In this document: piece by piece, positions 1 to 31,376 of the stretch
Numbering within the stretch: the stretch's first letter is position 1
Layout: each line of letters starts with the position of its first letter
Virus record (IMG/VR): IMGVR_UViG_3300025154_001689
Coordinates: 1 to 31,376 of that record
DNA length: 31,376 nucleotides
Source: a virus
Direction: 5' to 3' (one strand)
Made by a program: the position numbers and the translations under genes
The notes under the pieces: model-generated
Told to the model about the DNA's origin: nothing
Database searches by the model: none
Seen by the model: the letters and a program-made list of their open reading frames with translations, nothing else

Positions 1-312
1 ATGGAGAACCCAATGCTTAGACGCTGGGCCTCGCTTTGTTCTAAGGGTGTTCCCCATTACGGGGCAAGAAATTGGGAGAAGGGGATAACTGAAGAAGACC
101 TTTTAATCCACCTTGAGAAAGCGGAGAGACATTTTAACTTATGGGCGGAAGATGTTAAACGAAAACTGACTGGGCGTAAACCGTTAAGTGAGGAAGACCT
201 AGCCGCCGCCGTCTATTTCCGCGTTCAGGGAGTAGAGTATGTCCTTGAACGATTACTTGGACGGATAGAGGAGCAACTTGATAGACAGGTAGAAAAGCGG
301 TATAATGAGTAA
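1..312 (+). CDS. Possible dATP/dGTP diphosphohydrolase-like (DUF5664-like) protein
   Basis: The 103-residue protein starts with the ATG at base 1, so an upstream extension outside the window cannot be excluded. Residues 19-29 (HYGARNWEKGI) resemble the G-A-x-K-Y-x-x-x-N-W-x-K-G signature of the DUF5664 family, which is annotated as dATP/dGTP diphosphohydrolase-like and occurs in many phages. A helical H-L-x-x-A-x-R-H-F-N-x-W stretch follows, as in that family. The usual C-terminal L-A-H-A motif is not recognisable, which lowers the call. If right, it would act on the nucleotide pool in the cytoplasm. It precedes the terminase genes, and its last codons contain the -10 box of the next promoter. 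The alternative is an unrelated small helical phage protein. Confidence 0.4.
   Translation: MENPMLRRWASLCSKGVPHYGARNWEKGITEEDLLIHLEKAERHFNLWAEDVKRKLTGRKPLSEEDLAAAVYFRVQGVEYVLERLLGRIEEQLDRQVEKRYNE
278..306 (+). promoter_or_regulatory. Sigma70-type promoter ahead of the terminase genes
   Basis: TTGATA (278-283) is followed after exactly 17 nt by TATAAT (301-306), close to the sigma70 consensus. It lies in the 3' end of the first gene and is followed 35 nt later by the ATG of the small terminase gene. No ribosome binding site of Shine-Dalgarno type is seen before that ATG. Confidence 0.6.
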
Positions 313-341
313 TCGCAGAAATACAGTGATAAAACAACGAA

Positions 342-644
342 ATGCCTTACAAAATACCACCAAAAGAATTTCAGTGGAAAAAAGGTCAGTCGGGAAACCC
401 TAATGGTCGCCCTAAAGGTAAATCCCTAAAGGACTTTGCTAGGGAATACTTACTTAAACTATCAGAGGAAGATAAAATTGATTTTTTGGCTTCCCTACCA
501 ACTGAGATAGTTTGGAAAATGGCCGAAGGCAACCCAGCTAACGCGACTGACATCACCTCTCAAGGAAAACCAATCATCCAACTAGCTCAAGAGATAATCG
601 AGAAGAATGAAATTAACACCCAGTCAGAGTCAGATAGCCAGTGA
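342..644 (+). CDS. Small terminase subunit-like protein (DUF5681)
   Basis: 100 residues. Residues 11-27 (QWKKGQSGNPNGRPKGK) are the typical DUF5681 signature, a basic N-terminal motif common in phage proteins encoded directly before the large terminase. The rest is predicted helical and acidic, and ends in a polar Q-S-E-S-D-S-Q tail. The position directly upstream of the large terminase, with a 38-nt overlap in another frame, supports a role as small terminase: recognising phage DNA and feeding it to the ATPase. At 100 residues it is short for a TerS, so an accessory packaging role remains possible. Confidence 0.65.
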   Translation: MPYKIPPKEFQWKKGQSGNPNGRPKGKSLKDFAREYLLKLSEEDKIDFLASLPTEIVWKMAEGNPANATDITSQGKPIIQLAQEIIEKNEINTQSESDSQ

Positions 645-1851
645 TCGCCACCGCTTTAGAGTTCTAAACTGTGGCAGACGCTTCGGTAAAACAGTCCTAG
701 CCATCGAAGAGATGGTTGGGGTGGCAATTAAGAAGAAGAACCGCCGGGTGGCTTACTTTGCTCCCACCAGAGATGATGCCAGAGAGATTACTTGGGCAAT
801 GCTTCTAGCCAAGTGCCAGAACATCATCACCTACAAAAACGAATCACTTTTACAAATAAAGATAATGACCGAAGATGGGGGAGAATCTCTGATTGCTCTA
901 TATGGTTGGGAATCTGTCCAAGAACGAGGTAAGGGTAGAGGATTGGCTAATGATTTTATTGTCTGCGATGAGGTGTCATCCTACCGTAACTTTTGGCTTG
1001 GTTGGAATGAGGTTTTATCCCCGACTTTGATTGACCGTAAAGGATCAGCGATGTTTATCTCCACCCCTAAAGGGTTTAACCACTTCTACGATTTATACGG
1101 GATGGAAGCTAAAGACCCAGACTATAAATCTTTTCACTTCACCTCTTACGACAACCCATTCATCCCTCCAGAGGAAATTGAGCGGGAAAAGCTCTCCAAA
1201 CCAGAGGACACCTTTGCCCAGGAATATCTGGCTGACTTTAGAAAACAACAAGGTCTGGTTTATAAAGAGTTTAACCGGGACCGCCACGTGATTGATGAAA
1301 TCCCAGACAAATGCGATGAGTATATCGCCGGGATAGACTTTGGCTTCACTAACCCAACCGCCGTAGTCCATATTAAACGGGACGGGGACGAGAATTACAC
1401 TGTGGTCGCCGAGTGGTATAAAACCGGCCGGACGGAAGACCAGATTAAGGATTATGTTAAATCCTGTGGGTTTAACCGAGTGTACCCAGACCCCGAATCA
1501 CCAAGCGCGATTGAGGTGATGCAACGCTCGGGGATTGCGGTGGTAGAGGTGGTGAAGAATAAAGACTCGGTCAAGAACGGTATCAACCGAATCAGGCAGT
1601 TGCTTAAAATGGGCAAGCTCCACATCCACAAGTCTTGCGTTAATTTAATCAGTGAGTTTGAAACCTACACCTATCCAGAGAAACGGCCAGACCATAACGA
1701 GGAAGAGAACCCAGTTAAAGAGAACGACCACGCCCTCGATGCCCTGCGGTATGCTCTAAGCACCAATAACAGCGACAATGTCCTCACCCAAGAGGAGCGG
1801 GCAAGGCAATTCTTTGAAGCTAGACGCAATTTGACTAGCAATGCCCGTTAG
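607..1851 (+). CDS. terL: Terminase large subunit (packaging ATPase and nuclease)
   Basis: 414 residues, a complete TerL. The Walker A motif GRRFGKT is at 23-29, the Walker B FIVCDE at 117-122 and the coupling motif ISTPKG at 151-156. The C-terminal RNase H-like nuclease shows three acidic positions: D244 in AGIDFG, D295 in YPDPES and D374 in ENDHALDAL. This is the Terminase_6 arrangement. It cuts concatemeric DNA and pumps it through the portal into the prohead. The ATG at 607 lies inside the small terminase gene. It is preferred because the conserved start L-T-P-S-Q-S-Q-I followed by the Walker A motif begins right there. The portal gene follows after a promoter. Confidence 0.95.
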   Translation: MKLTPSQSQIASDRHRFRVLNCGRRFGKTVLAIEEMVGVAIKKKNRRVAYFAPTRDDAREITWAMLLAKCQNIITYKNESLLQIKIMTEDGGESLIALYGWESVQERGKGRGLANDFIVCDEVSSYRNFWLGWNEVLSPTLIDRKGSAMFISTPKGFNHFYDLYGMEAKDPDYKSFHFTSYDNPFIPPEEIEREKLSKPEDTFAQEYLADFRKQQGLVYKEFNRDRHVIDEIPDKCDEYIAGIDFGFTNPTAVVHIKRDGDENYTVVAEWYKTGRTEDQIKDYVKSCGFNRVYPDPESPSAIEVMQRSGIAVVEVVKNKDSVKNGINRIRQLLKMGKLHIHKSCVNLISEFETYTYPEKRPDHNEEENPVKENDHALDALRYALSTNNSDNVLTQEERARQFFEARRNLTSNAR

Positions 1852-1863
1852 ATATGGTATAAT
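1831..1863 (+). promoter_or_regulatory. Extended -10 promoter for the portal/head operon
   Basis: TGGTATAAT (1855-1863) is a TGn-extended -10 box at the terL stop codon. TTGACT at 1831-1836 is a possible -35, but the 21-nt spacing is long, so the extended -10 probably carries the activity. A start point near 1870 would give a roughly 30-nt leader containing the hairpin at 1881-1897. Confidence 0.55.
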
Positions 1864-1880
1864 TAAGACATTAACAATCA

Positions 1881-1897
1881 GAGTTGCGGCCCAACTC
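1881..1897 (+). promoter_or_regulatory. Leader hairpin just before the portal start codon
   Basis: GAGTTG (1881-1886) pairs with CAACTC (1892-1897) around a 5-nt loop, CGGCC. The 3' arm ends 3 nt before the ATG at 1901, and there is no Shine-Dalgarno sequence. The same arm sequence with the same placement occurs before the connector gene at 15797, which suggests a shared control of translation start. Confidence 0.5.
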
Positions 1898-1900
1898 TAA

Positions 1901-3712
1901 ATGGAAACCAAGCAATATAAAATCTTTAGCGAATTACAGACTTTAGACACCAACTACCACAAGAGCAGTCTTGAGAAAATTGACGGCCTAAAGCGTTCGC
2001 AGTTTGAAATTGTCCGAATGTGTGAGTTTTACTCCGACTCCCGTTATCTTGAACAAAACAAAGACGCTACCGGCAAATCAGGGGTGAATTTAGACAAGTT
2101 AGGCCGACCCCGACCTTTTTATAATATCGTTAATTATCGGGTTGCCCTAGCTAAAACCGCCACCGACTTGGATATTAAGGACATTCAAATCATCTCGGAC
2201 AATCCTAAGTATCAAGTCCACTCAATGCTCTTGAACCGCGAGGCTTACGAGTGGATGAAAGAAAGCGAGTTTTCCCGAACCTTCAACCAAATGGGTAGCA
2301 CTAGACCTAAATACGGTGGCTACTTACTCAAAAAGACCACTCCTAAAGGTAAGTTAAAGATCGAGGTTGTCCGTTGGACCAATGTTTTCACCGACCAGAA
2401 TGATATTTTGGGCGGTCCGATTGTAGAACATCATTACCTCTCACCAGTTGCCCTAAAGAAGAAAGACGATGTTTGGGATAATGTAACCGAGGTGTTAAAA
2501 GCCAACCGGAAGCTCAAAGACAAGACTGATATTGATGTTTATGAAATCACCGGCGAATTCCCTGTCCAGGTCTTCAAGGACTCGCAAAATGAGGACTCCA
2601 CCGAAGCCGATGAGTTTACTTTCACTCTCCAGCGATACTTTGTCGCCGAGGTAGACGGTAAGCACTTCCTGATGAGTGCTGATGAAATCCCCGGGGTGAT
2701 GGAGGATTATTACGAATACTTAGCTTGGGAAGATAACGGTTACGGGTTGGGCCGAGGAGTGATTGAGGACTCTGAAGAAGCTCAAGTCTGGACTAACGAC
2801 TCAGTGATTAACGAGTCTATCGCTATGTCCTTGGCCGGTCGGGTAGGAATCAAAACCACCTCCAAAAAACTGGGAAATAATATCTTAGAACACGACCACG
2901 GCAAGATTTACGAGCTGGAGAAGGATTCGGATATCAACTCATTTAACTTGGCTCCCTCGGCTTTGGGTCAGTATCAAAACCAGATTGAAAAATGGCGAAC
3001 CCAAGCAGATAATGTTACCTCGTCCTTTAATGCTATCACTGGTGAACAGCCACCGTCCGGCACCCCTTACTCGCAAACCGCCCTCTTAAATCAAGTCGCT
3101 ACCAAGCCCTTTGACTACAAACGAGAGGAGTGGGGTATTCACTTGACCAAAATCTTTGATAAATGGGTTATCCCTTACTTAATCAAGAAGATTAAAGCCG
3201 AACATATCCTTGTCACCGAGTTCTCCGATGAAGAGTTGGAGAAGATTGACGAGAGCTTTGCAGTGTACAGCTCCAACCAAGAAATTAAGAAGAAAATGAT
3301 TGAGGGCATTTTAGTCTCCCCGGAAGAGCAGGAGATGATGATAGACGGGTATAAAACATCAATCAGAAAGAATGGCAAACGGCGGTTTATTAAGATCCCT
3401 GAGGATTTCTTCAAGGAAATTGAGTGTAAGGTAACAGTCATTACCACTGGTGAGCAGATGAATAAGGCCGTCATCCTCCAGTCCTTGTCGGAGATTATGC
3501 GGGCAGTGATTGCCTCGTTTAACCCCAACACCGGCGAGTTTGGTGTCTTAGCCGACCCCGTCCTCTCTAAGGTGTTTAATCAAATTGTCGAGCTTAGTGG
3601 GTCTGGCATCTCACCTGTTTCATTAGGTAAGGGGGCTAGGCCAACCAAGCAGGTTCCCCAGCAAACCACCACCCCAGTCCCAACCCCAGAGTCCGCTCCC
3701 TTAGCTGCCTAA
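1901..3712 (+). CDS. Portal protein
   Basis: 603 residues, between the large terminase and the scaffold/coat genes, which is where portals sit. The size fits the larger portals of podoviruses. The N-terminal 150 residues are rich in Y/F/W and contain RPRPFYNIVNYRV (residues 69-81). A long helical region lies around 370-420 (QNQIEKWRTQADNVTSS), followed by a TPYSQTALLNQ segment that resembles the clip/stem helix region of portals. The C-terminus is a low-complexity P/T/Q tail. The portal forms the dodecameric DNA channel and motor dock at one capsid vertex. The call rests on position, size and general sequence character, because portals have no short catalytic motif. It has its own promoter and hairpin leader. 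Confidence 0.85.
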   Translation: METKQYKIFSELQTLDTNYHKSSLEKIDGLKRSQFEIVRMCEFYSDSRYLEQNKDATGKSGVNLDKLGRPRPFYNIVNYRVALAKTATDLDIKDIQIISDNPKYQVHSMLLNREAYEWMKESEFSRTFNQMGSTRPKYGGYLLKKTTPKGKLKIEVVRWTNVFTDQNDILGGPIVEHHYLSPVALKKKDDVWDNVTEVLKANRKLKDKTDIDVYEITGEFPVQVFKDSQNEDSTEADEFTFTLQRYFVAEVDGKHFLMSADEIPGVMEDYYEYLAWEDNGYGLGRGVIEDSEEAQVWTNDSVINESIAMSLAGRVGIKTTSKKLGNNILEHDHGKIYELEKDSDINSFNLAPSALGQYQNQIEKWRTQADNVTSSFNAITGEQPPSGTPYSQTALLNQVATKPFDYKREEWGIHLTKIFDKWVIPYLIKKIKAEHILVTEFSDEELEKIDESFAVYSSNQEIKKKMIEGILVSPEEQEMMIDGYKTSIRKNGKRRFIKIPEDFFKEIECKVTVITTGEQMNKAVILQSLSEIMRAVIASFNPNTGEFGVLADPVLSKVFNQIVELSGSGISPVSLGKGARPTKQVPQQTTTPVPTPESAPLAA

Positions 3713-3713
3713 T

Positions 3714-3935
3714 ATGAACGCTACTCTCCAACAATTCTACGACAACGAGGGCCAACGGGAAGCCGTTAAAGTCTTTATGGTTGAGACCTTAAAGGAAATG
3801 ACGGTTGAGCTGGCTTTTGAGGGTAAATCAGTGGTCGGTATCCCCGAAACCAGCAAGTTAATTGACCGCACCTTTGACAGACTAGAGGAGTTGTATGGTA
3901 AAATAGAGAAACCAATTATCAATAATCCACGCTAA
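3714..3935 (+). CDS. Small hypothetical protein of the head operon
   Basis: 73 residues, starting 1 nt after the portal stop through a TAATATG junction. It is predicted to be mostly helical and acidic: E-L-A-F-E-G-K-S-V-V-G-I-P-E-T, then L-I-D-R-T-F-D-R-L-E-E-L-Y. I do not recognise a family. Its place between portal and scaffold suggests a small head-assembly or virion-associated protein, but nothing in the sequence defines the job. Confidence 0.7.
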   Translation: MNATLQQFYDNEGQREAVKVFMVETLKEMTVELAFEGKSVVGIPETSKLIDRTFDRLEELYGKIEKPIINNPR

Positions 3936-3937
3936 AT

Positions 3938-4084
3938 ATGGCTAAAGTTAAAAAAATTAAAGTGAAAAAGGAAGTCGAGCCGGAAGAAGTTGTCCCGATG
4001 GACGCTAATGAGCGCCGGCGCTATGACATCCTTAAAAGAAACGCCCAACGGCGTTTAGATAAGGAAGCCGCCAAGAGACGGTAA
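3938..4084 (+). CDS. Small basic hypothetical protein
   Basis: A 48-residue open frame with ATG at 3938 and TAA at 4082. It begins M-A-K-V-K-K-I-K-V-K-K-E and ends in the highly basic Q-R-R-L-D-K-E-A-A-K-R-R. It follows the previous gene through a TAAATATG junction, the same style as other structural genes here, which supports it being translated. The charge pattern suggests a nucleic-acid-binding or coiled helix. No family is recognised. Confidence 0.6.
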   Translation: MAKVKKIKVKKEVEPEEVVPMDANERRRYDILKRNAQRRLDKEAAKRR

Positions 4085-4173
4085 AACCGCGAGGGCTTTA
4101 GGACAGGGCCACCTCATATAAAAAGCCAGTCCATGAGAAGGAAAACTCTCTAAACCGATTAACCATAGCTTAT
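4085..4173 (+). promoter_or_regulatory. Intergenic leader with several possible RNA stems
   Basis: The 89 nt before the scaffold gene can form GGCTTT (4094-4099) with AAAGCC (4122-4127). Alternatively GAGG (4091-4094) pairs with CCTC (4112-4115), or GGAC (4101-4104) with GTCC (4129-4132). These compete, so no single fold is certain. No promoter of the type used elsewhere in the window is seen. Confidence 0.25.
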
Positions 4174-4668
4174 ATGGATGATGACAATAAGGACCTCAAC
4201 CTTTCAAACGAGACAGACGGGGAGACTGTTGAAACTCCTGAGACCGAGGAGGAAACTCCAGCGGTAGATGTCGAACAACTGCAGGCTACAAACAAGAAAT
4301 TGTTTGAGCGTGCAAAGAAGGCCGAAGCTGATTTAAAAGCGTTGAAAGACGCGGACAAGTCGAAACCAGCCGAAGCACCTTCTCCACAGCTTAGCGTGGA
4401 AGAGGCCGTCCTTTTAGTAGGCGGTATGCCCGAGGAACTCCTAGGGGAACTGAAGGCCGTCGCCCAAGTTAGAAAGGTCTCTCTCATTAAAGCTCAAACT
4501 GATCCTATCTTCGTTGCGGTGAAGGATAAATTTGACAAAAATAAGAAGCAAGAAGAAGCCAGCTTGCCTGCTTCTCGCAGTTCATCGGGGGTGAAGCCTA
4601 AAAAAGACTTCAAGACTCCAGGTTTAACTCGAGAAGAACACAAGGCAATGGTGAAAGATCTATCTTAA
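4174..4668 (+). CDS. Head scaffolding protein candidate
   Basis: 164 residues. The N-terminal 30 are very acidic (E/D/T repeats). A coiled-coil-like segment follows at about 35-60 (L-Q-A-T-N-K-K-L-F-E-R-A-K-K-A-E-A-D-L-K), then a helical middle and a lysine-rich C-terminus (V-K-P-K-K-D-F-K-T-P-G). An acidic start, coiled coil and basic tail, encoded directly before the coat gene, is the usual design of phage scaffolding proteins, which template the prohead and then leave. No protease gene is seen nearby, so removal without cleavage (T7/P22 style) is likely. The call is by position and composition. Confidence 0.7.
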   Translation: MDDDNKDLNLSNETDGETVETPETEEETPAVDVEQLQATNKKLFERAKKAEADLKALKDADKSKPAEAPSPQLSVEEAVLLVGGMPEELLGELKAVAQVRKVSLIKAQTDPIFVAVKDKFDKNKKQEEASLPASRSSSGVKPKKDFKTPGLTREEHKAMVKDLS

Positions 4669-4706
4669 CCTAGTGGGGGAGCCATTATTAAATAGCAAAA
4701 AACGAT

Positions 4707-5633
4707 ATGGCATTCCCAACTGGCACAGAGTCCAGCGTTTCGCTGGCAAGCTATATTCCAGAGATTTGGGGTGAGCGCATTAACGAGTTCTATCGGGCCC
4801 GTTTGGTCGCCGCTCCTTTCTTTACCGACCGAAGTGATGAGTTAGCAGGTGGTGGTGATACGCTTTACACTCCTAATACAACGGAGTTCACCGCTACTGC
4901 TAAGTCTCTTGGTGTCGCCGTGGCCTTAAACAGCCCGACTGATACTAAGGTCACTTTGACGGTAAGTAACTGGTACGAATCTTCATTCGCTATCGAAGAT
5001 AACGATGCGGCTCAAATGAAGCGCTCATACTCGGTTATGGAACGCTACGCCAAGAACTGCGGTTACGCTATCGCGAAGACCCTTGATACAGCGATTGTTG
5101 CTTTGTTTGCCGACTTTAGCAATTCTGTTGGCTCATCAATCACCAACCTCCAAGACTCGGACATTCGCTCGGCGTTTGCTTACCTTGAGGCCAATAATGT
5201 TGACTCAATGGAAGCGGCCTGGTTCTTCCACCCAACCGTTTTCTGGCGACAAATTCAGCGGATTGACAAGTTCTCTCTCGCTGTTAACTCACCAGTTAAT
5301 GACCCGACGGCTAAGCGCCCGGCTGGTTACTTGTACGGTCAGCCCGTATATTTGACCACCCAGATTGCTTACCACGTCCCGTCTGGTACGGCTGGTCGCA
5401 ACAATGCCTTTGTTCACGCTGACGCTATTCACTGGGCAACCTCTCCCTTGGGAGCTGGTGGCTCAGAGGGAGCGATGGTTGGTTCAAGTGGCATTCGGGT
5501 TCAGTCCAACTACATTCCGGAGTATCTCTCAACGGTTACGACCGCTGACATCCTCTACGGTGTAGTGGAAAACCGTGATGTTGCCGGAGTCCGTGTTTTG
5601 ACTCCAGCGACCACTGACAGTAACAATCTTTAA
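4707..5633 (+). CDS. Major capsid protein (HK97-fold type)
   Basis: 308 residues. The start M-A-F-P-T-G-T-E-S-S-V, then Y-I-P-E-I-W-G-E-R-I, then A-A-P-F-F-T-D-R, fits the N-arm and E-loop region of T7/P22-like coat proteins. The core has F-A-I-E-D-N-D-A-A-Q and a spine-helix region L-D-T-A-I-V-A-L-F-A-D-F. The W-F-F-H-P-T-V-F-W-R-Q-I segment and P-A-G-Y-L-Y-G-Q-P-V-Y are typical of the P-domain/A-domain of this group. The position after the scaffold supports it. Size is close to the roughly 345 residues of T7 gp10. It forms the icosahedral shell. The RNA just after its stop codon can fold into competing stems (5624-5697). Confidence 0.9.
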   Translation: MAFPTGTESSVSLASYIPEIWGERINEFYRARLVAAPFFTDRSDELAGGGDTLYTPNTTEFTATAKSLGVAVALNSPTDTKVTLTVSNWYESSFAIEDNDAAQMKRSYSVMERYAKNCGYAIAKTLDTAIVALFADFSNSVGSSITNLQDSDIRSAFAYLEANNVDSMEAAWFFHPTVFWRQIQRIDKFSLAVNSPVNDPTAKRPAGYLYGQPVYLTTQIAYHVPSGTAGRNNAFVHADAIHWATSPLGAGGSEGAMVGSSGIRVQSNYIPEYLSTVTTADILYGVVENRDVAGVRVLTPATTDSNNL

Positions 5634-5697
5634 TCTTTAAGATTGTTGTGGGGTCTGGTCTCCAAAGTTCCTTACCCCACAACTTTGGAAGCAATCT
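5624..5697 (+). promoter_or_regulatory. Competing RNA stems between the capsid gene and the glycan cassette
   Basis: AAGATTG (5639-5645) can pair upstream with CAATCTT (5624-5630), which spans the end of the capsid gene. Its AGATTG part can instead pair downstream with CAATCT (5692-5697), which abuts the ATG at 5698. Inside, TTGTGGGG (5646-5653) pairs with CCCCACAA (5675-5682), and CCAAAGTT (5662-5669) pairs with AACTTTGG (5681-5688). These two share bases and exclude each other. There is no U-run, so a plain intrinsic terminator is unlikely. An attenuator or translation switch is the inference. Confidence 0.5.
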
Positions 5698-5838
5698 ATG
5701 AAAATCAACACAAAACCGAATAAAAAGACCGTATTCATTGACCCCAATCCGGTGAGGGTTAGGGAGATGTTAGATGCTAATGGTAATGTTATTGACTTTA
5801 GGACCAAGCAGATTATCCGTAAAGCCGACCAATCATGA
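5698..5838 (+). CDS. Small hypothetical protein at the head of the glycan cassette
   Basis: 46 residues, ATG at 5698, TGA at 5836, overlapping the next start by ATGA. The sequence runs M-K-I-N-T-K-P-N-K-K-T-V-F-I-D-P-N-P-V-R and ends D-F-R-T-K-Q-I-I-R-K-A-D-Q-S. No family is recognised. The start codon abuts the 3' arm of the stem at 5692-5697, so access to it may depend on RNA folding. It could be a leader peptide or a small virion protein. Its coding status rests on the ATGA coupling to the glycosyltransferase gene. Confidence 0.55.
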   Translation: MKINTKPNKKTVFIDPNPVRVREMLDANGNVIDFRTKQIIRKADQS

Positions 5839-6896
5839 GGGTTTATTTCGTGAGCAGTGGTAGCTTTGGGTGCTATATCGTCAGAAGTCTCCTACCTTTA
5901 GTGGCTAATGGTTGGGACGGCGACCACACCTCCATCCATCCCCTAGAGAAAACTCCCGAGAATAAGGCTTTAGCCGCCCAAAATGCTGATATTGTGGTCT
6001 TCCATCGTCCTGAAGACCCCCGGAAACTCGATTTAGCCCGCCTCCTCAAGAAACAAGGCAAGAAAATCGTGATGGACAATGACGACACCTACAAAGACAA
6101 GGGGTCGATTAAACTAAACACCTACTTCAACGAAGAAAGAGTGCGTAAAGGGTTGGGTGATGTGAATAAAATTGTTGACCAGTTTGTGATTGAGGCTGAT
6201 TTAGTCACAACAACCACCCCATTCTTGGCTGATGAGTATAAAAAGCTGAATAAAGAAGTCGTGGTTTTACCTAATTTCATCGACCCGTTCTATTTTGACG
6301 AGCCGTTACGAAACGAGACTGATGTGGTGCGGATAGGCATCACCGGCTCCCTTGGGATGTCGTCTGATCTAGATGTTTTATCCCCAATCATCAAGCATTA
6401 CGAGAAAGACCCGCGGGTTAAGATAGTGTTCTTCTCGCTTCCGGCCAACCGTGACTCCAATCCCATCATCACTCGGGCTTACGAGAACGAATACAACTTC
6501 CTAGACTCGGTGGATGTCGAGTGGCATCCGTTGGTCAACGCCGACCTCTACTACGACAAGCTCAACTCGCTTAAACTAGACTTAATGGTTATTCCTCGGG
6601 CTGATAACTACTTCAATCGAGCTAAGAGCAACCTGAAGTTTCTTGAATCATCAATGTTCAAAATCCCATGTGTGTGTCAAGGCTTCGCTGATGGTCTAAG
6701 CCCTTATCAAAAAGACGCTGACCACCTAGTGCTCGTAAACGACAACACCCAATGGATACCAGAGATTGAAAAGCTGATTAAAGACAAGGAGAAACGCCGA
6801 GAGATGGGCCGAAAAGCTAAGCAGTATGTGCTTGAGAATTACGATATCAACAATAACGCCCACCTTTGGGAAGAAGCCTATTCTAAACTGCTATGA
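5835..6896 (+). CDS. Glycosyltransferase, GT4-like (GT-B fold)
   Basis: 353 residues. The N-terminal Rossmann-like half has V-Y-F-V-S-S-G-S-F-G and A-D-I-V-V-F-H-R-P-E-D. The linker V-V-V-L-P-N-F-I-D-P-F-Y-F-D is typical of GT-B enzymes. The C-terminal donor domain starts I-G-I-T-G-S-L-G, and the E-x7-E-like region reads F-L-E-S-S-M-F-K-I-P-C-V. The end R-E-M-G-R-K-A-K-Q-Y-V-L-E-N-Y-D is the classic Glycos_transf_1 tail. It should transfer a sugar from a nucleotide donor; the acceptor is unknown. It is the first enzyme of the cassette, coupled by ATGA overlaps on both sides. Confidence 0.85.
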   Translation: MRVYFVSSGSFGCYIVRSLLPLVANGWDGDHTSIHPLEKTPENKALAAQNADIVVFHRPEDPRKLDLARLLKKQGKKIVMDNDDTYKDKGSIKLNTYFNEERVRKGLGDVNKIVDQFVIEADLVTTTTPFLADEYKKLNKEVVVLPNFIDPFYFDEPLRNETDVVRIGITGSLGMSSDLDVLSPIIKHYEKDPRVKIVFFSLPANRDSNPIITRAYENEYNFLDSVDVEWHPLVNADLYYDKLNSLKLDLMVIPRADNYFNRAKSNLKFLESSMFKIPCVCQGFADGLSPYQKDADHLVLVNDNTQWIPEIEKLIKDKEKRREMGRKAKQYVLENYDINNNAHLWEEAYSKLL

Positions 6897-7444
6897 TTCC
6901 GATGTGGAAATTAGGGGGCCGGTTGGGTAATCAGATGTTCCAATATGCCTATTTGTTTGCCCAAGTTAAGCGAGGAGAAATCCCAGACATCTATCTCCAA
7001 AGTGAGGAGTATTTTGAGGATTACAACCGAGAGATAAAGGCCATTTTTAGTACTGGAATCGGCCACCTAGACCAAGTGTCAATCCATGTCCGCCGGGGAG
7101 ACTATGTGAATAATCCTTTCTACACTGATTTGTTTGAAAGTGGTTACTATGAAGAAGCGATGGAGATGTTCCCAGATGCCAACTTTTTGGTTTTCTCTGA
7201 TGATATTGCTTGGTGCAAGAGACAACCTCTGTTTGAAGAGTGTGAGTTCTCAGAGGGGAATGACGAAGTGACGGACTTAAACTTAATGGCCTCTTGTCAG
7301 CACAACATCATCGCTAACTCCTCGTTCTCGTGGTGGGCGGCCTATCTCAACCCCAATCCCAACAAGAAAGTCATCGCTCCGGCCCTGTGGCATCCAGACG
7401 GATTAGAGCGGACAGTATTACCAGCTAATTGGATAACTATATGA
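6893..7444 (+). CDS. Alpha-1,2-fucosyltransferase-like enzyme (GT11)
   Basis: 183 residues. Three GT11 hallmarks are present: GGRLGNQMFQYA at the N-terminus, VSIHVRRGDYV in the middle (the basic residues bind the GDP-sugar) and NSSFSWWAAYL near the C-terminus. GT11 enzymes transfer L-fucose from GDP-L-fucose. At 183 residues it is much shorter than the usual 270-300, mainly through a short linker between the first two motifs, but all three motifs are intact. The next gene is a GDP-mannose 3,5-epimerase homologue, whose product GDP-L-galactose differs from GDP-L-fucose only by a 6-hydroxyl. The donor here may therefore be GDP-L-galactose (inference). Confidence 0.85.
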   Translation: MIPMWKLGGRLGNQMFQYAYLFAQVKRGEIPDIYLQSEEYFEDYNREIKAIFSTGIGHLDQVSIHVRRGDYVNNPFYTDLFESGYYEEAMEMFPDANFLVFSDDIAWCKRQPLFEECEFSEGNDEVTDLNLMASCQHNIIANSSFSWWAAYLNPNPNKKVIAPALWHPDGLERTVLPANWITI

Positions 7445-8340
7445 AATGCTTAGTCATAGGCGGGTCGGGATTTATCGGCCACAACCTAGTTAAACGCCTA
7501 AAAGCCGAGGGTTGGTGGGTTAAGGTGGTGGACTTGAAGCATTGTCCATACGAAAACAGTCCGGCTGATGAGGTGGTGATTGCTGACGCTTCAGGGTGGG
7601 AGTTAGACCAACACTATGACCGAATTTATCAATTAGCCGCTGATATGGGCGGCGCGGGGTTTATCTTTACCGGCGATAATGATGCCGACATTATGCACAA
7701 CTCCGCCTCGATTAACCTTAATATCGCCTCCCAAGCCGTTAAAATGGGCTGTGGTAAGCTCTTTTACTCCTCCTCGGTGTGTGTCTACCCCGATGAGCAT
7801 TCAGGCCGTGAGGACGACCCTGGTGTCCCCCCAACCGCTTATGGTTGGGAGAAGATGTTTAGTGAGCAACTCTACCTCTCTTATGCCAAGAACCACGGTT
7901 TGGATGTTAAGATTGCTCGTTTCCACAATACCTATGGACCTTACGGCACTTATGACGGAGGACGAGAGAAAGCCCCGGCCGCTCTTTGTCGTAAAGTGAT
8001 TCAATCTGACAAAATAGAAGTGTGGGGTGATGGAGAGCAAGTTAGACCGTTTATCTACATTGACGACCTTTTAGACGGGATTGAGATTTTGATGAACTCT
8101 GATCTGACCGGCCCGGTGAACATCGGCCCCAATGAAACTGTCTCAATTAAAGATTTAGTGACTAAAATCAGCTTTATTGAGGACAAGGAGATTGAAATCA
8201 AGTTTATCCCCGGCCCGACCGGAGGGAAAGTGCGGAATACTGACAACGAACTGATTAAAAGTCTGGGCTTTAGGCCTAAAGTTTCCCTCCAACAGGGGCT
8301 AACTAAGACTTATTGGTGGATAAAGTCTCAATATGATTAG
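7441..8340 (+). CDS. GDP-mannose 3,5-epimerase homologue
   Basis: 299 residues from the ATG at 7441, chosen because it forms an ATGA overlap with the preceding gene. An upstream TTG at 7429 is also in frame but less likely. It is an extended SDR: GGSGFIG (7-13) binds NAD and YGWEK (134-138) is the Y-x-x-x-K pair. Several stretches match plant GDP-mannose 3,5-epimerase closely: LAADMGGAGFI, SSSVCVYP with Cys114, NTYGPYGTYDGGREKAPAA with Lys177, and YWWIKSQ at the end. Cys114, Tyr134, Lys138 and Lys177 line up with the four catalytic residues known for the Arabidopsis enzyme. It would convert GDP-D-mannose to GDP-L-galactose (or gulose). It is shorter than the plant enzyme by an N-terminal arm. 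Confidence 0.8.
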   Translation: MKCLVIGGSGFIGHNLVKRLKAEGWWVKVVDLKHCPYENSPADEVVIADASGWELDQHYDRIYQLAADMGGAGFIFTGDNDADIMHNSASINLNIASQAVKMGCGKLFYSSSVCVYPDEHSGREDDPGVPPTAYGWEKMFSEQLYLSYAKNHGLDVKIARFHNTYGPYGTYDGGREKAPAALCRKVIQSDKIEVWGDGEQVRPFIYIDDLLDGIEILMNSDLTGPVNIGPNETVSIKDLVTKISFIEDKEIEIKFIPGPTGGKVRNTDNELIKSLGFRPKVSLQQGLTKTYWWIKSQYD

Positions 8341-8914
8341 TATCGCTATCCCCTTCTACAATATGCCGAACGCAGCCTACTTTTTAGGTCGGTGCTTGGC
8401 TAGTATTGAGAGTCAAACTTATAAGGATTATGAGATAGTTATTACTATGGAGGGCAAGATGGCCGAGAATACCAACGCGGCGATTAAAAAATGCAAGGGT
8501 GAGATAATTAAAATCCTCTATATGGATGATTACCTGGCTCACGATGACGCTCTCCAAGAGATTGTGGACAATTTTAAGGGCGGTTGGTTAGTCACGGGTT
8601 GTCTCCACGATGAAATGGTGGTTGGCAGACCGCATTTGCCGTACTATAATGAGGATATTGTTAAAGGTGAGAACACTATCGGTTCCCCCTCGGTGTTAAC
8701 TTTTGAAAACCAAGACCCTTTATTGTTTGACGAGATGATGACTTGGATGTTGGATTGCGACTATTATACTAGGCTTCACTCTCGCTATGGTCCGCCGATC
8801 ATCCTTAACGACTTAAATGTCGTAATCGGGATAAGTGAACACCAAACCACCCACCAGCTAGACGACCAAACCAAACAAGACGAACAACTTTATTTAATTA
8901 AAAAACATTTATGA
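8333..8914 (+). CDS. Glycosyltransferase family 2-like protein
   Basis: 193 residues, overlapping the epimerase gene by 8 nt. The start I-S-I-A-I-P-F-Y-N-M is the GT2 first strand, followed by C-L-A-S-I-E-S-Q-T-Y-K-D-Y-E-I-V. A D-x-D-like YMDDYLAHDD is near residue 64, and W-M-L-D-C-D-Y-Y-T-R-L near 140 matches the region that binds the acceptor. The middle is short, giving a compact GT-A domain without membrane segments. It probably transfers a sugar in the cytoplasm; donor and acceptor are unknown. Confidence 0.8.
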   Translation: MISIAIPFYNMPNAAYFLGRCLASIESQTYKDYEIVITMEGKMAENTNAAIKKCKGEIIKILYMDDYLAHDDALQEIVDNFKGGWLVTGCLHDEMVVGRPHLPYYNEDIVKGENTIGSPSVLTFENQDPLLFDEMMTWMLDCDYYTRLHSRYGPPIILNDLNVVIGISEHQTTHQLDDQTKQDEQLYLIKKHL

Positions 8915-9975
8915 TTCCAGTCTGCAAACCCTCGTTTGATGACCAAACTAAAAAAGAGCTTTTAGAAGTGCTTGATAGCGGATGGGTAGGCCAAGGGCCG
9001 AAAGTTAAAGAGTTTGAAGAGAAGTTTGCCGAGTATGTCGGGGCTAAGTATGCCGTAGCGACCAACTCCTGCACTTCGGCCTTAGACTTGTGCTTGAAAG
9101 TCTACGACATTAAGGACGGAGAGCTGATTACCACCCCGATGACCTTTGTATCAGACGCGATTGTGGGCGAATGGAACGGAATGGATGTTACCTTTGCTGA
9201 TATAGACCCAAGAACCCTTTGTATAGACCCCGAAGCGGTCAAAATTACCCCTAAAACACGAGCAATCATTGCCGTTGACTCCCACGGCAGGTTGGCTGAT
9301 ATACCGGCCTTAAAACGCAAGTTTGGCGGTTTGATTATTGAGGATGCCGCTCACGCTATGTTTACTCCTGGAGTAGGGCAAGGGGATATAACGGTCTATA
9401 GTTTTCAAGCCGTTAAAACGATGCCTATTTTTGACGGCGGGATGATTACCACTAATGACGAGGAGATTGCCAAAAAACTTCGCACTTTGACTTGGTTGGG
9501 GATTGAAAAGACTACTTACGACCGAGTGGGCAAGAAAGGTTACACCTGGGACTACGATATTACTCATTTGGGGATTAAAGCTTATATGACCGATGTCCAG
9601 GCGGTGATTGGTTTGGGTCAATTAAGACGCTTGGATGAGATGAACGCCAGGAGAAGAGAGATTGCTGACCTTTATAACCAAGCTTTTAAGGACATTCCGG
9701 GCTTTGTGGCCCCGGAATACTCTCATACTGTCCAATACTTTACCCCAGAGTTTGATAATCGTGATGGTTTGAGTGAGTTTTTGGCTGAAAATGACATTTC
9801 AACCAGCGTCCACTTCAAACCATTGTCTGAACTGACTTACTGGAAGAAGGCTGCTAAAAATCCCCTACCTAAAACCGAGGTGTGGCGGAGATTATTATCA
9901 CTGCCTGTCTACAGCCACCTGACCGACAGCGACCAACTTTACATTATCAGTAAGGTAAAGGAATTTTATGCCTAA
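8911..9975 (+). CDS. DegT/DnrJ/EryC1/StrS-type sugar aminotransferase
   Basis: 354 residues, full length for the family. It shows W-V-G-Q-G-P-K-V-K-E-F-E-E-K-F at the N-terminus and T-N-S-C-T-S-A-L-D-L for phosphate binding. EDAAHA has Asp145, which would contact the PLP ring. SFQAVKTMPIFDGGMITT has the probable PLP lysine, Lys169. The C-terminal S-V-H-F-K-P-L and L-S-L-P-V-Y-S-H-L-T are also typical. It would aminate a nucleotide-linked keto-sugar, with glutamate as the usual donor. The family normally has a histidine or asparagine shortly after the lysine; here the sequence is K-T-M-P, so substrate details may differ. It sits next to an RmlD-like reductase, an obvious partner. Confidence 0.88.
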   Translation: MIPVCKPSFDDQTKKELLEVLDSGWVGQGPKVKEFEEKFAEYVGAKYAVATNSCTSALDLCLKVYDIKDGELITTPMTFVSDAIVGEWNGMDVTFADIDPRTLCIDPEAVKITPKTRAIIAVDSHGRLADIPALKRKFGGLIIEDAAHAMFTPGVGQGDITVYSFQAVKTMPIFDGGMITTNDEEIAKKLRTLTWLGIEKTTYDRVGKKGYTWDYDITHLGIKAYMTDVQAVIGLGQLRRLDEMNARRREIADLYNQAFKDIPGFVAPEYSHTVQYFTPEFDNRDGLSEFLAENDISTSVHFKPLSELTYWKKAAKNPLPKTEVWRRLLSLPVYSHLTDSDQLYIISKVKEFYA

Positions 9976-10588
9976 AATCTTAATTACTGGTGGAACTGGC
10001 AGATTAGCAGCCGAATTAAAGAAACACCTTGAAGGTGAATATGTTGGGATAGAGGATTGGGACATCACTTACCCTATTCCTGACGGTCAGTATGACCTAA
10101 TATTGCACATGGGCGCTTACACCGATGTTAAAAAGGCCGAAAAGGAGCAAAATAAATGCTTCCAAACCAACACTTTTGGCACTTTCCAGTTAGTAATGAA
10201 GTACCTTGACACTCCGTTTGTATATATCTCAACCGAGTATGCCAAGAATCCAATGGGGGCTTATGCTTTGACTAAACAATTAGGTGAGGAAGTGGTAAAA
10301 ACCCATCCCAATCACTTAATCTTAAGGACTTCTTTCAAACCTAACCCATGGCCTTTTCCAATGGCGTATATTAACCAATGGACTCAAGGCGACTATGTCG
10401 ATGTAATTGCTAAATTACTGGCGGAGCGAATTAAATCCTGGGACAAAAAATCAGCCTTTGAATATCTAGGAACCGGACGGAAAACCATGTACGAATTGGC
10501 CCGTAAAACAAGACCAGATGTTGAGCCTAACTATGTAGAGGATTATATTAAGAAAACCGGTGCGCCCATCCCTTTAGACTATGCTTAA
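9968..10588 (+). CDS. RmlD-like nucleotide-sugar reductase (short SDR)
   Basis: 206 residues. ILITGGTGRLAAELKKHL is the NAD(P)-binding start. H-M-G-A-Y-T-D-V-K-K-A-E matches the RmlD H-x-A-A-Y-T-x-V-D-x-A-E segment almost exactly. Y-I-S-T-E-Y-A, then YALTKQLGE, gives the catalytic Tyr and Lys. RmlD proteins (about 290 residues) reduce dTDP-4-dehydrorhamnose. This one is about 80 residues shorter, with a reduced C-terminal substrate domain, so the substrate may be different. It overlaps the aminotransferase by 8 nt and probably acts in the same sugar pathway. Confidence 0.78.
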   Translation: MPKILITGGTGRLAAELKKHLEGEYVGIEDWDITYPIPDGQYDLILHMGAYTDVKKAEKEQNKCFQTNTFGTFQLVMKYLDTPFVYISTEYAKNPMGAYALTKQLGEEVVKTHPNHLILRTSFKPNPWPFPMAYINQWTQGDYVDVIAKLLAERIKSWDKKSAFEYLGTGRKTMYELARKTRPDVEPNYVEDYIKKTGAPIPLDYA

Positions 10589-11159
10589 CCTTCCTCAGGT
10601 TACTTTAGTAACCGTTACTTCAGTGGACAAAGAAAACCACGAAGCGGCGTTAAGAATGAGTCAGGACGGGATAAAGTTTGGAGCGGTTAAACTCTTGGAT
10701 CTAAACACTCACAGCATAGACGAATGGAACAAGGCGGTGATTAAAGAACTTCCTAAGCATATTGACACCGAATTTGCACTGTTAATTCATGCCGATGGTT
10801 ATATCATCCACCCCGAACTATGGGACAACGACTGGTTGAATTATGACTTCATCGGCGCGCCGTGGCCCCTACCGAGAGATGACTACTCTTACCGGGATGA
10901 AGAAGGCGGGTTGGTAAGGGTGGGTAACAGCGTGTCCCTTAGAAGTAAAAAACTAATGGACTTGGCGTCGACTAGAAAATGGCAGTCCTATTTCGGCAAC
11001 ACTAATGAGGATGGATTTATTTGTTGCCACAACCGACTCTGGCTTGAGTCTAAGGGTTGTAACTTCGCTCCCCTTGAAGCGGCAATCCACTTCTCCAAAG
11101 AACACATTATCGATGAGAACCGTGATATAATGAACACGTTCTGTTTTCATTCTTTATGA
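10581..11159 (+). CDS. DUF5672-like glycosyltransferase-associated protein
   Basis: 192 residues. The features F-A-L-L-I-H-A-D-G-Y-I-I, then Y-D-F-I-G-A-P-W-P, then V-G-N-S-V-S-L-R-S-K-K-L-M-D match DUF5672, a family found in glycan loci and thought to be GT-A-like. The H-A-D-G could serve as the metal-binding acidic motif. E-D-G-F-I-C-C follows. It overlaps its neighbour by 8 nt. The next gene, a homing endonuclease, begins inside its TGA. The exact sugar reaction is unknown. Confidence 0.7.
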   Translation: MLNLPQVTLVTVTSVDKENHEAALRMSQDGIKFGAVKLLDLNTHSIDEWNKAVIKELPKHIDTEFALLIHADGYIIHPELWDNDWLNYDFIGAPWPLPRDDYSYRDEEGGLVRVGNSVSLRSKKLMDLASTRKWQSYFGNTNEDGFICCHNRLWLESKGCNFAPLEAAIHFSKEHIIDENRDIMNTFCFHSL

Positions 11160-11620
11160 AATATATCTCGCTAACAAAAGAAAAAAGAGCAATCGTAGAT
11201 AACGGGGATTTTGCTCGCATAAACGAGTTGAACTGGTGTTTTTCAAATGGTTACGCGGCTAAGAAAACCAGAGGTAATAAAAACCTATTTATGCACACTC
11301 TTATTATGAGTGGCCTTGAGGGTATGAAGATAGACCACAAGAATGGCGATGGGCTGGATAATAGAAGGTCAAATCTAAGATTTTGTACTCAACAACAAAA
11401 TACTTTTAATCAAAAGTTGAGCAAAGCAAATACCTCTGGCTATAAAGGGGTGTGTTACTTCCCGTATGGTAAAAGGTTAAAAAGATGGGTGTCAAAGATA
11501 AATATTGATGGCAAGCAGAAGCATTTGGGGTATTTCTCAACAGCAAAAGAAGCGGCACTAGCTTACAATAAGGGAGCTAAGAAATATTTTGGCAGTTTTG
11601 CTAAGTTAAATAATGTATGA
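11156..11620 (+). CDS. HNH homing endonuclease with AP2 DNA-binding domain
   Basis: 154 residues. The HNH part spans about 45-85: M-H-T-L-I-M, then IDHKNGDGLDNRRSNLR, then T-Q-Q-Q-N-T-F-N. The AP2-like domain spans about 95-150: S-G-Y-K-G-V, then K-R-W-V-S-K-I, then H-L-G-Y-F-S-T-A-K-E-A-A-L-A-Y. Such proteins cut DNA at intronless sites and spread their own gene. It is a free-standing mobile gene inside the glycan cassette, visibly more A/T-rich than its neighbours. It is joined on both sides by perfect ATGA overlaps, so translation through the cassette is preserved. It has no evident role in glycan synthesis. Confidence 0.92.
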   Translation: MKYISLTKEKRAIVDNGDFARINELNWCFSNGYAAKKTRGNKNLFMHTLIMSGLEGMKIDHKNGDGLDNRRSNLRFCTQQQNTFNQKLSKANTSGYKGVCYFPYGKRLKRWVSKINIDGKQKHLGYFSTAKEAALAYNKGAKKYFGSFAKLNNV

Positions 11621-12321
11621 TTGCTGGCGTTTTTCATCAAGGGTCAGGTTTAGGCAACCAGCTCCACCGTTACACCGCCACGCGGTGCTTAGCTCTTGAG
11701 AAGGGTTACGATTTCGGGATGATTTACCCCGAGAACTTTAAGGGGACATTTATGAAACTTGATATGGGTGTGCCGGTGGAGAACTTGGCCCACGAATTTA
11801 ATGAAACCAAGGTCTTTAAGGACGGCCACGATGTTAGACCTTATGACCTTAGAATTAAAGAGGTAGAGGACTTTACTTTAATAGACGGAGAGTTTCAAGA
11901 CCAGCGTTACTTTACTACTCTGGATAAGAGTTGGTTTGAGGTTGAACCCCTTGATTTACCAGACGACCTTTGTATTATCAATTTCCGCGGTGGGGAATAT
12001 GTTGGAGTATCAGACCTCTTTCTTCCCAAGTCTTATTGGGATAAAGCAATCGCAATGATGCCGGGGATGAGGTTTGAAGTCCACACTGACGACCCTCACA
12101 CCGCCAGACAATTCTTCCCCTATCCGATTATCCACGACATCTCTCTAAATTGGCGGTCTATCCGTTATGCGAAAAACCTGATTATCTCCAACTCCAGCTT
12201 CGCTATCCTCCCAGCTTTAATGAGTGGGGCTAGAGTGCTGGCCCCTAAGTTTTGGGCCGGATATAACAAAGGCCTCTGGCAACTGCCCCAAAACGAATAC
12301 CCTCAATTTACCTATCTATGA
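11617..12321 (+). CDS. Second GT11-like (fucosyltransferase-type) protein
   Basis: 234 residues. G-S-G-L-G-N-Q-L-H-R-Y-T-A is the N-terminal GT11-like motif. CIINFRGGEYVGV matches the H-V-R-R-G-D-Y region in altered form (F-R-G-G-E-Y), and LIISNSSFAILPALMS matches the N-S-S-F-S-W-W region. The layout is that of a GT-B enzyme using GDP-linked deoxy- or L-sugars. The changed second motif (one of the two arginines replaced by glycine) suggests altered donor binding. With the gene at 6893 this gives two such enzymes in one cassette, in line with at least two L-sugar linkages. Confidence 0.7.
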   Translation: MIAGVFHQGSGLGNQLHRYTATRCLALEKGYDFGMIYPENFKGTFMKLDMGVPVENLAHEFNETKVFKDGHDVRPYDLRIKEVEDFTLIDGEFQDQRYFTTLDKSWFEVEPLDLPDDLCIINFRGGEYVGVSDLFLPKSYWDKAIAMMPGMRFEVHTDDPHTARQFFPYPIIHDISLNWRSIRYAKNLIISNSSFAILPALMSGARVLAPKFWAGYNKGLWQLPQNEYPQFTYL

Positions 12322-12899
12322 AATTTATCCTCTCGCGCTACAATCACGACATCTCGTGGCTAAAAGAATACAGCGATGACTATGTCCTTTATGACCGAAG
12401 TGAAGAACCTTTGGAGGGGGCAATAGTAGTCCCAAATATCGGCAGCGATTGGTATGACAAACTGACTTATATCATAGACAATTACGACAATCTCCCCGAA
12501 GTCGCGGTGTATACTAAGGCCAACTTGTTTAAATACATCACTAAAGAGGAGTTTGACCTGGTTAAAGGCAATAAGACTTTCACTCCTTTGTTAACCCAGC
12601 ATCACGAGGTTTACGAGCCGGTGTGTCGGTATGTGGACGGGATGTATGAGGAGATAAACAACCGGTGGTATTTGGGGCCACATCCGGCCAGACACGCCGT
12701 GGAAATGATGAGGTTATTAGGTATTGACCACCAAGAGTATGTCCGGTTTGCGCCGGGGTCTAATTACATTTTGCCGAAAGAAACCATCCTCAAGCACCCC
12801 AAAGAGCTGTATATTAAGTTAAGGTCTTACTTAGACTGGGTAATCTACCCCGGCGAAGCGCAAATTATGGAACGAGGCGCTTATAATTTATGGAAATAA
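12318..12899 (+). CDS. DUF3431-like protein, possible glycosyltransferase
   Basis: 193 residues. The start M-K-F-I-L-S-R-Y-N-H-D-I-S-W-L, then V-V-P-N-I-G-S-D-W-Y-D-K-L-T-Y-I-I-D-N-Y-D-N-L-P-E, resembles DUF3431, whose members have R-Y-N-E-D-x-x-W-L and N-x-G-x-E-x-x-x-Y-L-x-Y-I-x-x-N-Y-D-x-L. DUF3431 proteins occur in surface-glycan loci, and a glycosyltransferase-like role is assumed rather than shown. The central N-R-W-Y-L-G-P-H-P and A-P-G-S-N-Y-I-L-P segments are also seen in that family. ATGA overlap upstream and a 10-nt overlap downstream place it firmly in the cassette. Confidence 0.6.
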   Translation: MKFILSRYNHDISWLKEYSDDYVLYDRSEEPLEGAIVVPNIGSDWYDKLTYIIDNYDNLPEVAVYTKANLFKYITKEEFDLVKGNKTFTPLLTQHHEVYEPVCRYVDGMYEEINNRWYLGPHPARHAVEMMRLLGIDHQEYVRFAPGSNYILPKETILKHPKELYIKLRSYLDWVIYPGEAQIMERGAYNLWK

Positions 12900-13645
12900 T
12901 CACCCTAAATCATAATCGTCCTGACTTTATCGAGCTTCAGCTTAATTCCCTGAAGAAACATTTAACCGACTTCAATTACACGGTGTTTGATAGCTCTCAA
13001 GGTGATTTAATAGCCAAGGAGTGTGAGCAATTAGGAGTGGAGTGTATCCCGATTGTTGGGGATCGGCGATTTGACGAACCTAGTTGTAAAGTTGCTTCCC
13101 TCCTAACTGAGATGTGGAAACTGGTCCCCCGTCAGGGTTTGGTTGTTTATTTAGACTACGATATGTTCTTAATGAACCAGCTCCCTGATATGACGGGTTA
13201 TGATTGGGCGTTTGTCCCTCAACTTAGACCTTTGATTACCTATCCCTGGACGGGGTTGATGATGTTTAATATGGACACCCTTCACCCTGAAGATATGAAC
13301 TGGAGGGTGGCCTCGGAATTAGGCGGAGATGTTGGAGGGTTTAATCACTTCTATCTTAAAAAACACCATCCTAAAGTTTTAGAGCTTGAGATGTGGACGC
13401 TGGTAGATGATGAGGAATATAGTTTTAACGGCGCACATACTGGAGTTTTCCACAAGAATTATGCTAAAATGAGACAGTTGGTTAAAGATTTTCCGCATCC
13501 TTATTCGGTGGATGTTTTTAAAACCAAAGACCAGCCATTTGATGACTACTTTATTTTTCATTACAAGAGCGCGAGTAATTATCCCCCTTTCGCGACACCC
13601 GAATATAACAAACTAAAAACCGAAGCCTTAATCAAGTTGCTATGA
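12890..13645 (+). CDS. Putative GT-A-fold glycosyltransferase
   Basis: 251 residues. E-I-I-T-L-N-H-N-R-P-D-F at the start is a GT2/GT-A-like first strand. LVVYLDYDMFLM (about 84-96) holds a D-x-D motif typical of metal- and nucleotide-sugar-binding GT-A enzymes. P-W-T-G-L-M-M-F-N-M-D-T and G-A-H-T-G-V-F-H-K follow, resembling the acceptor part of capsule-type transferases. I cannot place it in a named family. The role is inferred from the D-x-D motif and the setting between DUF3431-like and GT17 genes. Confidence 0.5.
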   Translation: MEIITLNHNRPDFIELQLNSLKKHLTDFNYTVFDSSQGDLIAKECEQLGVECIPIVGDRRFDEPSCKVASLLTEMWKLVPRQGLVVYLDYDMFLMNQLPDMTGYDWAFVPQLRPLITYPWTGLMMFNMDTLHPEDMNWRVASELGGDVGGFNHFYLKKHHPKVLELEMWTLVDDEEYSFNGAHTGVFHKNYAKMRQLVKDFPHPYSVDVFKTKDQPFDDYFIFHYKSASNYPPFATPEYNKLKTEALIKLL

Positions 13646-14454
13646 TTTATGACTGCTTTAACTTTAATGCCGAATTAGATTTACTGGAGATTAGACTGGG
13701 AATACTCTATCCTTATGTGGATAAGTTTGTTTTGCTTGAATCTGCCATGACACACTCGGGACTACCCAAACCTTTATACTATGAGTTAAACAAGGCCAGA
13801 TTTAGCAAGTGGCAGGATAAAATAATTCATCACATCATCCCCAACCCCCCAATGACTAGAGCCGACTTCCCTTCAGACCATCCGGCACTAACCAGCTCTA
13901 AAGTACCGCCCGGGGAGTCCTCTTTTATGCGAGATTTCTTTGAAAAAGAGGCTGTCAAGGATGCCTTAGTTGGGGTAAACGATACGGACTTAATCTTTGT
14001 CTCTGACTTAGATGAGATATGGAATCCGGAAATTCTTGACAAGATTCAACTTGATGGAGAGATTTATCGCCCAGACCAATTATCATACTGTTATTTTTTG
14101 AATCTACGCACCAACGAAAAGGATAACTGGACGGGAACAATCGCCACTACTTATAAAACTATCAAAGAAAACTGTTTGAATCACTTACGAGCCAAGGAAA
14201 TAACCCCCTTCGTGAAAATAGAACGAGGGGGGTGGCACTTTACCAATATGGGCGGGGTTGATTTGATTAAACAGAAATTTGAAAGTAACTCTCATCAAGA
14301 GATTAACACCAAATATAATAAGGCGATGTTGGTTAGTCGAATGGCTGATAAAACTGATTATATTGGTCGGGACTTCAAAATGTGGGTTGATGAGTTTGAC
14401 CTCCCCAAGTATTTGTTAGATAATAGAGAGAAGTATGCTCACCTCTTCAATTAG
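13642..14454 (+). CDS. Glycosyltransferase family 17-like protein
   Basis: 270 residues. The start MIYDCFNFNAELDLLEIRL, then V-D-K-F-V-L-L-E-S-A-M-T-H-S-G-L-P-K-P-L-Y, is a clear GT17 signature. The family includes beta-1,4-mannosyl-glycoprotein N-acetylglucosaminyltransferase, and bacterial members occur in glycan loci. DLIFVSDLDEIWNPEIL carries the D-x-D-E metal site, and G-G-W-H-F-T-N-M-G-G is the other conserved block. It probably adds GlcNAc or a related sugar. ATGA overlap before it, 20-nt overlap with the GT2 after it. Confidence 0.82.
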   Translation: MIYDCFNFNAELDLLEIRLGILYPYVDKFVLLESAMTHSGLPKPLYYELNKARFSKWQDKIIHHIIPNPPMTRADFPSDHPALTSSKVPPGESSFMRDFFEKEAVKDALVGVNDTDLIFVSDLDEIWNPEILDKIQLDGEIYRPDQLSYCYFLNLRTNEKDNWTGTIATTYKTIKENCLNHLRAKEITPFVKIERGGWHFTNMGGVDLIKQKFESNSHQEINTKYNKAMLVSRMADKTDYIGRDFKMWVDEFDLPKYLLDNREKYAHLFN

Positions 14455-15157
14455 CATCATCGTCCCCTGCTACAAGTACGCCCACTACTTAAAGGAGTGT
14501 GTGGACTCTATCAAGGCCCAAACCTACTCCATCCACGAGATTATTGTGGTATCAGACGGCTCGCCGGATAATACGGTTGAGGTGTGCAAGGAATTGGGAG
14601 TGCGGTACATTGAGAAAGAAAACGGCGGTCTGTCCTCGGCTAGGAATGCCGGGATTAAAGAGGCTACCGGAGAATATCTAATGTGCCTGGACGCGGATGA
14701 TAAGTTGGTCCCAGGGGCGATTGAGGAACACATGAGATTGATAGATGACGACAAGACCATCGCCCAGTGTGCTTTAATGGAGTTTGGTGAACGGCATGTT
14801 GTGATGACCCCAAACCCCAACACCAACCTTGAACGAATCCTCCAATCAAATACCATCTACTGCAACGCGGTCTTTAGTAAGCGGATGTGGGTCGAAAGTG
14901 GAGGGTTTGATGAAAGTGAAACCATGAGATTGGGGTTGGAAGACTGGGAGTTTTGGATTAGATTGTTAGCGTTGGGTTGTCGGGTAAACACTTCCGACTT
15001 TATCGCCCTTAGGTATCGTTGCCACGAGGGACAAATGACCCAAGCCACCACTCATCCTAATCACCAGAAGTTATACCAGTATATTTACGAGAAGCATCAA
15101 GATTTATATGATAAATTTAACTTAACAATAAGCGGCTATGATAACCCTAGACAATAA
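14435..15157 (+). CDS. Glycosyltransferase family 2
   Basis: 240 residues, a classical GT2: I-S-I-I-V-P-C-Y-K-Y-A-H-Y-L, then V-V-S-D-G-S-P-D-N-T, then G-G-L-S-S-A-R-N-A-G-I. The catalytic MCLDADDKL holds the D-x-D, and G-G-F-D-E-S and G-L-E-D-W-E-F-W-I-R-L are the Q/R-x-x-R-W-like acceptor region in E-D-W-E-F-W form. No membrane helices, so it is soluble. It is the last recognisable enzyme of the cassette and overlaps both neighbours by 20 nt. Confidence 0.9.
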   Translation: MLTSSISIIVPCYKYAHYLKECVDSIKAQTYSIHEIIVVSDGSPDNTVEVCKELGVRYIEKENGGLSSARNAGIKEATGEYLMCLDADDKLVPGAIEEHMRLIDDDKTIAQCALMEFGERHVVMTPNPNTNLERILQSNTIYCNAVFSKRMWVESGGFDESETMRLGLEDWEFWIRLLALGCRVNTSDFIALRYRCHEGQMTQATTHPNHQKLYQYIYEKHQDLYDKFNLTISGYDNPRQ

Positions 15158-15650
15158 AAAACTACACGATTTAATCACCCTCAAAGACCAAGTGGTTGGC
15201 GAGGGGCGAGCCATGTCGCGCGAGATTGAGGAGATTGAACGCAAAATCCTCAAGTTTGAGAAAAAAGAACAAGTGATTACCGCTAAAGTGGTCCCACCGA
15301 AAGAATTGACTGATAAAGGGGAAGAGATTGTGAAAGAAGTAACCAAATTGAATGTTGAGCTGACCAAGTTAGCCAATCAAATCAACGAGTCTAAGTTGGC
15401 GGCGATCCCCGAGGATATGAAGACCGAACACTTGGCCTTGATGAAAAAGCGTGAGGAGTTGGAGCGCCAACGGAATAAGATTGCCCTTAAAGTGCAGAAA
15501 ATCAAGGACAAAATCATTCCCTTGGTCCAAAAAGAGGTTAAGCCCCTGCTTAATCCTTACGATGATATTGAGACCGCTCGGACCAAAGACGGCAAAGTAG
15601 TAATTGAGACTTTTAATCACATCGAGGAGTTCAAAAAGAAATTCAAGTAA
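15138..15650 (+). CDS. Coiled-coil protein at the end of the glycan cassette
   Basis: 170 residues, almost entirely charged heptad-like helix: I-E-E-I-E-R-K-I-L-K-F-E-K-K, then L-N-V-E-L-T-K-L-A-N-Q-I-N, then K-K-R-E-E-L-E-R-Q-R-N-K-I-A-L-K-V-Q. It ends with a short non-coil part F-N-H-I-E-E-F-K-K-K-F-K. No enzyme motif is seen. It overlaps the GT2 by 20 nt and so is co-translated with the cassette. It could be a scaffold that holds enzymes together, or a structural gene that belongs with the connector module. No family is recognised. Confidence 0.7.
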   Translation: MITLDNKKLHDLITLKDQVVGEGRAMSREIEEIERKILKFEKKEQVITAKVVPPKELTDKGEEIVKEVTKLNVELTKLANQINESKLAAIPEDMKTEHLALMKKREELERQRNKIALKVQKIKDKIIPLVQKEVKPLLNPYDDIETARTKDGKVVIETFNHIEEFKKKFK

Positions 15651-15651
15651 T

Positions 15652-15719
15652 GGGGAGTTTTATCTACCGTGCAATAAGGGGAAACCCTGCCGCAACTGTT
15701 GTGCGGTAGATTAAGCCCC
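15652..15719 (+). promoter_or_regulatory. Folded RNA element closing the glycan cassette
   Basis: Just after the coiled-coil gene, ATCTACCG (15662-15669) pairs with CGGTAGAT (15704-15711), and GGGG (15652-15655) with CCCC (15716-15719) outside it. Inside, AGGG-GAAA-CCCT (15677-15688) is a GNRA-tetraloop hairpin. CCGCA (15690-15694) can pair with TGCGG (15702-15706) in an alternative fold. There is only a weak T-rich tail, so it is either an imperfect terminator or a processing/stability element. Confidence 0.5.
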
Positions 15720-15723
15720 TCAT

Positions 15724-15752
15724 TTGTATTGACTTGAAAAAAGTGCTATAAT
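15724..15752 (+). promoter_or_regulatory. Promoter for the connector/tail operon
   Basis: TTGTAT (15724-15729) and TATAAT (15747-15752) are spaced by 17 nt. The leader that follows contains the GAGTTGCG/CGCAACTC hairpin and then the ATG at 15797. It restarts transcription after the glycan cassette. Confidence 0.6.
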
Positions 15753-15762
15753 CAAGCTACTT

Positions 15763-15794
15763 GAGTTGCGACAAGTTTATCACTAACGCAACTC
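15763..15794 (+). promoter_or_regulatory. Leader hairpin before the connector gene, twin of the portal hairpin
   Basis: GAGTTGCG (15763-15770) pairs with CGCAACTC (15787-15794) around a 16-nt loop. The 3' arm ends 2 nt before ATG 15797. The arm sequence and placement match the portal leader (1881-1897), while the loop does not. No Shine-Dalgarno sequence is present in either leader. Confidence 0.5.
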
Positions 15795-15796
15795 TT

Positions 15797-16516
15797 ATGG
15801 TATTCAATGATACCTCGACCAAGCTTGGACTCATCCAAGACTGTGAGCAAACCATTTTCTCTAATTACGGCGACATCACTGGCAACACTAATCGCCTGTA
15901 TGATTTTACCGCTCGGCTGAACCGAGCTTATGATAAGTTAGCCACCAAAATAATGTCCGTGGACGGCCGGTGGCAGTTTGATGATACTAATTACACCGAC
16001 CTGCCGATTGGTAGCACCGCCTTGGTCTCCAGCCAACAAGACTACAGCTTCGATGTGGAGTTTTTAGATATTGTTAAAGTCCTTATCTTGGATAGCTCCG
16101 GTAATAAAATCCTCCTCCACCCAATAGACATCAACGACCCGATTGCCAAAGTTTATTTAACAGATGTTACCTCTAACGGCGGTATCCCAACCTACTACGA
16201 CAAGACCGGCGGGACAGTGATGCTCTACCCCACCCCTAACTATTCAATCGCCTCTGGCCTAACGGTGCATTATCGCCGGAAACCATCCTATTTTACCCAT
16301 ACCGACACCACCAAATCAGTTGGTGTGCCGGCTATTTTCCATCGCTACCTCTCACTGGAGGCATCCTTAGACTATGCCTTGTCTAAATCCCTAGCGATTA
16401 AGAATGACTTGGCGGTAATGGTAAAAGAGATGGAGGCAATGATTGAAGATTGGTATTCCAAAAGGTCCAAAGATGAACAGAAGATTATTAAAAGTTATTA
16501 TCGTTCTAATAGATAA
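15797..16516 (+). CDS. Head-tail connector/adaptor candidate
   Basis: 239 residues from the ATG at 15797. An in-frame TTG at 15761 would extend it, but it lies inside the leader hairpin. The protein has an N-terminal helical part (F-T-A-R-L-N-R-A-Y-D-K-L-A-T-K-I), a beta-rich middle (W-Q-F-D-D-T-N-Y-T-D-L-P) and a C-terminal helix (K-E-M-E-A-M-I-E-D-W-Y-S-K-R-S-K). H-Y-R-R-K-P-S-Y-F is like the segment seen in podoviral adaptor/tail tube A type proteins. Being the first gene after the capsid region, before a nozzle-like gene, fits an adaptor that docks to the portal ring. The call is by position and fold pattern only. Confidence 0.6.
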   Translation: MVFNDTSTKLGLIQDCEQTIFSNYGDITGNTNRLYDFTARLNRAYDKLATKIMSVDGRWQFDDTNYTDLPIGSTALVSSQQDYSFDVEFLDIVKVLILDSSGNKILLHPIDINDPIAKVYLTDVTSNGGIPTYYDKTGGTVMLYPTPNYSIASGLTVHYRRKPSYFTHTDTTKSVGVPAIFHRYLSLEASLDYALSKSLAIKNDLAVMVKEMEAMIEDWYSKRSKDEQKIIKSYYRSNR

Positions 16517-16525
16517 AATAATAAA

Positions 16526-16984
16526 ATGGCAAGCTACATCCCGAATTCTATGAAGGGCAGGTTAGTGGGAGATAATGCCCAAATCTCCACCGCGGTCGAT
16601 TTGGAAGCTGATACCATTAAGGGTATGCTTCTTACCTCAAGTCACACGCCGGATATTGATGCCGAAGTGTTTATTGACGATGTGTCCGCTAACGAGGTAG
16701 GGACTTCGGGTACTTACACCACCGGGGCGGGAAATGGTTTTACTATCACCCCTACCTCCTCAACAGATGACACTAATGACCTTGGTAAGTGGGACGCCGT
16801 CGACCCCTCTGCTACCGGTGCCACTATTACCGCTCGTTACCTCGTTCTCTACAAATGGACTGGCACCGCTGGGACTTCCCCAATTATCGCGGTGATCGAC
16901 TTCGGTTCAGACCAAACCTCAACCGCCGGAACATTCGCGGTCACCTTTAACGCCAGTGGCATCCTCACTCTAGCCCTAGCTTAA
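16526..16984 (+). CDS. Beta-rich virion protein
   Basis: 152 residues, rich in T/S/A/G and predicted all-beta, from M-A-S-Y-I-P-N-S-M-K-G to G-I-L-T-L-A-L-A. The D-L-E-A-D-T-I-K-G-M-L-L-T-S-S-H-T-P-D pattern resembles small phage structural proteins encoded between the connector and tail genes, which often carry decoration or fibre roles. No enzyme motif. Short A-rich spacer upstream (AATAATAAA), no Shine-Dalgarno. Confidence 0.65.
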   Translation: MASYIPNSMKGRLVGDNAQISTAVDLEADTIKGMLLTSSHTPDIDAEVFIDDVSANEVGTSGTYTTGAGNGFTITPTSSTDDTNDLGKWDAVDPSATGATITARYLVLYKWTGTAGTSPIIAVIDFGSDQTSTAGTFAVTFNASGILTLALA

Positions 16985-17017
16985 TATGGCAGCCTTCGGT
17001 TCAGTCTCTCAGGGTCG

Positions 17018-17860
17018 GTGGAAAATGACGCCAACCTATCAATCACTAAACCTACTGGATTAGCAGAAGGAGATTTGTTGGTCGGCTTCCTTTTTCAAAT
17101 TGGTCAAGGTAGCGCTTGGACAACTCCAACTGATTGGGATGCTATAACCGGTGTATCATTTTCAACATCAAGACGACTTGATGTCTTCGCTAAATTAGCT
17201 GACGCTGCCGATGTCGCTGCTGCCGATTTTACATTTAACCAAATAGATGCTTCGGGTGTTACTAAAACCGGGGTCCTCTATCGTATTACCGGGACATTAG
17301 CTGGGGCAGAGAATATTACTGCTTCTACATCCGACATTGGAACCGAGGTAGCTGATGATGAACCACGATACGCGACTGGTATTGTTAACGTCGCTAACGC
17401 TTTGATGATTATGTTCTCTGGTGGAGCTGTCACTAACAATGGGACATCAACTGTTTCCGGATATTTAATAGAAAATGATAACCCGACTTGGACAGAGAGG
17501 GCCGATTTTGGTTTTGCTGCTTCCGTTGATTCAAGGTGCGGTTCTGCCACCGCCACCCGAACAGCAGTCACCAATACGGGTTATTACCAAGTCGATTACA
17601 ACAGTACAGATAACTTAGGGACTGGTAGCGTCGGGGCATTATTAGCGATTTCAGACACCGCTAATGTTACCGTCTCCCCTGATGTTGTTGCCACGGAGAT
17701 TACTATGCCCGCGCCAACAGTTGCCGCCGGAGCCACGGTGTCGGCCGACACTATAGCCGCCGAGATTTCAATTAAAGCCCCGACAGTTGCCACGGCGGAT
17801 GCTAAGTGGTCGAACCAAGCTAAGAACTCATCTGTTTGGACTAATCAAGATAAAAGCTAG
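17018..17860 (+). CDS. Beta-rich virion/surface protein, start probably frameshifted
   Basis: The open frame from GTG 17018 encodes 280 residues: L-S-I-T-K-P-T-G-L-A-E-G-D-L-L-V-G, then W-T-T-P-T-D-W, a jelly-roll-like domain known from phage and bacterial surface proteins. Its C-terminus has A-E-I-T-M-P-A-P-T-V-A and A-E-I-S-I-K-A-P-T-V-A repeats. The natural start appears to be ATG 16986, which follows the previous stop in a TAATATG junction and gives M-A-A-F-G-S-V-S-Q. A -1 shift near 17010-17012 would continue as G-S-V-E-N-D-A-N-L-S in the main frame. Either one base is missing, or the protein is made from the GTG, or shifting is programmed. Confidence 0.65.
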   Translation: MENDANLSITKPTGLAEGDLLVGFLFQIGQGSAWTTPTDWDAITGVSFSTSRRLDVFAKLADAADVAAADFTFNQIDASGVTKTGVLYRITGTLAGAENITASTSDIGTEVADDEPRYATGIVNVANALMIMFSGGAVTNNGTSTVSGYLIENDNPTWTERADFGFAASVDSRCGSATATRTAVTNTGYYQVDYNSTDNLGTGSVGALLAISDTANVTVSPDVVATEITMPAPTVAAGATVSADTIAAEISIKAPTVATADAKWSNQAKNSSVWTNQDKS

Positions 17861-17861
17861 T

Positions 17862-18149
17862 ATGGATGACAAAGAACAATTTAAACAGGAGATAATCGCC
17901 GAAGTGATGGATATTTTGGGGCGGTTCGATTCTATTCCCCATAATGTCCAAAAGGCCCTCGCACGGAGGTTTAAACTAAGTGAGGTGCCGACAGTCACCG
18001 CCGGAAGCAAGGCCGCGTCTTCAGAAAATCAAGCAGTCGATGAAGGTGGTTCTGGAACTTACAGTGTATTGGGGCCACCAGATTCATTTAAACTTTTATC
18101 AAATAGCGACGGCACAACTATTGGTTATGTCGCCGTTTGGAACTCTTAA
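17862..18149 (+). CDS. Small virion protein with helical N-terminus
   Basis: 95 residues from ATG 17862, which follows the previous stop as TAGTATG. The frame stays open upstream to 17787, but that part overlaps the preceding gene and is not needed. The N-terminal 45 residues are helical (E-Q-F-K-Q-E-I-I-A-E-V-M-D-I-L-G). The C-terminal part is G/S/T-rich and ends T-I-G-Y-V-A-V-W-N-S. No family recognised. Placement before the nozzle-like gene suggests a small tail or head-completion protein. Confidence 0.65.
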   Translation: MDDKEQFKQEIIAEVMDILGRFDSIPHNVQKALARRFKLSEVPTVTAGSKAASSENQAVDEGGSGTYSVLGPPDSFKLLSNSDGTTIGYVAVWNS

Positions 18150-18150
18150 T

Positions 18151-19920
18151 ATGTTTAAATTACCTCAAAACAACTGGAAGCAGAATAACCGGAGTGATAT
18201 CCTTGGGGACTTAAAAGAGACCTTCAATATAGACCCCAATTCAAATGTCGGGAAAATAAGAACCACTCGAACAAAACGAATAACAACCGGAGATGGTGAG
18301 ATTAGTAATTTTGGCCCCGTTTCGGCTCTGGTGTATTTTTCAAACGCGGTTAGAGTTTTTTCAAATGGGCTTCAATATGATGGCGGTAATTCGCCGTTTG
18401 ATTCTTTGACCCAAGTAACCGCCGACCCAATGTCGGTCGGTGTTGATGATGGTGATGCAGTCAATTTTAATTCGGAAATATACGGGACTGCGGACGATGA
18501 TATAAATAAATGGGACGGTTCATCTGAATCTACTGTTTCAGTCAATGGCTTGACCAGCAATACCCATCATCTTTTAGCTACCTTCACCCCAGACGGTAAT
18601 GGTGAGAGATTATATGTTACCGAAGGAGGGGATAAGGTCTGGAGTGTTAATACTAGTGATACTCTAGCGACATCCAGCACTTATACCCTAGACTTAAATC
18701 TCGCCCCGGATTATCAGATTACCTTTTTGGTGGCTGGTGAGGATAGGTTGTGGATTGGGGTTTCCAGTGCCGGGAATAACATTTCTGGCGGACAGGCGAT
18801 TGTTTTAGGGTGGGATGGTATCACTGCCAACTCTCCCTCGGCTAAGTATTATCTCCACTCGTCAAGAATAATGGCCGGAGTGATTAAGGACGACGTACCA
18901 TACATTATGGATTCGTTGGGTAGGTTACTGGTCTTTAATGGTGGGGTGTTCTCGGAGATAGACCGCTTGCCCTTAGACGACAAGACAATGCAAAATACCT
19001 CCTCCAACCTCCACCAACAAGCTATCCATTCAAAGGGAATGGCGGTAGATGGTGAAGAAATTTTAATCTGTGTTTCCAACTTGCGGGACAACTCATCGGG
19101 CGTTAATGCCACCTTCAACGATTTTCCGGCTGGAGTGTGGGCCTGGAATTCGCGTAATGGCCTGTATCATAAGTTTTCCCCAAGTTACCAAGCGGTAGCT
19201 GATACTGGGACGACCAATTTAACTGATTACGGGCAGTTTAGGGTCGCTTTCGCCGGTCCAATCAAGGTATTTGAGACCCAAAATCCCACCCCCTCCGATG
19301 GCGGAAGAGTGGTGTTTGGGATGAGTTACTTCTTGGATGGAGGGGACAATTTGACCGCCGCCACTGACATTCAATATGGCCTATGGACCAATGATACCCA
19401 CGATGATACCGAGCAAGGAGGTTACATCATCACGCCCAAGATTCACAGCTCGGTCTTCCGAGATAAGTGGAATAAGATTTATGCCGCTTTAAGTGATTTA
19501 TACTCCGGTGATAGGTGTGTGGTGAAATACCGCATAGACGATACGGAACTCTACACTAAAATTGAATGGCGAGGGACTGACGCTTTCGAACCCACTGAAG
19601 ATCCGTCAGATTTTACGCAAGGTGATGAGGTTCAGATCGTCCAAGGCACTGGCTCGGGAATGTCAGCACCGATTGAGCGGGTAGAGTCCGGGGCGGGTTA
19701 TTATGTTGCTTTAAAAGAAAACATCACCGGAGCAACTGGAACATCGGTGGCAAAACTAGCTAAATGGCGACAATTAGGTGAAATAACCGGCACGGCGGTT
19801 AGTGGTTTTACTATCGGTGAGGAGGCCAACTGGATACAGTTTAAGATTTATATGGAATGGACGGGCGCGAAAGAACTTTACTCATTATTGGTAGACAACA
19901 AACCTTCAATAACCTTATAA
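18151..19920 (+). CDS. Tail nozzle / beta-propeller-like protein candidate
   Basis: 589 residues from ATG 18151, in a TAATATG junction. After an N-terminal arm (L-P-Q-N-N-W-K-Q-N-N-R), the protein is beta-rich with repeated blade-like strands. Examples are R-L-Y-V-T-E-G-G-D-K-V-W-S-V-N, then R-L-W-I-G-V-S-S-A-G, then V-P-Y-I-M-D-S-L-G-R-L-L-V-F-N-G and G-V-W-A-W-N-S-R-N-G-L-Y. Podoviral nozzle/tail tube B proteins (T7 gp12, P22 gp10) are large beta-propeller-containing proteins encoded after the adaptor. Size, order and blade pattern fit that. A receptor-binding propeller is the alternative. Confidence 0.6.
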   Translation: MFKLPQNNWKQNNRSDILGDLKETFNIDPNSNVGKIRTTRTKRITTGDGEISNFGPVSALVYFSNAVRVFSNGLQYDGGNSPFDSLTQVTADPMSVGVDDGDAVNFNSEIYGTADDDINKWDGSSESTVSVNGLTSNTHHLLATFTPDGNGERLYVTEGGDKVWSVNTSDTLATSSTYTLDLNLAPDYQITFLVAGEDRLWIGVSSAGNNISGGQAIVLGWDGITANSPSAKYYLHSSRIMAGVIKDDVPYIMDSLGRLLVFNGGVFSEIDRLPLDDKTMQNTSSNLHQQAIHSKGMAVDGEEILICVSNLRDNSSGVNATFNDFPAGVWAWNSRNGLYHKFSPSYQAVADTGTTNLTDYGQFRVAFAGPIKVFETQNPTPSDGGRVVFGMSYFLDGGDNLTAATDIQYGLWTNDTHDDTEQGGYIITPKIHSSVFRDKWNKIYAALSDLYSGDRCVVKYRIDDTELYTKIEWRGTDAFEPTEDPSDFTQGDEVQIVQGTGSGMSAPIERVESGAGYYVALKENITGATGTSVAKLAKWRQLGEITGTAVSGFTIGEEANWIQFKIYMEWTGAKELYSLLVDNKPSITL

Positions 19921-19924
19921 ATAA

Positions 19925-19933
19925 TGGTATAAT
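19925..19933 (+). promoter_or_regulatory. Extended -10 promoter, exactly 6 nt before ATG (leaderless)
   Basis: TGGTATAAT is followed by TTAATT and then the ATG at 19940. The transcript would start at or next to the A of the start codon. No clear -35 is seen, which an extended -10 can tolerate. Confidence 0.6.
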
Positions 19934-19939
19934 TTAATT

Positions 19940-21553
19940 ATGGAAGACACACTTCAACAAACGATAGAAAAAGCAAGCATTGCCGGAAGACAAGCGTCAA
20001 AATACACCGGCGTTGCTTTTAATCCCCTAGAACCCATTGATGCCAATCAACTCTCAACAGAGAATACACCCTTTAATTTAACCGCCGAAGAACTAGACAC
20101 ATCTACCACGGCGGAGCTAAGCCGATTTTCTACTCAAGACTTCACTCAAGGACTGGAGACTAAAGCTGTTCAAGCCCAAGCTGGAGAACAAGAGTCTTTT
20201 GAATCATACTTAAAAGCCGCCCTTGCCACACCCGGCGAGACTGAGCTAACAGTTAAAGCTGAAGAAAAAGCCGGCGTGCCTGAACTTGAAGCTCAAGTCA
20301 AGGAATACAACCAGCAACTAAAAAGCGAACAAGAAGCCCTACGAAAACAAGTCGAGCAAATTCAAACTGGGGCTGGAACAGCGACTGCCGCCCAAAGAAA
20401 CGCCTCTGCTCAAGAGGCTCAACGAGTATCTCTCCGTAAACAAGCCGACATCGCCATTATCGGGATGGCCGCTCAAGGGAGATTCGACTCGGCAAAGTCC
20501 ATTGCCGACAGAGCGGTTGCTGTTCAAATGGAACAAGGTCAAAGAAGATTAGATGTTCTTGGGTTAAATTACGAAAGAAACAAGGACTTGTTTAGTAAGG
20601 CTGAACAGAGAGCTTTTGAGTCTGCTCAAAGTGATAGGCAACGAGCGCAAGATGAGGCGAAGGAGAATAAGGAGCTAATCTATCAAACTGGCTTAACTGT
20701 CGGCCAAAATGGTGGGGGCACTGCCTTGATGCAACAGATTTTCGGCGCTAAAACCCCAGAAGAAGCAGCTAGAATAGGGGCTAATTACCTCTCTAATCCA
20801 TTAGATAGGCAATTAAAGAATCTCCAAATTTCAAAAGCTAATCTTGAATATGAACAACTAGAAAGCGCGCAAGAGGTATTATCAGATCCCAAATGGTCCA
20901 CCTTGGTTAATCAAACAGCCAGTTTAGTTGGCTCAGAAAGAGGAAAAGCCATTAGGGCTGATATGGCGGGTTATATTGCTAGTGGAAATTATAAGGCTGC
21001 TTGGAATGAAGTTTCCAATGCCGTTGAGGAGAAACTGACTGGTGAAAATGCCACCAAGTTTGGTAATCAAGTTACTGATTATGAAGCTATGATCGGTCTT
21101 AAAGACGCAATCCAAGCATATTCGGATGGTGGCGGTGATATGGGTTTGTTGGTTGGTAAGGCCGAAGATATTTCAAACCGATTAGCTGGTGTTACCGGTA
21201 ACCCCCAACTAACAGCCTTGGCAACCCAACTTAGTCGTGAGTTTCAAACTTATCGAACTAATGCCACCGGGGCTGCTTTTAGCCCAGAGGAATCAAGGGA
21301 ATACGCAAAAGTAAATCCACGAACCACCGCTAGTTTGGACCTTAACTTAGCTGTGATTGATGGTGCATTAAACCAGCTTCAGAATCGGATAGTTTCAACT
21401 ACCAAAACCCGTGTTTCGGGCGCTGAAGATTTATGGAAACTAAGTCACGGGCAAACAACGGAAGAATACTTGAACGATGTTGATACTGTCCTACAAGATA
21501 CATCTAGTCCACTTAATTCTTGGCTTAATAGCTTTATGGCCCCAACCCAATAA
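19940..21553 (+). CDS. Internal virion (ejection) protein candidate, coiled coil
   Basis: 537 residues. Rich in Q, A, E and K, with long helices: L-E-A-Q-V-K-E-Y-N-Q-Q-L-K-S-E-Q-E-A-L-R-K-Q at about 114-135 and A-E-Q-R-A-F-E-S-A-Q-S-D-R-Q-R-A near 220. No signal peptide and no enzyme motif is visible. Large Q/A-rich helical proteins encoded between the nozzle and fibre genes are typical internal core/ejection proteins of podoviruses (compare T7 gp14-gp16 in general layout). It has its own leaderless-type promoter, so its level can differ from that of the upstream structural genes. The next gene follows by TAATATG. Confidence 0.6.
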   Translation: MEDTLQQTIEKASIAGRQASKYTGVAFNPLEPIDANQLSTENTPFNLTAEELDTSTTAELSRFSTQDFTQGLETKAVQAQAGEQESFESYLKAALATPGETELTVKAEEKAGVPELEAQVKEYNQQLKSEQEALRKQVEQIQTGAGTATAAQRNASAQEAQRVSLRKQADIAIIGMAAQGRFDSAKSIADRAVAVQMEQGQRRLDVLGLNYERNKDLFSKAEQRAFESAQSDRQRAQDEAKENKELIYQTGLTVGQNGGGTALMQQIFGAKTPEEAARIGANYLSNPLDRQLKNLQISKANLEYEQLESAQEVLSDPKWSTLVNQTASLVGSERGKAIRADMAGYIASGNYKAAWNEVSNAVEEKLTGENATKFGNQVTDYEAMIGLKDAIQAYSDGGGDMGLLVGKAEDISNRLAGVTGNPQLTALATQLSREFQTYRTNATGAAFSPEESREYAKVNPRTTASLDLNLAVIDGALNQLQNRIVSTTKTRVSGAEDLWKLSHGQTTEEYLNDVDTVLQDTSSPLNSWLNSFMAPTQ

Positions 21554-21554
21554 T

Positions 21555-23198
21555 ATGGAAATCACCAAACAACAATTCAAGTCAATTTTAGAAAAGGCTC
21601 CAGTCGGAACTAACCCACAAGCCTTAGTAGAAGGATTGGTTAAGCGTGGCTATAATTTAGAGGGATTAGACCCATTAACAACCGCCGCCTTTAGAGAACA
21701 AGCTAATCTAACCGAAACGACTGCCGGTAATCAATTTGAGCAGAAACCACAAGGATTCTGGCAGAAAGCCCAGAACTTTGCGGCTAATGTTATTGGTGGA
21801 GGGAAATTGGCTGAAGGTTTGGGGCAGGCAATCGCTGCCCCATCCGCTCTAAATTCGCTTGATGATGCTTACACCAATTTAGCTAACCAACAGACTGATT
21901 TGTTAATGAAATTAAAAGATCAACGAGCAAATGGCGAAGATACTTCCAGGACGATGAATCTCCTGAAACTTAATCAAGCTGATATAGAGAAAATCGCCGA
22001 TGCCAATTCAGACTTTGCTGAGTCGTTAGTATCTGATAAACAAGTTGTTGGTTCGGCGGCTAGGTTGGCGGGAACTATTGCTGGTGGCTCTTTGGTGGGC
22101 GGTGTAAGTAGGGGCGGAACAGGAACCCTACAAGCCGCTAAAGGACTTGAAAAAGCTGGTGGAGTTTCGCAATTATTTGGAGCTGGTAAAGCTACCACTA
22201 TAACGGGCGGGGCCTTACGGGGCTTGGGGGCTGGGGCAACTACTGGAGCAGTTGAGGGTGGAGTACAGGGAGCTGGTATGGCGGCCGAAGCAAACAAAAC
22301 CACTGAAGAATTGCTAATAAGTGGTGCGCTGGGCGCTGTTGGTGGAGCAGTTATTGGGGGTGCGGTTGGTACCGTCGCTGGTGGTGTTACAGGTGGTCTC
22401 AAGGGTAGGAAATTAAGGGCAGAGCAATTTGCTCAAGATTTAGCATCACCCAAAACTACCCCCAAAATGAGGGCGGAAGCGATTAGACAAGGAAGATTAA
22501 CAGACCCGACTTTTTTAGGAAAAGCGGAAATACAATTTTCCAAACGAGATAAAATAGTTGCTGATGCTATTGATGATGTTGTATCTCCAAAAGCAACAAT
22601 CGGAGAAAACATAGGGGCTATTAGGTCAAAGATTGACCAGACCGATGCTGGTGTTAGGGCTTACATAACTAGAAATAAAGTCCCATTTAATTCTAACCAA
22701 CTAAGGTCTAGACTTATGGCCGGAAATGAGGATTTGAAGTTAATCTTTGCCTCTGACTCCAATGCTCAAAAAACTTACAATGCTGTCGTAGATGCTTTTA
22801 TGGATAATGTTGGTAAAAAAGATACCCTTGGATTATTTGAGGGTAGGCAAACATTTGACCAATTACCGGCGATAAAAAAATTACTACAAAGTGATGTTTT
22901 AGGAGAAAACGCCAGAAAAGAAATTTCCCTATCAGTCAGAAGGGCAGCAAATGAATACATTGCCGATTTACTACCGAAAGGCAATCAGTATGCCAATTCA
23001 ATGCGAAACCAAAGTTATGCGCTTGAAGCCCTTGGTAATCTGGCGGAAAAATCAGAAAACATTATCGGAAAGAATAATTTGCAGTTGCTGGCCCAGGAAT
23101 ACCCCTACATCAAATGGTTGATTGGGGCTGGGGCTACTGGATTAGTTGGAGCGGCGGGGGTAGGTGTTGGGGCTTCTATTGTTGGCTCAAGTGATTAG
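21555..23198 (+). CDS. Ejection protein candidate with glycine-rich hydrophobic core
   Basis: 547 residues from ATG 21555 (TAATATG junction). The open frame upstream to 21477 is not needed. Residues about 190-300 are very glycine/alanine-rich and hydrophobic: A-G-T-I-A-G-G-S-L-V-G-G, then G-A-L-G-A-V-G-G-A-V-I-G-G-A-V-G-T-V. Such stretches can insert into membranes. A second hydrophobic G/A stretch closes the protein (W-L-I-G-A-G-A-T-G-L-V-G-A-A-G). The flanks are helical. This suits a virion protein that forms or lines a channel through the host envelope during DNA entry. No catalytic motif is seen, so this is a positional and compositional call. Confidence 0.6.
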   Translation: MEITKQQFKSILEKAPVGTNPQALVEGLVKRGYNLEGLDPLTTAAFREQANLTETTAGNQFEQKPQGFWQKAQNFAANVIGGGKLAEGLGQAIAAPSALNSLDDAYTNLANQQTDLLMKLKDQRANGEDTSRTMNLLKLNQADIEKIADANSDFAESLVSDKQVVGSAARLAGTIAGGSLVGGVSRGGTGTLQAAKGLEKAGGVSQLFGAGKATTITGGALRGLGAGATTGAVEGGVQGAGMAAEANKTTEELLISGALGAVGGAVIGGAVGTVAGGVTGGLKGRKLRAEQFAQDLASPKTTPKMRAEAIRQGRLTDPTFLGKAEIQFSKRDKIVADAIDDVVSPKATIGENIGAIRSKIDQTDAGVRAYITRNKVPFNSNQLRSRLMAGNEDLKLIFASDSNAQKTYNAVVDAFMDNVGKKDTLGLFEGRQTFDQLPAIKKLLQSDVLGENARKEISLSVRRAANEYIADLLPKGNQYANSMRNQSYALEALGNLAEKSENIIGKNNLQLLAQEYPYIKWLIGAGATGLVGAAGVGVGASIVGSSD

Positions 23199-23272
23199 TA
23201 TTCAAACATCAAATAACCAATCAATCCAATAACCCCCCCTATAAAACCCCACCATAAGATAAACGCTATCAT
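23195..23272 (-). CDS. Possible 25-residue membrane microprotein
   Basis: On the minus strand, ATG at 23272-23270 opens a 25-codon frame encoding an almost wholly hydrophobic peptide (M-I-A-F-I-L-W-W-G-F-I-G-G-V-I, ending L-M-F-E-Y), stop TAA at 23197-23195. It fills the only gap of about 100 nt between the ejection protein and fibre genes and overlaps the preceding gene by 4 nt, tail to tail. An A-A-A-G6 run sits directly before the ATG, too close for an ideal ribosome binding site. It may simply be an accident of a C-rich spacer. Confidence 0.25.
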   Translation of the reverse strand: MIAFILWWGFIGGVIGLIGYLMFEY

Positions 23273-23305
23273 CCCCCCTTTATACCACCACCAATAATAA
23301 AGTCA

Positions 23306-24202
23306 ATGAAAGACCCAGCCAAACTAAATAAACTCCTCTTGATGGCTAAAGAACTAGCCAAACTTACCGATACCCCTTCTTCTGAAGAAGTGGCTAAAGT
23401 GGTAGCCCAAATCATCAGGCAAATCAAGGAAAACAAGGAGATGATGGACGGTCATATGCATTCTCTTAAATCAGAGATGGAGGATGAGATTAAGGTCTTA
23501 CAAGAGATTATTAAAAGAGTCAAGGCACAAAAGGGTGATAAGGGAGATAAAGGAGAACAAGGGAGGTCTGGTAGGGATGGTCTTGATGGCCGTGATGGTA
23601 GAGATGGACGGGATGGTGAAGACGGCAAGGATGGAGATATTAAAGACCTCTCTCCTGATGAGATTAGAGATTCTTTAGAATTATTAAAGGATGACGAACG
23701 CTTGGATATTTCCGCCATCAAGGGCTTTGGTAAGAAAACCACCAAACTGACTGATGATATACTTAACAGGGCGATTGGGATTGTAGACCAACGAACATCG
23801 TTCTTGATTCAGAAGGTTAGTAATTTGCAAGATAAAGTCAACTCTCTCGGTAGCTCAACTGGCGGTGGTCATACCATCCAAGACGAAGGATCAGACTTAA
23901 CCCAACGCACCAACCTTAACTTCGTGGGAGCGGGGGTGACCGTGACCGATGACGCTGGGAATGACGCGACTAAAGTTACTATTTCAGGCGGTGCCAGCGC
24001 CGCTCTTAACAAAGAAACTCCCGTTGGTGATGTGGACGACACCAACACTTCCTTTACCGTGTCCAATGAACCTTTCTTTATTAACGTTAATGGACTCATC
24101 TACGAAGAGGGTGATGGAATCTACATCTCTTATGTCGCTGGGACCATTACATTATTATCGCCGGTCGGAGCTTCCGGCTTCATAAAATCATATTATGCGT
24201 AA
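23306..24202 (+). CDS. Tail fibre with coiled coil and collagen-like repeat
   Basis: 298 residues in three parts. Residues 1-75 are a coiled coil (V-A-Q-I-I-R-Q-I-K-E-N-K, then E-V-L-Q-E-I-I-K-R-V-K-like heptads). Residues 77-112 are twelve Gly-X-Y triplets, mostly G-R-D, G-K-D and G-D-K, forming a collagen-like rod. The rest is a second short coil (Q-K-V-S-N-L-Q-D-K-V-N-S-L) and a beta-rich tip beginning R-T-N-L-N-F-V-G-A-G-V-T-V. Trimeric phage fibres often have this build. It overlaps the next gene by 8 nt. The coil may set the register of the triple helix. Confidence 0.8.
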   Translation: MKDPAKLNKLLLMAKELAKLTDTPSSEEVAKVVAQIIRQIKENKEMMDGHMHSLKSEMEDEIKVLQEIIKRVKAQKGDKGDKGEQGRSGRDGLDGRDGRDGRDGEDGKDGDIKDLSPDEIRDSLELLKDDERLDISAIKGFGKKTTKLTDDILNRAIGIVDQRTSFLIQKVSNLQDKVNSLGSSTGGGHTIQDEGSDLTQRTNLNFVGAGVTVTDDAGNDATKVTISGGASAALNKETPVGDVDDTNTSFTVSNEPFFINVNGLIYEEGDGIYISYVAGTITLLSPVGASGFIKSYYA

Positions 24203-26975
24203 AATACTTTTAGCTTTAATAGTTTCAACGATTATCATTCTTGGTTTGGTTCAGTTAACCCATGCTCAAATCACTGTCCCCCAAGGTGGCACTGGTTCTT
24301 CCACTGTCGCCTCGGGCCAACTGCTCTGGGGCGACACGGCTTTAAGACTTGGTTCCTCCATCAACCTTAAATGGGACAAAGTGTGGAACAGGCTAATAGT
24401 CTCTAACTTAGCCGTTACGAGTTCAACCTCTACCAACGCCACCACCACCAACCTTGCCGCTACTACCGCTTCCACCACCGACCTAAATGTTTCCAAGAGT
24501 TTAACGATTCAAGTCTTAACCGGCGTTCTCCAAGCGATTAACGGCCTAGTCTCCTCCACCTCCACCATTTCCGAGAACTTTATTGACGCTAACATTGCTC
24601 GAGACTCCGAACTCCACTCGTCCGTGACCGTTACCGACTCTAACACCGTAGACTTGACCCTTGTGGGCCAAGATTTGACCGCCGATGGCCTTTACACCGC
24701 CGGCGATGGTTTAACCCTCACTACGGCTGATTTTGACTGCGACACGGCCTCTGGTTCGGTCTTTGGTTGTCTCCTCTCGACTGACTGGACTATCTTCAAC
24801 AACAAAGTCTCCTCCTCGTCTCTCCCCACCTCTCAAGCTAATCCTTTGTGGTGGAACGGGACAGTAATCGCCCCCACCTCCACGCCCACCTTCGCCGCCT
24901 TCCACGCCACCTCCACCACCGCTTCCTCCACGGCCGGAGTTATCTCTCTGTCTAAAATTGTCACCTCCGCCACCAGTACCGGCACGAACGGCTTCGATAT
25001 CTCCGCCGGTTGCTTCGCGATAAACGGCGTGTGTGTTGGCGGGAGCGATAACGGCACCGTTTCCTCTGGCCTGGCCGGCCAATTGGCTTATTATGCTTCA
25101 GACGGCACCACTGTTTCCGGCACCACCACTGGAGTGATTACCGCCGGCCGCTTCACCGCCACCACTTCGGTGGCCAGTATCTTACCTTACGCTTCAAGCA
25201 CACACATCTCTGTTTCAAATGGTCTAACCGTGACTGGGGGAAGGTTGGGGGTGGGTAATAGCAATCCGTCTTATGCTTTGGATGTAACGGGTGACATCAG
25301 AACTTTAGATGGGTCGTTAAAAATCCAAGACACCACCAACGGTTTAATAAGTATTAGTGACAATGGTCTCAGAAGTTTTGAGTTAGGTGTTAGTTCTAAC
25401 AGTGACTATAATTTTAGTTTTATAAATTATGCTGACGGGGTATTAAAGGTTGGGATTGGGACGACCACGCTAGCCGATAAATTAACTATTGAGGAAGGCA
25501 ATTTGCGATTTAATTACGCTCAATCAAACGGAACAGATGGAACTTTTGGTTACATTGATTGGGCACAAACTATGGGGTCAGCAGAGTCGGTGGCCAGGAT
25601 TGAGGCTGTTAGATATCCTGGTAGTTGGGATTATGCCGGTTTGCGATTTTTTACCGCCAACGGAACTATTGCTGAAAGGATGAGAATATCCGATGTTGGT
25701 AGTGTTGGCATCGGCACCACTTCGCCTTCGGCCAACTACAAACTTTCCATCGGCGGTGGTAACCTCCACATCGGTGGCTTCATCACCTCCACCTCGACTG
25801 CCGCTTCTCGACTGCCCTACGCTTCGTCCACTTCAATCACCGTGTCGGGCACGGCTTATATTTTGCCCCTTAGTGGTAGTGCCGAGGCTATCGCTCTATC
25901 GACCGGCTATACCGGCGCAAATTACAAAAACAATATCTATACTTCAGTCAACACGGGAACTAACTCGTCTAATTATCTTCGGTTTGATATTTCTAATTCA
26001 GCCGGGGCCAGTTCGGAAGTGATGAGGATAAATGGTGATGGGCGGGTCGGGATTGGCACCACCACTCCTGGCTCAAGGCTAGCTATTCAAGGTAATTTAC
26101 AGGTTGTTGGCCCGTCGGTAATTGGTGGTGGCATAGCGACAATGTTAAATGGTTCAAGCACTAAAATTTCAAATGGAGCATACGGTGCTTCTGATAGTGG
26201 TGGAACTGGGGCGGATGTCTATATTGCAAATGGTGGTAACGCGGCCAATGGTGGGGATAGTGGTGGTGCCGCTGGAGATATTTTTCTTGCTCAGGGTGGT
26301 GAGGAAGAAGTCGCCGGAGTGGGAACCGATGGTGACGATGGTAATGTTTATATAGGTAGCCACCTAACAAACATTCGTAACGCTGTTTTTAACTTATTCG
26401 GTGGAATGAGAATCGACACCGCTTCAACAACCGCCTTCCGTATTGTTAATGGAGCTACCCCGATTATAACAGTAGACAGCACCAACTCTCGACTAGGAAT
26501 CGGTACCTCGACACCCGGCAACATTCTTTCCCTGGGAAACACAGGTATTCAAACTATCAACTTCCGAGTAAATGCCACCTCCACTTTTGCCTCCTCTACC
26601 AACTTAACCAGTGGTTGTTATGCAATAGGAGGAAGTTGTGTTGGGGTGACAGAATATCGGGCTTGGTCTATGGCCCCAACTACAACGGCGTGGACCGCTA
26701 CCACGACTGATATGTTTTTAAGCTCGGCACCGACTAATGAGAATTGGGAATGGGCGGAATGTTCAACTAACGCCGGCACTCTTGATATTGTGGTGTCTGA
26801 TGGAACTAACTTCTTTAACTATATGATTGGGGTCTCATCTACACCTTCCCATTTCACTTTCTCTACCAACAACAGTTTCAGCGCCGGAGAAAAGAGATTT
26901 ATCAGGGCGGGCAACCCAGCCTCATCTCCATCTTATTTTGGTTGTTCTTTTAAGCTAAATGTTCCACAACAATAA
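24195..26975 (+). CDS. Large exported repeat protein, CPR-type adhesin or fibre
   Basis: 926 residues. The start MRKILLALIVSTIIILGLV, followed by Q-L-T-H-A-Q, is a signal peptide with an A-Q cleavage site. Then comes V-P-Q-G-G-T-G-S-S-T-V, a phage-fibre-like unit, and S/T-rich spacers (T-T-N-L-A-A-T-T-A-S-T-T). Five V-G-I-G-T-T-S-P-type units lie in the middle (two of them variants: V-G-N-S-N-P and I-G-T-S-T-P). Small Cys pairs recur: G-C-F-A-I-N-G-V-C and G-C-Y-A-I-G-G-S-C. This is the style of large surface proteins known from Parcubacteria. The C-terminal domain has S-S-T-P-S-H-F-T-F-S. It may be a fibre tip, or a protein placed on the host surface. The signal peptide is odd for a virion protein. 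Confidence 0.75.
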   Translation: MRKILLALIVSTIIILGLVQLTHAQITVPQGGTGSSTVASGQLLWGDTALRLGSSINLKWDKVWNRLIVSNLAVTSSTSTNATTTNLAATTASTTDLNVSKSLTIQVLTGVLQAINGLVSSTSTISENFIDANIARDSELHSSVTVTDSNTVDLTLVGQDLTADGLYTAGDGLTLTTADFDCDTASGSVFGCLLSTDWTIFNNKVSSSSLPTSQANPLWWNGTVIAPTSTPTFAAFHATSTTASSTAGVISLSKIVTSATSTGTNGFDISAGCFAINGVCVGGSDNGTVSSGLAGQLAYYASDGTTVSGTTTGVITAGRFTATTSVASILPYASSTHISVSNGLTVTGGRLGVGNSNPSYALDVTGDIRTLDGSLKIQDTTNGLISISDNGLRSFELGVSSNSDYNFSFINYADGVLKVGIGTTTLADKLTIEEGNLRFNYAQSNGTDGTFGYIDWAQTMGSAESVARIEAVRYPGSWDYAGLRFFTANGTIAERMRISDVGSVGIGTTSPSANYKLSIGGGNLHIGGFITSTSTAASRLPYASSTSITVSGTAYILPLSGSAEAIALSTGYTGANYKNNIYTSVNTGTNSSNYLRFDISNSAGASSEVMRINGDGRVGIGTTTPGSRLAIQGNLQVVGPSVIGGGIATMLNGSSTKISNGAYGASDSGGTGADVYIANGGNAANGGDSGGAAGDIFLAQGGEEEVAGVGTDGDDGNVYIGSHLTNIRNAVFNLFGGMRIDTASTTAFRIVNGATPIITVDSTNSRLGIGTSTPGNILSLGNTGIQTINFRVNATSTFASSTNLTSGCYAIGGSCVGVTEYRAWSMAPTTTAWTATTTDMFLSSAPTNENWEWAECSTNAGTLDIVVSDGTNFFNYMIGVSSTPSHFTFSTNNSFSAGEKRFIRAGNPASSPSYFGCSFKLNVPQQ

Positions 26976-27922
26976 TGAAAAAATATCTCGCCATTGGAAT
27001 AGTTGCCACTGGCCTCGCCATCGGGGCGTTGTCTGGCGATGCTCAAACCCTAGACTTCAAAGGGGAGACTATCTTGGCGACCGACATCGTTTTCTCCGAG
27101 GAGTATCTTGAAAAGTATTACACAACCAATGACAAGGGTGAGTCGGTGCTGGTTAGTCAGGTTCCCTCGGTGGTCTACGCCTACAAATCTAAAGAGCAAA
27201 TCCCGATCGAGAAAAACGAAGTTGCCCGCACGCCGAATACCATTACTTATGATTTAGGCGGAAATAAACGGATGGTTAAGGGTTGGCTCAATATGTATTC
27301 AGTGGATGATGTCTGGTATAAAGTTAAACAGGCCACCACCACCAAGACCGATTTTGACACCAAGACTAGCGGCGTTGCCCTAGCCGCTTCTGTGGGACCG
27401 ACTGTTTGCGCCTCTAACAGTTCGGGAGGGGGTGATACGGCCTGGACCAATGTCGGTAATGTTTTTTCCTCCGATAACATCTATACCGTTGCGCCACTGG
27501 GAAGAGGCGACTTTTCTGGTGTCTTTAGTTCGGTTGGTTGTGGTTTTAGTGTTCCGTTTGATGCCACAATTGATGGTATTGTTTACACCAACGAACACAA
27601 AGCTCAATCAATTAGTGACATTAATGAGTTAGTCGTCAGTTTGCTTAAGGCTGGTTCTCCGGTTGGCGATAATAAGGCCTCTGCCACCAGTTGGCCAACA
27701 TCTGATTCGACGGTTAATTATGGCGGGGCGACTGACTTATGGGGGACCACCTGGACACCGACCGATGTCAACGGGGCCGGATTCGGCTCAAGAATACAAG
27801 TCGAAAATACTGATACCGGCAATGATGTTGATGCTTCAATGGACTACCTAGCAATAACTATTTATTACACCGAGACCGCCCCCCCACCTGCGGGCGCTGA
27901 TTATATGATACCTTTCAACTAA
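26975..27922 (+). CDS. Exported protein encoded with the repeat adhesin
   Basis: 315 residues. MKKYLAIGIVATGLAIGAL with S-G-D-A-Q is a signal peptide. The first 90 mature residues are mixed alpha/beta (E-K-Y-Y-T-T-N-D-K-G-E-S-V-L-V, Y-D-L-G-G-N-K-R-M-V-K-G-W). The second half is beta-rich with G-C-G-F-S-V-P-F-D-A-T-I-D-G-I and ends Y-L-A-I-T-I-Y-Y-T-E-T-A-P-P-P. That half resembles a jelly-roll domain seen in surface and phage proteins. It starts inside the stop of the previous gene (TAATG), so the two are made together. No enzyme motif; a partner of the adhesin is plausible. Confidence 0.7.
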   Translation: MKKYLAIGIVATGLAIGALSGDAQTLDFKGETILATDIVFSEEYLEKYYTTNDKGESVLVSQVPSVVYAYKSKEQIPIEKNEVARTPNTITYDLGGNKRMVKGWLNMYSVDDVWYKVKQATTTKTDFDTKTSGVALAASVGPTVCASNSSGGGDTAWTNVGNVFSSDNIYTVAPLGRGDFSGVFSSVGCGFSVPFDATIDGIVYTNEHKAQSISDINELVVSLLKAGSPVGDNKASATSWPTSDSTVNYGGATDLWGTTWTPTDVNGAGFGSRIQVENTDTGNDVDASMDYLAITIYYTETAPPPAGADYMIPFN

Positions 27923-27923
27923 T

Positions 27924-28214
27924 ATGCAAGAACGCCGGCAAAACTGGATAACCAAAGAAGACCTCGCCGAAGCGCTGGGGGAAATTGTCGATACGAAAAT
28001 TAACGGCAACCTCCGAGACATTAAAGCCATTCAAATTGAACACAGCAAACAGTTAGAAGCCCTTTCAATTAAGGTGGATGAGCTGGCCCCAATTAGAGAA
28101 GCGGTCGCCACGGTTGGCAGTCTTAAAAGCTTCGCTTCTTACTGGGCAGGAATTGCTACACCTTTTGGAATTATTGGAACTTTAATCTGGGCGATAATCA
28201 AATTTATAAAATGA
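27924..28214 (+). CDS. Holin-like protein, coiled coil plus C-terminal membrane helix
   Basis: 96 residues, TAATATG junction. The N-terminal 65 residues are a charged coil (I-E-H-S-K-Q-L-E-A-L-S-I-K-V-D-E-L). A membrane helix of about 20 residues follows near the end (W-A-G-I-A-T-P-F-G-I-I-G-T-L-I-W-A-I-I), then K-F-I-K. This coil-plus-tail-anchor design resembles XhlA-type phage lysis proteins. It sits directly before the M23 endopeptidase with a 4-nt ATGA overlap, so a role in lysis or in moving the enzyme is likely. The exact class is not certain. Confidence 0.6.
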   Translation: MQERRQNWITKEDLAEALGEIVDTKINGNLRDIKAIQIEHSKQLEALSIKVDELAPIREAVATVGSLKSFASYWAGIATPFGIIGTLIWAIIKFIK

Positions 28215-28810
28215 ACAAACTACTCCATCAACCATTAAGACCGTTTGTGATTAACCAAGCTTTCGGCGAGAATCAGGGCTGTATTTCTTTGGATGGTAAT
28301 CAGAAAATTATTGCTTGTGATGGTTATAACCCACCAGCTGGTTATCAGTCTCTCTACGGGGCAAAAGGCCATACAGGAGTTGATTTAATGGCCTATCACG
28401 GGCAGGAGGTCTACGCCGCCCAACGGGGTAGAATCTATAAGGTAGATACAATCCTTAGAAGTGGCTTGGATGTTAGGATTGAATCGGAGGTAGATGGTCA
28501 TCGTTTCCACCACATCTACGAACACCTCTTAGGCTACCAAGGCAAGGTGGGAGATTGGGTAGAGACTGGTCAGTTAATCGGCTGGGCAGACAACACCGGC
28601 TACTCGGCCGGCAATCACCTACACTTCCAAGTTGAGCAGTATGTGAACGGCATTTGGGTTCCCATTGACCCCCTACCGATTATGTCAGACCTATTTGCTA
28701 AAGATGTCCTCTACATCAATGCTAAAATAAAGTATCTCGCCGAACAGATTGCTATGCTGGCTGATAAGATAGGGGATTACCTTAGAAATAAAAGTCGAAG
28801 CAAAGGTTAA
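28211..28810 (+). CDS. M23 family endopeptidase (endolysin)
   Basis: 199 residues with all M23/LytM motifs. GHTGVDL gives the zinc ligands His54 and Asp58, Y-E-H-L gives His105, and GNHLHFQ gives the H-x-H pair at 136 and 138. The family cuts peptide cross-bridges of peptidoglycan. There is no signal peptide, so it needs the holin to reach the wall. A C-terminal helix (about 163-199, A-K-I-K-Y-L-A-E-Q-I-A-M-L) follows the domain and may bind cell wall or membrane. It is flanked by two holin-like genes: a lysis cassette. Confidence 0.93.
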   Translation: MNKLLHQPLRPFVINQAFGENQGCISLDGNQKIIACDGYNPPAGYQSLYGAKGHTGVDLMAYHGQEVYAAQRGRIYKVDTILRSGLDVRIESEVDGHRFHHIYEHLLGYQGKVGDWVETGQLIGWADNTGYSAGNHLHFQVEQYVNGIWVPIDPLPIMSDLFAKDVLYINAKIKYLAEQIAMLADKIGDYLRNKSRSKG

Positions 28811-28831
28811 TTAAAAGTTAATTTATTAAAT

Positions 28832-29029
28832 ATGGCAAAAATTATTGAAGCCTTAACCAGCAACCGGTTCAAATCGTTTTATTGGCGGACGGGGATGATG
28901 GTGGTAGCGGTTATAGTAACCTCGCTCGCTGATAATATCGATATGTTCGCTCCTTATATTAACGGGGAGGTAGTAGTGATGCTTGGTTTGGTGCTAGGTG
29001 AGGTGTCTAAGAAGTTGAATACCAAGTAA
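28832..29029 (+). CDS. Small holin candidate
   Basis: 65 residues. One membrane helix is clear (M-V-V-A-V-I-V-T-S-L-A) and a second follows (V-V-V-M-L-G-L-V-L-G-E-V), with a short loop N-I-D-M-F-A-P-Y-I-N-G-E between them. The end is charged (K-K-L-N-T-K). Two-helix small proteins next to an endolysin are usually holins. It is 22 nt from the endopeptidase stop, with an A/T-rich spacer and no Shine-Dalgarno. Confidence 0.65.
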   Translation: MAKIIEALTSNRFKSFYWRTGMMVVAVIVTSLADNIDMFAPYINGEVVVMLGLVLGEVSKKLNTK

Positions 29030-29065
29030 CCAGTCGCTCCATCATCTGTCGCGGTTAGTTTGTTC

Positions 29066-29145
29066 CACTCGCTGACTTGCGAATGTAGTGAGTGTTGAAA
29101 TGAAACAACAACCACCTGTGATCGTTTCAAGTTATCAACACTTTT
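29066..29145 (+). terminator. Two tandem hairpins after the lysis genes, possible terminator
   Basis: CACTCGCT (29066-29073) pairs with AGTGAGTG (29087-29094) with one G-U pair. Overlapping it, GTGTTGA (29092-29098) pairs with TCAACAC (29135-29141), with an inner GAAAC/GTTTC stem. TTTT follows at 29142-29145. The stems are of moderate strength, so this is a weak terminator call. A small RNA is the alternative. Confidence 0.35.
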
Positions 29146-29171
29146 AAGGTGATGGAGGTAGTGGTTAGTTG

Positions 29172-29177
29172 TATAAT
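29172..29177 (+). promoter_or_regulatory. -10 box exactly 6 nt before the zinc-ribbon ATG (leaderless)
   Basis: TATAAT is followed by CACCTA and the ATG at 29184. The geometry equals that at 19928-19940 and that of the minus-strand gene at 30189. No convincing -35 and no TGn extension here, so it is the weakest of the three. Confidence 0.45.
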
Positions 29178-29183
29178 CACCTA

Positions 29184-29375
29184 ATGGAATTAAATAAGTG
29201 CAAGGTTTGTCATCACGGCTATTTTGACTATTGTAAGAATTGTGCCGGAGAACGGGATGTCTACATCCCACCACTTAAAGTAGATTGGGGTGTGGAGAAT
29301 ATTTGTCATGTTTGCGGGGAGGTAATAATGCGAGACCGCCACCGACCAGATGCCATTTGTTTTGATTGTCGATAA
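29184..29375 (+). CDS. Zinc-ribbon protein, probably cut short by a stop codon
   Basis: 63 residues with four Cys pairs: C-K-V-C, C-K-N-C, C-H-V-C and C-F-D-C. They would bind one or two zinc ions. The TAA at 29373-29375 is followed in the same frame by 39 open codons up to a TAA at 29493-29495. The extension reads I-H-K-K-I-Y-F-K, then Y-L-A-M-Q-R-K-R-R-R-V-N, a basic helix like those that follow C-x-x-C in HNH-associated and phage zinc-finger proteins. Either the gene was truncated by a nonsense mutation, or the stop is read through. The role is probably DNA or RNA binding. No cutting motif is visible in what remains. Confidence 0.6.
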   Translation: MELNKCKVCHHGYFDYCKNCAGERDVYIPPLKVDWGVENICHVCGEVIMRDRHRPDAICFDCR

Positions 29376-29487
29376 ATCCACAAGAAAATTTATTTTAAAA
29401 CTTATTACCATAAAAACAAAGCAAAATACCTTGCTATGCAACGCAAAAGAAGGCGTGTGAATAAAAAGCTTGCTCAATCCAGGGGAG

Positions 29488-29496
29488 TGGTATAAT
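29488..29496 (+). promoter_or_regulatory. Extended -10 promoter before the exported lysozyme-like gene
   Basis: TGGTATAAT, with a possible -35 TTGCTC at 29470-29475 (15 nt apart). AAGGAGGA, a strong ribosome binding sequence, follows at 29498-29505, the only classical one noticed in this window. No NTG start codon lies at the usual distance from it. Confidence 0.5.
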
Positions 29497-29556
29497 TAAG
29501 GAGGAATTACTAGTCTAACCAAATGGCTTATAATAGAATTCTTAATCGCTTGGGCG

Positions 29557-29901
29557 TTGATGTCTGTTACCGAACCCGCCCAAGCAAGCACCACGCCTAT
29601 AATAGAACCTCCGAGCGTAGAAGAGATGATTAAAAGTTACGATTGGGATTACGATATTGCCTTAGCAATCGCTAAGTGTGAAAGCTCGTTAAACGCCGGG
29701 GTGGTGAATGATAACCCTGCGACCAGGGACTATTCAGTGGGAATTTTCCAAATCAACCTCTACGGTGATAATGCCTTCTCAAGGCCGAGCGAAGAATGGT
29801 TAAAAGTTCCAGCCAATAATGTCTACTACGCCCACCAACTCTATCTTAACGGGGGTTGGGGCCACTGGCGGAACTGTTTGAATAAGGGACTGGTCGAATA
29901 G
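29557..29901 (+). CDS. Exported lysozyme / lytic transglycosylase-like protein
   Basis: Given from TTG 29557, the first standard start codon in frame (114 residues). The core A-I-A-K-C-E-S-S-L-N, with the catalytic Glu, then D-Y-S-V-G-I-F-Q-I-N, A-H-Q-L-Y and G-G-W-G-H-W-R-N-C, is that of small SLT/lysozyme-like cell-wall hydrolases. In frame upstream of 29557 the codons read T-K-W-L-I-I-E-F-L-I-A-W-A-L and lead into A-Q-A-S, a good signal peptide. Translation therefore probably begins upstream, perhaps at ATT 29506 next to the AAGGAGGA. The ATG at 29523 is out of frame. It would give a second wall enzyme besides the M23 protein, used at entry or lysis. Confidence 0.75.
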   Translation: MMSVTEPAQASTTPIIEPPSVEEMIKSYDWDYDIALAIAKCESSLNAGVVNDNPATRDYSVGIFQINLYGDNAFSRPSEEWLKVPANNVYYAHQLYLNGGWGHWRNCLNKGLVE

Positions 29902-29905
29902 TCCC
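29886..29905 (+). other. Hairpin over the lysozyme stop codon
   Basis: GGGACT (29886-29891) pairs with AGTCCC (29900-29905). The TAG stop (29899-29901) lies partly in the 3' arm. A second stem, AGCAAAAG/CTTTTGCT (29914-29921 with 29931-29938), follows. They may protect the mRNA end before the terminator. Confidence 0.35.
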
Positions 29906-29942
29906 CTAACATTAGCAAAAGAACTTTCGACTTTTGCTTGGT

Positions 29943-29985
29943 AACCAAAGAAGCCACCCGTAAAAAGGTGGCTCTCTTGGTTTTT
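29943..29985 (+). terminator. Rho-independent terminator after the lysis/lysozyme genes
   Basis: AACCAA...GCCACC (29943-29958) pairs with GGTGGC...TTGGTT, with a 3-nt internal loop and an 8-nt apical loop, CGTAAAAA. It runs into TTTTT (to 29985). It ends the + strand virion gene block. Confidence 0.8.
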
Positions 29986-29989
29986 AGAT

Positions 29990-30189
29990 TTAAGGTGTCA
30001 ATATTTTGTTGGATTTTGAACGATTGCAAGTGAAACATAAAATTTGCAGATTATTTATATCATTTGTCCCCCCTTTAGACACTGGGATGATATGATCAAT
30101 AGTCAATTTCTTCTTCTACTATTTATCCTATCTCTGTGGCGATGATAATACTCAAGAGCATATTGCCTCTGTTTATCAGGATTATTCAT
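29990..30189 (-). pseudogene. HNH endonuclease gene, frameshifted
   Basis: On the minus strand, ATG 30189-30187 opens M-N-N-P-D-K-Q-R-Q-Y-A-L-E-Y-Y-H-R-H-R and reaches a TGA after I-N-S-R-R-R-N. In the -1 frame from the A/G-rich repeat just before, the reading continues [16 protein letters not shown], then [17 protein letters not shown], to TAA at 29992-29990. D-H-I-I-P, then N-L-Q-x-L-C, then C-N-x-x-K, is the HNH core. So a single -1 shift in AGAAGAAGAAA separates two halves of one small HNH nuclease. It is either a decayed mobile gene, or one that needs slippage on the A-rich run. Confidence 0.7.
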
Positions 30190-30195
30190 CACTTA

Positions 30196-30223
30196 ATTAT
30201 AGCAGAACGCTTGAGTAAAGCAA
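30196..30223 (-). promoter_or_regulatory. Minus-strand promoter for the HNH gene, leaderless geometry
   Basis: Read on the minus strand, TTGCTT (30223-30218), a 16-nt spacer ending TGC, then TATAAT (30201-30196), then 6 nt and the ATG at 30189. The extended -10 (TGn) and the 6-nt distance match the leaderless promoter at 19925. Confidence 0.6.
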
Positions 30224-30323
30224 AACCCCCAGAAATGGGGGCTTGGCTAGATATCGGATTTCACTATAGGAGGATTATTTTACGATATTCCTCAAAACGC
30301 TCTAAGGTGGACAAGCCACCAAC
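30217..30323 (-). ncRNA. Candidate structured small RNA
   Basis: A promoter on the minus strand (TTGTGT, 17 nt, TATCAT at 30335-30330, preceded by TGG) and the terminator at 30241-30217 bound about 105 nt with no good open frame. In RNA sense it holds GGTGG-CTTGT-CCACC, GAGGA paired with TCCTC, and ATATCG paired with CGATAT, before the terminator stem. This promoter-stems-terminator design is typical of small RNAs. No known family is recognised. Possible roles are antisense control or a guide-like RNA; nothing in the window identifies a target or partner. Confidence 0.45.
30222..30241 (-). terminator. Minus-strand terminator
   Basis: On the minus strand, CCCCC (30241-30237), loop ATTTCT, GGGGG (30230-30226), then TTTTGCTTT. 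It would end a transcript coming from the right. Its tail overlaps the -35 of the HNH promoter that follows. Confidence 0.6.
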
Positions 30324-30576
30324 GCTCTTATGATACCACAATAGGTTATAGAACACAAGGCATACTATGCAAGCATATAATGCCTGCCAAAGTTATCCCC
30401 AGTTTGGCCTTGCAAGGTTTGCCTGCCTAATATACACTCTAGTTAGAAGTTGAAAACACGAGCTGGTACGGGGTTAGACGGTATCGGGGTTATGAGGCAC
30501 TACATAGTCCTCTCTCTTATACCACAACGGCCAAGTTGGTGTAATAACTTCTTTAATAGCTAACTCAATAAACACT
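30242..30576. other. Gene-free stretch with dyads and direct repeats
   Basis: I see no protein gene here. Besides the small-RNA candidate, it has GGCAT...ATGCC (30360-30384) around TGC-AA-GCA, and GCCAAA/TTTGGC (30386-30391 with 30403-30408) around TTATCCCCA. The palindrome CCTTGCAAGG and a direct repeat TGCCTGCC (30381-30388, 30420-30427) follow. A second minus-strand -10-like box, TGGTATAAG, lies at 30521-30516, in the same T-T-G-T-G-G-T-A-T context as the box at 30335. It may be a control or replication region; TTATCCCCA is one base off a DnaA box. Confidence 0.35.
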
Positions 30577-30687
30577 ATGTCTATTGATTTTGAACAGGGC
30601 GATGACCATATGTCTGCTTTAGACGCGGAAAGTCGCGAGGCCGAGCTGGTGGACAGACAAGATTATCAGCGTGAAATAATGGACTAA
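30577..30687 (+). CDS. Small acidic hypothetical protein
   Basis: 36 residues, ATG 30577 to TAA 30687. It begins M-S-I-D-F-E-Q-G-D-D-H-M and ends R-Q-D-Y-Q-R-E-I-M-D, and is very acidic. It stands 2 nt before the next gene, in the tight style of this module. No family recognised. Small acidic early proteins often bind host proteins, but this is not shown here. Confidence 0.5.
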   Translation: MSIDFEQGDDHMSALDAESREAELVDRQDYQREIMD

Positions 30688-30689
30688 TT

Positions 30690-30884
30690 ATGGACGACAT
30701 CTATTCATCCCAAGACTTGATTGCGATTAAGAAAGATCAAAAGCAGAGGATTAAGGAAGCTCACCGCAAAATGTTCGGCGGTTTCAAGTTAGACAAGTTT
30801 GAGGTCGCAGTGTTTATTCTCACAGTTATTGCGGCCACTGTTTTCTGGAACATTATCACTTATTACGAAGCTGTTAAATACTAA
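30690..30884 (+). CDS. Small single-span membrane protein
   Basis: 64 residues. A charged N-terminal half (I-K-K-D-Q-K-Q-R-I-K-E-A-H-R-K-M) is followed by a membrane helix, V-A-V-F-I-L-T-V-I-A-A-T-V-F-W, and a short end Y-Y-E-A-V-K-Y. It lies between small genes of the post-terminator module, spaced by 1-2 nt from both neighbours. No family recognised. Confidence 0.6.
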   Translation: MDDIYSSQDLIAIKKDQKQRIKEAHRKMFGGFKLDKFEVAVFILTVIAATVFWNIITYYEAVKY

Positions 30885-30885
30885 A

Positions 30886-31020
30886 ATGATTAAATACAAG
30901 CTTGAGATTTATGAGGACACAACCGGCGAAGTGCTGGAAGTGATGGACACGGCCGATTTTGACAACCTTAACATCGCCAGACGACACCATGAACAAACCG
31001 AACACCAAACTGAAGAGTAA
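30886..31020 (+). CDS. Small hypothetical protein
   Basis: 44 residues from ATG 30886, 1 nt after the previous stop. The frame is open upstream to 30799 only as an overlap. It starts M-I-K-Y-K-L-E-I-Y-E-D-T-T-G-E-V-L, a beta-hairpin-like pattern, and ends in H-H-E-Q-T-E-H-Q-T-E-E. The next gene starts inside it at 30989. No family recognised. Confidence 0.5.
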   Translation: MIKYKLEIYEDTTGEVLEVMDTADFDNLNIARRHHEQTEHQTEE

Positions 31021-31123
31021 AATCCTAATCTTGTGGGCGAAAGGCAAGAGTAAACGAGCCATCGCCGAGAAATTAAACATTAACCGGTCGCTAGTCCAAT
31101 ACTATATTAAAAAATATGCCTAA
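30989..31123 (+). CDS. Small helix-turn-helix protein
   Basis: 44 residues. K-S-K-I-L-I-L-W-A-K-G-K-S-K-R-A-I-A-E-K is the first part of a homeodomain-like HTH, followed by L-N-I-N-R-S-L-V-Q-Y-Y-I-K-K. This is the form of transposase/resolvase-type and small phage regulators. It overlaps the previous gene by 32 nt and the next by 8 nt. Being so short, it is only the DNA-binding unit. A regulator of the neighbouring early module is a fair guess. Confidence 0.6.
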   Translation: MNKPNTKLKSKILILWAKGKSKRAIAEKLNINRSLVQYYIKKYA

Positions 31124-31376
31124 ATTAAAAACCATCAAAATCCAAAATAAGGATTATGTCCTCGTGTCCGAGCGCGTCCTCTACTTCAATGAGGTATTCA
31201 AAAATGGCTCAATCGTGTCCGAGTTGTTGCCCCAAACCGATAACACCCAAGTTTTCATCAAAACCAAAATCACACCAAACTGCGACCAACCAGACCGCTA
31301 TTTCACCGGCCACGCACAAGAGGTGGTGGGGGATGGGATGGTCAACAAGACCTCGGCTTTGGAGAATGCGGAAACG
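31116..31376 (+). CDS. Partial gene, possible single-strand annealing protein
   Basis: 87 codons from ATG 31116, running off the window without a stop. It starts M-P-K-L-K-T-I-K-I-Q-N-K-D-Y-V-L-V-S-E-R-V, then Y-F-T-G-H-A-Q-E-V-V-G-D, and ends V-N-K-T-S-A-L-E-N-A-E-T. The last stretch matches the T-S-A-x-E-N-x-E-T-S-A-x-G-R-A-L pattern at the core of phage single-strand annealing/ERF-like recombination proteins; only its first half is visible. If so, it opens the replication/recombination module. It starts 8 nt inside the HTH gene. Confidence 0.45.
   Translation, partial: MPKLKTIKIQNKDYVLVSERVLYFNEVFKNGSIVSELLPQTDNTQVFIKTKITPNCDQPDRYFTGHAQEVVGDGMVNKTSALENAET

Follow-up and report, generated by a model that had tools for sequence, protein, structure and literature searches.

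Does the minus strand between the lysis genes and the rightward gene block of this virus encode a small RNA with a promoter and a terminator of its own? The window, by which we mean the whole stretch of DNA that was analysed, comprises a linear virus record, 31376 bases long, whose plus strand carries terminase, head and lysis genes. The lysis gene ends at 29901, and the rightward block begins at about 30577 with a 36-aa frame (recognised by eye), followed by 30690-30884 and others; no supported plus-strand gene lies between them, and it is here that the candidate unit sits. A preliminary description had proposed some 105 nt without an open frame, and indeed no credible ORF crosses the approximately 107 nt concerned: within 30217-30323 the minus strand holds none of at least 50 aa. 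Opposite the unit, the only plus-strand ORF of that size is a 65-aa frame (30136-30333) that has no Pfam match and lies antisense to an HNH remnant. Upstream of the terminator, searched along the minus strand as far as the window end, no recognisable gene was found; two ORFs of at least 50 aa occur there (30874-31080 and 31209 to the end), both opposite plus-strand ORFs and both without a Pfam match. On the lysis side, inspection by eye of the SLT lysis gene shows, upstream of its listed TTG start (29498-29557, plus strand), an AAGGAGG that resembles a ribosome site and a signal-like stretch in the same frame; an ordinary start codon is absent there.

All the parts named in the preliminary description (the -10, the -35-like box, the 17-nt spacer, the stems, and the G/C terminator with its T-run) were located where they had been placed. 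Leftward transcription would start near 30323, 7 nt past a TG-extended (more fully, TGG-extended) -10 element, TGGTATCAT (30330-30338, minus strand), that differs from TGNTATAAT by one mismatch. The -35-like box, TTGTGT (30353-30358, minus strand), has three of six matches and stands at a spacing of 17. Two short hairpins (1 and 2) precede the terminator in the unit 30217-30338, and at this intrinsic terminator, CCCCC-ATTTCT-GGGGG-TTTTGCTTT with a T-run (30217-30241, minus strand), transcription would stop, ending at 30217 and yielding an untranslated RNA of about 107 nt directed away from the rightward block that begins near 30577. The second, similar promoter reported further up is present as well: TTGTGGTATAAG lies at 30527-30516 of the minus strand, and its extended -10-like site TGGTATAAG (30516-30524, minus strand) would, if used, give a precursor of about 290 nt. 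Adjoining the -35-like box is an imperfect palindrome seen by eye, GGCAT-N3-ATGC-N2-GCAT-N3-ATGCC (30359-30384), which is operator-like and may function as such; a small HTH protein encoded at 30959-31123 could read it. Nearby on the plus strand, the 9-mer TTATCCCCA (30393-30401), which recurs in the window at 6378, is also found near the unit of a relative, G002, discussed below. It resembles a DnaA box; this was judged too little to claim a replication origin.

Downstream of the terminator, the unit was said to be stacked on a second one that serves an HNH gene. This holds for the promoter-like site: the -10-like TGCTATAAT (30196-30204, minus strand) begins just past the terminator tail and is followed, 6 nt on, by the ATG that opens the HNH frame. 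The gene itself (29993-30189, minus strand) is broken and partial. Its frame from 30189 stops after 28 residues (N part 30189-30103), and the HNH signature resumes in another frame (C part 30115-29993), spanning positions 13-47 of the 47-position Pfam HNH model, with the start of the domain missing; full-length HNH kin are two proteins of 144 aa each in locus L107. Regulating a broken and partial HNH gene would therefore be a poor purpose for the RNA. Another hairpin (29951-29974), with T-rich tails on both strands, separates the HNH remnant from the lysis gene.

The rarity of such an arrangement was gauged with shuffled sequences. With a unit defined as a TG-extended -10 (at most one mismatch) plus a terminator with five GC pairs, thresholds that were chosen after the site had been seen, 1 of 2000 dinucleotide shuffles of 29902-30689 holds a unit while the real stretch holds two; the second overlies the HNH remnant and ends at the hairpin at 29951-29974. 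The whole window likewise holds two, against a mean of 0.017 across 60 whole-window shuffles. Most of this rarity is due to the terminator, which is far from what chance would give: shuffles average 0.006 such terminators. By itself, the promoter is weak: 20% of shuffles place a comparable -10 in the 170 nt that precede the terminator, and 2.6% hold at least two such sites in 310 nt. A generic scanner missed both elements, scoring the promoter at 8/12 versus a limit of 9 and overlooking the terminator, presumably because pairing of its stem can continue into the T-run.

The promoter is better judged by what this phage places before its other genes. All five perfect plus-strand TGNTATAAT sites (1855, 11123, 15744, 19925, and 29488) lie 6-60 nt before a gene start; by comparison, the share of plus-strand positions with a gene start at most 70 nt ahead is 7.7%, the genes having been chosen greedily (35 ORFs on the plus strand, 3 on the minus strand). 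Of two perfect sites on the minus strand, that at 30204 stands 6 nt ahead of the HNH-remnant ATG and that at 26471 precedes no ORF. Judged from this placement, TGNTATAAT is the predicted promoter element of this phage, and the candidate -10, one base off the consensus, is plausibly of the kind used before its genes. A count before ORFs of at least 25 aa (6 of 7 sites) was set aside because it says little: 78% of all positions on the plus strand and 52% on the minus strand would qualify. At both 19925 and 30204 the start codon stands 6 nt past the -10, a spacing that suggests leaderless messages.

For the comparison with relatives, 166 terminase kin were found in viral contigs, and the best 80 loci of the 166 were taken. 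One contig (L006, or G001) is near-identical: it spans the window to about 24.96 kb and adds 5.3 kb ahead of its start, and the small-RNA region is outside its reach. As L006 supplies its own N-terminus for the first ORF, we rejected a circular genome (last and first ORF joined) and regard the window as a fragment. At the other end, the gene at 31116-31376 (plus strand) is truncated by the window end and matches phrog_11717; used as a query, its protein found two distant relatives, the M23 and SLT proteins found none each, and an early phosphoesterase of L006 found six, including the contig of L006 itself. When 12 window proteins were sought in the fetched loci, those of the window end had few matches, and the kin are therefore mosaic in the end region. 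Another relative, G002 (L043; IMGVR_UViG_3300049712_000015), has an 84% terminase. Among species genomes, a terminase relative is encoded on three contigs, one of them binned as Candidatus Nomurabacteria, and among 297 genomes of the order of that bin only the bin itself gave a terminase match at E 1e-60. We can only infer a Patescibacteria host, because the support is one bin and the contig is possibly mis-binned. Two further features of these loci were seen by eye. In the window (1855-1900) and in L019, L030, L050, and L054, a gene downstream of the terminase lies behind a TATAAT-type promoter, with a hairpin close to its start codon; in the four L loci the hairpin is terminator-like. In L019 (2145-2220, plus strand) a TTGACA promoter is followed by about 60 nt of interleaved, nearly complementary stems, AACGGCTTAG/CTAAGCCGT and GAGGAATGAG/CTCACTCCTC, which could fold into a pseudoknot with a T-run at its end.

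Conservation of the stems and promoter among relatives had been named as a test of the small RNA, and the sequence was found in no relative searched. In agreement with the earlier remark that no known family is recognisable, Rfam gave no match at gathering scores over the whole window (group I intron, HEARO, and others included); below them it gave, in 29950-30700, one weak match, to rnk_pseudo (RF01772; 24.7 bits, E 0.078). No copy was detected by blastn against phage records and plasmid records, nor in 35 records chosen among the 80 kin loci, and the best nhmmer hit over the kin loci had an E of 0.81. In viral contigs, a first RNA pattern matched four contigs, with surroundings unlike the RNA, and a second pattern matched none. 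The covariance model R1, built from one sequence entered twice, was run over 80 of 124 sources (the window with 79 of 123 loci; 1.1 Mb), and returned the window and then one match at E 2.4. Of the sampled genomes of the Nomurabacteria-bin order, 3/297 were hit weakly by blastn at E 0.01, two at the terminator only and one at a 28-base stretch of the body; R1 likewise gave weak hits in 3/98 sampled genomes at E 0.01, aligning best at the terminator. A sequence common to L107 and L002, AGAGCGTTTTG, was taken as chance. Nor did the proposed search for targets give anything convincing: across 45 start regions, drawn from the window and the initial 5.7 kb of L006, and with three segments tested, the smallest share of shuffles that paired as well was 0.037.

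Folding separates the terminator from the remainder. The 107-nt RNA from 30323 folds at -32.0 kcal/mol, with a z of -2.8, and once the terminator is removed z is -0.93; outside the terminator, structure thus gives no grounds for assuming a functional RNA. Unexpectedly high stability is confined to the terminator stem, hairpins 1 and 2 being at chance level. Folded as the plus strand, the stretch has a still lower z (-4.5), and 27 of 1044 equal-length windows on both strands reach a z of -3 or less. If the RNA is taken from 30330 (30330-30217), z is -3.77, stem 1 being lengthened by bases upstream of the inferred start.

Although its sequence is unlike, one relative offers a unit of like place and size. 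A scan for units outside called genes in 120 loci and the window (1.42 Mb, partly redundant) gave 12 rows, two of which belong to the window and the other ten to nine loci. Of these ten the G002 unit (L086:10992-10885, minus strand) stands out as a strong one; it consists of TTGACG-16-TATTAT with a TG, followed by a long terminator hairpin; it folds with a z of -5.66, as one long 3' hairpin. By the measure of the scan, the G002 unit and the window unit are 104 nt each. Both stand on the strand opposite to the terminase, the former flanked by small genes in a leftward block and by rightward genes leading to the terminase, the latter by the leftward remnant and the rightward block; this is a single case, found post hoc. 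The two share a TG-extended -10 and a terminator, and homology between their RNAs was rejected, as 45/500 shuffles score as high. An 18-mer of the G002 RNA occurs among viral contigs in its own record only. Elsewhere in L086, another HNH gene (5599-6063) lies some 5 kb from the unit, and a tRNA-like element with a long variable arm was seen by eye at about 11920-12022 (plus strand), on which ARAGORN makes no call.

What, then, is the unit? Our tentative preference, held with somewhat less than even confidence, is for a small, terminated, lineage-specific leftward noncoding RNA of the phage control region, OOP-like in layout. The transcription of the unit, or the RNA itself, would tune the neighbouring early block or host targets. 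In favour of a small RNA are the rarity of a combined promoter and terminator in shuffles, and the lack of a recognisable minus-strand gene that the unit could serve; the placement of TGNTATAAT before this phage's gene starts, the second similar -10 upstream, the operator-like palindrome at the -35, and the equally long unit of G002, in a comparable region and opposite to the terminase, also appear to point this way. Against it are the absence of a sequence or structure homolog where we searched, the ordinary hairpins 1 and 2 together with the lower z of the plus strand, the dissimilar sequence of the G002 unit, and the lack of a clear target, as well as an apparently imperfect promoter (a -35 of only 3/6, a -10 one base off). 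Of the minus-strand small RNA first proposed, the terminator is real and a short unit is plausible, whereas the promoter taken alone is weak and stems 1 and 2 are at chance level. On sequence grounds, we would call the terminator real, the promoter plausible, and the small RNA possible.

Comparison with known systems places the unit only loosely. OOP of phage lambda lies in the early control region and has a terminator. OOP RNA of lambdoid phages is described as short, as having its own promoter, and as antisense to cII (PMC12197685). The window unit is likewise a short phage RNA with a promoter of its own, if a putative one; nothing supported is encoded opposite it, so that it falls outside the OOP-like antisense class, and likeness to OOP was sought by the Rfam scan only. 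TIGR arrays are described as small RNAs of phages and Patescibacteria, at times with an HNH-bearing protein (PMC12045711). They are tandem alternating repeats, whereas the stretch 29900-30720 has no repeated units of that sort, its one direct repeat consisting of two 11-nt copies. In the literature on Patescibacteria with phage small RNAs or virus promoters, no title or abstract among the matches listed concerned such an RNA, and one paper, on TIGR-Tas arrays, dealt with small RNAs of phages and Patescibacteria.

A rival account fits nearly as well as the OOP-like RNA, though we think it on balance unlikely: the terminator alone would be functional, as a roadblock to stray leftward transcription before it meets the lysis genes head-on, and the RNA would be a by-product. 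The strength of the terminator beside an RNA that is otherwise no better than chance agrees with this, as do the absence of a copy of the body in the kin searched and the second hairpin with T-rich tails at 29951-29974; what a mere roadblock does not call for is a suitably spaced promoter-like element of the type typical of this phage, or a unit of equal measured length in G002. It is improbable that the unit is an attenuator leader before the HNH gene, in which the 5' GGUGGCUUG would pair with CAAGCCCCC of the 5' arm of the terminator. This duplex has -13.8 kcal/mol, a value matched by 1.07% of 3000 shuffles, the pairing having been spotted by eye before it was tested, and it belongs to the minimum-energy fold while the transcript is 86-94 nt long, with the terminator still open; the full-length fold, however, prefers the terminator by 13 kcal/mol. 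The rnk_pseudo leader, which the unit matches weakly (E 0.078), has a similar layout of about 108 nt ending in a G/C terminator with UUUUGCUUU, but the 24.7 bits of this match compare with a gathering score of 55, and no intact gene lies directly downstream in the window, where the HNH remnant is broken and has a promoter-like site of its own. Slightly less probable still is a relic, a promoter and terminator left by a deleted minus-strand gene or a mobile HNH module, as the adjacent HNH remnant without part of its domain and the mosaic kin at the window end might suggest. Against a relic, the terminator and -10 elements look intact, and G002 has a like unit without a match to this HNH beside it (the matches listed being in L107 and L050), although its other HNH gene lies some 5 kb away.

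Returning to the small terminated RNA, a broader generalisation is conceivable, albeit quite speculative: in Patescibacteria phages, the point where one gene block gives way to the next may harbour a small leftward RNA, terminated and some 105 nt long, whose position, strand, and length persist while its sequence changes fast, and which would regulate the early block or the host. If transcribed, the unit would be a candidate regulatory RNA in a virus with one Nomurabacteria-binned contig among its terminase kin. At present a candidate, it would have its value as a test case for control-region RNAs of uncultured phages.
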